Part shown: positions 1 through 64,000 of the stretch, one piece after another | Position numbering within the stretch: the first letter of the stretch is position 1 | Layout: every line of letters begins with the position of its first letter | Assembly (NCBI RefSeq): GCF_000517025.1 | Contig: NZ_KI912092.1 | Location: 88,724 to 152,723, forward strand | Reading direction: 5' to 3' | Length of the DNA stretch: 64,000 nt | Source of the DNA: Halonatronum saccharophilum DSM 13868 | GTDB lineage: Bacteria > Bacillota > Halanaerobiia > Halobacteroidales > Halobacteroidaceae | The notes under the pieces: generated by a model | What the model was told of the DNA's origin: nothing | Database searches by the model: none | Seen by the model: only the letters and a program-made list of their open reading frames with translations | Program-made: the position numbers and the translations under genes

Positions 1-17
1 ACAGACACTGACACTAT
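1..17. repeat. Truncated arm of a dispersed intergenic repeat
   Basis: The first 17 bases are identical to 41494-41510, which form part of the right arm of an intergenic inverted-repeat element. The rest of this copy lies outside the window. It belongs to the family also seen at 8355, 9418, 22391, 31845 and 41420. Confidence 0.6.
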
Positions 18-95
18 TTTTTATATACATCGCAACTCTTATAATAAATTCCTAAAAAAGCTTAAATAAATAAGGCTATTGTTTGAAATTTAATT

Positions 96-114
96 GACAA
101 TGACAATCATTAAT
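96..114. promoter_or_regulatory. Fur-like box
   Basis: GACAATGACAATCATTAAT matches 15 of 19 positions of the classical Fur consensus (GATAATGATAATCATTATC). It lies 45 bp left of the tRNA promoter, so it may serve a leftward gene beyond the window edge rather than the tRNAs. Two better sites occur at 27062 and 55626, which makes a Fur-type regulator in this genome likely. Confidence 0.4.
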
Positions 115-158
115 GATACATTTTTGTTAGCAAGATAAAATATTGTATAAATTTTTTC

Positions 159-187
159 TTGACATCTCCGATTAAATTATCTATAAT
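159..187 (+). promoter_or_regulatory. Promoter of the tRNA cluster
   Basis: TTGACA (159-164), 17 bp, TATAAT (182-187): a perfect vegetative sigma-factor promoter. Transcription would begin near 194, about 35 nt before the first tRNA, and could run through all three tRNAs to the terminator at 694. Confidence 0.85.
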
Positions 188-228
188 AATATTTGTCGCG
201 TTTAAAGTGACGTCTCCATTAATCTTAT

Positions 229-305
229 CGGAGCATGGCGCAGTTTGGTAGCGCACCTGGTTTGGGACCAGGGGGTCGCAGGTTCAAATCCTGCTGCTCC
301 GACCA
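229..305 (+). tRNA. tRNA-Pro (TGG)
   Basis: A complete cloverleaf. The acceptor stem CGGAGCA pairs with TGCTCCG, followed by A and an encoded CCA end. The anticodon loop TTTGGGA gives anticodon TGG, which reads CCN proline codons. First gene of a plus-strand three-tRNA cluster, opposite in direction to every protein gene in the window. Confidence 0.97.
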
Positions 306-419
306 TTTACAAGTTGACAATGAACAATGGATAATTGAAAGTTAATAGCCTAAAAGAGAAAAATTTTAAGAACCTAATGTTATGTTTGTTCTAACTATCA
401 ACTATCAGTTTTTTAATAT
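306..419. repeat. Degenerate inverted-repeat spacer between tRNAs
   Basis: Left arm of short tandem units (TTGACAATGAACAATGG and similar) and a roughly complementary right arm (AACTATCAACTATCAG), with an AT-rich middle. The architecture resembles the dispersed intergenic elements elsewhere in the window. No coding potential seen. Confidence 0.4.
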
Positions 420-496
420 GCGCCTGTAGCTCAATCGGATAGAGTGGCAGACTTCGAATCTGAAGGTTGGGGGTTCGATTCCTCCCGGGCGCGCCA
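420..496 (+). tRNA. tRNA-Arg (TCG)
   Basis: Acceptor GCGCCTG pairs with CGGGCGC, then G and an encoded CCA. The anticodon stem-loop GCAGA-CTTCGAA-TCTGA gives anticodon TCG (reads CGN arginine codons). The first anticodon-stem pair (27-43) is a G-A mismatch; the other four pairs are Watson-Crick. The TPsiC arm GGTTCGATTC is normal. Confidence 0.95.
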
Positions 497-601
497 TTAC
501 AATCAATCAAAAATTAATACTAAAGAATTAAAGGTTAATAATGAAGATTTAAAAGATTTTAAAAATTATTAATTCTTATCTCTTATTTATTAATTAAATA
601 T

Positions 602-686
<85 letters not shown>

Positions 687-693
687 TTTATCA

Positions 694-716
694 ATCTGAT
701 TACTATCAGATCTTTT
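694..716 (+). terminator. Terminator of the tRNA cluster
   Basis: ATCTGAT (694-700), loop TACT, ATCAGAT (705-711), then CTTTTT and a second T-run. This is a Rho-independent terminator on the plus strand, where the tRNA unit converges with minus-strand splB. Confidence 0.8.
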
Positions 717-736
717 TCATTTTTTGGACAGTTATT

Positions 737-1750
737 TTAAGTGAAATACTCTATACTAGAGTTAGGAAATAACTCTTCAATATTCTCTTCCATAAACTCC
801 TTCATCTCCTGAGCTTCACCTTCTGGATAAACATATTTGCCAAAACCTTTATGACTATACCTTTCTTTATCTAACTTTAAACTACTATTAGGAAATCTAG
901 CTTCAATTAAATTCTTCGATCTTGTTGTAAAGCGATGCATTATTAATTCAAAGGTTAATCTATCATCTTCAGGAGACTTCAATTCTTTATGAAGTCTTAG
1001 TAACATCTCTTTATATTCCTCTTTCCAACCATCATAAATCATCAAAGGGGCAATAATAAATCCTAACGGATATCCAGATTTTTGTATCTTATTTGCCGCT
1101 GATATCCTCTCATCTAAAGATCCTGTTAGGTGTTCAAAACTTTTAATAACATAACTTGAATTAATGCTAAAGCGAAACTTAGTATTATTATTATGATCTA
1201 TATCTAAAAGATCATCTACAAAGGGGAATTTTGTTACTACTCTAAGTCTGCCTTTCTCCTCTTTACCAAAGAACTCTATCATCTTTTTTAAATTTCCAGT
1301 TAAATGCTCAACACCTACAGGATCTGAAGAACTACTTGCTTCAAAACTAACTACTTCTCCTTCACCTTTTTTAATATGCTTTTTAACTGCTTCTAGTATT
1401 TCATCTATATTTACATAGATTCTCAGATAAGATGCTGATCCTAAGTTCTTAGCTAAATAACAATATTCACACTTACCAGGACAACTGGTATTGGTTACAA
1501 CTCTATAATCAGCAGAAGGTTTACAGGACTTAAACCTTAGTGTCTTCTTCACTCCTACTGCCAAGGTTTCCTTAGTCCAATTAAAGAGTTCTATAGGGCT
1601 CATCTGTTCTTTAGGATTAAGTCTATTATGGGATTCTATATATTCTACTGGTATTCCCTGCTTCTTAAAATCTTCATCTAGCTTTTTGGTCAAGGCATAT
1701 TCCAAAGCACCCTCTTCAATAAATACACGCTTAGGGATAAATTTCTTCAC
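737..1750 (-). CDS. splB: Spore photoproduct lyase with a replaced catalytic Cys
   Basis: A 337-residue radical-SAM repair enzyme that reverses the thymine dimer (spore photoproduct) at germination. The radical-SAM cluster is CPGKCEYC (Cys90, Cys94, Cys97). The protein aligns along its length with my recollection of Bacillus SplB, including the ending SSIEYFT. The conserved FEASCTSD segment, whose Cys (141 in B. subtilis) donates the hydrogen atom, reads FEASSSSD here, so position 140 is Ser. The start is GTG behind a clear GGAGGTG site. It stands alone, with no splA beside it. Identity is firm; full catalytic competence is open. Confidence 0.93.
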   Translation of the reverse strand: MKKFIPKRVFIEEGALEYALTKKLDEDFKKQGIPVEYIESHNRLNPKEQMSPIELFNWTKETLAVGVKKTLRFKSCKPSADYRVVTNTSCPGKCEYCYLAKNLGSASYLRIYVNIDEILEAVKKHIKKGEGEVVSFEASSSSDPVGVEHLTGNLKKMIEFFGKEEKGRLRVVTKFPFVDDLLDIDHNNNTKFRFSINSSYVIKSFEHLTGSLDERISAANKIQKSGYPLGFIIAPLMIYDGWKEEYKEMLLRLHKELKSPEDDRLTFELIMHRFTTRSKNLIEARFPNSSLKLDKERYSHKGFGKYVYPEGEAQEMKEFMEENIEELFPNSSIEYFT

Positions 1751-1890
1751 CGTACACCTCCATTCTAAAATTAATCTTTACATTAATTATGTTGGCCCAA
1801 TCTAGGATCTTTTAAACCTTAAATTCATATACTAATCTACGATAATATAAAACAAATTAAAATTACTTGCTAATGAATATCCTTAATAAT

Positions 1891-4800
1891 TTAACCTTCA
1901 ATATAATTATTTAAAATATTACAATACTCTGGATTTAGAAGGTCTTCTCCAGTATACTTAAACTTAACAAGAAATTCTGTTGTGAAGTAATTATTAGAAT
2001 TTCTTCTTAAATAATTATTTAATGCAAATAGCTCCTGATACAGATAGTCATTTTTTTTAGCAAGCCATTTACATAAGAAATTACATTTATCACCTTCACA
2101 TTTATCTTTACTAATTTTAATTTGAATTATTTCTTCTTCACTAGGTTTTAACTCATTTAAACAGACATATTTGCACTTTTGTGATTTTGTTTGTGTTAAT
2201 TGTTTAGCATTTATAAATATAGTTAATATAATTTTTTCCTTAATAGTCCCTGGTTTTAAATAGCTAACTTTATTTATTAAAAAATAAATGAATTTAATAT
2301 TTAAAAACAACAAATTAGAATTACAGTTTAATTTTAAATTAAACTTAATTAAAAATAAACTAATTATTAGATAGTAAATGTGACGATTTTCATATTTTGT
2401 CTCAATCTGATATTGATCTATCAATTCATGTGATATCCAATGAAATTTTGTTGCATCAGACATATAAGCTAAATTATTTTCTAATATTGCCAAGGTAATT
2501 CTATTCTTAGACATATCTAATAAATCAGCTACCCTTAACGCTACTTTAATATATTTCCTACTAACTAACGAATCTTTTGCTTCTGATTTAATACTATAAA
2601 TATCTGTAACTCCATAACCATGTGCCTCTGAAACTTCTGCTACTAATTCTCTGATACTACTTTGAACAAATTTCAAATCATTACTAGTTCTAATATGCTT
2701 AGCACTATTTTGAGAATGATTATTTCTTACATGCATCTCAAAAAATTCATCTAATTTTTGATAATATCTTACCAATAAATCTTTAACTTCTTTTTTATTA
2801 TCATATTCTACTTCTCTTTTAAATTCAGTGTATATCAAATTAGAATCAGAGTTAGAATTATTATTAAAAACACTCTTTAAATCTGGGTGAGAAACCATTG
2901 CTATATCATGTAAATAACAAGCTATAAACAAAATATAATAATCTATTTGCTTAATTGTAAAATAATCGATTGAATTTATAAATCTAACTGAATTTTTTAT
3001 TAAATCGGCCCCATGTTCCTGATTGTGCAATGTATAAAAATGTAAAAATTTTGACCCATTCTTCCACATCTCACTTGTATACCTATGTACTTCTATTAAA
3101 TTATCAATTAGCTTTGGCTTACTTACAAAACTATTGTAATAATCTATAACTTCAAATAACGTATAATCAATTGTATCTAAATCATTAATATCTATACCAG
3201 TAATATCATTCAAGAATTTATCAGTTTTAAAATTTCTATTCCTTAAATACACAAGTATCTTAAATTCTGAATAAGTTAATGGTTTATTGTCTAATTTTCC
3301 AATTTGAAGCTTATCATTTAAAACAACATTAAAAACCTTTGAAAAAATCGAATTTAGAACCATTCTATATAATTCTGAATCATTATTCACTACCCATTTG
3401 TAGCATTCTTTTAATTTTTCATCATTTTTTAAATTTTGATTACCCTCTAACTGTTCTTCATTCGATAAATATTTGTTGTAATTGTAAAAATTACAATCTA
3501 CACCATCTTCCATAAAAAATTTGATAATATTTTTAACATAATCTAATTTTCTTTCTTTATGTACCCCATTAACCCTAGGAAATACTATGTTAACTCTTTT
3601 TTCAATACTGTTATATTTATTAACTCTGAAATATTCACTTTCCTTAATATTAAATCTACTGCATACTTTAGAAAAGTATGCTATTTCTTTATAAGCTTCA
3701 TTATAAATCGATTGATCAAAATTATTTGTTTTATTTTTTATTTTTTTATAATAAATTTCAACCAAGCATTTTTCTTTTTTATCTTCTTTTTTATCTTCTT
3801 TAATATTCTTCAAATTTCTCAAATAAAATAAATATTCACTTGAAAATATATCTTCATCATAATGTTTAAAAAATTTCTCTATCTCCTTTTTATTCATCTT
3901 TTCAAGGAGATTATTAATATCTTTACTAGAAATTTGATTGTCTTCTCTATAACTCATTAACTTTCTTCTAAACTTAAAGAATTTCTTGAAGCGAACTAAA
4001 AGTTTTTTATGATTACTATTATCTTTCTTATCTATACGTTCAATTCTATCTGTCTCTTTTTCTACTGATTCTTCTAAAGTTTCGAATTTACTTTTTAAAC
4101 TAATATCCTCAATGTCTTCAAATGTTGACCATAACTGTCTTGCTCCAAGGGATGCTTGTCTACTAAGATATCTTAAATACTGTTCCCCATTATCATCTTC
4201 TTTAATTTCTGACAATTTACTTTTATTATTTGTATGAACTTCTATTTTATAATCAATATTTTTAGAAAAATTCTTTATTTCCTCTCTAAATTTGCAATCT
4301 GGTAATTTAAAACACTCTTCACTATTACCATTTCTAGATAATCTATCATTTAACTGTTGTAGTTTTCTATTTAAACTTTTTAGTTTATCTTTAAATTTTT
4401 CTTGTTCTTCTCTTAAATCTTTTGAGGAGTCAATATATATAACCGAGTCATCTACATAATAAAATGATCTACCATTAAATTCTTTTTCAAATTCTTTTGC
4501 TACTTCTATCATACAAATATTTCCCCAAAAATAAGCTTGGGGTAAACCTTGTACAATTCCAACAGAATAGTAATCACCATTGTCCTTTATGCTTTTATAC
4601 TCAGTAGATAAACTATAATATTCCTCTCTTGCATTTGAACAATTTTCTAAATTAATAACTTTAAAATATAATAGTTTATATAAAACAACCTTTAAACAAT
4701 CAAATTCTTCATCTGAAAACCTAATCGATAACTTTTCTAATACATATCTATAAATAATATATGGATTAATTGATGGAAAAAAGTTTTTTAAATCTAAAGT

Positions 4801-5367
4801 TACTTCATAGTTATATTCTCCAGTCTCTAAGTAATTAGAATAACTATTTGTTATATCTTTTGAATATCTTTTATACATTTTCTGCCACGGTTTAAATAAT
4901 GACTTTGCCTTTAACGAAGGAATATTACCATAAAAATTACTTGGAATTAATTTACTTAAATCTGATAAAACTAATTTGCCATTTTTTTCACTTTCAAGTT
5001 CATCAAAATCATATATAATAGGATTTAACATTGCTACTATAGCAATTTGAGTGTAAAGGTCACTTGTATGTAAGGGTCTTGATTCAACCTTTGCTTCACT
5101 TATATATTTTTTAGGTCTAAGAAAAACAGAAATTTCAAAAAGTTTATCCTTTAATATTACGTCATTTATTTTTTCTATGACTTTATTCATTACTTCATTA
5201 ATTTCTTCATAATTTAATTTATCCTTTAACTTACATAACTTTAAATAATCACCTTTATTTAATAAATCACGTTCAAATATATATGAATCAACTGAATATA
5301 TTGCCATATATAAATTTTTAGGATTAACAATATTTTTATACAGCTGATTTTCTTTTGTTATCTTCAT
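1891..5367 (-). CDS. Reverse transcriptase fused to an HD phosphohydrolase domain (candidate defence protein)
   Basis: About 1158 residues. Numbered from an upstream ATG at 5376, the reverse transcriptase core has motif A LDLKNFFPSI (Asp195), VQGLPQ (275-280) and the catalytic YVDD box (307-310). A Lys/Glu-rich linker runs from about 320 to 760. A C-terminal HD-type domain follows: LHNQEHG (His784, His788), YLHDIAM (His823-Asp824), EAHGYG (His919) and RVADLLD (Asp951). I prefer the ATG at 5367 because GAAGGG lies 10 nt upstream of it, whereas the ATG at 5376 almost touches that site. Base composition is markedly more AT-rich than the neighbours and the TTGGCCC heptamer is absent, suggesting transfer. 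It lies 23 nt after the small two-repeat gene. It fits the unknown-group/Abi-like reverse transcriptases broadly; I cannot assign a named type. Confidence 0.82.
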   Translation of the reverse strand: MKITKENQLYKNIVNPKNLYMAIYSVDSYIFERDLLNKGDYLKLCKLKDKLNYEEINEVMNKVIEKINDVILKDKLFEISVFLRPKKYISEAKVESRPLHTSDLYTQIAIVAMLNPIIYDFDELESEKNGKLVLSDLSKLIPSNFYGNIPSLKAKSLFKPWQKMYKRYSKDITNSYSNYLETGEYNYEVTLDLKNFFPSINPYIIYRYVLEKLSIRFSDEEFDCLKVVLYKLLYFKVINLENCSNAREEYYSLSTEYKSIKDNGDYYSVGIVQGLPQAYFWGNICMIEVAKEFEKEFNGRSFYYVDDSVIYIDSSKDLREEQEKFKDKLKSLNRKLQQLNDRLSRNGNSEECFKLPDCKFREEIKNFSKNIDYKIEVHTNNKSKLSEIKEDDNGEQYLRYLSRQASLGARQLWSTFEDIEDISLKSKFETLEESVEKETDRIERIDKKDNSNHKKLLVRFKKFFKFRRKLMSYREDNQISSKDINNLLEKMNKKEIEKFFKHYDEDIFSSEYLFYLRNLKNIKEDKKEDKKEKCLVEIYYKKIKNKTNNFDQSIYNEAYKEIAYFSKVCSRFNIKESEYFRVNKYNSIEKRVNIVFPRVNGVHKERKLDYVKNIIKFFMEDGVDCNFYNYNKYLSNEEQLEGNQNLKNDEKLKECYKWVVNNDSELYRMVLNSIFSKVFNVVLNDKLQIGKLDNKPLTYSEFKILVYLRNRNFKTDKFLNDITGIDINDLDTIDYTLFEVIDYYNSFVSKPKLIDNLIEVHRYTSEMWKNGSKFLHFYTLHNQEHGADLIKNSVRFINSIDYFTIKQIDYYILFIACYLHDIAMVSHPDLKSVFNNNSNSDSNLIYTEFKREVEYDNKKEVKDLLVRYYQKLDEFFEMHVRNNHSQNSAKHIRTSNDLKFVQSSIRELVAEVSEAHGYGVTDIYSIKSEAKDSLVSRKYIKVALRVADLLDMSKNRITLAILENNLAYMSDATKFHWISHELIDQYQIETKYENRHIYYLIISLFLIKFNLKLNCNSNLLFLNIKFIYFLINKVSYLKPGTIKEKIILTIFINAKQLTQTKSQKCKYVCLNELKPSEEEIIQIKISKDKCEGDKCNFLCKWLAKKNDYLYQELFALNNYLRRNSNNYFTTEFLVKFKYTGEDLLNPEYCNILNNYIEG

Positions 5368-5390
5368 CCTTTGCATTCCCTTCTGAAATC

Positions 5391-5660
5391 CTATTTTTTT
5401 AATTTTTCTTCATCTTTTTCATTTTTATCTTTGCTTAACTCTATCAATTCCTCGTATCTACTGTTATCATATTGAATAACTTCAACACAACTATTTTTTT
5501 CATCATTTACTTTATCAAAAACATCTATATTTCCTTCCAAATAATCACAATTAGAATCGTACTTCCATAAGTTATCAAATATTATTTCTATCCCCTTTAT
5601 ATTTTTCTCTTTTAACTCTTTAACTATTTTCTTAATAAAACTTCTCTTTCTAATTAATTA
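5391..5660 (-). pseudogene. Second repeat of the small partner protein, reached only by a +1 frameshift
   Basis: Read in the frame of 5651-5391, this encodes about 86 residues (RKRSFIKKIVKELKEK at its start) with no usable start codon. It matches the middle of the preceding protein (RKRNIIERMIEELKEQ). If one base at 5652 is skipped, the upstream frame runs straight into this one and gives EILRIINRKRSF, which aligns with ELLNIILRKRNI of the first repeat. The intact product would be a 247-residue two-repeat protein. The junction is AAT TAG A. Alternatives are a simple indel mutation, a sequencing error or programmed +1 shifting. Confidence 0.6.
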
Positions 5661-6135
5661 TTCTTAATATTTCTTCAAATTCTTTCTCTTCAAATTCTTT
5701 CAACGAAAACTTGTAATGGTTAGATGTTTTTTTATCATTATTAATTTGATAAATACATTCGATATAAATATTTCTCTTATCTTTCACTTTATAAAAATTG
5801 CCTTCACTAAATATTTCGATATCTCTTGAAGTAGAGTTATTTTTATATAAAAATAATTCATCTACTATTACTTCTTGTAAATTTTCAATTTTTTGTTCTT
5901 TTAACTCCTCTATCATTCTTTCAATAATATTTCTTTTTCTAAGTATTATGTTTAACAACTCTTCAAAATCTTCTATTGATTCATTTAAATAGCTTTCATT
6001 GTACTTATAATTTTGATTAGTATTAATTAAGTAAAAAGAAAATAATTTTATTATTTCTTTTGTTTTATCAAATTCATTAAATAACTCCAGTAAATTTTCT
6101 ACCTTTTGTTTAAACGCTTCCCCTCTATTACCCAT
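5650..6135 (-). CDS. Small helical partner of the reverse transcriptase, unknown function
   Basis: 161 residues, rich in Glu, Lys, Asn and Ile, with no recognised domain, signal peptide or membrane segment. It looks predominantly helical up to about residue 110, including a charged stretch around RKRNIIERMIEELKEQ. Its ATG has a strong AAAGGAGGAG site 11 nt upstream. It shares the low GC of the reverse transcriptase gene and is the first gene of that unit, behind a promoter near 6400. The last residues begin a second copy of the same repeat that continues out of frame (5391-5651). The position suggests a partner or regulator of the reverse transcriptase, but this is inference only. Confidence 0.7.
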   Translation of the reverse strand: MGNRGEAFKQKVENLLELFNEFDKTKEIIKLFSFYLINTNQNYKYNESYLNESIEDFEELLNIILRKRNIIERMIEELKEQKIENLQEVIVDELFLYKNNSTSRDIEIFSEGNFYKVKDKRNIYIECIYQINNDKKTSNHYKFSLKEFEEKEFEEILRIIN

Positions 6136-6384
6136 ATTTTATATTACTCCTCCTTTACCATTATAATCTAAAGTTTTCACTACTAACCATCATTTTTCCT
6201 GCTTATTTTTTATATAAATTGTATTTATTCTTTTACATTTGCTTTTTCAACAAAATACTACTATATAATTAATTGTTAATTTTCACATTCTAACTTAAAA
6301 TAAAAAATTGACAGAATAACTTTAATCTCAATTTTCTTAAGAACTTAAAACTAATCATTTGATATAGATAAATTATTGATTAAA
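6136..6384 (-). other. About 240-nt AT-rich leader of the reverse transcriptase unit
   Basis: Between the predicted transcription start (near 6378) and the ATG at 6135 there is no open frame of note. Reverse transcriptase defence loci often carry a templating or regulatory RNA in this position. I see no strong long hairpin, so a non-coding RNA here is only a possibility. The stretch 6415-6510 holds a degenerate copy of the dispersed repeat core (CTTGTCGGCACTTAT; compare 44586). Confidence 0.35.
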
Positions 6385-6414
6385 ATATTACTAACCTCTT
6401 TATATTCTTGTCAA
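6385..6414 (-). promoter_or_regulatory. Promoter of the reverse transcriptase unit
   Basis: On the minus strand, TTGACA (6414-6409), 18 bp, TAATAT (6390-6385). It is the only strong promoter seen between the transaminase terminator and the small partner gene, so the partner and the reverse transcriptase are probably one transcript. Confidence 0.6.
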
Positions 6415-6510
6415 GAACTTGTCGGCACTTATCCGAACTTGGTCTGCGTATATGCCTTTGACTTTAAATTTCTTGAAATTCAACTTCAAAATTATAGTTC
6501 CCTCAATAAC

Positions 6511-6546
6511 AAAAGAGAGTTAACTGTTAACAGTTAACTCTCTTTT
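6511..6546 (-). terminator. Palindromic terminator after the transaminase gene
   Basis: A 36-bp perfect palindrome with core GTTAACTGTTAACAGTTAAC, flanked by AAAA and TTTT, 4 bp past the transaminase stop codon. It can work in both directions and insulates the reverse transcriptase unit from its upstream neighbour. Confidence 0.8.
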
Positions 6547-6550
6547 TATC

Positions 6551-7408
6551 TTAAAAATTATCTGGATTACTTTTATACTCCCTATAAAGAACATTCAATT
6601 CTTTAGTAACATCTCCTACTACCCCATCACCTATCTTCTTTCCATCAACCTCTACAACACCCAAAACCTCTTTGGTTGTACTTGTAATGAAGACCTCATC
6701 AGCATTATATAGGTCTTCTAGTGAGAAAGGATCTTCAACAGCTGAAAACCTCTCTCTAGCTAATTCAAAGACTATCTCTCTGGTAATACCACTTAATATC
6801 TTATTGGTCACTGGATGGGTTATGATAACACCGTCTTTAACTATAAAGATATTACTACCAGTACCTTCTAATACAATATCATTATCAGAAATAAATATTC
6901 CTTCAAAGGCTCCCTTCTCGCTAGCCTCTTGGCTTGCTAGAATATTTGGAAGAAGGTTTATAGTCTTAATATTACAACATCCCCATCTGTTATCAACTAA
7001 AGTAACTACAGATACACCTTTCTCTCTAATCTCATTAGGTAGAGACTTAGGAGGTAATAGATACATAACCAAAGTCGGCTCTAAAGTATAAGAAAAGTTA
7101 TGATCTCTTGGGGCAACCCCTCTAGTTACCTGTATATAAAGACTTCCTGATTTGTTCTTATCACTTCTCTTTATAACCTCAAAAGCAATCTCCTTTAGAT
7201 CTTCAACGCTATAGTCTAAATTAATTCGAATTAATTCAGCACTATTAATTAACCTCTTAAAGTGTTCTTCACCCTTAAATAATATTCCATCATATAACTT
7301 TATAACCTCATAAACTCCATCACCAAATTGAAACCCTCTATCTTCTAATGAAATACTTGCCTTATCTAATTCAACAAAATCACCACTTATGTAAGCTATC
7401 TCTTTCAT
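6551..7408 (-). CDS. dat: D-amino acid transaminase (class IV PLP aminotransferase)
   Basis: 285 residues, the usual length for the D-alanine/branched-chain aminotransferase fold. SLEDRGFQFGDGVYEV (19-34) and VTRGVAPRDHNF (94-105) are typical of D-amino acid transaminases, and RWGCCNIKTI carries the PLP lysine (Lys148). It interconverts D-alanine and D-glutamate with 2-oxo acids to supply cell wall precursors. A branched-chain aminotransferase is the alternative, but VTRGVAPR favours Dat. It ends a unit with trmL and the STAS-like gene (gaps of 43 and 31 bp) and is closed by the terminator at 6511. Confidence 0.85.
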   Translation of the reverse strand: MKEIAYISGDFVELDKASISLEDRGFQFGDGVYEVIKLYDGILFKGEEHFKRLINSAELIRINLDYSVEDLKEIAFEVIKRSDKNKSGSLYIQVTRGVAPRDHNFSYTLEPTLVMYLLPPKSLPNEIREKGVSVVTLVDNRWGCCNIKTINLLPNILASQEASEKGAFEGIFISDNDIVLEGTGSNIFIVKDGVIITHPVTNKILSGITREIVFELARERFSAVEDPFSLEDLYNADEVFITSTTKEVLGVVEVDGKKIGDGVVGDVTKELNVLYREYKSNPDNF

Positions 7409-7451
7409 TATTGCCTCCTTATATTAATAATAGGATATGATTACTAAGTTC

Positions 7452-7910
7452 TTAAACTAGCCCTTTAAACCCAGTCTGTCTTAAGGCTTCATAGATTACT
7501 ATCGACACAGAATTTGCTAAGTTTAAAGACCGAGTACCTTCCTTCATTGGTATTCTAATACAGTTATCAGAATACTTCTTTAAAATATCCTCAGGGATGC
7601 CTGTAGTCTCCCTACCAAAGATAAAGAAGTCTCCTTCTTTGTACTCAACTTCGGTATGAAACTTCTCAGTGAAATTGGTCGCAAAATAAAAGTTACTTCC
7701 TTTATTCTTTTCAAAGAACTCTTCTAAGTTATCATAATAATAGATATCAAGGCTATCCCAATAGTCCAAACCTGCTCTCTTAACTGCTTTCTCATCAGTA
7801 GAAAAGCCTAAGGGCCTAATTAGATGCAGACTGGCACCGGTACAGGCACAAGTTCTCGCAATATTTCCTGTATTAGGTGGTATCTGTGGTTGAAATAATA
7901 CTATATTCAT
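7452..7910 (-). CDS. trmL: tRNA (cytidine/uridine-34-2'-O)-methyltransferase
   Basis: 152 residues, a full-length minimal SPOUT methyltransferase. The start MNIVLFQPQIPPNTGNIART is the family hallmark. FGRETTGIPEDIL (98-110) and the C-terminal IRIPM...RSLNLANSVSI form the trefoil-knot SAM site. It methylates the wobble ribose of tRNA-Leu isoacceptors. It sits between the transaminase and the STAS-like gene in a tight same-strand unit. Confidence 0.94.
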   Translation of the reverse strand: MNIVLFQPQIPPNTGNIARTCACTGASLHLIRPLGFSTDEKAVKRAGLDYWDSLDIYYYDNLEEFFEKNKGSNFYFATNFTEKFHTEVEYKEGDFFIFGRETTGIPEDILKKYSDNCIRIPMKEGTRSLNLANSVSIVIYEALRQTGFKGLV

Positions 7911-7941
7911 CTCTTCCTCCTCTTTTATTAAAATAAAATGA

Positions 7942-8286
7942 CTATCTAACTAGCCACTTCTTTCCTTCTTCTATTGTAATAAATTGTTCGATTTCTATAC
8001 AATCATCATACCTTCTCTTCCATAACCTAAATTTAAATTTGCTAATTAATTCTGGTAACACCAAAGCTACTTTAGAAAGATTAATCTTTGACATAGTTTT
8101 TATAAATATATCAAAATCACTATCTTCTAAGTTCACTCGCCGAAGATCCAAAAGAATTCTTTCCTTATGAGAATTTAGCTCAATCAATTCACCAACCTTC
8201 CTACAGATAGCTTTTCCTTCTTCACAATCTATTATATCACTTCCAGTGATAATTATAAAATTTTCTTCCCCCTTTAGTCTATACAT
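7942..8286 (-). CDS. STAS/SpoIIAA-like small protein
   Basis: About 114 residues. I start at the ATG at 8286 because AGGGAGGG precedes it; the longer frame would need TTG at 8304 and would translate the binding site itself. The pattern of strands and helices, with RILLDLRRVNLEDSDFD and an ending FITIEEGKKWL, resembles SpoIIAA-like/STAS proteins of the lipid-binding or anti-anti-sigma type. No phosphorylatable Ser motif is evident. First gene of the STAS-trmL-dat unit. Function unknown. Confidence 0.6.
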   Translation of the reverse strand: MYRLKGEENFIIITGSDIIDCEEGKAICRKVGELIELNSHKERILLDLRRVNLEDSDFDIFIKTMSKINLSKVALVLPELISKFKFRLWKRRYDDCIEIEQFITIEEGKKWLVR

Positions 8287-8354
8287 CTTTATCCCTCCCT
8301 TCAATACTTTTACCCCTATTATAGTATTAAAGGAAGAATAATTTCGTGCTAGGT

Positions 8355-8457
8355 AGTAATAAAATAAACTTTATTACTACAGCTGTCAGCCACCAGTCGT
8401 CAGCTAAGTTCAAAAACTTAAAATTCTTTAGCTGATAGGGCTGATGACTGATAGCTA
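8355..8457. repeat. Dispersed intergenic element abutting a stop codon
   Basis: Begins with a hairpin AGTAATAAA...TTTATTACT (8355-8378), then short tandem units (CAGCTGTCAGCCACCAGTCG), a core AAGTTCAAAAACTTAAAATT, and complementary units (GCTGATAGGGCTGATGACTG). The right edge is 1 bp from the stop codon of the DUF362 gene at 8459. Same architecture as 9418, 31845 and 41420, but with different arm sequence. Confidence 0.65.
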
Positions 8458-8458
8458 C

Positions 8459-9391
8459 TTAAGCTTTCCTCTCCAAATGAACCGGTAATATCTCGCTCTT
8501 ATCTAAGATTATCTTATACTCATAGGCAGCTAAGGAGAATTTCTCTTCTGCTTTATTAAGGGGCATCCCCTTTAACTCTACTTTACGTAGATCACCTTCT
8601 CCTATGTTTGCCCGAATTAAATTATGTAAATAGTGAACAGCCTGTTGACGAAATCCTAATAACCTTGCCCCAACCACATCAGTAGCTACTGGGTCAGTAC
8701 CTACTACTACTAAATTGGCGTCTACAGGCTTTCCTTTAGATGGACCTGTCCCTACCATTCCGTTATCTCCACTTAATATAGTCAAATCAATAGGTATCAA
8801 CTTACCCATCTCTGTGATGAATTCATGTAAATATTCATGAATTCCTAAGTTAGCTTTAGGAAAACCATGCAATTCTGCTGGGGGCCAAGCTAAGGCAATA
8901 TTTTTAATGCCTAAAGAGACAGTAGACTCTTCGTGGTGTTTAATTTGGGTATAAGAGATTATGCTATCACTCTCTGTTAATAACTTATTCAACTTTATCT
9001 TCTTAATTATAGGGTGGTCAATCTCAAACTCTTCATACGGGCCAAAGTTCAGATCAACAAAATCTACCCCTTCTTCATAGATAACCTTCTGGTATCCCGT
9101 CTTCTTCATTACCTCCTTATTATCTGCCCCACCAGATCCAGTAGCTATAACTATTCTACCAGGGTTCTTTCCTTTTACATATTTAATCAACTTCTGCAAT
9201 GATTGTGGGCCAACTACTGTGCCAGTCTCTGGGGCATTAGTATTTACCCAATTTGGTGTAATAGTAACGGTATCGCCACTAGATATTATCTCATCACTAG
9301 ATAGCATATCCAATAATCCACTAATCACATCCCCTTCTATCCCCTCACCAATTCCAACCTGTGGCTCATTAAACCTTCTCTTTCTAATCAT
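8459..9391 (-). CDS. DUF362 family protein without ferredoxin domain
   Basis: 310 residues. The start is the ATG at 9391, with CAGGAGGT nearby upstream; extending to 9430 would only translate the adjacent repeat hairpin. DUF362 features include ATGSGGADN, SYTQIKHHEESTVSLGIKN and the glycine-rich SGDNGMVGTGPSKGKP with VGTDPVATDVVGARLLG. DUF362 proteins often occur with iron-sulfur proteins, but the reaction is unknown. A second family member with two [4Fe-4S] sites is encoded at 10251, separated from this one by sodC. It sits between two copies of the dispersed element. Confidence 0.8.
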   Translation of the reverse strand: MIRKRRFNEPQVGIGEGIEGDVISGLLDMLSSDEIISSGDTVTITPNWVNTNAPETGTVVGPQSLQKLIKYVKGKNPGRIVIATGSGGADNKEVMKKTGYQKVIYEEGVDFVDLNFGPYEEFEIDHPIIKKIKLNKLLTESDSIISYTQIKHHEESTVSLGIKNIALAWPPAELHGFPKANLGIHEYLHEFITEMGKLIPIDLTILSGDNGMVGTGPSKGKPVDANLVVVGTDPVATDVVGARLLGFRQQAVHYLHNLIRANIGEGDLRKVELKGMPLNKAEEKFSLAAYEYKIILDKSEILPVHLERKA

Positions 9392-9417
9392 TGTATTTAT
9401 ACCTCCTGAATTTAAAT

Positions 9418-9588
9418 AGTAATAAAGCATAGCTTTATTACTGGTGATGAGTAATGGGTAAAACCTTAAGAAAACAGAAACCCCTTTGTTCCCTGAGACT
9501 TATAAGAGGTTTTGAGATTTTGACTTTACTCATTACTCTTAACTCATTACCCATTACTAGTGGCACGAAAGTGACACTTTATTACTAT
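9418..9588. repeat. Dispersed intergenic element, full-length copy
   Basis: Hairpin AGTAATAAAGC-ATA... with CTTTATTACT (9418-9442), tandem units GATGAGTAATGGGTAAAACC, a central region, and a complementary right arm built from ACTCATTACTCTTAACTCAT and CCATTACT. A second ACTTTATTACT-type end follows at about 9588. The central part, read in reverse complement, matches 31910-31955 (AAAGGGG/TTTCTG, TTAAGGTTTTAC). No reading frame. Confidence 0.75.
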
Positions 9589-9639
9589 TAATCCCCCATA
9601 CTATTAATATCATTCCCTACTTCCAAGAAATAAATACAA

Positions 9640-10137
9640 TCAAAGCCACTTTATAACTCCACAGGCTAATCTTCTTCCAGCATCACCGGCTGGTTGGGTT
9701 CTAAAGTCATTGGGATTCTTATGAATTATAACAGATCTACCTACTACATCCTCTACTACAAACCTATTTGTAAATACATCCATCTTTGCTACACCGTCAT
9801 TCGAAAATAAATTTGGTAAATCTCCAGCATGGTTACCATGAGGCTGATCATTAGGATCATAATGTCCTCCAGCAGCTTGAAAAGGATCTTCAGGATCTCC
9901 TACTTCACATGTGCCAAATTCGTGAACATGAAAGCCATGTGGTCCAATAGGATCCTCATCATTTGTTGCAGGTCTGTAAGGGGGAAGACCTTCTATCCTT
10001 GCTGATACTACAGTCCCCTTTCTCGTTGGTCTAAAGTAGACCAACCCTTCTATATCTAGAGCCAAAGGTCCACCAAAGACTCTAGCAACTCCAACCCTTT
10101 TTAACCTAGGTAATAAACCTTTATTTAAGTTAGACAT
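9640..10137 (-). CDS. sodC: Cu-Zn superoxide dismutase-like protein, no signal peptide
   Basis: 165 residues. Metal and active-site pattern: HGFHVHEFGTC (His70, His72, Cys77), AAGGHYDP (bridging His92), HGNHAGDLPNL (His100, His103, Asp106), VIIHKNP (His139) and RRLACGVI (Arg155/156, Cys159 for the disulfide). All expected ligands are present, so it should be active. Unusually, no N-terminal signal sequence is visible, although SodC enzymes are normally exported. It could be cytoplasmic or a spore-associated protein like Bacillus YojM. It lies between two DUF362 genes. Confidence 0.9.
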   Translation of the reverse strand: MSNLNKGLLPRLKRVGVARVFGGPLALDIEGLVYFRPTRKGTVVSARIEGLPPYRPATNDEDPIGPHGFHVHEFGTCEVGDPEDPFQAAGGHYDPNDQPHGNHAGDLPNLFSNDGVAKMDVFTNRFVVEDVVGRSVIIHKNPNDFRTQPAGDAGRRLACGVIKWL

Positions 10138-10250
10138 AAACTTCTCCCTTCTTTCTTATAAAGCACTTTATACTATAATATGTCTAACTCATTATCCTGT
10201 GCATATTGATAAAGTCATCTTACTAATCCTTATCTCTTAATTCTTAATTC

Positions 10251-11393
10251 TTACCTCCCCCTTATTCTCCTTAAAATCCTTACCAAAGGATGCTCCTTTA
10301 CAACCACTGCCTCTTTAGGACAGAGTTCTTGACAGCATAGACACTTAATGCATCCCTTCTCCTCAATGACCAACCCATTATCCTTCTCAACTATCACATC
10401 TTGAGGACAACTCTGAACACAGAAACCACACTTTATACAGTCCTTTTGGACTATTACAGGCTGAGACATTAATGAATTAAATAAAGGACTTAATATCCAC
10501 CTAGGGATAAGACTCAATATAGCATTAGAAGGCAGGTTATACTTCTCATCTCCTCCTTCAAAGTCACCAAGAACCTCAATCTGATCGAAGGATGTTGGCC
10601 CAAGCCCTCTTTGATAAGCAAGTCTAGTAATAGGAATATCTCCATATTTATAACCCAAAAAGGATGCAGCAACACCATCTAAAGCTACTGAATTTTGACT
10701 TGCTAATATAACCCCAACCTCACAAGGAGTACCTGTTGCTCCAGGGCCATTTCCTTCTAAACCCATAACCCCATCCATAATTGCTAGACCAGGTTTGAGC
10801 AAAGAATAGATATCAACAATTATACCTGCAAAATCTTCTGGATGAGGATATAACTTATGATACTCAGCCTTCTTCATCCCCGGTATACAACCATATAAGT
10901 TCTTAATAGCCCCTGTAAATAGAGTAAGGCTATGAGTCTTAAGCTTAGGAAGAGTAATGATCAGATCAGAATCTAATAAAACCTTTGGAAAAGGAAAAGA
11001 TTCCTTAGAAAACTCCCCCCGCAGGTTTTGAATATCTTCTCTATCAAAGTTCACCATCTCTACCCCCATCTCATCACAGACCTCTTCTACTCCTGTCGCT
11101 TTAAAAGAAGCTTGAGTTAGAGATTTGTCCACCATCATTCCTCCTGAGCTCTCTCCTACTTTAACTATTCCCCCTGCCTCTTTAATCAATTTAATAACTG
11201 CTTTTAAGATTAGTGGATGAGTAGTAATACTATGCTCTGGACTATGTGGACTTAAAAGATTAGGTTTAATTAAAACCTTATCCCCCTTCTTAACAAAACT
11301 CTCTATACCACCTAAATAATCTAAAGATTCTCTAACCTTTTGATCTAACAACTCTTCTTCATATCCATTACAAGTTACTGCTGCCACCTTCAT
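10251..11393 (-). CDS. DUF362 protein with C-terminal 2x[4Fe-4S] ferredoxin
   Basis: 380 residues. The DUF362 domain (about 1-300) has IKPNLLSPHSPEHSITTHP, LPKLKTHSLTLFTGAIKN and MDGVMGLEGNGPG. The C-terminal ferredoxin (about 310-365) has two CxxCxxCxxxCP clusters, CIKCGFCVQSCP and CIKCLCCQELCP. Probably an electron-transfer or iron-sulfur redox protein; the partner is unknown. A 36-residue membrane peptide gene ends 12 bp upstream, so the two are probably translated from one message. Confidence 0.85.
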   Translation of the reverse strand: MKVAAVTCNGYEEELLDQKVRESLDYLGGIESFVKKGDKVLIKPNLLSPHSPEHSITTHPLILKAVIKLIKEAGGIVKVGESSGGMMVDKSLTQASFKATGVEEVCDEMGVEMVNFDREDIQNLRGEFSKESFPFPKVLLDSDLIITLPKLKTHSLTLFTGAIKNLYGCIPGMKKAEYHKLYPHPEDFAGIIVDIYSLLKPGLAIMDGVMGLEGNGPGATGTPCEVGVILASQNSVALDGVAASFLGYKYGDIPITRLAYQRGLGPTSFDQIEVLGDFEGGDEKYNLPSNAILSLIPRWILSPLFNSLMSQPVIVQKDCIKCGFCVQSCPQDVIVEKDNGLVIEEKGCIKCLCCQELCPKEAVVVKEHPLVRILRRIRGR

Positions 11394-11405
11394 TAGAACT
11401 CCCCC

Positions 11406-11516
11406 TTAAGATAAATTAGCCAATAGATCAGCTAAACTTCCACCTGATATATAATAGATAACAATTACCAACACAACTACCAAAGTTGCTAAAATACCTT
11501 CTTCAAACATATTCAT
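11406..11516 (-). CDS. 36-residue single-span membrane peptide
   Basis: ATG at 11516 with GGAAGGTGAG upstream, stop at 11406, 12 bp before the DUF362-ferredoxin start. The peptide begins MNMFEEGILA, has one hydrophobic span (about residues 8-23, LATLVVVLVIVIYYI) and ends GGSLADLLANLS. Its size, clean membrane span, ribosome site and tight coupling argue for a real small gene, perhaps a membrane anchor or assembly peptide for the iron-sulfur protein. No family recognised. Confidence 0.55.
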   Translation of the reverse strand: MNMFEEGILATLVVVLVIVIYYISGGSLADLLANLS

Positions 11517-11550
11517 TATCTCACCTTCCAATTTATTTTTAAAATAAATG

Positions 11551-11583
11551 AAAAAAATCCTTCCTTAAATTTAAGGAAGGATT
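11551..11583 (-). terminator. Terminator after the duplicated membrane protein gene
   Basis: AATCCTTCCTTAAATTTAAG with its complement forms a 28-bp palindrome, followed on the minus strand by TTTTTTT. It lies 5 bp past the stop codon at 11589. Confidence 0.85.
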
Positions 11584-11588
11584 CATAA

Positions 11589-12590
11589 TCAATCTCTTTC
11601 GGTTGCTAAATTATAACTTCTTCTATTTCCTCTAAACTCCTCTTTTCTAGTAAGATCTATCAAAGATAAACTACCTCTTAGAGAAATTACTGAGACAAAG
11701 GCTGTCATACCAAGCTTTCCTCCAAGGCCTCCTAAATAAGGTGTTGTAAAGATAAAAATCAATGCTGTAATAATCCCAGAGATCAAAACTAAAAATTCAT
11801 TATCTAAAATATCCTTTGAGGACATTCCAGCAAAAGATGCACAAAATGCCATCAAAGCCAGTTGAGTACCTAAGTCACCATAAATTAGAGGTAACACTAT
11901 ACCAGCTAACAACCCAACTATTGCTGAACTTAAAACCGGACCTTTATTAAAACGAACACTTAATACATAAGTGCCAACAGCCCCACAGATAGAGTATATT
12001 ATAAGCAAAGTTGATATATTTAAGTCTGGAATGCTCCCACTTAAAAATTCTACTCTATTAAATAGCCCTACTAAAATAGAACCTGTAAAAGCAATAGCCC
12101 CAAGTTTCCCACCGATACCACTAAAATAATTATCTACTAAAATAAATATGAGTCCACTTATAAATGCAGCCAAAAATAATTGTCCATAGGATATAAAGAT
12201 TAGATTAGAAGCCATCCCAACAAAGGAGCCACAAAAAACTTCAACCTCATACTTAGATATAATAATAGCCCCTAGCAAACCAACTACAGCTGAAGCAACA
12301 ATTGGTCCCATCCCCATATTTATATTTAAATAAAAGGTGAATAAAGCACTTAAGACAATAGATATAACTCTTATAGAATCCTTTATATCAATCTCAAAAT
12401 CACTCTTATTAAAGGAAATAAACTCATTAAATATAGTAATTCCTTTTTGATAAACTAAAGCAAAAAATATTAGAAATTTAACTAAAGATAATAGACCCAA
12501 AGATTGTGTACCAATAACCCCTACCAATGAATGAGAGACAAAGATTATTGCTGTAATATTTAATAAAATAAAACCTAATAACAAATACAT
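11589..12590 (-). CDS. Polytopic membrane protein with internal duplication
   Basis: About 333 residues with some ten hydrophobic segments. ATG at 12590 is preferred, with GGGGTG upstream; a GTG at 12599 lies in frame. In the numbering from that GTG there are two homologous halves. GPIVASAVVGLLG (98-110), FCGSFVGMAS (122-131) and GIGGKLGAIAF (161-171) recur as GPVLSSAIVGLLAG (220-233), FCASFAGMSS (252-261) and GLGGKLGMTAF (291-301). The paired Gly-rich motifs suggest a pseudo-symmetric transporter or channel. No family recognised. It follows the hydrogenase operon, from which a hairpin separates it. Confidence 0.7.
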   Translation of the reverse strand: MYLLLGFILLNITAIIFVSHSLVGVIGTQSLGLLSLVKFLIFFALVYQKGITIFNEFISFNKSDFEIDIKDSIRVISIVLSALFTFYLNINMGMGPIVASAVVGLLGAIIISKYEVEVFCGSFVGMASNLIFISYGQLFLAAFISGLIFILVDNYFSGIGGKLGAIAFTGSILVGLFNRVEFLSGSIPDLNISTLLIIYSICGAVGTYVLSVRFNKGPVLSSAIVGLLAGIVLPLIYGDLGTQLALMAFCASFAGMSSKDILDNEFLVLISGIITALIFIFTTPYLGGLGGKLGMTAFVSVISLRGSLSLIDLTRKEEFRGNRRSYNLATERD

Positions 12591-12644
12591 TATACTCACC
12601 CCAAATCCCTTACAATTTAATTCTCAACCATTATACCATAAGAA

Positions 12645-12670
12645 GAGCAGATAGAAAAGTCTATCTGCTC
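12645..12670 (-). terminator. Hairpin at the end of the hydrogenase operon
   Basis: GAGCAGATAGA (12645-12655) pairs with TCTATCTGCTC (12660-12670), 16 bp past the hydA stop. On the minus strand it is followed only by TTCTTATGG, so termination may be partial and transcription may read into the membrane protein gene. Confidence 0.6.
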
Positions 12671-12685
12671 AATTTTTAAACATTG

Positions 12686-14395
12686 TTAATTCTTGTCTCT
12701 CTTCTTATATCTTGTATGAAGCAAATGGTGCGATTCGCCACTTAATGGCTCTCCTAAGAAATCATCATATAATTTCTTAATCTCTGGGTTCTTATGAGAT
12801 TTTCTAACCTTTCCACTTTCATCAATATTTCTTAATCCTTGGGCACGTTTCTTCTTAATCTCATCATTAGTTGGTAATGGTTGACCTCCACCACCAACAC
12901 ACCCTTTTGGACAAGCCATTACTTCAATAAAATCATATTTGCTCTCTCCAGCTCTAACTTCATCAAGGATCTTAGCAGCATTTGCTAAACCATTAGCAAT
13001 TACAACATTAACAGTTTGATCGCCAATTTCCAATGAAGCTTCTTGAATTCCATCAAAGCCTAGACCAAGTCGGTCTAATGATTCACCTGTCAATTCTTCC
13101 TTTACAGTCCTTAAAGCTGCTTCTGTTACTCCACCAGTAGTTCCAAAGATAGTAGCAGCTCCAGTAGATGTACCTAAGATACTGTCATACTCTTCATCTT
13201 CTAAAGTAGAGAATTCTATCCCCATCTCTTTAATCATTCTAGCCAATTCACGAGTAGTTAAAACTGCATCAGTCTCTAATCCACCCTCTTGTAACTCTTC
13301 ACGATTCATCTCAAACTTCTTAGCTGTACAAGGCATAATTGCTACTGTATAAACATCTTCTGCATCTATGCCCATCTTCTTAGCATAGTAAGTTTTAGAG
13401 ATAGAAGAGAACATTGACATTGGAGATTTGGCACTTGATAAGTTCTCAATTAAATCATGATAATTATGCTCACAGAACTTAACCCATCCTGGACAACATG
13501 ATGTAATATGAGGTAACTTCTTCTTACCTTTAAACCTTTGGATAAATTCATTACCCTCTTCCATAATAGTTAAATCAGCCGCAAAGTCTGTAGAGAATAC
13601 CTTGTCAAAGCCTAATCTTCTTAGGGCAGCTGCTAATTTACCAGTTACAACAGTTCCTGGCTCCATACCAAACTCTTCACCCATAGTTGATTGAATAGAA
13701 GGTGCAGTCTGAACGATAACATGCTTGCTATCATCATCTAAAACATTCCATACTTTTTCTCGACAACGATTCTCTGTAATAGCTGCTGTAGGACATACTG
13801 TAGCACATTGCCCACAGTTAGCACAGTTAACCTCGCTTTGAGGTAGATCGAAACCTGTAGTTACAATAGATTCAAATCCACGTTGAGTAAACTCTAATGC
13901 AGATACCCCTTGCACCTCTTCACAGACCCTTACACAACGTCCACAAAGTATACATTTGTTAGGCTCTCTTTTAAGAGAAGGGCCAACATCATCAACTGGT
14001 AAATCTCTAACCTCACCTTCAAAGTCAATTCTAGTAATACCTAAGTCATGAGTAATATCTTGTAGTTCACAAGTTCCGTTTCTATCACAACCTAAGCAAT
14101 CATTAGGGTGATTAGCAAGTAATAATTCTACATTTGTTCTCCTTGCAATTCTAGCCTTTGAACTATTTGTAACGATCTCCATTCCATCATTAACTGGAGC
14201 TACACAAGAAGCTAATAATCTTCCGCTTTTTGCATCTTCAACTACACAGACCCTACAAGATCCATGCAGAGATAAACTTGGATGGTAACAAAGAGTTGGA
14301 ATCTCAATTCCCAATTCACGAGCTGCTTCCAATAAGGTAGCTCCTTGCTCAACCTCAACTTGTTGACCATCTATAGTCAAAGTAATGGTATCCAT
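12686..14395 (-). CDS. hydA: [FeFe] hydrogenase catalytic subunit
   Basis: 569 residues. Domains in order: N-terminal [2Fe-2S] (Cys36, 47, 50, 64), His-Cys [4Fe-4S] (HPNDCLGCDRNGTC, 96-109), two [4Fe-4S] clusters (CILCGRCVRVC and CANCGQCATVCP), then the H-cluster domain with TSCCPGW (298-304), MPCTAKKFE (354-362) and EVMACPKGCVGGGGQP (491-506). All H-cluster ligands are present. It reduces protons or oxidises H2. With the NuoF- and NuoE-like subunits downstream in this list, it forms the multimeric, probably electron-bifurcating (ferredoxin plus NADH) type. The extra C-terminal [2Fe-2S] domain of the Thermotoga enzyme is absent. Confidence 0.95.
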   Translation of the reverse strand: MDTITLTIDGQQVEVEQGATLLEAARELGIEIPTLCYHPSLSLHGSCRVCVVEDAKSGRLLASCVAPVNDGMEIVTNSSKARIARRTNVELLLANHPNDCLGCDRNGTCELQDITHDLGITRIDFEGEVRDLPVDDVGPSLKREPNKCILCGRCVRVCEEVQGVSALEFTQRGFESIVTTGFDLPQSEVNCANCGQCATVCPTAAITENRCREKVWNVLDDDSKHVIVQTAPSIQSTMGEEFGMEPGTVVTGKLAAALRRLGFDKVFSTDFAADLTIMEEGNEFIQRFKGKKKLPHITSCCPGWVKFCEHNYHDLIENLSSAKSPMSMFSSISKTYYAKKMGIDAEDVYTVAIMPCTAKKFEMNREELQEGGLETDAVLTTRELARMIKEMGIEFSTLEDEEYDSILGTSTGAATIFGTTGGVTEAALRTVKEELTGESLDRLGLGFDGIQEASLEIGDQTVNVVIANGLANAAKILDEVRAGESKYDFIEVMACPKGCVGGGGQPLPTNDEIKKKRAQGLRNIDESGKVRKSHKNPEIKKLYDDFLGEPLSGESHHLLHTRYKKRDKN

Positions 14396-14435
14396 TCTTT
14401 ATTCACTCCTTCTTATTTTCTTAGTCTCTTAATAT

Positions 14436-16238
14436 TTAAGCTTGGCTTATAGCGTCTACTGGACATTTTGGCTCACAAGCTCCACAAGATATACACTCAT
14501 CTAAATCGATAATATGAGCTTGCTTAGGAGCACCTTCAATAGCATCTACTGGACAAGCCTTAGCACATAAAGTACATCCAATACAAGCATCCTCATCTAC
14601 TACATATCCATTTAAAAGATCATCACAAGCACCAGCTGGACACTTTTGCTCATGGATATGAGCTTCGTACTCATGACGGAAATACTTTAAAGTACTTAAA
14701 ACTGGGTTAGGAGCCGTTTGACCTAATCCACACAAAGAAGTCGATTTGATATTCTCAGCCAACCTTTCTAGCTGTTCAATATCTCCATCTCTTCCCTCTC
14801 CAGAAGTAATTCTATTTAAAATTTCTAACATTCTCTTAGTACCTTCACGACATGGAGTACATTTACCACAAGACTCACTTTTGGTAAAGTTTAAAAAGAA
14901 CCTTGCTACATCAACCATACAAGTCTCTTCATCCATAACAACCAATCCTCCAGACCCCATCATAGCTCCAGCTTCAATTAATGAATCATAATCAACTGGC
15001 AGGTCTAATAGATTCTCTGGTAAACACCCACCAGATGGTCCACCAATCTGTACAGCCTTAAACTCTTTACCTCCTGAAATACCTCCACCTATATCATAGA
15101 TAATCTCTCTCATAGTGATACCCATTGGCACTTCAGCAAGACCAGTATTATTGATCTTTCCAGTTAAAGCAAATACCTTAGTTCCCTTACTTCCTTCAGT
15201 ACCTACACTATTAAAGCGAGATGCTCCTTCTCTAATAATTAACGGTATATTTGCTAAAGACTCTACATTATTGATATTTGAAGGCTTACCCCATAATCCT
15301 TTCTGCGCCGGGAATGGTGGTCTTGGACGTGGCATACCACGCTTACCTTCAATAGAAGCCATCAAAGCAGTCTCTTCACCACAAACAAAAGCTCCTGCTC
15401 CTGCTTTGATCTGTAGCTTAAAGCTGAAATCACTGCCAAATAAATTGTCGCCTAATAATCCATATTCCTTAGCTTGATCTATTGCATTTTGCAATCTTTT
15501 GATTGCTAAAGGATATTCTGCACGGACATATACATATCCCTCATCAGCACCAATGGCATAAGCACCAATTGCCATACCTTCAATGATAGCATGAGGATCT
15601 CCCTCTAATAAACTTCTATCCATAAATGCACCTGGATCACCTTCATCGGCATTACAAATTATATACTTTTTATCACCTTCTGTATCATGGGCAAATTGCC
15701 ATTTAAGACCTGTCGGGAATCCTCCCCCTCCACGACCTCTTAGTCCTGATTCCTTAACCTCTTCAATAACCTCTTGAGGAGTCATCTCTGTTAAAGCCTT
15801 ACCTAAAGCCTCATATCCACCTTCAGCTATATACTCGTCTATACTCTCAGCATCTATGTGACCACAGTTAGCTAGGGATAATCTTTGTTGCTTCTTATAG
15901 AAGTCTATCTCTTTATAAGATGGTATATTCTCTTTAGTTGTTGGTTCTTTATATAATAACCTTTGAACTATTCTTCCTTTTAAGATATGCTCTTCTACCA
16001 ACTCTTCCATATCCTCTGGAGTAACTTGACAGTAAAATACTCCTTCAGGATAAAAGATCATTATTGGCCCTTTTTCACAGAAACCATGACATCCAGTCTC
16101 TACTAACTTAACTTCAGTAGCTAAATCATGCTTCTTTAACTCTTTAACCAAAGCATCTTGTGCTTCTTTACAACCAGAAGAAACACATCCTGTCCCTCCA
16201 CAGATCAAAACGTGAGATCTATATATTGATTCTCCCAT
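14436..16238 (-). CDS. hydB: Hydrogenase NuoF-like subunit (FMN, NADH, Fe-S)
   Basis: 600 residues. An N-terminal thioredoxin-like [2Fe-2S] domain (Cys13, 18, 50, 54) is followed by the NuoF core. The FMN/NADH sites are GRGGGGFPTG (168-177) and CNADEGDPGAFMDR (195-208), and the N3-type cluster is SCGKCTPCREGT. A C-terminal 2x[4Fe-4S] ferredoxin reads CIGCTLCAKACP and CISCGACEPKCP. It exchanges electrons between NAD(H) and the iron-sulfur chain; in bifurcating hydrogenases this is the flavin subunit. A 28-bp gap separates it from the upstream [2Fe-2S] gene. Confidence 0.93.
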   Translation of the reverse strand: MGESIYRSHVLICGGTGCVSSGCKEAQDALVKELKKHDLATEVKLVETGCHGFCEKGPIMIFYPEGVFYCQVTPEDMEELVEEHILKGRIVQRLLYKEPTTKENIPSYKEIDFYKKQQRLSLANCGHIDAESIDEYIAEGGYEALGKALTEMTPQEVIEEVKESGLRGRGGGGFPTGLKWQFAHDTEGDKKYIICNADEGDPGAFMDRSLLEGDPHAIIEGMAIGAYAIGADEGYVYVRAEYPLAIKRLQNAIDQAKEYGLLGDNLFGSDFSFKLQIKAGAGAFVCGEETALMASIEGKRGMPRPRPPFPAQKGLWGKPSNINNVESLANIPLIIREGASRFNSVGTEGSKGTKVFALTGKINNTGLAEVPMGITMREIIYDIGGGISGGKEFKAVQIGGPSGGCLPENLLDLPVDYDSLIEAGAMMGSGGLVVMDEETCMVDVARFFLNFTKSESCGKCTPCREGTKRMLEILNRITSGEGRDGDIEQLERLAENIKSTSLCGLGQTAPNPVLSTLKYFRHEYEAHIHEQKCPAGACDDLLNGYVVDEDACIGCTLCAKACPVDAIEGAPKQAHIIDLDECISCGACEPKCPVDAISQA

Positions 16239-16266
16239 TATCTATACCTCCTTTAATGACTTATAA

Positions 16267-16635
16267 TTATTCCTTATCTGCTCTTGCAATAGCTAAATCT
16301 TCCACAATATTTCCGTTTACAATATGTTCAACTACTATCTTTACTATATCTTCAGCCTTTAAATTCCCATAAGTAATCCTATCTTCACCTGGTAACTCTA
16401 CATCTATTAATGGTTCTTTTTCACACATACCTATACACCCAGTTTGAGTGATAATCACATCTAAATTCCTTCTATTTATCTCTGCCATAAGCTCCTTAAG
16501 GAGTGCTCGAGCCCCTGCCGCAATACCGCAAGTTCCCATTCCAACAGTAACCTTAGCTTTATTCTCTGTCTTTCTAGCCTGTAATTCCTTTTGAGCCTTT
16601 TCTCTTAATTTTTTTAACTCTTCTAATGATTTCAT
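16267..16635 (-). CDS. Small thioredoxin-like [2Fe-2S] ferredoxin of the hydrogenase operon
   Basis: 122 residues: a charged coiled N-terminus (1-27), then a (2Fe-2S) ferredoxin fold with GMGTCGIAAGA (Cys36) and TGCIGMCEKEP (Cys67, Cys71). Only three cysteines are visible in the usual four-ligand frame. It resembles the small subunit found beside NuoF-like proteins in clostridial bifurcating hydrogenases and probably relays electrons to HydB. The start lies 7 bp after the kinase-like gene. Confidence 0.82.
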   Translation of the reverse strand: MKSLEELKKLREKAQKELQARKTENKAKVTVGMGTCGIAAGARALLKELMAEINRRNLDVIITQTGCIGMCEKEPLIDVELPGEDRITYGNLKAEDIVKIVVEHIVNGNIVEDLAIARADKE

Positions 16636-16642
16636 TAATAAT

Positions 16643-17185
16643 TCACCCCCGCAATTCTTTTAATCCTTCAGTTAAGTAATTATCGATCCAAGATAGAATT
16701 TCCTGATTATTAATAGCTAACCCTCCAAGTTCATCCCTTATCAATCTAGTATTAAAACTAAACTCTTGCCCATCTACAGAATGAATATATATTAAATCTA
16801 GATTAGGGTTAAGGGCCAACAAGGTAATAATAGTGCCTACCATATCACCTAAAGGTGGTCTATCAATATGAGAATACTTAAATTGAGCGACTACTTCTGT
16901 CCCTTGATCAAGCTTAGAATCTAACTCTAAATCCCCTTCACAAGCCTCTGCAATAGCCTTAAATAAAGATAGACCCAATCCTACCTTACGGGTCTTACGC
17001 GAGGTTACAAAGGGATCTAAAACCTTCTCTTTCATCTCTTCACTCATCCCACACCCATCATCACTTATCTTTATTCCTAGAATATCCTCTTCTATCTCCT
17101 CATCAATTGATAACTTGATTAAACTAGCTTGAGCAGCTATAGAATTTTGGATAATATCTAAGATATGAAGTGATAGCTCTCTCAT
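16643..17185 (-). CDS. Histidine kinase-like ATPase of the hydrogenase operon
   Basis: 180 residues with a GHKL ATPase domain: N-box IQNSI near residue 13, DDGCGM (G1), then GLGLSLFKA and GTEVVAQF (G2 region). No dimerisation/phosphoacceptor His domain and no membrane span, so it is not a classical sensor kinase. Similar free-standing ATPases recur between NuoE- and NuoF-like genes in Firmicute hydrogenase operons; the role is unknown (assembly or regulation). Its start overlaps the end of the NuoE-like gene context by a 1-bp gap, implying translational coupling. Confidence 0.85.
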   Translation of the reverse strand: MRELSLHILDIIQNSIAAQASLIKLSIDEEIEEDILGIKISDDGCGMSEEMKEKVLDPFVTSRKTRKVGLGLSLFKAIAEACEGDLELDSKLDQGTEVVAQFKYSHIDRPPLGDMVGTIITLLALNPNLDLIYIHSVDGQEFSFNTRLIRDELGGLAINNQEILSWIDNYLTEGLKELRG

Positions 17186-17186
17186 A

Positions 17187-17684
17187 TTACTCTTTATACT
17201 GAGCTAAAATTTCTGGGATGTCGTCAGCACCAAGGCGACCATGAGTATCATCATTAATCATTATTACTGGAGCTAAACCACAAGCACCTATACAAGCAAC
17301 TGATTCTAAAGTAAACTTAAGGTCTTCAGTAGTCTCTCCATCATCAACACCTAACTCTTCTGTAATCTTATCTAGAACTTCACCTGCTCCTCGAACATGG
17401 CAAGCAGTTCCCATACAAACACGGATGATATTCTCACCACGTGGCTCTAAGTGAAACTGTGAATAGAAGGTTACAACTCCATAAACCTGACTAAAGGAAA
17501 GGTTCAACTGATTTGCAATCTCCTTAATTACATCCTGTGGCAAATATCCATACTCATCTTGCGCTTTCTGTAAAACAGGGATAAGGTCTTTCTCCTTCTT
17601 CTCATATCCCTCTAAAATTTTCATCAATGGAGCAAAATACTTCTCCTTACTTTCTGCTGAATTTCCACACTGGCATTGGCCCAT
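17187..17684 (-). CDS. hydC: Hydrogenase NuoE-like [2Fe-2S] subunit
   Basis: 165 residues. A helical NuoE N-terminus (VLQKAQDEYGYLPQ, VYGVVTFYSQF) precedes a thioredoxin-like [2Fe-2S] site with Cys90, Cys95, Cys131 and Cys135 (CMGTACHVRG, CIGACGLAP). It works with HydB in NADH oxidation/reduction. First gene of the five-gene operon; the promoter and Rex-type palindrome lie 130-190 bp upstream. CQCG near the N-terminus adds two extra cysteines. Confidence 0.93.
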   Translation of the reverse strand: MGQCQCGNSAESKEKYFAPLMKILEGYEKKEKDLIPVLQKAQDEYGYLPQDVIKEIANQLNLSFSQVYGVVTFYSQFHLEPRGENIIRVCMGTACHVRGAGEVLDKITEELGVDDGETTEDLKFTLESVACIGACGLAPVIMINDDTHGRLGADDIPEILAQYKE

Positions 17685-17812
17685 TATATATTCCCTCCTT
17701 TAATAAAGTTTGATGATAATCTATATTATAATTATCATTGTTACCAAACTAATATGAGTTATAACGTAAAATGAAATTAAAACATCAAGTGTTTGATAAT
17801 GATATTCAAAAT

Positions 17813-17838
17813 CATAATGTGAATTAATTCACATTATG
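17813..17838. promoter_or_regulatory. Rex-type operator of the hydrogenase operon
   Basis: A perfect 26-bp palindrome with core ATGTGAATTAATTCACAT, matching the Rex pattern TGTGAA-N4-TTCACA. It sits immediately downstream of the predicted transcription start, the position expected for a repressor. Rex senses the NADH/NAD ratio and is known to control hydrogenase and fermentation genes in Firmicutes. A CRP/FNR-family site (TGTGA-N6-TCACA) is the alternative. Just to its left, 17795-17813 matches the Fur consensus at 16 of 19 positions. Confidence 0.75.
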
Positions 17839-17847
17839 CACTTGTTA

Positions 17848-17877
17848 ATTATACATCAACGAATTGCGAAGTGTCAA
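17848..17877 (-). promoter_or_regulatory. Promoter of the hydrogenase operon
   Basis: On the minus strand, TTGACA (17877-17872), 18 bp, TATAAT (17853-17848). The predicted start near 17841 leaves a leader of about 155 nt before hydC, with the palindrome at 17813-17838 at its 5' end. Confidence 0.8.
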
Positions 17878-17904
17878 AATTGTTATTCTTTTAACAAAAT
17901 ATCG

Positions 17905-17940
17905 CATATAAATAAGAGACCCTAGCCTCTTATTTATATG
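17905..17940 (-). terminator. Hairpin overlapping the heptose operon stop codon
   Basis: CATATAAATAAGAG (17905-17918) pairs perfectly with CTCTTATTTATATG (17927-17940). The stem includes the last codons and stop of the adenylyltransferase gene. The downstream T-run is weak. Confidence 0.6.
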
Positions 17941-18415
17941 TTTTTAATATTTTCTCTATTATATTAGTTGTTGAAGCACCTTTAACCTCTAAAAGAAGTT
18001 CAATTTTGCCACCGTAATCTTTGACCACTTCAGATTCTGGAAGATCGTCAACCTTATAGTCTCCACCCTTCACATAGATATCAGGTTTCAAGGTTTTTAT
18101 TACTGCTTTTGCAGTCCTTTCTGAAAAGATTGTTACATAATCAACCATCTCTAAGGATAACAGAAGCTCAGCCCTCTCTTCTTCAGGTAATAGCGGTCTC
18201 TTCTCTCCCTTTAAATCTTTAACAGAAGAGTCACTGTTTAATCCAACGACCAATATATCACCTTTAGCTTTGGATTCCTTTAAATAGCGAATATGTCCTA
18301 CATGCAATAAATCAAAACAGCCGTTGGTAAAGACTATCTTAGCTCCCTCTGCTCTTTTTTTATCTAAAATTGATTTTAAACAATCAATTTTATAAATTCC
18401 ATTATCCATATACAT
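17930..18415 (-). CDS. rfaE2: Heptose 1-phosphate adenylyltransferase
   Basis: About 161 residues, the nucleotidyltransferase half of HldE as a separate protein. FTNGCFDLLHVGHIRYL carries the HxGH nucleotidylation motif and KPDIYVKGGDY is typical. It converts D-glycero-beta-D-manno-heptose 1-phosphate to ADP-heptose for lipopolysaccharide. The ATG at 18415 overlaps the kinase stop (TGATG); another ATG at 18409 has a better distance from AAGGG. It closes the operon. Confidence 0.92.
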   Translation of the reverse strand: MYMDNGIYKIDCLKSILDKKRAEGAKIVFTNGCFDLLHVGHIRYLKESKAKGDILVVGLNSDSSVKDLKGEKRPLLPEEERAELLLSLEMVDYVTIFSERTAKAVIKTLKPDIYVKGGDYKVDDLPESEVVKDYGGKIELLLEVKGASTTNIIEKILKTYK

Positions 18416-19398
18416 CAACCCTTCATAACTTCTAATAACTCTTCTTTACTTACAGTAGCTACACCCGACTTTCTTACAACAATACCAGCAGCATAATTTG
18501 ATAACTCCATAGATTCAATCCAATCCATCCCACTACCTAAAGCTAAGGTTAAGCTCCCTATCACAGTATCCCCAGCACCTGTAACATCAAAGACTTCAGT
18601 ATAATTAGATGCAGGTATATGCTCACTTCCCTTATCACTAAAGATCTGCATCCCTTCTCCTCCTAAGGTGATTAATACAGCCTTAGCCTTTAATTCTTCT
18701 TTTAACTTCCAACCTGCTCTTTCTACATCTTCTTTTGAGCCTAGTTTAAATCCAACAGCTACCTCAGCCTCTTCCTTATTAGGAGTGGCAATTGTAATCT
18801 CTTTAAACTCCTTTAATTCATACCTCGAATCTACAGCAACTACTTTATTAAAGGTATTAGCCAACTTTATAGTTTCTCTCTTTATCCTAGGTGTAAAGAC
18901 CCCATTTCCATAATCAGAAAGGATTACAGCATCCATCTTATCCATAATAGATTTAACATAAGATATTATCTCATCTTCAATCTTTGTTGAAATATCATCC
19001 TTCTTAACCTTATCTACTCTGACAATCTGTTGCTTTACAGTCTGACCTCCACCAGCAAGAATTCTAGTCTTAACAGATGTTGGCCTTTGTTTATCAATTA
19101 TCAAACCATCTGTAATTATCCCTTTATCATTAAGGACATTTATCAGGTCTTTCCCAACCTTGTCATCACCTATAACACCTGTTAGATAGACTTGTCCACC
19201 TAAAGACGCTACATTATTAGCTGCATTGGTTCCCCCACCAGGTAAGATCTTATTATCCTGATGCTCTAAGATTATAACAGGAGCTTCTCGAGACAAACGT
19301 TCAGGCTGACCTATAATAAATTCATCTGCAATCATATCCCCTAATACCAATACCTTTTTATCAGAAAACCCATCCAAAAGTCTTTCTATATTATGCAT
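18415..19398 (-). CDS. rfaE1: Heptose 7-phosphate kinase
   Basis: About 327 residues, PfkB/ribokinase fold. VLVLGDMIADEFI at the N-terminus, PGGGTNAANNVASLGG for substrate, and the C-terminal DVTGAGDTVIGSL anion-hole/catalytic Asp motif. It phosphorylates heptose 7-phosphate at C1. The ATG at 19398 overlaps the gmhB stop (ATGCATAA), showing translational coupling; a GTG lies in frame at 19407. Separate kinase and adenylyltransferase genes match the split rfaE1/rfaE2 form rather than the fused HldE. Confidence 0.92.
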   Translation of the reverse strand: MHNIERLLDGFSDKKVLVLGDMIADEFIIGQPERLSREAPVIILEHQDNKILPGGGTNAANNVASLGGQVYLTGVIGDDKVGKDLINVLNDKGIITDGLIIDKQRPTSVKTRILAGGGQTVKQQIVRVDKVKKDDISTKIEDEIISYVKSIMDKMDAVILSDYGNGVFTPRIKRETIKLANTFNKVVAVDSRYELKEFKEITIATPNKEEAEVAVGFKLGSKEDVERAGWKLKEELKAKAVLITLGGEGMQIFSDKGSEHIPASNYTEVFDVTGAGDTVIGSLTLALGSGMDWIESMELSNYAAGIVVRKSGVATVSKEELLEVMKG

Positions 19399-19990
19399 CC
19401 TGCTCACTCTCTTCGATATCCATTAAGATCCATTCAACTGCATCAAGAAGGTCTTCAGCTATATAGTCAGGCTCTACTTGCCAACTATCTCTTTCTTCTT
19501 TATAAGCTCCCATTCCATAGCCAGTTAAGACCAAAATACCTTTGGCCCCTACTTTATGACCAACTTCAACATCACTAATTTTATCACCTATCATATAGGA
19601 CTTCTTTAGATCTAAGTCTAATTCTTCAGCACCTTGGTCTAACATACCTGTCTTAGGTTTACGGCAATTACAATCCTTTTTAAACTTACCTTCTCCTACT
19701 CTAGGATGATGATGACAATAATAAATTTCATCCAAATAAGCCCCATCAGCTTCTAATAAAGCTTCTAATTTACCGTGAACTCTGCCGATCATCTCCTCTT
19801 CAAAGTAACCTCTAGCTACTCCCGCCTGGTTTGTAGCCAAGATAGCTTTAATTCCTTTTTGATTTAACCTCTTGATGGCCAGAGAAGTTCTTGGTAATAA
19901 TTCATATCTTGCAGGATGGTTTACATAACCTATCTCCTTACTTACAGTTCCATCTCTATCCATAAATACTCCTATTTCATTATACTTCAT
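19391..19990 (-). CDS. gmhB: Heptose 1,7-bisphosphate 7-phosphatase
   Basis: 199 residues, HAD superfamily. The nucleophile motif is FMDRDGT, LATNQAG is motif II, and MIGDKISDVEVG is the acidic motif. A zinc-binding loop CHHHP...CNCRKP is specific for GmhB/histidinol-phosphatase-like HADs. It removes the 7-phosphate in the ADP-heptose route between the two activities of the following genes. The isomerase gmhA is not in the window. Confidence 0.92.
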   Translation of the reverse strand: MKYNEIGVFMDRDGTVSKEIGYVNHPARYELLPRTSLAIKRLNQKGIKAILATNQAGVARGYFEEEMIGRVHGKLEALLEADGAYLDEIYYCHHHPRVGEGKFKKDCNCRKPKTGMLDQGAEELDLDLKKSYMIGDKISDVEVGHKVGAKGILVLTGYGMGAYKEERDSWQVEPDYIAEDLLDAVEWILMDIEESEQDA

Positions 19991-20004
19991 CTTATCCCTC
20001 TTCC

Positions 20005-20556
20005 TTAGAAATAATTTCTAAATCCAACTACTAATCCTTCTGCATCTTTAGCACCTGCTAATCTTCTATGTCCAGCTTCTAAGGACCAATTTCTTGTTAA
20101 CATATAATTAAACCCGAATTCAAAACCAAGAATGTCATCTGTCTCTTTAAGCAATACAGTTGCTCCTCCATTTACCTTTAGATGCCTAGATAAACTTTGT
20201 GAGGCTATTAAGCCAATTCTAGGTTTCTTATTATCGATATTATTAATATCAATTTGATAGCCTGCTAAAAATGATAAATCAAACTCTGAATCAGAAATCA
20301 TATTGAATTTCAAATCTAGATTTAAAAATTCTTTATTATTAGAATGATGATATAATGACAAGAAAGCTAAAGTTGAACTTAATGAAAAGTCACTCTCAAG
20401 TGTAAATGCTCTTTTATCCCCAGCTTCACTCTGTAAATTAAAAGCAATAGACTTCTCACCAGCATTTACTTCTCCTTTGTACATTGCCTCTGAAGTGCTT
20501 ATACTTATTATTATAAAAAACAATACTAATGATACTATTACTCTATTTTTATACAT
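20005..20556 (-). CDS. Small outer-membrane beta-barrel protein
   Basis: 183 residues. Signal peptide of about 24 residues (KNRVIVSLVLFFIIISIS, then SEA-M). The mature part is a series of alternating amphipathic strands (YHHSNNKEFLNLDLKFNM, RIGLIASQSLSRHLKVNGG, WSLEAGHRRL) and ends in Phe (GFRNYF), the recognition signature for outer-membrane barrel assembly. It is the first gene of the heptose operon, 14 bp before gmhB, which links an outer-membrane protein to lipopolysaccharide synthesis. Specific function unknown. Confidence 0.75.
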   Translation of the reverse strand: MYKNRVIVSLVLFFIIISISTSEAMYKGEVNAGEKSIAFNLQSEAGDKRAFTLESDFSLSSTLAFLSLYHHSNNKEFLNLDLKFNMISDSEFDLSFLAGYQIDINNIDNKKPRIGLIASQSLSRHLKVNGGATVLLKETDDILGFEFGFNYMLTRNWSLEAGHRRLAGAKDAEGLVVGFRNYF

Positions 20557-20713
20557 AAAGATCCTCCTATATTTTTACCCTGGTGTATTTTTCTATTAAT
20601 ATCTCAATTAAACTAAGTGATATCAAGCTTATATAGCATAGCTTCATTAATAAATTTTACAATTGAATGAAATCATCCTATGAAATAAATAATTATATCA
20701 TATACAACTACAC

Positions 20714-21772
20714 TCAGATTGTCTTGACAATTTTTAAAGATTTGTTATGTACTAAATCAACCTCTTTAATCTCAGTTATAACTTCGCCATTTGAATCTTT
20801 AATCAACCTAATAATAGGTGAACTTAAATCTTCTTTATTAACATCTACAACCATACCTTCTTCTTCATTATTTAACTTAACTATTGTTCCAACTGGATAG
20901 GCAGCAATATGCTTAAATAAAGCAGCTACATACTCTGGGTTTAACTTAGTCCCTTTAAGCTCATCAATAATCTTAAGAGCCTCGTAAGGCATCAACATTT
21001 TTTTATATACTCGATCACTGGTCAATGCATCATATATATCAGCAACAGTAACTATCTGGGCCCATTTTAAGATTTCATCACCTTTTAAGCCACGAGGATA
21101 ACCACTGCCATCAAGGTATTCATGATGCTGATAAGCAACATGTGCTGAAAGAACATTTATCCTCTTTTGCTTTCTGATTATATCATACCCATATTTAGAA
21201 TGTTTTTTTACAATCTCGTACTCTTCATCATTTAGTTTTCCAGGCTTCATTATAATATCCTTATTGATCTTTATCTTTCCTATATCATGAAGAAAAGCAC
21301 CTAAAGCAATTTTTTTAACTTCATCTAGAGTAAATCCAGTATCTAAAGCTATTAAGATTGAAATAATGGTTACACCAACTGAATGTTTAAAAGTATAATC
21401 ATCATAACCTCTAATATCATTTAAATGTATAATAACATTATTTTGTAATAATAGTTCATCTAAAATAGAATCTACAACTTGAGAAACTTCTTCATAATCG
21501 ATGTTGGCCCCATTCTTAATAGACTCCATTGTTTTTTTTACAGTCTTAATGGCCTCAGTTCTTGTCTTATCAGATATAGGCTCAGGTACTTGAAGATCTG
21601 GAAAATTTTCATCAACTATATATACCTCTTTAATATTTAAACCTTTTAATTGGTTAATATAGCTCTTCTTTATCTTCATCCCTGCACTTAACAATACTTG
21701 TCCATTTTTACCATAAATAGTCCTTGCTATTTTCATCCCGCTTTCTAAATTTTCAACTAAAATAAGCTTCAT
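20714..21772 (-). CDS. HD-GYP domain protein (probable c-di-GMP phosphodiesterase)
   Basis: 352 residues. The N-terminal region (1-100) resembles the DUF3391-like part often attached to HD-GYP proteins. The HD-GYP core has HS at 130-131, FLHDIGK (161-167), HHEYLDGSGYPRGL (216-229) and VADIYDALTSDR, the full motif set. A short beta-rich tail (about 290-352, VGTIVKLNNEEEGMVVDV) resembles a PilZ-like or Tudor-like extension. Cytoplasmic. Probably lowers cyclic di-GMP. Stands alone. Confidence 0.9.
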   Translation of the reverse strand: MKLILVENLESGMKIARTIYGKNGQVLLSAGMKIKKSYINQLKGLNIKEVYIVDENFPDLQVPEPISDKTRTEAIKTVKKTMESIKNGANIDYEEVSQVVDSILDELLLQNNVIIHLNDIRGYDDYTFKHSVGVTIISILIALDTGFTLDEVKKIALGAFLHDIGKIKINKDIIMKPGKLNDEEYEIVKKHSKYGYDIIRKQKRINVLSAHVAYQHHEYLDGSGYPRGLKGDEILKWAQIVTVADIYDALTSDRVYKKMLMPYEALKIIDELKGTKLNPEYVAALFKHIAAYPVGTIVKLNNEEEGMVVDVNKEDLSSPIIRLIKDSNGEVITEIKEVDLVHNKSLKIVKTI

Positions 21773-21911
21773 ATTATCTCACCATTTCCTAAATTATTAA
21801 CCCTAATCTGAAATTTTTAAATTAATATTGGACCTTAGCTGATTTTTAAAAAACTTACCACCATTACTTATTAATATATAACTTTTTAATGATTTTTTCA
21901 AATAAAAATAC

Positions 21912-22178
21912 TTATTTTTCTCCAAATTTACCTTCTATTAGCTCTACTATACTATCTAAAGCTTCCTTAGCATCATCACCCTCTACTCTAATAGTTACCC
22001 ACTCCCCATAACCTACCGCCAAAGACATTACACTTATAATACTTTTAAGATTAGCTTCACGATTTTGATGGATTATCTCTACCTTTGCTTCAAACTTATT
22101 AGCTATATCTATTAATAACGAAGCTGGCCTAGCATGTAAACCACTTTGATTAATTATTTGAACCTTTTTAGTTAACAT
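21912..22178 (-). CDS. ptsH: HPr-family phosphocarrier
   Basis: 88 residues starting at the ATG at 22178. In this numbering the phosphorylated residue is His15 (GLHARPA) and the regulatory site is Ser46 (NLKSIISVMSL), exactly the canonical positions; this supports that start over the GTG at 22187. His15 plus Ser46 indicates true HPr rather than Crh (which lacks His15). It carries phosphate from enzyme I to sugar permeases and, as HPr-Ser-P, signals catabolite repression. No other PTS gene is nearby, so a non-transport NPr-like role is possible. Confidence 0.88.
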   Translation of the reverse strand: MLTKKVQIINQSGLHARPASLLIDIANKFEAKVEIIHQNREANLKSIISVMSLAVGYGEWVTIRVEGDDAKEALDSIVELIEGKFGEK

Positions 22179-22345
22179 TAGTCCCACCCCACCTTTTATT
22201 TATTTTATTTGATATTATTTCGCGATAGCTTCAAAAACTCCTTTTCAATAATCAAACATATATAATTAATTAAAATAACTATACCTAATATTACAACTTG
22301 AATTTTTTAGAAATATTTTTTAATTGCTACTTTTATTATATATAG

Positions 22346-22391
22346 CAAAAGGTATTTATATCACCAAAATGATGACTATAAATACCTTTTG
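22346..22391. terminator. Bidirectional-looking hairpin
   Basis: CAAAAGGTATTTATA (22346-22360) pairs with TATAAATACCTTTTG (22377-22391). It lies downstream of the nitroreductase gene and upstream of the HPr gene. The adjoining 22188-22340 shows nothing beyond AT-rich sequence. Confidence 0.55.
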
Positions 22392-22477
22392 TTAGCTATC
22401 AGCTGTCAACCTTCATTCATCAGCCAAGAGTCTTTAAGTTCTTTAATAGATAATAATAAAGCTACGCTTTAGTACTA
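22391..22477. repeat. Dispersed intergenic element overlapping a stop codon
   Basis: Tandem-unit arm TAGCTATCAGCTGTCAACC, core CTTTAAGTTCTTTAATAG, and an end hairpin AATAAAGCTACGCTTTAGTA. The element runs into the stop codon of the nitroreductase gene (22475-22477). Confidence 0.55.
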
Positions 22478-23011
22478 TTTTATATACCTTACTACATCAG
22501 ATAATGATCTCTGTCTAGGCTTCTTTCCTTCACCATCTGCGTAACCAAGAGTAACAAAGCCATAGACCCTCAAGTCTGCGCCTAAATCCATTATCTCGCT
22601 GGCTTTTACTTCATCAAAGGCTCCTATCCAACAAGTTCCTAGCCCCATAGCAGTAGCTGAAATTAAGATGTTTTCAATTGCTGCTGCAGTATCTTGGATA
22701 ACATATAGGTTGCGCCCTCTATCTCCATACTTTTTAGCTACTGTCACAGGTTTAGCACAGACTGCTATCAATACAGGAACCCCTTTAGACATCCAACTCT
22801 TATTGAAGGTAGACATTGTATCATCAACTAATTTTGTTATAACTCCTTCATTCTCTATTACGATAAATTCCCAAGGTTGAGAATTGCCAGCACTAGGTGC
22901 AGCTGTAGCTGCCTCCATCAGTTTTTCTACCTTCTCTTCCTCTACCGGTCTATCTAAATACTTTCTAATACTTCTTCTCTTTTTTAGTAATTCTATAATA
23001 TTATACTCCAT
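22475..23011 (-). CDS. Nitroreductase family FMN oxidoreductase
   Basis: 178 residues. RRSIRKYLDRPV (13-24) and AATAAPSAGNSQPWEFIVI (32-50) are the FMN-binding hallmarks, and MGLGTCWIGAF (about 128-138) is the usual third motif. Expected to be a cytoplasmic dimer that reduces quinones or nitro compounds with NAD(P)H. The physiological substrate cannot be read from the sequence. Confidence 0.9.
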   Translation of the reverse strand: MEYNIIELLKKRRSIRKYLDRPVEEEKVEKLMEAATAAPSAGNSQPWEFIVIENEGVITKLVDDTMSTFNKSWMSKGVPVLIAVCAKPVTVAKKYGDRGRNLYVIQDTAAAIENILISATAMGLGTCWIGAFDEVKASEIMDLGADLRVYGFVTLGYADGEGKKPRQRSLSDVVRYIK

Positions 23012-23130
23012 AATTTCACTCCTTTAAGTATGTATTTTCAACCTTATATAATTACAAATTTATATATCTTTTATATTATTATACCCCTTTTCTCAACTGG
23101 CTGCAAATTGATAGTAATAAAGCCCAAAAT

Positions 23131-23169
23131 AAAAGTACTGATTGATCTTCAAGATCAATCGGTACTTTT
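23131..23169 (-). terminator. Terminator after the secreted phosphodiesterase
   Basis: AAAGTACTGATTGATCTT and AAGATCAATCGGTACTTT form a long stem 7 bp past the stop at 23176, followed on the minus strand by TATTTT. Confidence 0.75.
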
Positions 23170-23175
23170 TAAATA

Positions 23176-24795
23176 CTACCATCTATACCTTAAACCAAAG
23201 GTTTCAAAATCCAAGAGATTTAAGTCTATATTATTACTAACTCTATAAGAGAGATTAGTCTTAGAGTCTCTTCCTCTAGCTATAGTATAATCTAAGGCTA
23301 ATCTTCTAACTCTAATTTCACTTCTAAACTTTATTAGTGTGGAAAGATCATCATCATAACTTATCCCTCCACCTAACCAATGCCTTGTTAGATACCCACT
23401 ATATATATCATACTCTCCCCACATATCATAGATATCATCTAAACTTATGTTGGCCCCTAATTGCACTCTGTATTTGGGAGAATAAGAAAATCTTGCTTTA
23501 AGATCTGGATTTTTATAATCATCCACCCATAAAGAGATTGAGTGTTTCTCCCTCTTAGGCTCTACATCTTCAAAGTTGACACCAGTTACCTTAGTACTAA
23601 ATAATGAATCTAACCTCATATACTCATAATCATAAAGATGCTCTAAATTTGGCCCTTTTAAAAATATTGGTACTGTCATATCAATAGAGGTTATACCTTG
23701 GTGATTACCCTTTCTAACATAACCATCTCCCATTATCTTAGGAGCATTTAATACTGATATTATATCACCTACATTGGGGCTTTTAAATAAGTTGTAGATA
23801 TTAACTGGTACTAAGGGATATTCTAATTTGTGAGTAAATTCCAACCATTGATCTTCTGTTAAGGGTTGGCCCTTATATCCAGCCTCATAATAACCAAATG
23901 TATCTACACCTTCATAAGAGTAACTTATCTTCTCATTCTTTATTTCAAAAATTATGCTACTCTCATTATGATAACCGATTATCTTGTTCTTCTTTTCTTG
24001 AATAAAGGTATAGTCAAGGGGAGTTTCCCTTAATAGCTTTTTAGCTATCTTAACTTTATCATCACTATTAGCTAGATAAATATTTGGATAAGAAAAGTTT
24101 AAGACATCATCTTTAAAAATCTCCTCCATCTCATCTTCAAAATCTACCCTCTCCCCAAAGGTCATCCCATGATCGGAGTAGATAATAACATTCACATCAT
24201 CATCTAAATTACTCGCCATTTCACCAAAGTATTTATCAAATCTTCTAAACCATTTTCTTTGCTGGTTCTCTCCAAAAGCATGTCCATATGTATCGGTAGC
24301 AAACCAGTAGAACTCTACTACCCCATACTTATCAATTAAATCTGGTACATTCAATAGAGCTGGTCCTCCTAAATAAGATAGAACTGGATAACCATAAGCA
24401 AAGTTACTTCGAGCACGCCTAGATACTGTGTCTCTCATCTTCATAAAGACCGATATTTTGCCATGGCCCTCATCTGTCTCTTCATCATATCTATCCCAAT
24501 CTATAAGCTCGCCTTCATATATTTTCTTGCCTTCCCTTATTCTTGTTGTTACTACTTGAGTAAAAGGTGGGAAGTAAGTTATTCCATAGTCAATAATATT
24601 GCCATTAGCAAAGAAAGAATTTAAGTTCTCTAACTCGCCTGCATTTAATTCATCTAAAAATAGCTCTGATGATATACCATCGACATGGATAACAAGGTAC
24701 TTACCTCTATCTTCTCTTGCTTCTGTTATACCTATAAATACAAAAGAAGATATTATTACTAAAATAAAGCTAAGTATTAAAGTTCTAATTTTCAT
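23176..24795 (-). CDS. Exported alkaline phosphatase-fold phosphodiesterase with barrel-like tail
   Basis: 539 residues. Signal peptide of about 26 residues (LILSFILVIISSFVFIGI-TEA). Alkaline phosphatase/nucleotide pyrophosphatase core: HVDGISSELF (Asp39, nucleophile Ser42 or 43), FATDTYGHAFG (Asp168, His172) and YSDHGMTFG (Asp208, His209). From about 415 the sequence becomes short alternating beta strands rich in Arg and Tyr (YSPKYRVQLGANISLDD, WLGGGISYDDDLSTLIKF) and ends in aromatic Trp (GLRYRW), like an outer-membrane barrel end. An enzyme anchored in or passing through the outer membrane would be unusual. Substrate unknown. Confidence 0.8.
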   Translation of the reverse strand: MKIRTLILSFILVIISSFVFIGITEAREDRGKYLVIHVDGISSELFLDELNAGELENLNSFFANGNIIDYGITYFPPFTQVVTTRIREGKKIYEGELIDWDRYDEETDEGHGKISVFMKMRDTVSRRARSNFAYGYPVLSYLGGPALLNVPDLIDKYGVVEFYWFATDTYGHAFGENQQRKWFRRFDKYFGEMASNLDDDVNVIIYSDHGMTFGERVDFEDEMEEIFKDDVLNFSYPNIYLANSDDKVKIAKKLLRETPLDYTFIQEKKNKIIGYHNESSIIFEIKNEKISYSYEGVDTFGYYEAGYKGQPLTEDQWLEFTHKLEYPLVPVNIYNLFKSPNVGDIISVLNAPKIMGDGYVRKGNHQGITSIDMTVPIFLKGPNLEHLYDYEYMRLDSLFSTKVTGVNFEDVEPKREKHSISLWVDDYKNPDLKARFSYSPKYRVQLGANISLDDIYDMWGEYDIYSGYLTRHWLGGGISYDDDLSTLIKFRSEIRVRRLALDYTIARGRDSKTNLSYRVSNNIDLNLLDFETFGLRYRW

Positions 24796-24989
24796 ATTAA
24801 ATTCTCCCTGCTATTTTATTATCTTTAATTATAAAGACTTCTACTAAAAATTGTTACCTATATCATTATATATTTTTAAATGATATATTTCAAGTTTGGT
24901 CTTTGCCTTCTTTATATTCAGGATCATCCGTAACCCTTTAAAATATCTATCATTTTTTCTCCAAAACAGAGGAAAAAGAATACATTAAC

Positions 24990-25124
24990 TCAGGCATGCT
25001 TAAAATTAAAAGGTAATCCCCCTAAATAGTATGTAAAAAAAGGAACTGTATGGTTTTGAATTAACTCAAAGCTCATAGCACTCACAGCTAGTAATAGAGT
25101 GAAAATATATACCTTCAACCTCAA
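24990..25124 (-). CDS. Possible 44-residue membrane peptide
   Basis: A TTG-initiated frame 4 bp after the DUF4198 stop, with one hydrophobic segment (VYIFTLLLAVSAMSFEL) and the ending GLPFNFKHA. It would be co-transcribed with the DUF4198 gene. There is no convincing ribosome site, and it could equally be a remnant. The rest of 24796-25128 shows no gene. Confidence 0.3.
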   Translation of the reverse strand: MRLKVYIFTLLLAVSAMSFELIQNHTVPFFTYYLGGLPFNFKHA

Positions 25125-25128
25125 GATT

Positions 25129-25884
25129 CTAAATCTGTGGCAGATACAAGGTTGATCTAAAGAATACTCTTCTGACTAAAAAACCTAAATCTTCATCTAA
25201 ACTATTAGCTGGAACCTCGTGATTAACCTTGAAAATATAATTATATCCTGGACTTATAGATAAGATTGCTTGCCCTTTATTATTAGTAATTATCGTCTGA
25301 TACTCCGATTCATTATGCAAGTCTGGAAAGACTCTTCCCCCTGCTTCGTTAGATTGGAGTACTTTAATTCCTTCATCTGACAAAGAATCTCCATAATATC
25401 TGACCTCTACCTTAATCTCATTATTTTGCCTTATCTCTTCTAAAGTTGATAGAGGAATTATCTCTAGATCAAGGCCTAAATGATTATTGGCCCTCTGCGC
25501 TTCATCTCTAACCCAAGTAATTGCCTTAGCATAATCTCTATATTGGGATCTTCTAAATCTAGCAGGAGGTCTTATTGCCGAGAAGATATATGTGCCCTCT
25601 TGATCAAAACTTAGCTCTGATTTATAGAAGGTTTTCATATCTCTTAACTCAATTTCTTCTACTTGTCCTTTAGGGTCTTTGACTTTAAGTGTTAATTCAG
25701 CCATATCCCTCTCCTCTATAGAATCATCAGGATCTGCCCAGAATATATCAAATTCAACCTCTTCACTATAATTGACCGTCAAAGGAGCCTCAATCCAAGC
25801 GCAATGGGCCAACGCCACCGAAGGAACTCCTAATATAATAACTGCTAAAAATAATACTACAACAATACTTCTTCTCTTTAACAT
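25129..25884 (-). CDS. DUF4198 exported protein (metal-uptake associated type)
   Basis: 251 residues. Signal peptide (VVVLFLAVIILGVPSVALA), after which the mature protein starts HCAWIEAP, a terminal His common in periplasmic DUF4198 proteins. The beta-sandwich body includes GTYIFSAIRPPARF and the late NKGQAILSISPGYNYIFKV, as in the family. Members often sit beside nickel/cobalt or iron uptake genes and are thought to bind metal or aid transport; no transporter is adjacent here. A small membrane frame follows at 25124. Confidence 0.8.
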   Translation of the reverse strand: MLKRRSIVVVLFLAVIILGVPSVALAHCAWIEAPLTVNYSEEVEFDIFWADPDDSIEERDMAELTLKVKDPKGQVEEIELRDMKTFYKSELSFDQEGTYIFSAIRPPARFRRSQYRDYAKAITWVRDEAQRANNHLGLDLEIIPLSTLEEIRQNNEIKVEVRYYGDSLSDEGIKVLQSNEAGGRVFPDLHNESEYQTIITNNKGQAILSISPGYNYIFKVNHEVPANSLDEDLGFLVRRVFFRSTLYLPQI

Positions 25885-25928
25885 TACTTAAAACCTCCTT
25901 TTCACACTATAGCTTAAACAAACACCAA

Positions 25929-25964
25929 AAAGTTCTTTGGGCTCTATCTAACCCAAAGAACTTT
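25929..25964 (-). terminator. Terminator of the flavodoxin-DUF3793 unit
   Basis: AAAGTTCTTTGGG (25929-25941) pairs with CCCAAAGAACTTT (25952-25964), 8 bp past the stop at 25973. The minus strand continues with TTTTTGG. Confidence 0.85.
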
Positions 25965-25972
25965 CATTTATT

Positions 25973-26575
25973 TTATACAACTTCGTAAAAATGATTTATA
26001 TTTACCACACTATCTAATCTCTTACTAAAATAATTTCTCGCCTTATCAAAGCTACTCTTTCTCATTAAAGAAGGAGACTTATCTCCATAGATTCTCCATT
26101 CCTCACAACAGGTAAATTCTAAATCACTGTACCCCATAAATCCTAGGACATCTTTTAAGGGATAGCCAAAAAAGAGTCCGATCTCATGTGGAAACTCCCC
26201 TTTACCTAATTCATAGCTCCTAAGTTTTGTAACTAAAACATGCACATAAAGACCTAAACTATAGTTTTGAGGATAACCAATCTCCTTTAAAAAGTTAAGA
26301 TTCTCTAATTCTCTTAACTCTTTATCTAAAGCTGATTTGTGGTAAATAAATACCTTTTTACGAAACCAATCCTCATTTAACTCTACAATCTCCATCTCTG
26401 CATAAGAGGTTATGCTTTTTTTACAATCCTCCCAGACATTAATATCACCATTATGTACCTTTATACTTCTTAATTCAGAGGGCTTAACTCCCATTATCGT
26501 AGCTCCTACATTCTTTAAGATGCACTTAAGGCACTCTTCAAAGTTAACTTTACAACCTTTATCCTTTTTATACAC
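25973..26575 (-). CDS. DUF3793 family protein
   Basis: About 200 residues from the GTG at 26575, which follows GGGGAGGG by 7 nt and starts after the flavodoxin stop. Extending the frame to 26653 would overlap flavodoxin by 47 bp and translate the ribosome site. Family features: ELGKGEFPHEIGLFFGYPLKDVLGF in the middle (read here as consecutive short motifs HEIGLFFGYP and KDVLGF), then a Cys-Cys pair in EFTCCEEWRIYG, and an ending with a basic helix. DUF3793 genes commonly accompany flavodoxin genes. Function unknown; iron regulation is inferred from the shared upstream Fur box. Confidence 0.78.
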   Translation of the reverse strand: MYKKDKGCKVNFEECLKCILKNVGATIMGVKPSELRSIKVHNGDINVWEDCKKSITSYAEMEIVELNEDWFRKKVFIYHKSALDKELRELENLNFLKEIGYPQNYSLGLYVHVLVTKLRSYELGKGEFPHEIGLFFGYPLKDVLGFMGYSDLEFTCCEEWRIYGDKSPSLMRKSSFDKARNYFSKRLDSVVNINHFYEVV

Positions 26576-26606
26576 CTTTATACCCTCCCCTTGTAGTATA
26601 TTTGGG

Positions 26607-27035
26607 CTATAGTTTGTTGGCCCATTCTCTAACCTTATCTTTAGCCTCGCCATCTATATCTCCATCCCATTTGAAACCATCTACAACTATCTGAGCACCT
26701 AACTCTTCTAGCTTTTCTTCTAGCATATCTACTGCTTGGCAAAAGAACTCACCGTAAGCCTTATCTCCTGGGCCAAAGGCAGCACCCTTTTTCCCCGATA
26801 GGTCTATGCCCTCTAGTTTATTATAAAAATCATAGAAATCATCCTGTAACTCTCCAGCACCCCAGGTAGATGATCCAAATACAATCAAATCAAAGCCTTC
26901 TAACTCTTCTGGGCTTACTTCCTTTACATCCTTAATAACAATATTATATCTATCTTTTAAAACCTCTCCAGTTTCAATTGCTAAAGTTTCTGTATTTCCC
27001 ATAGTTGAGCCATAAATAACAATAGTTTTACTCAC
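26607..27035 (-). CDS. Flavodoxin
   Basis: 142 residues, short-chain flavodoxin. The phosphate-binding loop GSTMGNTE (8-15) follows the first strand IVIYG, and the FMN loops are GSSTWGAGELQDDF and the GPGDKAYGEFFCQA segment. It replaces ferredoxin as a low-potential electron carrier when iron is scarce. A promoter with an overlapping Fur box lies just upstream (27062-27119), which makes iron-starvation induction very likely. DUF3793 follows on the same message. Confidence 0.95.
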   Translation of the reverse strand: MSKTIVIYGSTMGNTETLAIETGEVLKDRYNIVIKDVKEVSPEELEGFDLIVFGSSTWGAGELQDDFYDFYNKLEGIDLSGKKGAAFGPGDKAYGEFFCQAVDMLEEKLEELGAQIVVDGFKWDGDIDGEAKDKVREWANKL

Positions 27036-27061
27036 TGATCATCTCTCCTTCATTTATTTTT

Positions 27062-27119
27062 TATAATGAAAATCATTCTCACTACTTAAGATGATATTAT
27101 ATTCTTAGATTTTTGTCAA
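27062..27119 (-). promoter_or_regulatory. Fur-controlled promoter of flavodoxin
   Basis: Minus strand: TTGACA (27119-27114), 17 bp, TATCAT (27096-27091), then a Fur box at 27080-27062 (TATAATGAAAATCATTCTC on the plus strand, 16 of 19 consensus positions) covering the expected start point. Classical architecture for iron-dependent repression. Confidence 0.8.
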
Positions 27120-27424
27120 GTGGTAATTTTTTATTTTTAAAACTAAGGTGAAAATTATCACAAAAGTCAAATCAACTACCCACTAACTTAAAAGAGAGGA
27201 CGCGCAGATACGTTGGCCCTCTTTATCTTCCCTATCTATTTATTTAAGATAACCTCTATTCATTATATCCAAGCAAAAACCTCCTTCTCATAGATGTTAG
27301 AGCAGATCCCTATACCTGCTTTTTGTATGCCAATCCCCAGGTCTATAGCTGTTATCCTTTAATTTTAACACTGTTAAATGAAACTCTCCCCTAACTAGGT
27401 TTATCAGGGGAGAGTTTTTTAATC
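27120..27424. other. Intergenic stretch without a recognised gene
   Basis: About 300 bp between the flavodoxin promoter and the next gene's stop codon. It holds a terminator (27381-27417), one TTGGCCC heptamer (27214) and, on the minus strand around 27350-27265, a short start-less frame that looks like a gene remnant. No RNA family recognised. Confidence 0.4.
27381..27417. terminator. Terminator after the dehydratase-activator gene
   Basis: AAACTCTCCCCT (27381-27392) pairs with AGGGGAGAGTTT (27406-27417), 7 bp past the stop at 27425. T-runs lie on both sides, so it may work in both directions. Confidence 0.8.
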
Positions 27425-30400
27425 TTATATATTCAATTCTCTTGATGGTGAATCAAAGATTTCAATATCCTCATTCTCAAACTCTTTTCCTTCTTCCATC
27501 TCTTCTAAATTCTTAAAGGCTACGGATAATAAGAGCTTAATCCTATTAAACTGATTCACCAGACTAGCTCCTGGGTCATAATCAATTGGCTTGATATTAA
27601 CTCCTGAATAAGAGTCTCTAAGCTCTTTTACCATCCCTTTGCCAACAACATGATTGGGCAAACAACCAAAGGGCTGCAAGCAAAGAATATTCTTAACCCC
27701 CTCATCGATTAACTCTACCATCTCTCCAGTTAAGAACCACCCTTCTCCTGTATGATGACCTAGGGAGAGGTGTTTGTTGGCCCCTTCTGCTATATCATAG
27801 ATGGATTTAAAGGGCTCAAATCTTTGACTCTCTTCTAAAGCTTTATTTATTACCCTTCTATACCTAAACTCAATTCCTCTAATACCTATCTTGCTAACTA
27901 AATTCATCATCCAATTGTTAGCAAACTTTTTATACTTCTCTTGAGAATTATAAAGTGAATAAAGAAAAAAATCTAAAAGACTAGGAACTACAACTTCAGC
28001 CCCTTCTTTCTCTAAAAATTCAATCAAGTTATTATTAGCTGTAGGATGAAACTTAACTAAGATTTCCCCTACTATCCCAACCTTAGGCTTAACTAACCCT
28101 TCTTTTAACTCTAAATTATCAAAATCTCTTATAATATCCTTAATATTGTTCTTAAACTCTTTCTTTTCACCTTTTAATAAGGACTCTTGACATTTCTTCA
28201 TCCATTCCTTATAAAGCTTATCTGCTGAACCTTTTAACTTTTCATAAGGTCTTGTTTTGTATAGGACTTTCATTAATAAGTCACCATAAGCTACTGCTCT
28301 AAAGAGATTATCAACTAGTGATAAGGTCAATTTAAAGCCTGGATTCTTCTCTAACCCAAGACTATTTAAGGAGATAACAGGTATATTCTCTAACCCAGCC
28401 TCTTTTAAAGCCTTTCTAAGAAAAGCAATATAATTGGTAGCCCTACATCCTCCACCAGTTTGAGAGATAATAACTGAAGTTCTATCTAAATCATACTTCC
28501 CAGATAATAAAGCTTCCATTAACTGACCTATAACTATAATTGATGGATAACATGCATCATTATTAACATATCTCAACCCGACATCTATTGCTTCCTTATC
28601 TACTGATGGAAGAACCTCCAAATTATATCCTTCCCTTTGGAAAGCGCTTTCCAGAAGTTCGAAATGAATTGGTGACATCTGAGGGGCCAATATTGTATCT
28701 CGCTTCTTTCTTTCTTCAGTAAATAGTACTCTCTCTTTTGATGGAAGCTTTTCTTCTTTATAAGTTTTAGCTTGACGCTCTTTTATGGCAGCCAACAAAG
28801 ATCGTACCCTTATCTTGGCTGCTCCTAGATTGCTTACCTCATCTATCTTTAGTAATGTATATAACTTCCCTTCTTTCTTTAAGATCTCTTCTACCTGATC
28901 GGTAGTTACAGCATCTAACCCACATCCAAAGGAGGTCAACTGTACCAACTCTAGATCATCTCTTCTCCCTACATAAGTAGCTGCACTATATAAGCGCGAG
29001 TGATATACCCACTGATCAACTACCCTTAAAGGTCTCTCTGGCTTAGCCAAATGAGAGATTGCATCCTCTGTAATAACAGCACAGCCAAGGGATTGAATCA
29101 ATTGGGCAATACCATGATTAACCTCAGGATCAATATGATAAGGTCTTCCAGCTAAAACAATAGCCAGCTTACCTTCTCTGTCTATATAATTTAAGACCTC
29201 TTCTCCCTTAACTTTAATATCCTCTTTATATTTATCTAAAGCTTCATAAGCACTCTCTACAGCCTTAGTTATCTTCCTTTTAGTTAACCCTTCTTCTCTT
29301 AACTCTTGACTTAAGCGTTTGACCAACTTCTTCTTGTTATGAAGAGGAAGAAATGGGTGATAGAATTTAACTTCCTTATCTTGAAGTTCTTCTAAGTTGG
29401 CCCTTATGGTCTCAGGATATGAGGTAACTACTGGACAATTGAAGTTATTATTTGCCTTCTCATCTTCCTTTATATTATAAGGGATAGAAGGATAAAATAT
29501 CTTTCTTACTCCCTTATCCTTAATCAATTCCATAATATGACCATGAACTAACTTAGCTGGATAACAGATCGATTCAGAAGGTATAGTCTCTATTCCTTTC
29601 TGATATGTTTCCTTTGAAGAAGGACTAGATAATATGACTCTATAACCTAAATTATTAAATAAGGTAAACCAGAATGGATAATCTTCATACATATTCAAAA
29701 CCCTAGGAATACCTATTATACCTCTATTGGCTTCATCCTTCTCTAAAGGTTGATAATCAAATACTCTCTTATGTTTATAATCATATATATTTGGTATGTG
29801 ATTTTTTGAGTCTACCCCTATCCCTTTTTCACATCTATTTCCTGATATGAACCTACTATTATTAGAGAACTTTTTGATAGTCAATAAACAGTTATTACCA
29901 CACTTATTACAACGTGCCTGGCTATTACTTACCTTAAATCCTTCTAATTCCTTAAGTCCTAATACCTTGGATTTGCCTTTTTCGCTAGATCTCTCTTTAG
30001 CTATTAAAGCTGAACCAAAGGCACCCATAATCCCAGCAATATCAGGTCTAACAACATTTTGGCCCGTTATCTGTTCTAGAGCTCTTAAGACTCCATCATT
30101 ATAAAAAGTTCCACCCTGCACTACAATATTTTTAGCCAAGTCTTCATTGCTATTATAACCAATAACCTTAAAAAGGGCATTCTTAATTACTGATACAGCA
30201 AGCCCTGCTGATATATCCTCAACGTTGGCCCCTTCTTTTTGAGCTTCCTTTACCTTAGAGTTCATAAATACTGTACACCTGGTACCCAAGTCTATTGGAC
30301 TATTAGCCTTGATTCCAAGTTGAGCAAACTCCTCTATATCATAATCTAATGATTTGGCAAAGGTCTCAATAAAAGAACCACATCCCGAAGAGCAGGCCTC

Positions 30401-31726
30401 ATTGAGCATTATAGAATCAATTACTCCATCCTTTACCTCTAAACTCTTCATATCTTGACCACCGATATCTAAAATAAAATCAACCTCTGGCAAGAAGAAA
30501 CTTGCAGCCTTGTAGTGAGCTACAGTCTCTACCTCCCCTATATCTATGTTAAGTGCTGCTTTAATAAGATCCTCTCCATATCCAGTCACTGCAGAATTAG
30601 CTATCTCTATATCTTGATTAAGCTTTGGATAAATCTCTTTTAGAGCCTCAATTACTGTATTTAAAGGATCCCCTTTATTGCTACCATAATAGGAATACAA
30701 TAACTTACCTTCTTCACTGATTAATGCCATCTTAGTGGTTGTAGATCCAGCATCTATTCCTAAATAAGCGCTCCCACTATAATTGGATATATCATCCCTT
30801 GCTACCTTATATTGATTATGCCTTTCTTTAAAATTCTTATAGCCATCTTCATCTATAAAAAGGGGATCTAAACTTTTAGTGTTATCGATCTTTATATTAG
30901 ATAATAAGGCTAACCTTTCATATAATCGATTTGATGAATATACTGCTTCTTCCTTACTTTCTAAAGCTGCTCCTAGGGCTACAAAAAATTGCCCATCCTC
31001 TGGTTTTAATATATCATCATCTTTTAAGTCTAAGGTTAACTTAAACCTTTCTCTAAGTTCTGGTATAAAGTGGAGTGGTCCACCTAATAGGGCTACTTTC
31101 CCTCTAATTGGCCTTCCTTGGGCCAACCCTCCAATAGTCTGATTTACTACTGCTTGAAGAATGGAGAGAGCAATATCCTCCTTAGAAGCACCATCATTTA
31201 ATAAAGATTGGACATCTGACTTAGCAAAGACTCCACAACGAGAGGCTATTGAGTAGATGTTTTCACCTTCTTTAGCCAGGTCATTTAACCCTTCTATATT
31301 ACTCTCTAATAGTGACGACATCTGATCGATAAAAGCACCTGTCCCACCAGCACAGGCAGCATTCATCCTCTGTTCAACAGAATCACCAAAGTAAGTAATC
31401 TTAGCATCCTCACCACCTAGCTCAATTGCTACATCAGCAGAAGGGATGAACTTCTCAATTGCATTACTACAAGCTACTACCTCCTGCAAAAAAGGTACTT
31501 CTAATAGATCTGCAATATCCATTCCACCAGATCCAGTTATTGAGATAGTAAAATCAGATTTTTCTAAGATAAACCTAACCTCTTTTAACATTTCTATGAC
31601 AACTTTTCTCACCTCAGAAAAGTGCCTCTTATATTCCTTATATATAACATTACTATCTACATCTAGTATCACAATTTTAACTGTAGTTGATCCTACATCT
31701 AAGCCTAAATTCAAGTGCCTTCCCAT
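27425..31726 (-). CDS. 2-Hydroxyacyl-CoA dehydratase activator-like giant protein (double BcrAD/BadFG ATPase, DUF2229)
   Basis: About 1433 residues from the ATG at 31726 (AGGAGGGA upstream; a longer frame to 31753 lacks a site). Two ASKHA ATPase domains, LGLDVGSTTVK (about 16) and LGIDAGSTTTK (about 330), each carry the paired cysteines of the HgdC-type [4Fe-4S] activator: NAACAGGTGAF and SRCGVFAKSD, then NEACSSGCGSF and GTRCTVFMNSK. Next come a Cys-rich knuckle (CNKCGNNC...CEKG), DUF2229 (GIPRVLNMYEDYPFW) and a dehydratase-subunit-like C-terminal half (NNDACYPSI, SQTGGGCRATNYI). Such proteins couple ATP hydrolysis to low-potential electron transfer; the specific substrate is unknown in this family. 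Stands alone between two terminators. Confidence 0.88.
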   Translation of the reverse strand: MGRHLNLGLDVGSTTVKIVILDVDSNVIYKEYKRHFSEVRKVVIEMLKEVRFILEKSDFTISITGSGGMDIADLLEVPFLQEVVACSNAIEKFIPSADVAIELGGEDAKITYFGDSVEQRMNAACAGGTGAFIDQMSSLLESNIEGLNDLAKEGENIYSIASRCGVFAKSDVQSLLNDGASKEDIALSILQAVVNQTIGGLAQGRPIRGKVALLGGPLHFIPELRERFKLTLDLKDDDILKPEDGQFFVALGAALESKEEAVYSSNRLYERLALLSNIKIDNTKSLDPLFIDEDGYKNFKERHNQYKVARDDISNYSGSAYLGIDAGSTTTKMALISEEGKLLYSYYGSNKGDPLNTVIEALKEIYPKLNQDIEIANSAVTGYGEDLIKAALNIDIGEVETVAHYKAASFFLPEVDFILDIGGQDMKSLEVKDGVIDSIMLNEACSSGCGSFIETFAKSLDYDIEEFAQLGIKANSPIDLGTRCTVFMNSKVKEAQKEGANVEDISAGLAVSVIKNALFKVIGYNSNEDLAKNIVVQGGTFYNDGVLRALEQITGQNVVRPDIAGIMGAFGSALIAKERSSEKGKSKVLGLKELEGFKVSNSQARCNKCGNNCLLTIKKFSNNSRFISGNRCEKGIGVDSKNHIPNIYDYKHKRVFDYQPLEKDEANRGIIGIPRVLNMYEDYPFWFTLFNNLGYRVILSSPSSKETYQKGIETIPSESICYPAKLVHGHIMELIKDKGVRKIFYPSIPYNIKEDEKANNNFNCPVVTSYPETIRANLEELQDKEVKFYHPFLPLHNKKKLVKRLSQELREEGLTKRKITKAVESAYEALDKYKEDIKVKGEEVLNYIDREGKLAIVLAGRPYHIDPEVNHGIAQLIQSLGCAVITEDAISHLAKPERPLRVVDQWVYHSRLYSAATYVGRRDDLELVQLTSFGCGLDAVTTDQVEEILKKEGKLYTLLKIDEVSNLGAAKIRVRSLLAAIKERQAKTYKEEKLPSKERVLFTEERKKRDTILAPQMSPIHFELLESAFQREGYNLEVLPSVDKEAIDVGLRYVNNDACYPSIIVIGQLMEALLSGKYDLDRTSVIISQTGGGCRATNYIAFLRKALKEAGLENIPVISLNSLGLEKNPGFKLTLSLVDNLFRAVAYGDLLMKVLYKTRPYEKLKGSADKLYKEWMKKCQESLLKGEKKEFKNNIKDIIRDFDNLELKEGLVKPKVGIVGEILVKFHPTANNNLIEFLEKEGAEVVVPSLLDFFLYSLYNSQEKYKKFANNWMMNLVSKIGIRGIEFRYRRVINKALEESQRFEPFKSIYDIAEGANKHLSLGHHTGEGWFLTGEMVELIDEGVKNILCLQPFGCLPNHVVGKGMVKELRDSYSGVNIKPIDYDPGASLVNQFNRIKLLLSVAFKNLEEMEEGKEFENEDIEIFDSPSRELNI

Positions 31727-31844
31727 CTTATCTCCCTCCTGCTTTATAATCATATATCTTAAATATTTTAATAGACATAATTAAACTCCTTACTATTTAT
31801 TTGAATCTTTTTTCCTTTTTTCCTTCTTTTATCCTGAAATTTAT

Positions 31845-32005
31845 AGTAATATAGTTGCACTTTGTGCAACTAGTAATCAGTGATGAGTGAAGAGTAATCA
31901 GTAAGGTCAAAATCTAAGAATAAAGGGTTTCTGGACTTTTAAGGTTTTACTCATTACCCATTACTGCTTACTCTTCACTAGTAATAAAGCTATGCTTTAT
32001 TACTA
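31845..32005. repeat. Dispersed intergenic element, inverted copy
   Basis: Left hairpin AGTAATATAGTTGCAC...GTGCAACTAGTAAT, tandem units (GATGAGTGAAGAGTAATCAG), a core homologous to the reverse complement of 9455-9530 (GTCAAAATCT, AAAGGGTTTCTG, TTAAGGTTTTAC), complementary units (CTCATTACCCATTACTGC), and an end hairpin AGTAATAAAGC/GCTTTATTACT (31980-32004). The remaining sequence from 31727 to 32083 contains only this and the pullulanase terminator. Confidence 0.75.
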
Positions 32006-32041
32006 GATATATGTATGTAAATAAAATAGTGCTCATAAAAA

Positions 32042-32068
32042 AACCAGGGCCAACAGTTGGCCCTGGTT
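32042..32068 (-). terminator. Pullulanase terminator built from the iterated heptamer
   Basis: AACCAGGGCCAAC and GTTGGCCCTGGTT form the stem, with seven T on the minus strand after it, 16 bp past the stop at 32084. The stem is an inverted pair of the TTGGCCC/GGGCCAA heptamer that recurs about 60 times in the window. Confidence 0.9.
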
Positions 32069-32083
32069 CAAATCAAAGTATAT

Positions 32084-35000
32084 TTAGTTAGCTTTTAGGA
32101 CTACAGGAGTTAATGGATCAAGAGTTATACTATTGCTAGTAACCTCTACGCCTGTAGGATTAGCTATCTCTTCAGTTCCAGCTTGAACAGCATCTACTAG
32201 AACTTGAGCTCCAGTTAGATCTACATCTATTCTAAGCTCTCTTTCGCTATCATCAGCATTGATGAAGATATAGTAAACTTCTCCATCTGTAGACTCAGTT
32301 CTATAACCAATTACTAAGTCTGTGTCTGCTATATCATCACTCTCAACCATTGATACATTTGATTCAACTAAGTCCATAGTTGCTAATCTAAAGGCATCAG
32401 TAGATCTTCTAAGAGCAACTAAACCTCTCAGATGCTTCATAGTCTCTCTGTGGATACCTTCTTCTCTCACCTTGGCCCAATCGAACATATTAATAGCATC
32501 TGTAGAATCATAAGAGTCATGGATGAAGTAAGGATAGTTAAATGGTTCTCCGTCTTCATCTACACCATAATGTGATTTATAAGGTGCTTCATCAGTCTCT
32601 GCTCTAAATTGCTTAGTACGACCATACTCTTGACCAGCATGAATAAATGCTGTACCTTGAGAAGTCAACACCATTGTATTTCCTAAACGAATACGCTTTT
32701 GAATTTCTTCTTGGTGATAGTCTGGATCTTTTTCAATCGAAATAGCAATAACATCGTGTAATGTCAAGTTATCATGTGCTTCGATATAAGGAACAACATC
32801 ACCTGGATGTGTAGCTGTAAAGTTATGTGGGTTGGCCCTTACATTATCAAAGATCTGTTGGATATCTCTTGCTCCACCAGTAATAAATCGTGGCTCACCT
32901 TCATGACCATATCCAGATTTTAACTCATTTCTGAAGTCATCAGAGAATACACCAACACTCTCTGTATGTTGCATCCAATCTTGATCAGCTGGCATAATAT
33001 CTCCACCATCTTCATCTCCTACGAAGGTTCTCCAGCCCTCTCCAATCATAACAATGTTCGGATTAATCTCTTTAGCTTTATCATAAGCTATCTGGATACT
33101 CTCTGCATCATGGTCACCCATCATATCAAAGCGGAATCCATCAACTTTAAATTCTTCTACCCAGTAAAGAATAGAATCAACAAGAATTCTTCTTGCCATT
33201 TCGTGTGTTGTTCCTAAACGTCCACCACCAAAACTTGTTCTAGAAGTACCATCAGCATCCATAAAGTGGTAGTAATTTGGTACTAAATCTTCAAAGATGT
33301 GTACTCTTGCAGTATGGTTATAAACAACATCTAATACAACCCCCATACCACGACTATGAATCTCGTCAATTAAATTCTTAAATTCTTCTACTCTTAACTC
33401 TGCATCATTTGGATCCTCAGAATACATACCAGTTATCGAGAAGTAACTATGCGGGTCATATCCCCAGTTATAGTTATTTCCACTAGCAGACCAATCCATC
33501 ATTCTTACATCGTTAGCTAATTCATCTCCCCAAAAATAACTCATAATTGGAAGAAGCTGAACGTGAGTTACTCCTAGATTTTCAATATAATCAAGCTTAT
33601 CAACAAGAGCTGCAAAAGTACCAAATTGAGCACTTAACTCATCTTCAATACTTGGATCAGATGTCAAGTCACGTACGTGAACCTCATAAATAATAGCATC
33701 TTCTCTTCTTTCAAACCCTTCAATCTCTGCAAAATCTAACTCCGGGCCAACAAAAGATGGATTCACAATAGCTGCTTTTCCAACTGGATAAGCCTTTGCA
33801 GGATCTTCAGGATTATTATTCCAAGCTGCCATTGAAGGCGCATATGGATCAAGAGCTAGCCTCTTATTACCATCTCTTTCGATTTCATAGTGGTAATAAT
33901 ACCCTGTTAAATCTGCTACACCAGTATTCTCTTCATCTAATCTTACTTCCCATACTCCTCTATCTCCTAAGTTCATATCTATATCATCAGCTACAACCTC
34001 ATATTGGTCATCTCTATCATATAAGATAACTCTTACATTATCTGCTCCAGGTGACCAAAGCTTTAGATTAGCTGTTCCATCTCTATGAAGTTCAACTCCC
34101 AGATCTCCATCATAAGCATATACTTCATCAATTAATCTCCAACCAGCTCTAACTGTAGCAGTTCGCTCATCAAAAGTAGCTATATATGGTGACATTTCAG
34201 TATCAAAATCACCTTGAACTGATACAACTTGCTCATCTACAATTACTACAAAGTCAAAGGAAACTTGATTTCCTTCTCTATCCTCTAGTACTAATCCTTC
34301 TTCTATCTCTTCTTCTGTTAACCCATCTGTAGTTGAGAATCTAAGCTCTATAGAATCAGATAGTACCTCTCCAGTCTCAATACCTGCTTCTGAAACATAA
34401 TAAGGGTTTGTATACACATTATCATCTCCAGCACGGAAGAACAACTGACTACTAGATAAGTTAGACACATTCATATCTGGAGTCTGCTCAGCTGTATCCA
34501 TATTTACTGCAAGGAAATTAATTTGTGTAGCATTATCTACTATCTCTATATCTACATAAGCGCCAAAGTCTCCTACTTGATCATCAGAGAAGTCTGTAGC
34601 TCCTGTAGGCCAATCTCCTACATTTTCAGAAGGAGTAACTACATCTCCCCAATTCCAAAGACCCCAATCCTCATAGCTATCAAGGTCATGCTTGTAGTGA
34701 ACTCTTACTACATTCTCTGGAAGATCAACTGGTTCATATAAGAATACCTCATACTCACCATTAGCTTCTTGAATCCAGATATCAGTCATATCAGCAGCTA
34801 ATATATCCACTCCCATATCTCCTGATAAATTTTCTCCACCACTCTCATTTACAAGAAAGCTAAGACTATCTGCACCTTCTGCTAACTTAACATCTACATA
34901 AGGGCCATAATCTGTACTTTGACTTTCGTCAAATGCAGTTGCACCATCTGGCCATTCATCTAACTCTTCTGAAAAAGTCTCAGCTCCATCCCATACCCAT

Positions 35001-35197
35001 AGACCTAAACCATCATAGTTTCTACCTTCTGTTTGAAAATGAACTCTTATCGAATCTGGAGACTCTCCTAAATCACTAATCTCCTCTGCCTCTTCAACAG
35101 GACTTGATGAAAAGGCTTCCGCATTAAGGTTAAACCCAAATGCCAAAAATAATACCATTAAAAATGTTACTGGTAATAGTATCTTACTTCTTCGCAT
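32084..35197 (-). CDS. pulA: Secreted pullulanase, type I (GH13), with two starch-binding modules
   Basis: 1037 residues. Signal peptide (LLPVTFLMVLFLAFGF, cut near AEA). Two tandem CBM41-like modules, about 49-155 (IRVHFQTEGRNYDGLGLWVW) and 163-265 (VRVHYKHDLDSYEDWGLWNW). An N2/CBM48-type domain lies around 365-455. The GH13 catalytic domain begins near 480: YNWGYDP (576-582), DVVYNHT (623-629), GFRFD with nucleophile Asp691, acid Glu720 (MIGEGW) and Asp809 (EAHDN). The YNWGYDP motif is diagnostic of pullulanase. It debranches alpha-1,6 links in pullulan, starch or glycogen outside the cell. The mature protein is rich in Asp and Glu, in keeping with a salty habitat. A promoter about 340 bp upstream gives a long leader. 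Confidence 0.95.
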   Translation of the reverse strand: MRRSKILLPVTFLMVLFLAFGFNLNAEAFSSSPVEEAEEISDLGESPDSIRVHFQTEGRNYDGLGLWVWDGAETFSEELDEWPDGATAFDESQSTDYGPYVDVKLAEGADSLSFLVNESGGENLSGDMGVDILAADMTDIWIQEANGEYEVFLYEPVDLPENVVRVHYKHDLDSYEDWGLWNWGDVVTPSENVGDWPTGATDFSDDQVGDFGAYVDIEIVDNATQINFLAVNMDTAEQTPDMNVSNLSSSQLFFRAGDDNVYTNPYYVSEAGIETGEVLSDSIELRFSTTDGLTEEEIEEGLVLEDREGNQVSFDFVVIVDEQVVSVQGDFDTEMSPYIATFDERTATVRAGWRLIDEVYAYDGDLGVELHRDGTANLKLWSPGADNVRVILYDRDDQYEVVADDIDMNLGDRGVWEVRLDEENTGVADLTGYYYHYEIERDGNKRLALDPYAPSMAAWNNNPEDPAKAYPVGKAAIVNPSFVGPELDFAEIEGFERREDAIIYEVHVRDLTSDPSIEDELSAQFGTFAALVDKLDYIENLGVTHVQLLPIMSYFWGDELANDVRMMDWSASGNNYNWGYDPHSYFSITGMYSEDPNDAELRVEEFKNLIDEIHSRGMGVVLDVVYNHTARVHIFEDLVPNYYHFMDADGTSRTSFGGGRLGTTHEMARRILVDSILYWVEEFKVDGFRFDMMGDHDAESIQIAYDKAKEINPNIVMIGEGWRTFVGDEDGGDIMPADQDWMQHTESVGVFSDDFRNELKSGYGHEGEPRFITGGARDIQQIFDNVRANPHNFTATHPGDVVPYIEAHDNLTLHDVIAISIEKDPDYHQEEIQKRIRLGNTMVLTSQGTAFIHAGQEYGRTKQFRAETDEAPYKSHYGVDEDGEPFNYPYFIHDSYDSTDAINMFDWAKVREEGIHRETMKHLRGLVALRRSTDAFRLATMDLVESNVSMVESDDIADTDLVIGYRTESTDGEVYYIFINADDSERELRIDVDLTGAQVLVDAVQAGTEEIANPTGVEVTSNSITLDPLTPVVLKAN

Positions 35198-35354
35198 TAA
35201 TAATTACCTCCTATTATTATATTTATTTAAATATCAGCATTCAAATACAAGGCTAAATATTCTTTGCAAATATAACTGTACCTTATGTATAAAAAGCTTG
35301 CTGATACTTAATAACAAGATAGTTCAATATATTTCTTTAAGATTACATACAAAA

Positions 35355-35400
35355 AATACCTCTAGTCTAATCTCAATATTGAAATTAGGTTTGAGGTATT
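35355..35400 (-). terminator. Terminator or attenuator in the pullulanase leader
   Basis: Minus strand: AATACCTC...CTAAT, loop, ATTAG...GAGGTATT, then TTTTTTG. It lies 158 bp upstream of the pullulanase start codon and about 140 nt downstream of a strong promoter's expected start point, so it would end a short RNA or attenuate pulA. Confidence 0.65.
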
Positions 35401-35478
35401 CTTATAGACTTATAGTATGTTATGTTTTTATGTAAAAGTTATTTATATTCTTAGATATATTGAAGATTATGATATTAT

Positions 35479-35516
35479 TTCTTAACAAATCAACCATTTT
35501 AACAGATTGTTAAGAA
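35479..35516. promoter_or_regulatory. Inverted repeat early in the pullulanase leader
   Basis: TTCTTAACAA (35479-35488) and TTGTTAAGAA (35507-35516) are exact inverted repeats separated by 18 bp, about 20-55 nt downstream of the predicted start point. They may be a regulator half-site pair or an RNA stem. Confidence 0.45.
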
Positions 35517-35541
35517 GATTATGGCTAAATAATATAACTAA

Positions 35542-35570
35542 ATTATAACAATATAAAATAACTTTGTCAA
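35542..35570 (-). promoter_or_regulatory. Perfect promoter upstream of pullulanase
   Basis: Minus strand: TTGACA (35570-35565), 17 bp, TATAAT (35547-35542). Expected start near 35535. It lies 120 bp past the chemoreceptor stop and 340 bp before pulA. The stretch 35198-35687 contains no gene, only this promoter, the inverted repeat and the hairpin at 35355. Confidence 0.8.
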
Positions 35571-35687
35571 ACTTTTTAAACATATTAAAATTCTCAAATA
35601 TTATATAATTATAATAAGCGAGAACTAACTTATCATTTTTATTATATGAATATTTTTCCAAATATATTCCACTTATCTTAATTAATT

Positions 35688-37556
35688 TTATAACTTGAAT
35701 TCCTTAATCAGATCTTGTAACTTCTGTGCCATTACAGTCAACTCCTGTGAAGAATGACTTATTTCATAAGACATACCCTTGATATCATTAGTTGCACTTG
35801 CTACATCTTCGCTATTTTGGGCCAACTCATTAGAAGACTTAGCAGTCTCTTCAACCTGAGCAGCAGTAGCTTTAATAGACTCTTCAATCTCCTCAAATAC
35901 TTCTCCTGTTCTTTGAACAATCTCCTTACCTTCTACCACCATCTCTTCAGCCTTTCTTACTGCATCTATTCCTTCTTTAGATCTTTTTTGGGTCTCCTTA
36001 ACCAAAGTACCAATATCATCTGTTGCTTTAGCCGTCTCTTCAGCAAGCTCTCTAATTTCATCAGCTACAACTGCAAAACCTCTACCGTGTTCTCCAGCCC
36101 TAGCTGCTTCAATTGCTGCATTTAAAGCCAAAAGATTTGTCTGCTCTGCTATATTAGTAATTAGATCAACTATCTTCCCAATCTCTTCAGAATTGCTATC
36201 TAATTTAGCAATTACCTCTACTGTCTCGTTAACAGAGATATTAATAGTTTCAATACTTTTAATTGTATCACTAATATTACTGCTACCTAAATTAACTTGA
36301 GAATTAGCTTCTTGAGAAAAAGATGCTACCTCTTGAGAGCTTACGGAGATCTCTTCAATTCCTGCTGACATATCCTCAATTAAATAATTACTCTCCTCTA
36401 TTGTTGCATTACCTTCCTCTGCTGATGCAGATAACTCTTCACTATAAGCTAACAAATTCTCAATATTCTCTATTAAATTATTTATCATCTCATTAAGGTT
36501 TTTATTCATTCGAGCAAAAGATTTGGCTAAAATCCCAAATTCGTCACCCCTACCCATTAACTTAGCATCTATATCTTGAGATAGATCCTTTTGGGCAATA
36601 CTTTCACTATAACCTGTCAATATCTTCAGTGGATTACTTATATATCTCCCAAGCCAGACTCCAACACCAATTAAAACTACTAAAGCAATAGCTAACATAG
36701 TAATTAAAACTGTTCTAACTTGATTTATTGGCCCATAAACATAATCTCTTGGAACCCTAGTTAATAGTTTCCAACCATCTGTACCTTCTATTTCTTCAAA
36801 GTAAACATAGGTATTAACCCCTTCAAAACTATAGTTAACACTACCAGAACTATTGGATAATATATCCCCTGAAACCTCTTTAATACCAACTATATTATTT
36901 ATATTCTCTTCAATTATAAAATCAGAATCAGGATGGGAAATAATCTGACCATCACCACTTACAATAAAGGAGTAGGACTCTTTATGGTCTACTCGGATAT
37001 CGCTGATAAAATCATTTAAGTTATTTAAATTTACTGTAGAGCCCATAAGGCCTATAACTTCCCCACTCTCCTCTATAGGAGTAGCAAATACTGCAATAGG
37101 ATTGCCTGTAGACATTGAAACCAAAGGCTCAGAGATTATTGTCTCACCTGCCATAACCCTTGGAAAATAGTCTCTCCCACTTATATTACCATCATTACCA
37201 CCTGTAGCCCGATAGTCTCCAATTTTATCTGCTACAAATAAAACCTCGAATATATCTTCATACCTACTATGTCTATCCCTTAAAAAAGCTTCACTTTGAC
37301 TCCACTCCATACTCTTGATGAAGGGCATAGCTGCATAATTCTTCATCTCATTCTTTCTCTCTTCAAGCCAACTCTCTAAAAAACCTGAATTCCTCTCTAC
37401 AACTTCCATTATATTAGTATCAATTAAACTAAACACCCTTGTCCTTACAACATTACTAGAAATCAATGTAATCAAACCAAAGACTACTATGGAAACTGAT
37501 ACTAAAGTCAATATTATTTTATCACCTATACTTTTTCCAATATTTTTCTTAAACAT
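35688..37556 (-). CDS. Methyl-accepting chemotaxis protein with double Cache domain
   Basis: 622 residues. TM1 (about 14-34), periplasmic dCache domain (about 36-275; [18 protein letters not shown] and [21 protein letters not shown] are typical ligand-pocket segments), TM2 (about 283-303), HAMP (304-357) and a signalling domain with the conserved tip [20 protein letters not shown] followed by [15 protein letters not shown]. The ligand is unknown. The C-terminal half is nearly the same as in the receptors at 50967 and 52795. No CheW-binding pentapeptide methylation tether is visible at the C-terminus (ends IKEFKL). Confidence 0.94.
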
Positions 37557-37607
37557 ACTAGCCCCTCTCCTTCTTTATTATTTTTTAAAAATCAGCTTAT
37601 AATCTCA

Positions 37608-37657
37608 TAAAAAACACCTTCAAATAATATACTAAGACTCTATATCATTTGAAGGTG
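37608..37657 (-). terminator. Terminator after the ABC exporter genes
   Basis: CACCTTCAAAT...ATATA and TATATCATTTGAAGGTG form the stem (37615-37657), followed on the minus strand by TTTTTT. It lies about 120 bp past the exporter stop codon. Confidence 0.75.
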
Positions 37658-37774
37658 CTTGAAAATAACTCTTATATTATAATTATTAAACTAATCCTTC
37701 ATTTTTCCTCCTTTTTTTGACAACTTATTGTATAAAACAACAATATGAACCCAACTAAATTTTACCGACAATAA

Positions 37775-39577
37775 TTATATTTCATTAAATTGCTTTCTAT
37801 ATAAGTTATAGTAATACCCTTGCTTAACTAAAAGCTCTTTATGACTTCCAGCTTCTTTAATTTTACCATCTTTAATTACTAGGATTCTATCTGCTGAACG
37901 AATTGTCGATAACCTGTGGGCTACTATAAAGCTTGTTCTGTCCTTTATCAACTCATCTATTGCCCTTTGAATTACTCTCTCCATCTGAGTATCTATTGAG
38001 GATGTAGCCTCATCTAAAACAAAGATCCTTGGCTTTGCTAATATAGCCCTTGCAAAGGAGATAAGTTGCTTTTCTCCAGTAGATAAATTACCTCCTCCTT
38101 CACCTACTTGGGTATCATACCCCTTCTCTAGCTTTGTAATAAAGCTATGAGCATTTACCATTTTGGCAGCTTCAATTATATCTAAATCACTAGCTTTTAA
38201 ATTTCCATAGCGGATATTTTCTTTAATAGTACCACTAAAAAGGTAAGGCGATTGAAGTACATAACCTAAATTTTGGTGTAGCCACAATTGAGATCTTTGC
38301 CGATAATCAACCCCATCTATCAAAACCTCTCCCTTTATAGGTTCATAAAAACGACAAAGCAGATTGATAATAGTACTCTTACCAGATCCGGTCTCACCAA
38401 CTAAGGCTATTGTTTCAGCAGCTTTGACTTCTAGATTAAACTCTTGCAAAATCTTTTCTTCATCATTATAAGAAAAGGAAACATCCTTAAAACTAATATT
38501 CCCCTGTAACTTGGGCCAATTCTGATACTTAGGGTTAAGAATATTTCCATAAACCTCTATTACCTCTTGACTATCTTTGATCTCAGGGTCTGTGTTGATC
38601 ATAGATAAGACTCTCTCTGCTGACGCTTGAGCCGACTGAAGCTCTGCAAAGATACGGGCCAACTCCCTTAAAGGCTCAAAAAACTGTACTGTATAAGAAA
38701 GAAAAGCTACCAAAGTACCATATCCTATTACCTCTAACATCACACCCTCTCCACCAAACCAAAGAGCAAGACCAGTCCCTATACTTCCTAAGGTTAAGAC
38801 AATTGGCAGGTATAAAGATGAGAATATAGCAGCCCTAACCGATTGACCTCTCATCTTAGAAGTTACCCCTTGAAACTCTCTTAAATTCTCCTCTTCTCTT
38901 ACCAAAGTCTTAGTAGTCTGTACACCCATAATCCCTTCATTAAAGGCTCCTGTAATTTGAGAATTTACCTTTCTAACCCCTCTGTGGGCCTTTAAAATCT
39001 TCTTTTGAAAGAAGAGACTAATTAAAACCAAGGGAGGAATTACTATTAAAGTAATTAAAGCCAGCTTCCAATTTAAATAAAGCATAACCCCCATAATTCC
39101 GACCATCATTGCACTCCCCCAAACCATATCTACCAGACCCCAAGCAATTGTATCACCAAGCTTTTTCACATCTGAGGTCATTCTAGCCATCAACCATCCT
39201 ACTGCCTTTTTATCATAATAAGAAAAGGATAATTTCTGTAAATGTTCAAACCCATTTTTTCTAATGTCATAGCTGATTTTAGTCTGTATCTCCCCAGCTT
39301 TTTCTATAAATAAAAATACTGTTGTAGCCAAAAATACTACCAATCCAAAATAAGCCCAAGAAAACCCTATTAACCCTTCTAAATCTCCAACTACCACAAA
39401 GTTATCGATAGCATATTTATTCATTAAAGGAAATATTACATCAGCCCCTGCTACTCCAACCATTAATAAGGCCAAAGTAAATAACTCCTTCTTATAAGGC
39501 TTAATATAATTAAAGACCCCCTGCCAAAGCTTAAGATCAAAACCTTTATTATAATCTTCTTCACGATAAGCATCCAT
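37775..39577 (-). CDS. ABC exporter half-transporter B (intact Walker B, degenerate signature)
   Basis: 600 residues: six-span exporter domain (about 25-320), then the ATPase. Walker A GETGSGKS (394-401), Walker B with catalytic Glu523 (VLDEATSS) and switch His554 are intact, but the signature reads LSTGE (498-502) instead of LSGGQ. Its partner (39561-41387) has the opposite defects. Together they make a heterodimer with one active and one degenerate ATP site, as in TM287/288 and BmrCD-type multidrug exporters. It overlaps the partner gene by 17 bp. The substrate is not predictable. Confidence 0.93.
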   Translation of the reverse strand: MDAYREEDYNKGFDLKLWQGVFNYIKPYKKELFTLALLMVGVAGADVIFPLMNKYAIDNFVVVGDLEGLIGFSWAYFGLVVFLATTVFLFIEKAGEIQTKISYDIRKNGFEHLQKLSFSYYDKKAVGWLMARMTSDVKKLGDTIAWGLVDMVWGSAMMVGIMGVMLYLNWKLALITLIVIPPLVLISLFFQKKILKAHRGVRKVNSQITGAFNEGIMGVQTTKTLVREEENLREFQGVTSKMRGQSVRAAIFSSLYLPIVLTLGSIGTGLALWFGGEGVMLEVIGYGTLVAFLSYTVQFFEPLRELARIFAELQSAQASAERVLSMINTDPEIKDSQEVIEVYGNILNPKYQNWPKLQGNISFKDVSFSYNDEEKILQEFNLEVKAAETIALVGETGSGKSTIINLLCRFYEPIKGEVLIDGVDYRQRSQLWLHQNLGYVLQSPYLFSGTIKENIRYGNLKASDLDIIEAAKMVNAHSFITKLEKGYDTQVGEGGGNLSTGEKQLISFARAILAKPRIFVLDEATSSIDTQMERVIQRAIDELIKDRTSFIVAHRLSTIRSADRILVIKDGKIKEAGSHKELLVKQGYYYNLYRKQFNEI

Positions 39578-41387
39578 TTAATCCACCCCAACCTTTATCC
39601 TTTAATTTATCCTTCACTCCACTTTGCATTAAATAAATCTCTCTATACATCCCTTCCTGAGAAATCAATTTCTCATGATCTCCACTTTGAACTACCTTAC
39701 CATCTTCTAAAACCAAGATTTTATCAGCTTGAGCCAAGGTTGTAATCCGATGTGAGATAATAAAGGTAGTAGTATCCTTATTTCTTCTCTTTAAAGCCTT
39801 GCGTATCTGAGCGTCAGTCTCTGTATCTACAGCACTTAAGGAGTCATCAAAGATCAATATAGGACAATCACGGATTAAAGTTCTAGCTATTGCAACCCTC
39901 TGTTTTTGACCTCCAGAAAGCGAGACTCCCCGCTCACCAACCTCTGTACTATAACCTTTATCAAAGTCCAGTATCACATTATGGACTGCAGCATCCTTGG
40001 CCACCTTAAAGATCTCTTCATCCTCCGCTTCAACCTTAGCTAAAGATATATTCTCCTTAATACTCTTAGCAAATAAGAAAGGCTCTTGGAGTATCAGACC
40101 TATATTCTTGCGCACCCAATCCCTTCTTATCCTCTTTAACTCTACCCCATCTACTTTAATTGACCCTTTATTATAATCATATAAACGGGTCAACAACTTA
40201 ACCAAGGTACTCTTACCAGATCCCGTTGGCCCTAATATAGCCACTGTCTCTCCAGCTTCCACCTCAAAGGAAAGCCCATCCAAAATCGGCTCCTCATTCT
40301 CATAAGCAAAGGCTAAATCCTTCACTTGGATTTTTCCTTTAATTTGTGGAGTAATTTCATTACCGCTCTTAACCTCTACACCTTCACTTAATATGACATC
40401 TATTCTTTCTAAGGCCACTATAGTCTTACCCATATCGGTTAATATCCTCCCTAGCTGTCTAATTGGCCACAAAAGCATTCCAATATAGGTTGTAAAGACC
40501 ACTAAAGTTCCCAAAGTAATCTGACCTATAACCGTCCAATAAACACCAAAGACCACGACTATTCCAATCTGTGTTAAAGCTAATAAATCAGATAATGACC
40601 AATACCAAGCCAAGGTTCTCACTAATTTATAAGTTAAATCTCTATACTCTCTGTTCTTCTTATCAAATTTATCAATCTCATAACTTTGTCGAGCAAAAGC
40701 TCTAACCACCCTAACACCTGTCAAGTTCTCCTGTAAAACCGTTGACATACTCGCCTCTGACTCATCTACCTTCTCAAAGGTATTTTTTACTTTTAAAAAG
40801 AAGATAAAAGTAAAAATGAATAAGAAAGGAATTACCATTATTGATACCAAGGTCATCCTTAAATCAAGAGAAAGCATTATCGAGGATACAAAGATAATCA
40901 TAAAGATTATTCTCCCTACCTCAACAAACTGCCCTGCTAAAAAATGTCTTATAGTATCTAAATCTGATGTGCACCGTTGAATTAAATCACCTGTATCCCT
41001 TTGGCTATAGTAACCATAAGGAATATATTGAAGATGATCATATAACGCATCTCTAATCCTCTTTACAATAGACTCTGAAGCTAAAGCCAACCACCTCCCC
41101 TGCAAAAATAAAAAACTTCCTTGCAAAGCGGTCAAACCTATAAGTATAAGCCCCATAACCCATAAATTACTTGCCAAAGCCTCTTTGCCACCTGAAAAAT
41201 CTAAAATAGAGACTATCACCCTTGGCCCTTCAAAGGGCTCACCACCGATTATATTATCTATACTAAACCTCAAAACCAAAGGATTAATAATCGATAAGAA
41301 AGCAGCTACCGCAACACTTAAAATAGCCCCTAAATAAAGCAACCTACTTCCCTTCATAAAACTAAATAACAACTTAAAATTTTTCAT
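39561..41387 (-). CDS. ABC exporter half-transporter A (intact signature, degenerate Walker B)
   Basis: 608 residues: six-span exporter domain (about 15-325) and ATPase. Walker A GPTGSGKS (386-393), canonical signature LSGGQ (490-494) and switch His546 are intact. The catalytic Glu after Walker B is Asp515 (LIFDDSLS). Thus the degenerate site is built from this protein's Walker B and the other subunit's LSTGE signature, while the canonical site uses the partner's Glu523 and this signature. First gene of the pair; upstream lies a dispersed repeat. Confidence 0.93.
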   Translation of the reverse strand: MKNFKLLFSFMKGSRLLYLGAILSVAVAAFLSIINPLVLRFSIDNIIGGEPFEGPRVIVSILDFSGGKEALASNLWVMGLILIGLTALQGSFLFLQGRWLALASESIVKRIRDALYDHLQYIPYGYYSQRDTGDLIQRCTSDLDTIRHFLAGQFVEVGRIIFMIIFVSSIMLSLDLRMTLVSIMVIPFLFIFTFIFFLKVKNTFEKVDESEASMSTVLQENLTGVRVVRAFARQSYEIDKFDKKNREYRDLTYKLVRTLAWYWSLSDLLALTQIGIVVVFGVYWTVIGQITLGTLVVFTTYIGMLLWPIRQLGRILTDMGKTIVALERIDVILSEGVEVKSGNEITPQIKGKIQVKDLAFAYENEEPILDGLSFEVEAGETVAILGPTGSGKSTLVKLLTRLYDYNKGSIKVDGVELKRIRRDWVRKNIGLILQEPFLFAKSIKENISLAKVEAEDEEIFKVAKDAAVHNVILDFDKGYSTEVGERGVSLSGGQKQRVAIARTLIRDCPILIFDDSLSAVDTETDAQIRKALKRRNKDTTTFIISHRITTLAQADKILVLEDGKVVQSGDHEKLISQEGMYREIYLMQSGVKDKLKDKGWGGLNGCLS

Positions 41388-41419
41388 ACATACACCTACC
41401 TTGTCTTTTGTAAATCTAT

Positions 41420-41511
41420 AGTGATAAAGCGCAGCTTTATCACTGATGTCAGTGTCTGTGTCAGTTAAAATCTAAGTTCTTGAATTTGCTGACACAGACA
41501 CTGACACTATA
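41420..41511. repeat. Dispersed intergenic element with exact arms
   Basis: Hairpin AGTGATAAAGC-GCA... with GCTTTATCACT (41420-41444). This shows a compensated change relative to the AGTAAT/ATTACT version elsewhere. Then a 17-bp exact inverted repeat GTCAGTGTCTGTGTCAG (41448-41464) and its complement (41489-41505) around the core AAAATCTAAGTTCTTG. The right edge touches the methyltransferase stop codon (41512). Confidence 0.75.
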
Positions 41512-42282
41512 TTATAACTTCATAGCTTTAGTGGCTATTGATGAATTTATATATTCATCAAGTGCACTTCCTCCAATATCTTCATAAAAACCTCCAATTA
41601 AAAAACCTGCTTTAATCTGTCCTCCAATTTGATCTTCTAATGTATGGTCAAATATAATTCCTTCTCCTTGATCAAGTACTAATTCCTTCAACTCTTCTTC
41701 AGATATACTTGTTAAATCAGAATAAGGTATTTTATGTCTTACAACAAACTTACCTTCATTTAAGTTTTTTAAGTCAAAAATATATTCAATTGGATTGGCA
41801 AAACCTGATATAAGAACCCCGCCAGACCTTAAAACCCTATATGCTTCTTCCCATACAGGTAAAACGTTATCTATATATCCATTTGACCACGGATGTATAA
41901 TCAGGTCAAAAGAAGCATCTTCAAATACTGATAAATCTCTCATATCACCTTGTACAGTCTTAATCTTTAAGCCATCCCTTTTTGCTACCATAATATCTTG
42001 ATTTAATTGTTCTTGACTATTATCAAATACCGTTACATTTGCCCCTAAGGCTGCCATAATTGGCCCTTGTTGTCCTCCACCAGAAGCTAAACAAAGTACA
42101 TCTTTCCCTTCCATTCTTTCTGGGAACCACTCTTTAGGAACTGCTTTTGTTGGGGTCATCACAATATTCCATTCTCCATTCTTTGCTTTCATCACTTCTT
42201 GACTGCTTACTGGCTGTGTCCAAACATATCCCGTTTCAACATTCTTATCCCATACTTTTTCATTCAACTTTACAAAATCCAT
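41512..42282 (-). CDS. Class I SAM-dependent methyltransferase
   Basis: 256 residues. SAM-binding motif I VLCLASGGGQQGP (about 81-93), acidic motif II VTVFDNS, GDMRDL before motif IV (FDLIIHPWSNGY), and YRVLRSGGVLISGF (post-motif). This is the UbiE/Methyltransf_11 type. The substrate is unknown; nothing in its surroundings helps, as it stands alone between a repeat and the ABC-F gene. Confidence 0.88.
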   Translation of the reverse strand: MDFVKLNEKVWDKNVETGYVWTQPVSSQEVMKAKNGEWNIVMTPTKAVPKEWFPERMEGKDVLCLASGGGQQGPIMAALGANVTVFDNSQEQLNQDIMVAKRDGLKIKTVQGDMRDLSVFEDASFDLIIHPWSNGYIDNVLPVWEEAYRVLRSGGVLISGFANPIEYIFDLKNLNEGKFVVRHKIPYSDLTSISEEELKELVLDQGEGIIFDHTLEDQIGGQIKAGFLIGGFYEDIGGSALDEYINSSIATKAMKL

Positions 42283-42467
42283 ATTTTTCGCCTTCTCTCT
42301 TGTTATTTTTATATTAATTTATTTTTTTATATACATTCGCTGTTTTAACTCTACGGGTTCAAAAACCGAACCCTTCGTAGCAAGCCCACCAAAAACTCTT
42401 CGTAGGCAGGGTTACTCTTTCTTTTTTTAACTCAATACTTTTTGCACTGCCCTGCACTGACACACTA

Positions 42468-44381
42468 TCAATTATCAATTGACAACTCTACAATCTCCTC
42501 CCACTCACCAACCAAAATTTTCAACTCTTCCTCTATCCTTTCGTTCTCTACTTTGAGTTCATTAAGATACTCATAATCATCTATATTATCTTTATCTGTC
42601 ATAGCCAGATTATTCTCTTCTCTCTTTTCTTCTAGCCTGACTATCTTCTCTTCTATCTCCTCTAGCCTCTTAGCCAAATCCTTCTTTGATTTTTCACTAG
42701 CCTTTTCCTCCTTTAATTCTTTTCTATTGCTCTTCTTGTTTCTCTTTCTTACCTGCTCCCTTTCTTCTCTCTCCTTTACCTTCTGGCGATAGTAATTATA
42801 ATTTCCATCATAATAAACCAACCTCTTATCCTCTATAGCATAGATTTTATTTATAACTTTATTTAAAAAATAACGGTCATGGGAAACTAAGATCAAAGTC
42901 CCTTGATAATCCTTAAGGGTCTCCTCTAATATCTCAATAGATTTAAGATCCAAATGGTTAGTTGGCTCATCAAGAATAAGTAGATTAATCTGGCTATGAA
43001 CCATCTTCATCAAATGGAACCTCACCCTCTCACCGCCACTTAACTCCTTAATATACTTAAAAACCTCATCACCTTTAAAGCCATAACGGGCCAACACCCC
43101 TCTTGCCCTAGACTCCTCCATAGGTGGCATATCTTTACGAAAGGATTCCAATAAGGTTAGGTTCCCATCCTCTAACTCCTGATGCTGAGATAGATATCCC
43201 ATCTCTAAACTCGCCCCTAACTTAATCTTCCCATCATAATCTCCTTCACTACCAAGTATCATCTTTAATAAAGTAGACTTACCTGACCCATTTGGTCCAA
43301 CCAAACCTATTCTATCTCCATAAAAGACCTTTAAATTTATATCTTCAAGTATCAACCTCTCCTCAAAGAACTTACTCACACCTTCAAGAGATAGAACATC
43401 CTTCCCACTTCTGTCTGCTCCAAAATTTAGATTGAATTGGCTATCTCCTAAATCTGGATTATCAACTCTTTCAACCTTCTCTAGCTGTTTCTCCATACTC
43501 TTGGCCCGCTTATGAAACTTCTCATTGTCATTCTCATCACCCCATCGCTTTAACCTTTTAATTGCTTCTTCCCTCTTCTTAATCTCCTTTTGCTGATCCT
43601 TATATCTCTTTAGCTCTTCTTCATAGCGACGCTTACGCTCCTTAAGATAAAAGGAATAGTTACCAACATAGTGATGGGCTCTACCACTTTTAATCTCTAC
43701 TATCCTATCAATTGTGCTATCAAGAAAATAACGATCATGGGAGATAATTAATACAGTTCCTCTATAATTCTTTATATAATCCTCCAACCAATTAAGGGCC
43801 AAGAAATCAAGGTGATTAGTAGGCTCATCTAATAGTAGAATATCTGGGCGGGATAGAAGTAGTTCTCCAATCTGTACTCTAGACTGCTCCCCTCCACTTA
43901 AACTACTTATCAGTTCATCTTTAAATTCTACAAGTCCCAGACCTTCTAATATCTCTTTAATTCTTGTCTTGTATAGATATCCTCCTTCGTTCTCATATCG
44001 AGAGCTAATTCTTGCATACTCCTTCATATAAGAATCTATCTTCTTAGAAGACCCATCACTGCTCATCAATACCTCTAACTCCCTCATCCTCTCTTCTATC
44101 TTTAAAAGATGGGAAAATACCTTTAATAAAGACTCTTCTACCTTAGCTCCTTCTTCATAATCTCCCACCTGATCCATATAACCTATACTTAGCTTTTGAC
44201 CTAGGGCTACACCACCCTTATCTGGACTTTCTAAGCCTGCCAATAGCTTGAAGACTGTTGATTTCCCCGAGCCGTTGGCCCCTATTAAACCTATCTTCTC
44301 ACCTAAATGAACCGTCATAGAAAAATCTTCTAACACCTCGTTAAAACCATATTTTTTATATATTCCTGAAAGATTAATCAT
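42468..44381 (-). CDS. ABC-F family ATPase
   Basis: 637 residues with two ATPase domains and no membrane segment. Walker A GANGSGKST (about 35) and GPNGSGKST (about 365); signatures LSGGEQSRVQ and LSGGERVRFH; both Walker B read LLDEPTNHLD-type. The linker between the domains (about 240-320) is long and charged, as in ribosome-acting ABC-F proteins, and a C-terminal coiled coil (about 545-630) resembles the Uup/YdiF subgroup. Probably acts on the ribosome. The last residues (ELSIDN) are encoded by the tandem units of an adjoining repeat (TTGTCAATTGATAATTGA). Confidence 0.92.
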   Translation of the reverse strand: MINLSGIYKKYGFNEVLEDFSMTVHLGEKIGLIGANGSGKSTVFKLLAGLESPDKGGVALGQKLSIGYMDQVGDYEEGAKVEESLLKVFSHLLKIEERMRELEVLMSSDGSSKKIDSYMKEYARISSRYENEGGYLYKTRIKEILEGLGLVEFKDELISSLSGGEQSRVQIGELLLSRPDILLLDEPTNHLDFLALNWLEDYIKNYRGTVLIISHDRYFLDSTIDRIVEIKSGRAHHYVGNYSFYLKERKRRYEEELKRYKDQQKEIKKREEAIKRLKRWGDENDNEKFHKRAKSMEKQLEKVERVDNPDLGDSQFNLNFGADRSGKDVLSLEGVSKFFEERLILEDINLKVFYGDRIGLVGPNGSGKSTLLKMILGSEGDYDGKIKLGASLEMGYLSQHQELEDGNLTLLESFRKDMPPMEESRARGVLARYGFKGDEVFKYIKELSGGERVRFHLMKMVHSQINLLILDEPTNHLDLKSIEILEETLKDYQGTLILVSHDRYFLNKVINKIYAIEDKRLVYYDGNYNYYRQKVKEREEREQVRKRNKKSNRKELKEEKASEKSKKDLAKRLEEIEEKIVRLEEKREENNLAMTDKDNIDDYEYLNELKVENERIEEELKILVGEWEEIVELSIDN

Positions 44382-44650
44382 CTTTATTCCTCCTTATTAA
44401 ATGAGCTATGAGCTTTGTGCAAATGGTTTTTATTACGGAAGGTCTTGGTTTTTAGACCTGTAGGGTGTGCCGTGTGCTAAAACCTTGAATTGAGCTGTAA
44501 GTCATTAGACATCAGCTAAAAACTTAAGTTCAAAATCACTAACTCTTAACTAAGATACATGACTTCTAATCTTTTGTCTGGATCTTGTCGGCTCTTATAA
44601 GTCTTCAGTCAGAGTCTAAGTTTTTAGTTTTGATCTTTAGCAAAAGATAA
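44382..44650. repeat. Degenerate dispersed-repeat region
   Basis: Several imperfect pieces of the intergenic repeat family: GAGCTGTAAGTCATTAGACA, the core CTTAAGTTCAAAATCA, CTTGTCGGCTCTTATAAGTC (compare 6419) and GTCTAAGTTTTTAG. There is no gene between the ABC-F start and the small gene at 45126; the remainder of this 845-bp gap holds terminators and a small transcription unit. Confidence 0.45.
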
Positions 44651-44651
44651 A

Positions 44652-44681
44652 AAAGCTACAGGCAATATTGCCTGTAGCTTT
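44652..44681. terminator. Symmetric hairpin terminator
   Basis: AAAGCTACAGGCAAT and ATTGCCTGTAGCTTT form an uninterrupted 30-bp palindrome with A/T runs on both sides. Between it and 44890 there are weak hairpins and no convincing gene. Confidence 0.7.
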
Positions 44682-44893
44682 GGTTAAACTACTCTGTCCT
44701 TAAAGAGATACAATCTCTACTATAAAATTTAGAAACTATATTCAAACAAAGAATTTACCCCTTGCTCAATATATATCTAAGTATAGTAAAACTCAAGAAA
44801 CTTAATCATAAATTCCCTTATCTTTTATCTATTTATGTAAAGATAAAGGATTAATAATAAGCTCCTAACAGAGATATCCCTTTAAAATATAAA

Positions 44894-44920
44894 ACCACAG
44901 GCTACTTCATAACCTGTGGT
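44894..44920 (-). terminator. Terminator of the 42-residue gene
   Basis: ACCACAGG (44894-44901) pairs with CCTGTGGT (44913-44920), followed on the minus strand by TTTATATTTT, 77 bp past the stop of the small gene. Confidence 0.75.
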
Positions 44921-44997
44921 AAGATTCATAATAGAATATATAACTAGACATAGACTTCCCTAAATATAGGCACAAACAAGACACCCATATATTAATT

Positions 44998-45126
44998 CTA
45001 TATATAGTCCTCTAAAATCTCCAGACAGGTCATGAAGTTATCTTCAATTAGATTATTTAAAGAAGCATTAATAACATTGCTTCTGATATTATTGATCTCT
45101 CTTGGATTAAATACTGCATTTATCAT
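44998..45126 (-). CDS. 42-residue protein with its own promoter and terminator
   Basis: ATG at 45126 with GGAAGGAAGGT nine bases upstream; stop TAG at 44998. Sequence begins MINAVFNPREINNIRSNVIN and ends LEILEDYI. It is soluble, acidic towards the C-terminus and likely helical. A promoter (45173-45201) and a terminator (44894-44920) frame it as an independent transcription unit. No family recognised. The strong expression signals make it a credible small gene. Confidence 0.6.
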   Translation of the reverse strand: MINAVFNPREINNIRSNVINASLNNLIEDNFMTCLEILEDYI

Positions 45127-45172
45127 CTTTTCATGACCTTCCTTCCATATATTTTTAGTAATTTCTGCTTAT

Positions 45173-45201
45173 AGTATATAGTGGTTATTTTTCTCTGTCA
45201 A
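45173..45201 (-). promoter_or_regulatory. Promoter of the 42-residue gene
   Basis: Minus strand: TTGACA (45201-45196), 17 bp, TATACT (45178-45173). The start codon of the small gene is about 40 nt downstream of the expected start point. Confidence 0.75.
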
Positions 45202-45226
45202 GGATTCTTTGAAATTAAGTGACATC

Positions 45227-46438
45227 TTACTCATAACTTAAAGCCTCTACCGGTTCTAACTTAGCTGCCTTGACAGCTGGATAGATTCCAAAGAACATCC
45301 CAATTACCAATGAAAAACTAAAAGCTATAATCACGGCAGGTGGTGAAATTATAAAGGGCCAATCACCAATCTTTGAAATAAGATAAGCTCCTCCATAACC
45401 TACTCCAACACCTAATATCCCTCCAATACCACTTAAGGCTAAAGATTCAATTAGAAATTGGACTAGGATATCCTTCTTTTTTGCACCTAAAGCCTTTCTA
45501 ATACCAATCTCTCTAGTTCTCTCTGTTACAGAAACTAGCATTATATTCATAATTCCAATTCCACCTACTACTAAAGAGATAGCTGCAATACCACCAAGCA
45601 TCAAACTCAATGATCTATTAATATCATTCATTGTATCTAAAATCTGATCTTGACTTGTTATTCTAACACTACTACTATCTCCAGCATACATCTCAAAAAA
45701 ATAATTAATCTGATTTACCGCCTCTGTTGCTTGATTAGAAGAATAAGTTTGAGCAATAAATCCATCAACCTCATTAGAATTTGCTATTCTATCAAGATAA
45801 GTAGTAATAGGAATATAGGCCTGATTATTAAAATCGCCCATCATTCCTCTCTCCCTATCTTCCATTATCCCAATTATTGTAAAGATAAAGGTACTATTAC
45901 TTTGATTAAATCTTACGGTTCTTCCTATAGAATTATCATCTTCAAATAACTCTTGGGCCAACTCCGCCCCTAGTACTATTACATTAGCCCTATCTTCAAT
46001 ATCTCTACTATTAATAAATCTACCTTCTTGGGGTTGATAAATATTAATATCCTGATAAACTCCTTCAGTCCCTACTAAGTTGGCCCTTATATTATTCTCA
46101 CCTTGAATAAAGAGACCTTGCCCTTGAGCATTAGCTATTATATTCTTAATAGCTGGGCTACTTTCTTGGATATAATCTCTCATCTCTAAGGTAAAAGAAA
46201 CATTAGCATCAGAACTTACTCTACCTCCCCAACCTCTAGTGAAACCCCTATTAATATTAATCAAATTAGATCCTAAATTAGATATCTGAGATATAATCTG
46301 CTGTTGAGATCCTGTCCCAATAGAAACGATTGTAATTACTGCACCTACTCCTATGATAATTCCTAACATCGAAAGAAAGGTTCTTAATTTATTTGCACTC
46401 AAGCCCCTAAGAGCTATATTTATCGTCTCAAAAAACAT
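45227..46438 (-). CDS. MacB-like ABC permease
   Basis: 403 residues: TM1 near residues 20-42 (LSMLGIIIGVGAVITIVSIG, the MacB/FtsX signature), a large extracytoplasmic domain (about 45-270), and three C-terminal spans (about 280-300, 330-355, 365-390) flanking REIGIRKALGAKKKDIL, the coupling segment. Works with the ATPase and HlyD-like adaptor just upstream to drive a mechanotransmission-type efflux or export pump. A 118-bp gap separates it from the ATPase gene. Confidence 0.92.
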   Translation of the reverse strand: MFFETINIALRGLSANKLRTFLSMLGIIIGVGAVITIVSIGTGSQQQIISQISNLGSNLININRGFTRGWGGRVSSDANVSFTLEMRDYIQESSPAIKNIIANAQGQGLFIQGENNIRANLVGTEGVYQDINIYQPQEGRFINSRDIEDRANVIVLGAELAQELFEDDNSIGRTVRFNQSNSTFIFTIIGIMEDRERGMMGDFNNQAYIPITTYLDRIANSNEVDGFIAQTYSSNQATEAVNQINYFFEMYAGDSSSVRITSQDQILDTMNDINRSLSLMLGGIAAISLVVGGIGIMNIMLVSVTERTREIGIRKALGAKKKDILVQFLIESLALSGIGGILGVGVGYGGAYLISKIGDWPFIISPPAVIIAFSFSLVIGMFFGIYPAVKAAKLEPVEALSYE

Positions 46439-46557
46439 TTACTTACCACCTCCAAATAATTCACTTGATAATTGATACAGAATACTTACTTAAGTGAATA
46501 AGAACCGACCATCATTATATAAGACCATATAGATATAAAATTATCAAACTCTACCCC

Positions 46558-47223
46558 TTATCCCTTAACCAACTCTCCATCTAAAAGTCGAATCGTCCTA
46601 TCTGCATGGTCGGCAATCTCGTCTGAGTGAGTAACTAAGACAATTGTATGACCTTGGTCGTTTAATTGATGAAACAACTCCATAATCTCATCCCCAGTCT
46701 TAGAATCGAGATTTCCCGTTGGCTCATCTGCTAGAATTAAAGAGGGATTATTAACCAAAGCTCTAGCAACAGCAACTCTCTGCTTTTGACCACCAGATAT
46801 CTCATTTGGATGATGATCAAGACGATGTCCTAAACCAACCTTAGTTAATACATCTGTTGCAATCTTTCTTCTTTTCTTTCTGCCTACCCCAGCATAAATT
46901 AAAGGTACCTCTACATTATGGAGTATAGATGTCTTAGCTAAAAGATTAAATTGTTGAAATACAAAACCTATCTTCTTATTACGAATTTCAGCAAGACCAT
47001 TGTCATCAAACCCACTGACATCCTTGCCATCTAAAAGATAACTCCCTGATGTAGGATGATCTAAGCAACCTAGAAGATGCATCATGGTAGATTTTCCGGA
47101 ACCACTTGGCCCCATTATTGCTACCATCTCACCATCATCAATCCTAAAAGAGACTCCTTTTAAAGCCTCAACCTCTATTAGTCCACTATTATAGACCTTT
47201 CTTAACTCATTTACCTCAAGCAT
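46558..47223 (-). CDS. MacB-like ABC ATPase
   Basis: 221 residues. Walker [10 protein letters not shown] (about 38-46), FQQFNLL Q-loop region, signature [14 protein letters not shown], Walker [13 protein letters not shown] and H-loop VTHSDE, as in LolD/MacB ATPases. It energises the permease encoded next. Its start codon touches the adaptor stop (47223), so translation is coupled. Confidence 0.94.
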
Positions 47224-48239
47224 TAAAACCTCATACCTCCTCTAGGGACTCTCCCTTCTACATTTTGAACCTCAATAGAATAGCTATAAGCATTAACTAA
47301 AATTTGATCTCCTTGATCTAACCCTTCTTCAACAACAATTCTCATCCCATTACTTATCCCAGTCTTAACATTGACTGGCTTCATCTTTCCATCAATTACT
47401 TTAACTACTTTCTCTTCTCTACCCTCTCTAAATATAGCTGTAATTGGAACCACTATCTTATTCTCAACCCTTTCAACAATTACCTCTGCCTCTGCAGAAA
47501 AATTTGGCCTAACTGCTTTAACCCCTTCTTCTATCAAAATAGTAACTGGTAAAGTAACCACCCCACTATTATTCTTTCCTACCTGTGAAATTTTAACAAC
47601 CTCCCCTTCCAATCTTCTAGATGATAACGAAGGTATATTAACTCTAGCCCGTTGGCCCAATTCTATCTCTCCACTTTGGCCCTCACCAACCTCAATCTCT
47701 AATTTAAATGCTCTATTATCTATTACCTCTAACAAGAGATTTCCTGATCTGATCTGCTCACCCTCCTCTACCTCTACCCTTGTCACTACACCAGAGAAGG
47801 GGGCCTTAATATCGGTCTCCCTTAAATCTCTTTGGGCAACTCTTAAATTCAATTCAGCCTCATCAATCTCAGATCTTAACCCATTAATTAAAGCCCTCTC
47901 ATAATTATTTTGAGCTTTAAAGTAATCTAATCTCTCTCTATCATTACTCATCCTAATCAATAAGTCATCTACTTCTACCCTATCTCCTTCTTTTACATTG
48001 ATCTCTTCTACTATATTATCATTGTTTAAAGAGAACTCTCTTACCCTAACCGGCTGGAGGTGACCACTACCTAAGATAACCCTCTCTAAATCTCCTCTCT
48101 CAACCTCCACTAAGTTACTGCTGCTAAGACTATTTGTAGAGGATAAATCCTCTCTCCTCGTCCTAGACCTATTCCAAATAAAAAGACTAGAACCTAAAAT
48201 TAATACTATTAATAAAGATATAACAACCCTCTTTCTCAC
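47223..48239 (-). CDS. HlyD/MacA-like periplasmic adaptor
   Basis: 338 residues. N-terminal anchor ([18 protein letters not shown]), then the split lipoyl domain ([21 protein letters not shown] and [21 protein letters not shown]) around a helical hairpin (about 100-140), a beta-barrel domain and a C-terminal membrane-proximal domain. It bridges the inner-membrane MacB-type pump to the TolC-type channel encoded upstream. Good support for a genuine outer membrane. Confidence 0.92.
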
Positions 48240-48273
48240 CTTAATTCCTCCTCTTTGAAAATTCGATTTGTAC

Positions 48274-48298
48274 AGTAATAAAGTTTCGCGTTATTACT
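48274..48298. repeat. Dispersed-element hairpin abutting a stop codon
   Basis: AGTAATAAAGTTTCGCGTTATTACT, an AGTAATA/TATTACT hairpin of the same family as 8355, 9418 and 31980, without arms. It ends 2 bp from the stop codon of the TolC-like gene (48301). Confidence 0.6.
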
Positions 48299-48300
48299 CC

Positions 48301-49671
48301 CTAAAATAACCCCAAAGCCTCCAATAATCTTAACTTGCTTATTAGCAATCTATCCTCTGCTTCCTTAAAGCTTAAACGAGCTTCTTCTAAAGCCTTCCTT
48401 TTCTCTTCATAAGTAACTTCATTAATTAACCCTCTCTCCAGCCTCTGTCTTGCTGCCATCTCTTCTAGGTTGGCCCTGTCTAATCTAAGATCTCTCTGCT
48501 TTAAATTCATCTGACTTAATTCAATATCATTGATTAAAGTATCTAAATCTAATTCTAATCTTTCAATTATCTCCCTATAGTTTCGCTCCAACTCGTTAGA
48601 CTGTAACTCAAAATCTTCCTCTTCTAATTTCCTCTGACCACCATCAAAAATATTATAAGTGACATTAATTCTCGCACTCCAGTCATCTCTTAAAGAATCA
48701 TAGCTTCCATTTAAACTTACTCCTAAATTATTATTTACTTTACTCCACTGAAAATCATATTCTAAGAGTTTTTGACTATTCTTATTTCTAAAAAATTCAC
48801 TATTATTTTCCATTATGCTCTCTAATAAATTGCTTCTATCCTCTAAGTTAAAATCTAAACCTTCTAATAGCCCTTCCATCTCTTTAAAGGAATCTTTTCT
48901 AGCATCTAAAGATAACAATAACTCTCCTTCTATCCTAAGTTCGTTATAAAAGATTCTTCTTCTTTGTTCATAATTATTCTTTCGCTCTCTAAGGCTATAC
49001 TCTCCTTCCATTAACTGAATTCGAGCCGTTAAGATTTCTTCTTCTCCAGCCTCTCCTATTTTCTGCCGAGCTAAAGTCTTATCTAGGTTATCTCGGGCCA
49101 ACACTTCCTGTTCTCTATCTAATTCAACTCTCTTCTTTAAATATATCAGATCAAAATAACCCTCCAACCAATAGATTAACTTTCTACTTATTTCTTGATC
49201 TAAACTTCTCTTAGCCTCCTCTAACCTATACTCCAAAGTGATTAATCTCTTCTCTTCACCACTTGGAATTCTAGGATAAATATCTCGACTTAAATTAAAT
49301 TTAAAGCCTAACTCATTAGAAAGCCCTTCAAAGACATCCCTTTCTTCTATATAAACCTCTGGTCTTAACCTTAATCCTCCTAGATAAGATCTATCTCCGC
49401 CAAGGGATAAATTTAAATTAGCATCATCTGAACTATTAACCCCACTAGATCCACTTAGATCAACTTGCCAATTAAGATCTGCCTTTACCTTTTCTATATC
49501 TCGTTCTATCTTTTCAACCTCTTCTCTCGCTCTAATAATATCGCTATTTGTCTCTAATGCACCTTCAACAACCTGTTGAAAAGTTATCTCAGAGGCCCAA
49601 GATTTATTGGTAAAGAAGAGAAGGGATATCAAAACTAATAAAAGTAACCTACTCCCCTTAAAATTCATCAA
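48301..49671 (-). CDS. TolC-like outer-membrane efflux protein
   Basis: 456 residues. Signal peptide (LLLLVLISLLFFTNKSWA-S). The OEP-family body is two pseudo-repeats of long coiled helices (ITFQQVVEGALETNSDI at the start, EEILTARIQLMEGEYSLRER, RGLINEVTYEEKRKALEEAR) with short beta strands (LRPEVYIEERDVF, WSARINVTYNIFDGGQRK) for the barrel. It forms the exit channel for the adaptor and pump encoded next. It overlaps the second TolC-like gene by 14 bp. Confidence 0.85.
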   Translation of the reverse strand: MMNFKGSRLLLLVLISLLFFTNKSWASEITFQQVVEGALETNSDIIRAREEVEKIERDIEKVKADLNWQVDLSGSSGVNSSDDANLNLSLGGDRSYLGGLRLRPEVYIEERDVFEGLSNELGFKFNLSRDIYPRIPSGEEKRLITLEYRLEEAKRSLDQEISRKLIYWLEGYFDLIYLKKRVELDREQEVLARDNLDKTLARQKIGEAGEEEILTARIQLMEGEYSLRERKNNYEQRRRIFYNELRIEGELLLSLDARKDSFKEMEGLLEGLDFNLEDRSNLLESIMENNSEFFRNKNSQKLLEYDFQWSKVNNNLGVSLNGSYDSLRDDWSARINVTYNIFDGGQRKLEEEDFELQSNELERNYREIIERLELDLDTLINDIELSQMNLKQRDLRLDRANLEEMAARQRLERGLINEVTYEEKRKALEEARLSFKEAEDRLLISKLRLLEALGLF

Positions 49672-50731
49672 TTAACACCTCTACTTTCCATCCCATCTCC
49701 TCTTTGATCTCTAATTTACTTATATAATAATTAAGAACAGCTCTTTGATAGCTCTGTTTAGCTTGTAATACTTCTATCTGAGCCAACAGAAGGTCTTCTG
49801 TACTTCTTAGCCCCTTCTCTTCCTCTCTAAAGACTAAACTCTCTCTATCTCTAAGTTCTTTTAAATTACTTGCTGACATCTCTAGCTCCTTTACCCTTTC
49901 TATAAAATTATAGTATTCACCCTCTAAAGAGGCCCTCAAATCTCTTTCAAATACCTCTCTTTGCATTCTAGCAATCTCCAAGCTATTCTCTCGAATCTTT
50001 AGATCAAGTCTTGGCATATCCCTTAACTTAGCATCCTCAAACTCAATCTCCGATAACCTTAATCTATCACCTCTTAATTGTAAAAGAAGGTTATTATTCA
50101 AAGCCTCTTCCAAAAATTCATCCTTGCTTATCTCAAAGGTCTCTCCTACGCTTAAAAGATCTAATTTAATCTTACTTTCATCAAGATTAAGTGAGGTTTT
50201 AAAAATCCTCTCTCTTTCACGCAAATCCCTTTTAGCTCTATCTAAATTAAAGAGTACATTATTATAGGAATTTCTCCTACTTAACAGCTCCAGCTGATTC
50301 TTATACCCTCTATCAGCCTCTTGTTCATCCCTAGCTAATCTAAACTCTTCGATCTCAAATTGCATCTTCCTAACCTGAAGATCTAATTGAGCCAAATTAA
50401 GATCAGAATACTGACTTAAAATCTCCTTAATCAGACCTACCTCTTTCCTATAATAATTATCTTCAGCCTCAATAAAATTTAATCTCGCCTCCCAATCAAA
50501 AGAATCTGATTGACGCAAAAGATTATTACCCTGACTCTTCTCGTAATCGATCATAGCATTCTCTAACTCCAACCTAGCAATATGTACATCAATGCTATCC
50601 TCTAACATCAACTCTATTGCTTCTCTAACCTCTATACTCTGCTCAGCTCCAACCACAGCTACTCTACTAACAAGAATCAACACCGAAGAAATCACCAGCA
50701 TTTTAAAATTTAATTTAACCTTCACTTCCAA
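49658..50731 (-). CDS. Second, shorter TolC-like protein
   Basis: 357 residues, with signal peptide (MLVISSVLILVSRVAVVGA). The usual OEP opening EVREAIELMLEDSIDVHIARL is present, followed by long coiled-coil helices (about 75-330), but there is less barrel sequence than in its neighbour and it is about 100 residues shorter. It opens the five-gene efflux operon. It may be a reduced channel component, or an adaptor-like helper of the full-length channel. Confidence 0.75.
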   Translation of the reverse strand: MEVKVKLNFKMLVISSVLILVSRVAVVGAEQSIEVREAIELMLEDSIDVHIARLELENAMIDYEKSQGNNLLRQSDSFDWEARLNFIEAEDNYYRKEVGLIKEILSQYSDLNLAQLDLQVRKMQFEIEEFRLARDEQEADRGYKNQLELLSRRNSYNNVLFNLDRAKRDLRERERIFKTSLNLDESKIKLDLLSVGETFEISKDEFLEEALNNNLLLQLRGDRLRLSEIEFEDAKLRDMPRLDLKIRENSLEIARMQREVFERDLRASLEGEYYNFIERVKELEMSASNLKELRDRESLVFREEEKGLRSTEDLLLAQIEVLQAKQSYQRAVLNYYISKLEIKEEMGWKVEVLIDEF

Positions 50732-50910
50732 ACCTCCTTAGTTTTTACTACTTAATATTTTAACACACTAACTTAAAATTAGCCTTAAATAAAGATAAAA
50801 ATTAGATCAAAATCTAAATCACTGAAAACTTTAACTTCTTTAGCTGATAGCTGGTTGCACAAATTTCAATTATATTACTATTATACCAGATAAATTTATA
50901 ACACAAATTA

Positions 50911-50952
50911 TAAAGATCCAGTTAATGAATATATTCATTAACTGGATCTTTA
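50911..50952 (-). terminator. Perfect palindromic terminator after a chemoreceptor
   Basis: A 42-bp perfect palindrome (arms TAAAGATCCAGTTAATGAAT) 14 bp past the chemoreceptor stop at 50967. No long T-run follows on the minus strand, but A/T ends are built into the stem. 50732-50910 contains no gene. Confidence 0.7.
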
Positions 50953-50966
50953 CTTATGCTAAAACT

Positions 50967-52616
50967 TTATAACTTGAACTCTTTTACCAAATCTTGCAGC
51001 TTTTGCGCCATAGTTGCTAGCTCTTGTGATGATTTACTTATCTCATCAGACATACCTTTAATATCCTGTGAAGAACTTGCCACTCTATCACTACTTTGGG
51101 CCAAATCATTAGAAGCTCTAGCAGTCTGCTCAATTTGAGCTGAAGTCTCTTCTATAGACTCTTGAATTTCTTCAAAGACCTCTCCAGTTCTTTGTGCTAT
51201 CTCCTTACCCTCTACTGCTCTATCCTCAGCCTTTCTCACCGATTCGATACCCTTGGCAGAATTTTTCTGTGTCTCACTTACTAAATTGCCGATTTCATCA
51301 GTTGCCTTTGCTGTCTCTTCTGCTAATTCTCTAATCTCATCAGCTACTACTGCAAATCCTTTACCATGCTCTCCAGCCCTTGCTGCTTCTATTGCTGCAT
51401 TTAAAGCTAGCAAATTAGTCTGCTCTGCTATGCTGGTAATCAATTCGACTATCTTACCAATCTCCTTTGAGCTACTATCTAAATCATTAATAACTTCTAC
51501 CGTCTCCTTAACTGACTCATTAATAACCTCAATACTACTAATAGTTTCTCTAATATTCTGACTTCCTAAATCGACTTGAGAATTGGCCTCTTGAGAAAAG
51601 GAGGCTACCTCCTGGGAACTTGCCGATATCTGCTCAATCCCTGCTGACATATTCTCAATCAAAGCATTACTCTCCTCTATAGTTGCATTTCCTTCCTCTG
51701 CTGATGCAGATAATTCTTCACTATAAGCTGATAAATTCTCTATATTATTATTAAGGTTTTTAATTATATTTCTTTGATTGTCAATGGCCTTATTAAAATT
51801 AATAGCAAATTGACCCAATTCATCTCTACTCTTAACCTTTAATTTCTTACTCAAATCACCACTAGCTAAACTATTGACTCCTTTTAATATCCTTTTAAGC
51901 TCTTTGGTTAAATAGTCAGAAAATTTCAAAACTAATAAACTTGTAATAACAATTACTATAACAAAAGTTATAAAAATAGCTCTTAAGATCCTTCTTTGAT
52001 TTGAAATCATACCCTCACTAGCAGAACCTACATTTGATTCTATAAAAGTATAGTAACTTCCTGTACCTATATACCAATCCGTCCCTGGTATTTCTTTTAC
52101 ATAACTAAATTTAGTTTCCACTTCTCCAATCTCCGGGTTTAAGTATCCATAATCTACAAACCCTTGTCCCTCTTCTTCAATAGTCTTTGTAAACTCTCTT
52201 ATAATATATTTACCTTCTGGATCCTGTAGATCCCAACGATTTTGGCCCTGAATCTCTGGTTGTGGAGGTAATGCAATGGTATCTCCATCAAGGTTATATA
52301 TGAAGAAATATCCATCTTCATCAAACCAAGCATTATTGTTTATACTTATAATATATTCCTGTAAATCTTTTTCTGATAAATCCCCTTGCTTTTTTTGATA
52401 TAAATCCCCTATAGCATTTGCCATTGTTATCGTAAGGTGCTCTACTCTCAATTTGTCATTTTCTGTTAATACCCCTCTTATATCCTCAACACTTTTTTCT
52501 TCCAATACGTTAAATTGGTACCAAATAACACCAAAGAGCATCAATAATGAAACTAATACACTTCCACCAACCAAAAAAACAGTCTTAACTTTTATACTCA
52601 TATCTTTTATATTCAT
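50967..52616 (-). CDS. Methyl-accepting chemotaxis protein with single Cache domain
   Basis: About 549 residues from the ATG at 52616, preceded by GGAGGGTGGGG; an upstream ATG at 52640 lies before that site. TM1 (about 10-32), single Cache domain (about 60-185: [22 protein letters not shown], then FVDYGYLNP and [12 protein letters not shown], the sCache_2 pattern), TM2 (about 205-230), HAMP, and a signalling domain with [20 protein letters not shown]. Probably senses a small organic molecule in the periplasm. The C-terminal 270 residues are close to the receptors at 35688 and 52795. Confidence 0.93.
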
Positions 52617-52740
52617 AACACCCCACCCTCCATATACCATAATTAAAAATAAAACTATATTATATTATTTCGACAAAAAATAATATAATCCTTCATTTGA
52701 TATTTTATCATTCCCTGTGCTTTATTGTATTTTCAATGAA

Positions 52741-52787
52741 AAAGATGGGCTTGAAAATCTTTTAAAAGATCCTCAAGCCCATCTTTT
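52741..52787 (-). terminator. Terminator after the third chemoreceptor
   Basis: AAGATGGGCTTGA pairs with TCAAGCCCATCTT around an 18-nt loop, 8 bp from the stop at 52795. A/T runs lie on both sides (TTTTTT on the plus strand, TTTTTC on the minus strand). Confidence 0.8.
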
Positions 52788-52794
52788 TTATTTA

Positions 52795-54162
52795 TTATAA
52801 TTTAAACTCATTAACTATCTTTTGTAATTTTTGTGCCAAACCTGCTAACTCTTGAGATGAACTACTTATCTCATCAGACATCCCTTTAATATCTTTAGAA
52901 GCACTAGCTACTTCATCACTATCTATAGCCAATTGATTAGAAGCCATAGAAGTCTGCTCAATTTGAGCTGAAGTCTCTTCGATAGACTCTTGAATCTCTT
53001 TAAATACCTGACCGGTTTTTCTAACAACCTCCTTACCTTCTTTTGCTCTTTCTTCTGCTTTCTTTACTGATCTGATCCCCTTTTCTGATCTGTTTTGAGT
53101 CTCTCTTACCAAGTTACCAATCTGATCTGTTGCCTTAGCAGTTTCTTCAGCCAACTCCCTAATCTCATCAGCGACAACAGCAAAACCCCTACCATGCTCA
53201 CCAGCTCTAGCTGCCTCAATTGCTGCATTCAAGGCCAATAAATTGGTTTGCTCAGCTATATTGGTAATTAATTCAACAATGGTTCCAATTTCTTTTGAAT
53301 TACTATCTAGCTTTTGAATTACTTCTACTGTCTCTTTAACAGCACTGTTAATAGCTTCAATACTATCAATAGTTTCCCTAATATTCTCACTACCTTGATC
53401 TACCTGAGAATTAGCCTCTTGGGAGAAGGAGGCAACCTCTTCAGAGCTTGCCGATATCTGCTGAATCCCTGCCGACATATCCTCAATCAAAGAATTACTC
53501 TCCTCTATCGTTGCATTTCCTTCCTGGGCAGATGCCGACAACTCTTCACTATAAGCTGATAATTCAGCAGTAACCCCTCTTACTTCACTAAGAACTTTTT
53601 TTAAGTTATACTCTGACTTCTTCACTTCAATCTCACTTCTCTCAGCTGAGGTAATTAACTCATTTGCTCCCTTAGCCATTAAATAAGCAATGAACGATGA
53701 AAACATAAAAGTTGCCAATACAGTAGTTAAAAGCATACCATTATAATTTGCTGTATAATCTCCTGTAAAAAGCTGATAACCGATTAAATTAAAGGCTATT
53801 GAAGATATAGAATATATTAGGGTTAATCTAGCACTGTAATATATTGTAGCGACAATTAATCCCATAAATAAAGCAAAGGGAACCCCTTGATTATATTCAC
53901 CTAAAAAAGCCATTAAAAAAGCCATTAAAAAAGAAAATCCTATAGTATAAAGATACTTGCTTAAATAAAAATATTTCCTTCCTGATAAAAACCTTATTAA
54001 AAAGAAGAATATAGAACTTACTAACATTATGGAACTAGTAGCAAATCCCAATTCGGTAATAAAGTAAAAGAATAAAAAGAAGAATAGATTTATTCCTGCT
54101 AAAAACAAATTTAAAACCTTATTAACTTTGATTTCATGTTTTAAAACAGCTGTACTCTGCAT
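52795..54162 (-). CDS. Methyl-accepting chemotaxis protein with multi-span membrane sensor
   Basis: 455 residues. The N-terminal 165 residues form about six closely spaced membrane spans ([51 protein letters not shown] and later ones) with almost no periplasmic loop, in place of a Cache domain and HAMP. The cytoplasmic part is a standard signalling domain ([35 protein letters not shown]). It likely senses something in or through the membrane, such as energy state or a lipophilic ligand. ATG preceded by GGGGGGA. Confidence 0.92.
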
Positions 54163-54298
54163 TAAATCCCCCCTTGATTTTAGCTGCCTAATTATAAAAT
54201 ATTCTATATTGAAACAACTTAAAGTTCTAATTAATATTATTCAACAAATTAATGTATTTTCCTGCAAAATAATATATAATTGTTGACTTTATATCATA

Positions 54299-54333
54299 AA
54301 AAAGCAACTACCGGAATTCGATAGTTGCTTTTT
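54299..54333 (-). terminator. Terminator after the broken globin chemoreceptor
   Basis: AAAAAGCAACTA (54299-54310) pairs with TAGTTGCTTTTT (54322-54333), directly after the outermost stop codon at 54335. This supports 54335 as the natural end of that gene. Confidence 0.8.
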
Positions 54334-54334
54334 A

Positions 54335-55531
54335 CTACATTTTTTCTTTTAATTTATCTACTAGATCTTACATATCATCTGAAGTCTTTACTAATAACTT
54401 TGCAGACTCTGCTATTTGATGAATAGTTGCAGATTGCTCTTGAGTAAAAGCACTAGCCTCTTGAGTAGCAGGATTGTCCTCTAATGCTGCTGAAATATTT
54501 TCGATCAATTCTACAGTCCTTTGAGCACTACTTATAGTATTATTTTGCACCTCTTTTACCATTTCCCCAATTCTCTCAACTGCTGAAGAAGATTCATCAG
54601 CCAAGTTCTTAATCTCCTGAGCTACAACTGCAAAACCTCTAGCATGATCCCCAGCCCTTGTTGTTTCTATAGAAGCATTTAAAGATAGTAGGTTTGTTTG
54701 ACTAGCAATCTTCTCTATAGTCCTTATAGCTTCTTCTATCTTTTCAGATGTTTATTTTGACATTTGGGCCAAATTTTTAATCTCATCACTTGCATCTTGA
54801 GCATGAATTGCTTGTTATTGGCTTCTTTCTGATATATCCATTACATTATTAGTCAACTCAGTAGAAGCATTACTCAACTCTTCAGTAGAACTAGCTAAAT
54901 TCCTTGATACATCAGTTATATTATCACTTGATGAGCTTAATGTTCCTACAGTACTATCTAGCTCCATAAATTCAGCAATATATGTCTCCATTGCTATCTG
55001 GATATCAATATTAGTAATCTTCAAAAAAGCCATTATAGTTGCTGATGCCTTCTTTTTATCCTCTGTGAAATATTGACTTATCCTAGAAATAACCTCACTA
55101 TAATAGGTGGCATAACTTCGGATATAATACTTTGGTCCTAGGTTAATCCTATTATGAACTTTTTCAATCTTAAACCTTTCTTTAAAGTACTCAACACCAT
55201 AACCACCATCGACTCCACCAACCAAATCTAAAAAGTACTTCTTCTGCACACCAGTCAAAGAACTAATATTACTATGTGCATCAATGATCATCTTCATAGG
55301 CTTAAATCTATAGATATGCTCATAAAACCTATCTACTAAATCATCAGCAATACTATGAAAAAATCCTTTCATCTCTTTTAGTAAACCTACATCCTCTATT
55401 CCAAAATCAACTATATCCTTTCTATGCTTAATCTCCTTAGGAGTTAAATCATCTATTCCAGATATCCCCTTAGAAAACTCCTTAAACTCCTTTAGCATCT
55501 TAGCATGATCAAAATTTTTCATAATTAACAC
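54335..55531 (-). pseudogene. Protoglobin-domain chemoreceptor interrupted by three in-frame TAA codons
   Basis: A single frame of 398 codons. Residues 1-190 are a globin-coupled-sensor (protoglobin/HemAT-like) domain: FHSIADDLVDRFYEHIY, and a helix with the likely haem-ligand His (KVHNRINLGPKYYIRSYATY). The rest is a cytoplasmic chemoreceptor signalling domain. TAA occurs at codons 239 (54815-54817), 260 (54752-54754) and 388 (54368-54370). The surrounding sequence continues in frame each time (SQ*QAIHAQD, MSK*TSEKIEEA, SDDM*DLVDKLKEKM). There is no frameshift. The tip reads SLNASIETTRAGDH instead of the usual [14 protein letters not shown], so decay seems real. A near-perfect Fur box lies upstream. 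Confidence 0.85.
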
Positions 55532-55625
55532 CTCTTCCTTCTATCATTGCAACTTACTAGAAATTAAGTCCAACTATAAGACAATGTATAATTCTCTTCA
55601 CCTTCTACTTTATAGTCGTTTGTTC

Positions 55626-55644
55626 GATATTGATAATCATTATC
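55626..55644. promoter_or_regulatory. Fur box, 18 of 19 consensus positions
   Basis: GATATTGATAATCATTATC differs from the Fur consensus at one base. It lies 95 bp upstream of the protoglobin chemoreceptor start. On the minus strand, a candidate promoter TTATCA-N16-TATAAA (-10 at 55614-55609) has its -35 inside the box, so binding would block transcription when iron is plentiful. Confidence 0.8.
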
Positions 55645-55688
55645 CTTTAATTTCATTCTTTTTATTTTCTCACTATAAACTATAACCC

Positions 55689-55748
55689 TAAATAAAAGAA
55701 GAAGGCTATGGCTTCCTAAAGGAAGCCATAGCCTTCTTCTTTTATTTA
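55689..55748 (-). terminator. Strong terminator of the acc-pfk-pyk operon
   Basis: A 60-bp near-perfect palindrome: arms containing AGAAGAAGGCTATGGCTTCC and its complement around AAA, flanked by A/T-rich ends (TAAATAAAAG and CTTTTATTTA). It lies 8 bp past the pyruvate kinase stop. Confidence 0.9.
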
Positions 55749-55756
55749 GATATTAC

Positions 55757-57175
55757 TTACTCAACAATATCTACTTTTAACAGGTTAGTAGTACCAGACT
55801 CTTTAACAGGAGTTCCAGCAGTAATAACAACTAGATCACCTTTGCTAGCATAATCTGCATTTACTACAGCATTAATAGAATCTTCAATCATTCCATCAAC
55901 AGATTCACTAATTTCTGCTAGAATTGGATTGACACCCCAAGTTAAGATCAGCTTATTAAATACTCTCTGACTAGAAGTTACAGCAACAACGGGAGTGTTA
56001 GGTCTATATTTTGATACCATCTTAGCAGTATAACCAGATTGAGTAGAAGTAATTATAGCGGCAGCATTTAATTCATAAGCACTCTTGCAAGTAGCATAAC
56101 TGATAGAATCAGTTACAGTATCAGTTGCAGCTAAAGTATCTCTATCCATTAACTTCTTATACTCTAAGCTTTTTTCAGTCTCGATAGCAATTCTAGCCAT
56201 AGTCTCAACGGACTCAACCGGATAGTCTCCAGCTGCTGTTTCACCAGAAAGCATAGTAGCATCTGTACCATCGTAGATAGCATTAGCAACGTCACTAGCT
56301 TCTGCTCTAGTTGGACGTGGGTTATCCTGCATAGAATCTAACATTTGAGTTGCTGTAATAACTGGTTTTCCAACCCTATTACACTTTTGAATCATCATTT
56401 TTTGGGCAGCAGGTACCTTTTCTGGTGGTATCTCTACACCTAAATCTCCACGAGCTACCATCAATCCATCAGCCACTTCAATAATCTCATCTATATTCTC
56501 TACACCTTCTTGATTTTCAATCTTAGGTATAATATGAATATCAGCATTAGCTTCTTCTAAAATCTCTCTAATAGCTAGTACATCATCAGCTTTACGAACA
56601 AAAGAAGCAGCAATAAAATCTACACCCTGCTCAATACCAAATTTGATATCAGAAATATCTTTATCAGTAATTGCTGGTAGATTAACAGATACACCTGGTA
56701 AGTTAACACCTTTTCTAGAACCTAACTTACCTCCATTAACAACATTACAAACAACCTCGCTACCATTAATGCTCTTAACTTCTAATCCAATTAATCCATC
56801 ATCAATTAAGATTGTATCTCCTGGATTCATATCCTTTGGTAAGTCCTTATAGCTTACTGAAGTTCTAGTAGAGTTTCCTTGAATCTCTTCTGTAGTTAAA
56901 GTGAATTCTTGTCCATCTTCTAAAACTACCTTTTCATCATTTTCTAACATACCAGTTCTAATCTCTGGACCTTTAGTATCTAAAAGAACAGCTACTGGCT
57001 TTCCTTTCTCCTTAGATAATCTTCTGATTCTTTCAATTCTAGTTCCATGCTCTTGATGATCACCATGAGAGAAGTTAAGGCGAGCTACATTCATCCCAGC
57101 ATCCATTAGATTTGCTAGCATCTCCTCACTTTCACTTGCAGGTCCTATTGTACATACAATCTTAGTTCTTCTCAT
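55757..57175 (-). CDS. pyk: Pyruvate kinase
   Basis: 472 residues, the short form without the extra C-terminal PEP-utiliser-like domain of some Bacillus enzymes. Opens [23 protein letters not shown] carries substrate residues; [16 protein letters not shown] has the catalytic Lys region; [12 protein letters not shown] is the family signature. Converts PEP and ADP to pyruvate and ATP. Last gene of the accD-accA-pfkA-pyk operon, 30 bp after pfkA. Confidence 0.96.
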
Positions 57176-57205
57176 TAATATTTCCTCCTCAATGATTATA
57201 TATAT

Positions 57206-58213
57206 TTAAATTGATAAAATGTTAGCTAGTTCATATAAGTCCTTATCAAATTCTTTCTTACCTTCAATAGCATCCTTAATATCTGATACTTCAATTTTAT
57301 TATGTATTAAACCAACCATCTTATTGGTTTCACCCGCTAGCATAGCATCAACAGCTGCAGCACCTAGTCTACTAGCTAATAATCTATCACGCCCAGTTGG
57401 AGATCCACCACGTTGGATATGACCTAAAATTGAAACTCTAGTATCAAAACCAGTTCTCTCATTGATAATCCTTCCTATAGTGAAAGCATTACTTTCATTA
57501 ACATCTCTATTTGTCTCAAACTCATTACCTTCAAATTCAACACCTTCAGCTACCAAAATAATGCTATGAATTTTACCCTTTTCATAACCTTTTTGTACCT
57601 TGTCACAAACTTCATCAATATTAAACTTAATTTCAGGTACTAGTATAGATTCTGCACCTCCTGCTAATCCTGCAGCCAAGGTTAAGAAACCAGCATGACG
57701 CCCCATAGCTTCAATTACAAAAGCTCTTTCATGAGAACTTGCAGTATCACGTATCTTAGTAATGGCATCAATAATTGTATTCATAGCAGTATCATAACCA
57801 ATAGAATCGTCTGTACAAGCAATATCATTATCGATTGTACCAGGGACACCTATAGTTTTAATTCCAGTTTCATTAGTCAATAACATAGCTCCTGTAAAGG
57901 ATCCATCTCCACCAATTACAACTAGCCCTTCAGCGCCTTCTTTTCTTAGCTGATCTGCTGCTTTTTGGCGGCCTTCTTTAGTTCTAAACTCTTCACAGCG
58001 AGCAGATCTTAAGAAGGTTCCTCCGCGATTAATAATATCACTTACAGCACTTGCACCCAATGTAATAAAGTCACCTTCAATTAACCCAGCATAACCTCTA
58101 TTTACACCTATAACCTCTACACCTTCATAGATGGCTTTTCTAACTACTGCTCTAACAGCAGCATTCATACCTGGTGAATCTCCACCACTAGTCAAGACAG
58201 CTATCTTTTTCAT
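57206..58213 (-). CDS. pfkA: ATP-dependent 6-phosphofructokinase
   Basis: 335 residues. [15 protein letters not shown] (ATP loop with GGD, the Gly typical of ATP rather than pyrophosphate use), [40 protein letters not shown] (catalytic Asp) and the [15 protein letters not shown] effector/substrate loop. Committing step of glycolysis. Lies 36 bp after accA and 30 bp before pyk. Confidence 0.96.
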
Positions 58214-58249
58214 AGTAATTTCCTCCTTGATGAATTCTTAGATGGCAGC

Positions 58250-59230
58250 TTATTTTTCTACTATCTCTCCAACCTTTTCTTTAACCTGCCCCATTTTTCT
58301 AAATTTATTATATCTATTATCTAGTAATTCTTCTTTAGATAAGGTTTGTAAAAACTCTATTTCTTTCATAATCTCTTCTTTTAATAATTGTGCACTAAGA
58401 TTGTAATCTTTATGCGCACCTCCTGGAGGTTCTGACACTATAGTATCAATAATACCAAGCTCTAAGAGATCATTGGCTGTTATCTTTAAAGCTTTAGCAG
58501 CAGCTTTAGCTTCCTTAGCATCCTTCCACAATATAGCAGCACAAGCCTCTGGAGAACATACTGAGTAATAAGTGTACTCTAGCATCATTACCTTATCACC
58601 TACTCCAATTCCTAATGCTCCACCGCTACCTCCCTCTCCAAGGATAACCACGATAATAGGAACATCAATGCCTGCCATCTCCATCATATTCTTAGCAATA
58701 GCTTCAGCTTGACCCCTCTCTTCGGCTCCTAGACCAGGGTAAGCTCCTGGAGTATTAATAAGAGCTACTATTGGACGATTAAATTTCTCTGCTTGTTTCA
58801 TCAAACGCAAAGCTTTTCTATAACCTTCAGGATGAGCCATTCCAAAGTTTCTCTCTATATTATCTTTGGTCGTCTTCCCTTTTTGGTGCCCAATAATTGT
58901 CACTGGCATTCTACCTATAGTTCCAATCCCACCAATTAAAGCCTTATCATCTCCAAATTGACGATCACCATGAAGTTCGATAAAATCATCACAAATTAAA
59001 TTAATATAGTCTAAGGTCACTGGTCGCTCGGGATGCCTTGCTATTTGAAGCACTTGCCATGGTTCTAATTGAGAGAAGATTTCTTCTCTCAATGTAGTAG
59101 TCCTACTCTTTAAACGCTCAATCTCATCAGTCAAATCTATATCCTTCATCTCCATAAAATTACGCAACTCTTGAATCTTTGCTTCTAGTTCTACAAGAGG
59201 TTTTTCAAAGTCTAAATAATTACTCGCCAT
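58250..59230 (-). CDS. accA: Acetyl-CoA carboxylase carboxyltransferase, alpha subunit
   Basis: About 326 residues from the ATG at 59230 (GAGGTG six bases upstream); a GTG at 59239 is in frame. LDFEKPLVELEAKIQELR is the family N-terminus. RNFGMAHPEGYRKALR, INTPGAYPGLGAEERGQ and ILGEGGSGGALGIGVGD form the crotonase-like carboxyl-transfer site. Makes malonyl-CoA with AccD. Overlaps the end of accD, so the two subunits are co-translated. Confidence 0.96.
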   Translation of the reverse strand: MASNYLDFEKPLVELEAKIQELRNFMEMKDIDLTDEIERLKSRTTTLREEIFSQLEPWQVLQIARHPERPVTLDYINLICDDFIELHGDRQFGDDKALIGGIGTIGRMPVTIIGHQKGKTTKDNIERNFGMAHPEGYRKALRLMKQAEKFNRPIVALINTPGAYPGLGAEERGQAEAIAKNMMEMAGIDVPIIVVILGEGGSGGALGIGVGDKVMMLEYTYYSVCSPEACAAILWKDAKEAKAAAKALKITANDLLELGIIDTIVSEPPGGAHKDYNLSAQLLKEEIMKEIEFLQTLSKEELLDNRYNKFRKMGQVKEKVGEIVEK

Positions 59231-60131
59231 TATCTTCACCTCTCAAATCATGAATAGATAATATTTTAGCTAAAACATTCTTTAAATCTGATCTCTTTAC
59301 TACTTTATCAATCATTCCATGTTCTAATAAAAATTCAGCTGTTTGAAAACCTTCAGGTAGGTCACGATTGATAGTCTGCTTAATTACCCTTGGCCCGGCA
59401 AAACCGATCTTGGCCCCTGGCTCAGCAATATTAATATCACCTAAAGAAGCAAAACTAGCAGAGATTCCACCATAGGTTGGATCTGTTAGTATGGAGATAA
59501 ATAATCCACCTGCTTTATCTAACCTCTTTAAAGCTGCACTTGTCTTAGCCATTTGCATCAAGGAGAACATCCCTTCATACATACGAGCACCACCACCTCC
59601 ACCAGCTACGATAATCAAAGGTAGTTGCTTTTCAATAGCTCTTTCAATAGCTAAAGTAAGTTTTTCACCTACTACTGAGTTCATACTTCCCATTAAAAAC
59701 CTTGAATCTAAGGCTGCTAAAGAGACCTTATGACCAGATATTTTAGCAATTCCTGTAACGACAGCATCTTTTAGCCCTGTTTTCTTCTGATATTTATTTA
59801 TCTTAGAATCATATTTAGGAAAATCAAGTGGATTATCTGCTTCTAACTCTTCATCATACTCCTCAAACCATTGATCATCAACTAATAAAGATATTCTCTC
59901 TGTAGCAGTTAACCTAAAATGATGCCCACAGCTTGGACATACCTTTAAATGTTCACTTAACTTCTTATTAAATATGATTTCCTTACACCTTTTACATTTG
60001 GTCCATAGATCATCTGGCATCTCTCTTTTATTTTCTTCTTTATTAGATTTTATTCTGTCTTTATCTCTTCTTGATCGACTCTTCCGCTCAACAGTAACAT
60101 ATTTAGATTTCCCAAAGAAATCTTTTAGCAA
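59220..60131 (-). CDS. accD: Acetyl-CoA carboxylase carboxyltransferase, beta subunit
   Basis: 303 residues. The N-terminal zinc ribbon is CKRCKEIIF...CPSCGHHF. Catalytic fold: ALDSRFLMGSMNSVVGEK, VAGGGGGARMYEGMFSLMQM, TDPTYGGISASFASLGD and EPGAKIGFAGPRVI. Starts with TTG, preceded by GAGGTG eight bases upstream. First gene of the operon joining fatty acid synthesis to lower glycolysis. The 275-bp region upstream has a hairpin (60269) and a candidate promoter TTGATT...TATAAT with long spacing. Confidence 0.96.
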   Translation of the reverse strand: MLKDFFGKSKYVTVERKSRSRRDKDRIKSNKEENKREMPDDLWTKCKRCKEIIFNKKLSEHLKVCPSCGHHFRLTATERISLLVDDQWFEEYDEELEADNPLDFPKYDSKINKYQKKTGLKDAVVTGIAKISGHKVSLAALDSRFLMGSMNSVVGEKLTLAIERAIEKQLPLIIVAGGGGGARMYEGMFSLMQMAKTSAALKRLDKAGGLFISILTDPTYGGISASFASLGDINIAEPGAKIGFAGPRVIKQTINRDLPEGFQTAEFLLEHGMIDKVVKRSDLKNVLAKILSIHDLRGEDNGE

Positions 60132-60268
60132 AACAGTTCACCTCACTACTAATATAATAGTCTTTTAATTATGATCTTTTTAACATAATTTTTAATCTCT
60201 TTTTAGAATAAGTGTATGTTTTATTATAAACTAATATAGATATTAATAATCAACTTTTATCTTTACAT

Positions 60269-60305
60269 AATAAGACCAGTATTATTTTCAAATACTGGTC
60301 TTATT
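60269..60305. terminator. Hairpin between the small membrane protein gene and accD
   Basis: AATAAGACCAGTATT and AATACTGGTCTTATT form a 15-bp stem around ATTTTC. It is an intrinsic-terminator shape with a weak U tract, about 100 bp past the stop at 60407. Confidence 0.6.
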
Positions 60306-60406
60306 ATAACACAAAATGAACAAATTGCAACTTTATCAGAGCAAATTTTCGTCTTATATGAACTTTAATTGTAATATGTGGAGGTAATGTAATCAGAAAA
60401 GACTCC

Positions 60407-60745
60407 TTAATTATCTATAAGCTCATACATAAAGCTACTTATAACACTTAAAATTATTGAGGCAAAAGTAGCTGCAAATAACCCTGACACATAAAAGTTA
60501 TTAACTAAAACTGCAGTAAACAATAACATTAATCCATTAATTACAAATAAGAACAGTCCAAAGGTCAATATAGTAAAAGGCAGAGTGAATATTGTTAAGA
60601 TTGGCTTAATCAAAGTATTAACCAAACCTAAAATAAAAGCCGCCCATAACCCAGCCCCTAGGGTAGTAATTTGAATCCCTGGAACTATCTGAGCTGTTAA
60701 AACCAAAGCCAACATGGTAATTAATAATCTAGTAATATATCTCAT
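60407..60745 (-). CDS. Phage-holin-superfamily IV small membrane protein (DUF4/PF04020 type)
   Basis: 112 residues from the ATG at 60745, which follows GGAGGGGG by four bases (the frame extends to 60796 without a site). Four membrane spans: RLLITMLALVLTAQIVPG, GAGLWAAFILGLVNTLIKPI, FTLPFTILTFGLFLFVING and SGLFAATFASIILSVISSF. NTLIKPIL...LTLP-like spacing is characteristic of the widespread YvlD/holin-IV-like family. The function is unknown; it is not evidence of a prophage. Confidence 0.85.
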   Translation of the reverse strand: MRYITRLLITMLALVLTAQIVPGIQITTLGAGLWAAFILGLVNTLIKPILTIFTLPFTILTFGLFLFVINGLMLLFTAVLVNNFYVSGLFAATFASIILSVISSFMYELIDN

Positions 60746-60769
60746 TTTACCCCCTCCTTGCTCTTTAAA

Positions 60770-60983
60770 ATTGGAATCAGAAATCAGTAAATTCAAAAAC
60801 CTAAGTTCATATAAACAAAAAAGCTTTACACTGACTAAAATCTGACAAGGCAGGACAATAGATTAAAAAATAAATTTACTAAAAATCTCACCAGACTTTA
60901 GTCAAAGATTTAGTCTCGCCTTTGTCTGCTTTAAGTATTTAGGATTACGTTTTTTAGCTCTCAGCATTTCCTGATTCCAGGCT
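60770..60983. repeat. Dispersed intergenic element abutting the uvrC stop
   Basis: Left arm TTGGAATCAGAAATCAG, core AAAAACCTAAGTTCATAT, internal complementary pieces (GACTAAAATCTGAC and AGACTTTAGTCAAAG), and right arm CAGCATTTCCTGATTCCAG. The right edge is about 5 bp from the uvrC stop codon (60985). No reading frame. Confidence 0.55.
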
Positions 60984-60984
60984 C

Positions 60985-62799
60985 CTAAACTTTAAGATGT
61001 TCATCTAAGTAATCTCTAATCTCTCCAGCCAACTTATAGCTGATCCCTTCAACCTGGGCCAACTCTTCTTCAGATGCTCTTTTAATCTTATCTAAAGATC
61101 CAAAATGTTTCAATAAAGCATTCCTTCTCTTCTTAGCAATTCTAGGTATCTCGTCTAGCATAGAATGGGTTAAGCGCCTTGACCTTAACTTTCTATGGTA
61201 ACTTACTGCAAAACGGTGGGCTTCATCTCTAACCCTTTGGATCAAATAAAGGGCTTGAGAATCTCTAGGTAATATAATCGGTTCACTTTGCCCAGGTAAG
61301 AATACTTCCTCTTCCCTTTTAGCAAGGCCAATTATCTGCTCGTTTCCTCTCCCCAATTCATTAAGTATCTGAACAGCTGAGCTTAGTTGGCCCTTTCCAC
61401 CATCTATTAAGATCAAATCTGGAAAATCTTCACCCCGCTTAAGAAGGCCTGAATACCTTCGATAAACAACCTCTTCCATAGAAGCAAAGTCATTTACCCC
61501 TTCTACAGTCTTAATCTTAAAGCGACGATAATCACTCTTTTTAGGCTTACCATTCTCAAAGACCACCAAAGATGCTACTGTATCAGTTCCTTGAACATGA
61601 GAGATATCGAATCCTTCAATCCTATAAGGAAGCTCCTCTAATCCCAAGTGCTCCTGTAACTGAGCAACTCCTTTAGCAACATTAATAGATTTAAACTTCT
61701 TCTTAAATCTATATTCTTTTAAGTTATATCTAGCATTTCTATAAGCCATCTGAATAAGTTCCTTCTTCTTACCTTGTTTTGGCACCTGTAAATCAACCTT
61801 AGTCCCACGCTTGCTACTTAACCACCCTTCAATCAACTTCAAATCTTCTATCTCAGATTCTATGATGATCTCTTCAGGAATATAATAGACATTATTATAA
61901 TACTGCTTTAAAAAGGCTGCCAAAGTTTCATTTCTATCCTCGACTTTATTAAAGATAAAGTCCTCTTTTCCAATCAATCGACCACTCCTTACTATTAGAA
62001 GCTGGACACAGATATCATCATCTTCTTTGGCAAGGGCAATGATATCTTGATCTATCAGCTTATCTGATACTACCTTCTGCTTTTGGGTTATCTTGTCAAT
62101 GGCCCGAATCTGATCCCTTAACTTTGCTGCTTGCTCAAAATTTAATTCCTTAGATGCTTGGCCCATCTCTTCTTCTAGACCTTTAATCAATTTATTCTCT
62201 TTTCCTTCTAAGATAGATATTCCCTTATCTATTAAGATATTATATTCTTCGACACTTATTTTGTTAATACACGGGCCAACACATTTCTCGATATGATAGT
62301 TTAAACAAGCCCTACTCTCCTTCTTCTCCCCTAACTCTCGCTTGCAGGTTCTTAAAGAGAATAGATTCTGTATTAATTCCAAGATATCATTAACAGCCTT
62401 AGCATCGGTATAAGGGCCAAAATAACGCGAACCATCCTTTTTAACTATCCTTGTCTTAAAGATCCTAGGATAAGTCTCTTCTAGGGTTACCTTAATATAA
62501 GGGTAAGTTTTATCATCCTTAAGTTGAATGTTGTACTTAGGATGGTGCTTCTTAATTAGATTATTCTCTAAGATAAGGGCTTCAACCTCTGTATCTGTTA
62601 TAATATATTCAAAATCTACAATATTATCAACTAAAATTTTAGTCTTAAAGCGGAGGTTCTTATCACTTTGAAAGTAGGAGGAGACTCTATTACGCAAGGA
62701 CTTAGCCTTACCAACATAGATAATCCTCCCCCTAGCATCCTGCATCAAATAAACCCCCGGCTCCTTAGGTAGCTTCCTTGCTTTCTCCCTTAGCTTCAT
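60985..62799 (-). CDS. uvrC: Excinuclease ABC subunit C
   Basis: 604 residues. N-terminal GIY-YIG endonuclease (EPGVYLMQD, IIYVGKAKSLRNRVSSYF), Cys-rich region (CKRELGEKKESRACLNYHIEKC split over a short span), UVR domain (about 200-235, EQAAKLRDQIRAI), RNase H-like C-terminal nuclease (GFDISHVQGTDTVAS, LILIDGGKGQL, RDEAHRFAVSYHR) and the terminal helix-hairpin-helix pair (LLKHFGSLDKIKRASEEEL). Makes both incisions in nucleotide excision repair. Lies beside uvrA, separated by a repeat. Confidence 0.96.
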   Translation of the reverse strand: MKLREKARKLPKEPGVYLMQDARGRIIYVGKAKSLRNRVSSYFQSDKNLRFKTKILVDNIVDFEYIITDTEVEALILENNLIKKHHPKYNIQLKDDKTYPYIKVTLEETYPRIFKTRIVKKDGSRYFGPYTDAKAVNDILELIQNLFSLRTCKRELGEKKESRACLNYHIEKCVGPCINKISVEEYNILIDKGISILEGKENKLIKGLEEEMGQASKELNFEQAAKLRDQIRAIDKITQKQKVVSDKLIDQDIIALAKEDDDICVQLLIVRSGRLIGKEDFIFNKVEDRNETLAAFLKQYYNNVYYIPEEIIIESEIEDLKLIEGWLSSKRGTKVDLQVPKQGKKKELIQMAYRNARYNLKEYRFKKKFKSINVAKGVAQLQEHLGLEELPYRIEGFDISHVQGTDTVASLVVFENGKPKKSDYRRFKIKTVEGVNDFASMEEVVYRRYSGLLKRGEDFPDLILIDGGKGQLSSAVQILNELGRGNEQIIGLAKREEEVFLPGQSEPIILPRDSQALYLIQRVRDEAHRFAVSYHRKLRSRRLTHSMLDEIPRIAKKRRNALLKHFGSLDKIKRASEEELAQVEGISYKLAGEIRDYLDEHLKV

Positions 62800-62835
62800 A
62801 GATACAAACCTCCAAGTCTAAAGATAAAACCTTTT

Positions 62836-63030
62836 GGAACCACTAATTAACAAGAATTGCACTAATATAAGTTCAAAAGATTAAAATGACTTTAATATTT
62901 GTTTAAATAAAATAATCAAATTATGAAATTATTGAAAATTTTAAATTTACTAGTATGAGCTTTATTTTTTTATCTTTTATTTGTGATTATTTGTGTTCAT
63001 TAGTGGTAAAAATATCTTTAAGTTCTTTGC
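62836..63030. repeat. Inverted-repeat element between uvrA and uvrC
   Basis: ACCACTAATTAACAAGAATT near 62840 and TTGTGTTCATTAGTGGT near 62990 are complementary ends. Cores AAGTTCAAAAGATTAAA and TATCTTTAAGTTCTTTGC face each other inside, as in the other dispersed elements. No gene. Confidence 0.5.
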
Positions 63031-63040
63031 TCTTAATAAT

Positions 63041-64000
63041 TTATAATATCTCCTTAAGAAATCTCCCTGTATGGGATTTCTCAACCTCTGCTACTTCCTC
63101 TGGGGTTCCGGTGGCTATTACCTCTCCACCATTAACACCGCCTTCGGGCCCTAAATCAATTAGATAATCAGCAGATTTGATCACATCTAGGTTATGTTCG
63201 ATAACTAAGATGGTATTTCCGCCTTCTTTTAATCTCTGCAATACTTGAAGTAGCTTATTAACATCCTCAAAATGAAGTCCTGTCGTTGGCTCGTCCAAGA
63301 TATAGATAGTATTACCGGTACTTCTCTTGCTCAACTCTGTGGCCAGCTTGACCCTTTGGGCCTCTCCTCCTGATAAGGTAGTAGATGGTTGGCCCAATCT
63401 AATATAACTTAAACCTACATCATACAAGGTCTGTAACCTTCTCTTAATAGTCGGGATATTCTCAAAGAATTCTAATGCCTCCTCTACAGTCATACCCAAG
63501 ACATCAGCTATAGTCTTGCCTTTATACTTAACATCTAAGGTTTCACGGTTATAACGTTTTCCATCACATACCTCACAAGGAACATAGACATCGGCTAAGA
63601 AGTGCATCTCTATCTTAATTATACCATCACCCTTACAAGCTTCACAACGTCCCCCCTTAACATTAAAGCTGAAGCGACCTTTCTTATAACCTCGCTCTTG
63701 GGCCAACTGAGTCTTAGTAAATACATCTCTAATATAATCAAAGACCTTAGTATAGGTTGCTGGATTGGAACGGGGAGTCCTTCCAATAGGTGATTGGTCA
63801 ATATCAATAACCTTATCTAAATTTTCAATACCCTCAATCTTCTTATGCTTACCTGGTCTTAACTTGGAGTTATAAAACTCCTTCATCAAGGTCCTTTTTA
63901 GAATCTTATTGACTAAGGTACTCTTACCAGATCCTGAAACTCCAGTTACACAGGTAAAGGTACCTAAAGGAATCTCCACATCTATCTCTTTGAGGTTATA
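63041..64000 (-). CDS. uvrA: Excinuclease ABC subunit A, C-terminal part (runs off the window)
   Basis: 320 codons of the C-terminal third. The frame is open to the last base of the window ([12 protein letters not shown] before the second Walker [10 protein letters not shown]), so the gene continues beyond it; the GTG at 63979 is an internal Val codon, not the start. A zinc finger ([20 protein letters not shown] region and CEVCDGKRY), signature [12 protein letters not shown] and Walker [12 protein letters not shown] follow. Damage-recognition ATPase of nucleotide excision repair. Confidence 0.96.

Follow-up and report, generated by a model that had tools for sequence, protein, structure and literature searches.

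The window, i.e. the whole stretch of 64,000 nucleotides that was analysed, carries a pullulanase gene on its minus strand. A stem-loop built from two facing copies of an iterated word lies just downstream of this gene. The features at the locus are as follows:

32084-35197, minus strand: pullulanase gene ended by the hairpin, a 1,037-aa ORF with PUD, CBM_48, alpha-amylase and SpuA_C domains
32042-32068, minus strand: predicted intrinsic terminator stem-loop of the pullulanase gene, with facing GGGCCAAC and GTTGGCCC arms
32047-32054, plus strand: copy of GGGCCAAC, first stem arm
32056-32063, minus strand: copy of GGGCCAAC, second stem arm
32037-32043, minus strand: run of seven T (seven A on the plus strand), two of the seven bases pairing within the stem
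1792-63706, both strands: 61 GGGCCAA heptamers, 34 of them followed by C

The sequence AACCAGGGCCAACAGTTGGCCCTGGTT, exactly at 32042-32068, is a perfect 27-base palindrome that can form a perfect 12-bp stem with a 3-nt loop (13 pairs in the predicted fold, including one G-U pair). It is separated from the pullulanase stop codon by 15 bases. The minus strand of 32030-32080 folds at -23.9 kcal/mol against a dinucleotide-shuffle mean of -9.6 (z -6.1), and none of 200 shuffles was as good. The hairpin described in the earlier note, with GGGCCAAC and GTTGGCCC facing each other before seven T, was thus borne out as a strong fold. It shares with intrinsic terminators the G+C-rich stem-loop, the T run and the position just past a stop codon. 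It differs from them in holding the iterated word, and no other distinguishing feature was found. By its anatomy the element is an ordinary Rho-independent terminator, and termination is predicted at this site from the sequence.

Two other features of the window were observed. A repeat around GAGTGAAGAGTAATC is present near the terminator and elsewhere, at 31885-31899, 31966-31980, 36430-36444 and 9531-9545, with one copy inverted (four matches in the window with at most 2 mismatches, against 0.27 expected). No stretch of the window without a heptamer is longer than 1792-8882, which spans reverse-transcriptase genes. One of them (1891-5376, minus strand) encodes a reverse transcriptase of 1,161 aa. 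This protein has an HD-CE domain, is a near-full-length match to the PADLOC defence model RT_UG24 (DRT) and has six relatives at 33-36% identity in a contig scan. The adjoining gene (5650-6135, minus strand) gives an RTas1299-type match.

Abundance, form and placement of GGGCCAA

The genome under study (2.88 Mb, here G000) has GGGCCAA as its core word and GGGCCAAC as the corresponding octamer. This octamer has 34 copies in the window, where 0.36 are expected, and 1,096 in the genome as a whole (554 and 542 by strand); the reversed word has three. A sample of 820,348 bases, or 28% of the genome, contains 611 copies of the heptamer against 35 expected from an order-2 Markov model with the motif masked. 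Extrapolation gives about 2,150 copies genome-wide, or about 0.75 per kb. The repeated word of the earlier note is therefore real. Its exact unit is the heptamer GGGCCAA, and the eighth base is C in half (50%) of the G000 copies. The eighth base is C in 55% of copies in the related genome G004 and 46% in G006, and in G002 the four bases are about equally frequent (27% C, 26% G). GGGCCAA(C) is non-palindromic. All word counts exclude 2,157 bases of genome G007.

The excess was also compared with a null in which each ORF, called mechanically, kept the same protein and its synonymous codons were resampled. The G000 ORFs contain 686 heptamers compared with 41.8 under this null, a 16-fold excess in a sample of 1,018,125 bases. 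Similar results were obtained for G004 (349 versus 17.3), G002 (291 versus 15.1) and G006 (71 versus 4.2). Since the excess survives synonymous-codon resampling, its cause lies at the DNA level, and a protein-level cause acting through codons or peptides was rejected.

Words with one mismatch to GGGCCAA gave different pictures under the two nulls. With the masked Markov model, 850 were found against 847 expected in G000 (ratio 1.00), and the ratio was 0.84-1.12 in four other enriched genomes. With the codon null and perfect sites masked, the figures were 826/694 in G000 (1.19), 357/332 in G004 (1.07) and 333/273 in G002 (1.22), the one-mismatch forms of the reversed word giving 0.75-0.89. One-mismatch words are probably in mild excess at most, by 7-22% under the codon null in G000, G004 and G002. 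The reading that they are wholly unenriched, which held only with the Markov null, was dropped. The surplus seen for GGCCCAA (105 versus 21) proved to be due mostly to overlap with perfect sites (TTGGGCCAA), 33 versus 19 being left after masking.

Two other words were observed in passing. ACTGACAC, found 45 times in the G000 sample against 4.6 expected, may belong to a dispersed repeat. G004 is poor in GGWCC words, as if it avoided them: GGACC occurs 36 times in 360 kb, compared with 263 times in 820 kb of G000 and 135 times in 460 kb of G002.

Regarding placement, 550 of the 611 sampled heptamers lie within ORFs, which cover 80.6% of the bases. The other 61 show no enrichment outside ORFs in G000 when set against the raw base share of 19.4%, G+C being lower outside ORFs. 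The copies are spaced at random (CV 1.04 versus 1.03 in simulation). Gaps longer than 5 kb number 13, about as many as the 11.5 given by random placement, and hence no clear motif-free islands are indicated. The heptamer is missing from two repeated ORF families that look like transposases on inspection by eye and comprise 17 ORFs (8,913 bases). At the mean density of ORFs 7.4 copies would be expected there, but the families amount to only two independent sequences; all 51 multi-copy ORFs together hold 17 against 31.5. There is no bias towards gene ends in G000, the terminal deciles holding 100 of 601 copies against 120 expected. A slight excess on the sense strand of G000 ORFs was seen (377/309, p 0.01). 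No replication-strand bias was found, either in the parts sampled from G002, a single-contig genome (leading/lagging 169/150, p 0.31) or by local GC skew in G000 (393/356). A KOPS-type strand signal is disfavoured by this neutrality of orientation.

Inverted pairs and terminator hairpins

From the single pullulanase case, the earlier note had taken the terminator as a hint that the word is an uptake signal, and a whole-genome count of inverted pairs was set beforehand as the test able to refute it. The hint failed in this count. The arrangement GGGCCAA N0-20 TTGGCCC occurs 10 times genome-wide; placing about 2,148 heptamers (a number extrapolated from the sample) at random would give 8.4 (P(>=10) = 0.33). 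The opposite arrangement with the same spacers occurs four times in the whole genome, against the same expectation. One facing heptamer pair was also seen in the unenriched relative G009.

T-tailed hairpins were then surveyed with a simple custom finder at the 829 ORF ends of a sample covering about 35% of the genome. Among the 123 hairpins found, five overlap a heptamer and two have two facing copies, including the pullulanase one. Any hairpin with the word in one arm necessarily has the complement of the word in the opposite arm. A rough calculation from 0.75 copies per kb and some 350 hairpins in the genome predicts one or two motif hairpins by coincidence. As the number seen is about what general word density predicts, the pullulanase case is a coincidence of two common things.

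An alternative is that selection has put the motif to special use in the terminator, in the manner known from Neisseria and Haemophilus. Facing octamer pairs with spacers of 0-14 do occur at four places in the whole genome, where 1.6 are expected (P(>=4) 0.07). Two of the four are identical (C5:11429 and C7:231), beside a duplicated ORF run near two contig starts, and counting the duplicate once gives P(>=3) 0.21. The heptamer pairs at chance level and the facing copies in only 2 of 123 sampled hairpins both speak against selected use, which is thus very improbable. For comparison, in the rows of Table 3 of Kingsford 2007 used here, the last column, which equals U/R, ranges over 17-57% for terminators with uptake sequences (PMC1852404). 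With pairs at chance and 2 of 123 hairpins bearing facing copies, the terminator gives no hint of an uptake signal, and its use as uptake evidence was rejected. Two separate things meet at 32042-32068, namely an ordinary terminator and a genome-wide word.

The first 12 kb of the G000 contigs C5 and C7 (L054 and L068) carry a near-identical ORF run together with the same motif hairpin. This shared block may be either a duplication or an unresolved repeat.

Orthologous sites and distribution among relatives

Orthologues were defined as reciprocal best hits with more than 45% identity and more than 70% coverage; since they derive from mechanically called ORFs, some errors are likely. Between G000 and G004, 105 orthologous genes share 67% protein identity, with 55% codon identity at same-residue positions. 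Among 113 G000 sites, 42 are an exact heptamer in G004, three are one base off and 68 are two or more bases off. From the G004 side, 42 of 99 are exact and six are one base off. When only sites with unchanged protein are considered, 34 of 49 are exact, compared with 26% of control 7-mers and 15% of GC-rich ones (p 3e-10). The corresponding values are 17 of 31 against 28% for G000/G002 (p 0.002) and 11 of 14 against 31% for G004/G002. For G000/G006 (4/8) and G004/G006 (13/18, p 0.10), retention was not significant against all control 7-mers. The latter two genomes are the closest pair, with 14 of 25 sites exact and five one base off. Exact retention above the controls indicates that individual copies persist much more than ordinary synonymous change would allow.

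The octamer was searched in 61 genomes. The word is enriched in five of the eight genomes of its own family, presumably the Halobacteroidaceae, and these belong to four genera: 1,096 octamers in G000, 209 in G001, 482 in G002 (which we take to be Halobacteroides halobius), 1,059 in G004 and 708 in G006. It is near background in the three genomes of a fifth genus, g4 (presumably Orenia), which have 23, 10 and 7 octamers where the reversed control gives one or two per genome on both strands. The sister family f2 has 8-31 octamers, with 6-17 of the reversed control per genome on both strands. In g4 and f2 the octamer thus does not always sit at control level. Markov expectation, scaled from small samples, is about 12-16 octamers per genome, and there may be a slight excess in two f2 genomes (30 and 31) and in G003 of g4 (23). 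In 60-kb samples of G003 and G005 (g4) and of G009 and G010 (f2), one heptamer was found in each, against about two expected. Beyond these two families, the highest octamer count was 122 in G014, with 64 of the reversed control.

A ComEC tree places g4 as the sister of G000 (support 0.995), i.e. among the enriched lineages when f2 is taken as outgroup. With g4 nested in this way, one gain followed by loss in g4 would be the simplest history. The pilus-gene trees partly conflict with the ComEC tree, PilB grouping G004 with G010, so that this history is the one told by ComEC alone. A concatenated tree was set aside, as its PilT entry for G010 is in fact the PilB of that genome.

The distribution bears on two known kinds of iterated sequence. 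HIP1 of cyanobacteria (GCGATCGC) is, like GGGCCAA(C), a highly iterated octamer that is lineage-wide with exceptions, and a similar sequence could build up where biased mismatch repair is coupled to a DNA methyltransferase. HIP1, however, is palindromic and goes with methyltransferases, whereas GGGCCAA is non-palindromic and none of the four methyltransferase families searched in 13 genomes tracks it. PF00145 had no match in the enriched G002 and G004, and PF01555 none in the enriched G001, G002, G004 and G006. PF02384 and PF07669 matched in all 13 genomes, enriched or not. G004, where the word is densest in the samples, had one weak match to each of the latter (frames of 292 and 253 aa, respectively). 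A HIP1-like origin is thus improbable, and a HIP-type mechanism through PF00145, PF01555, PF02384 or PF07669 is unlikely.

Chi sites are likewise short, non-palindromic and frequent, and the word could be a Chi-like recombination signal read by AddAB. It differs from Chi in having no replication-strand bias, and its distribution does not match that of AddA. AddA-like matches (260-380 bits, frames of 900-1,220 aa) were found in the unenriched G003, G005, G008, G010 and G012 as well as in the enriched G000, G001 and G004, but not in the enriched G006 (frames of at most about 740 aa) and weakly in G002; none of the 13 genomes reached the model cut-off in this search. This distribution, unlike that of enrichment, and the lack of strand bias make a Chi role unlikely, slightly more so than a HIP1-like one.

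A possible uptake-type tag

The G000 genome encodes a ComEA-like protein (SLBB and helix-hairpin-helix), the gene of which directly precedes that of ComEC, and a pilus operon with PilB, PilT, PilC, several pilins, PilM, PilO and a secretin. A secretin is also present in G002 and G004. Matches to ComEC and to a PilB-type ATPase were obtained in each of the 13 genomes. No PilT-type match was obtained in G010, and both PilT and PilB are split into short frames in the enriched G006. The split or shortened pilB and pilT matches of G006 lie at L195 (contig C56) and may reflect either damage to the pilus operon or poor assembly. ComEC and pilus genes are likewise found in the unenriched g4 and f2. 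Possession of the machinery therefore fails to account for which genomes bear the tag, and the genes permit an uptake function without showing it. Among the several minor pilins of the pilus operons, the class to which the receptor ComP belongs, none specific to enriched genomes was seen by eye. As for the envelope, the part of PMC5007114 consulted presents the Halanaerobiales as diderm with PilQ, which occurs in all Negativicutes and Halanaerobiales examined there.

The type IV pilus operon of G000 contains, at L169:6684-8560 (contig C5), an IS605-type OrfB/TnpB gene together with a partial extra pilC, flanked by pilT on one side and the intact pilC on the other.

These genes invite a comparison with the DUS of Neisseriaceae (GCCGTCTGAA) and the USS of Pasteurellaceae (AAGTGCGGT). 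We know of no other family with an established uptake sequence. Like them, GGGCCAA is short and non-palindromic, has about one to two thousand copies, lacks a chromosomal orientation bias, shows high conservation at orthologous sites and recurs in related genera in slightly varied form, here at the eighth base. The genomes that carry it also encode outer-membrane type IV pili as well as ComEA/ComEC. It differs in its shorter core (7-8 bases) and its diderm Firmicutes host, and its uptake role is putative.

The published accounts, as far as the excerpts used here go, describe uptake sequences for Pasteurellaceae and Neisseriaceae. The background also draws on PMC4390886, PMC1939737, PMC3630211, PMC2346458 and PMC3035264. 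Table 1 of PMC2397512, a source used in part, gives about 1,900 Neisseria DUS per 2.2 Mb, and the density of GGGCCAA is of the same order. The same source places 34-42% of DUS in genes, whereas 90% of GGGCCAA copies are in ORFs, and reports 396-500 composite DUS per Neisseria genome, whereas GGGCCAA has no excess of inverted pairs and terminator use at chance level. Pasteurellaceae sites are, in the portions of the literature consulted, biased to gene ends, which GGGCCAA is not, and the one-mismatch excess described there for Haemophilus and Neisseria is stronger than any shown by GGGCCAA. Since it lacks an excess of inverted pairs and a preference for non-coding DNA, GGGCCAA is not filed as an uptake sequence; it may still work like one. 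A literature search found nothing on competence or uptake sequences in this group, or on the word itself.

Taken together, the observations suggest that GGGCCAA(C), which is non-palindromic, tags DNA throughout the genomes of one family and is kept by a reader of double-stranded DNA that accepts either orientation. The strongest rival to an uptake role is an intracellular chromosome-binding protein: the word would be the binding site of an organising or repair protein (a nucleoid, condensation or repair factor), its copies kept by weak selection. Random uniform spacing, coding location, occurrence in both orientations and site conservation would all fit such a protein, competence would be unnecessary, and the low g4 counts could reflect loss of the factor. 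To our knowledge, no chromosome-organising site amounts to some 2,000 identical copies of a word like this, and this explanation is held to be rather doubtful, though well ahead of a HIP1-like or Chi-like one.

The leading explanation, with a probability of roughly 0.45, is an uptake-type tag. The earlier suggestion of an uptake-type heptamer thus loses its terminator argument, and copy number, orientation, orthologous conservation and the pilus, ComEA and ComEC genes speak in its favour. The cell would take up DNA through the type IV pilus, the outer-membrane secretin, ComEA and ComEC. A putative DNA receptor at the surface or in the periplasm would prefer fragments with GGGCCAA, and recombination with these fragments would keep and spread the copies. 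The excess, its maintenance at the DNA level, the neutrality of orientation and the presence of the genes are observed, whereas competence, the receptor and an uptake bias are parts of the proposal. A more specific proposal, put forward a little more tentatively, is that GGGCCAA(C) could be an uptake sequence that arose independently in diderm Firmicutes, outside the two known proteobacterial families, and was lost in one genus.

If this is true, DNA self-recognition would go with outer-membrane, pilus-based uptake wherever that architecture occurs. The general question is whether tags are a consequence of pilus-driven uptake across an outer membrane. Halophilic diderm Firmicutes that bear a non-palindromic tag at similar density, together with one near-background genus, offer a natural comparison. 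Even if the word is no uptake tag, an explanation is needed for a heptamer of 2,000 copies that stays in place although 45% of same-residue codons have changed.
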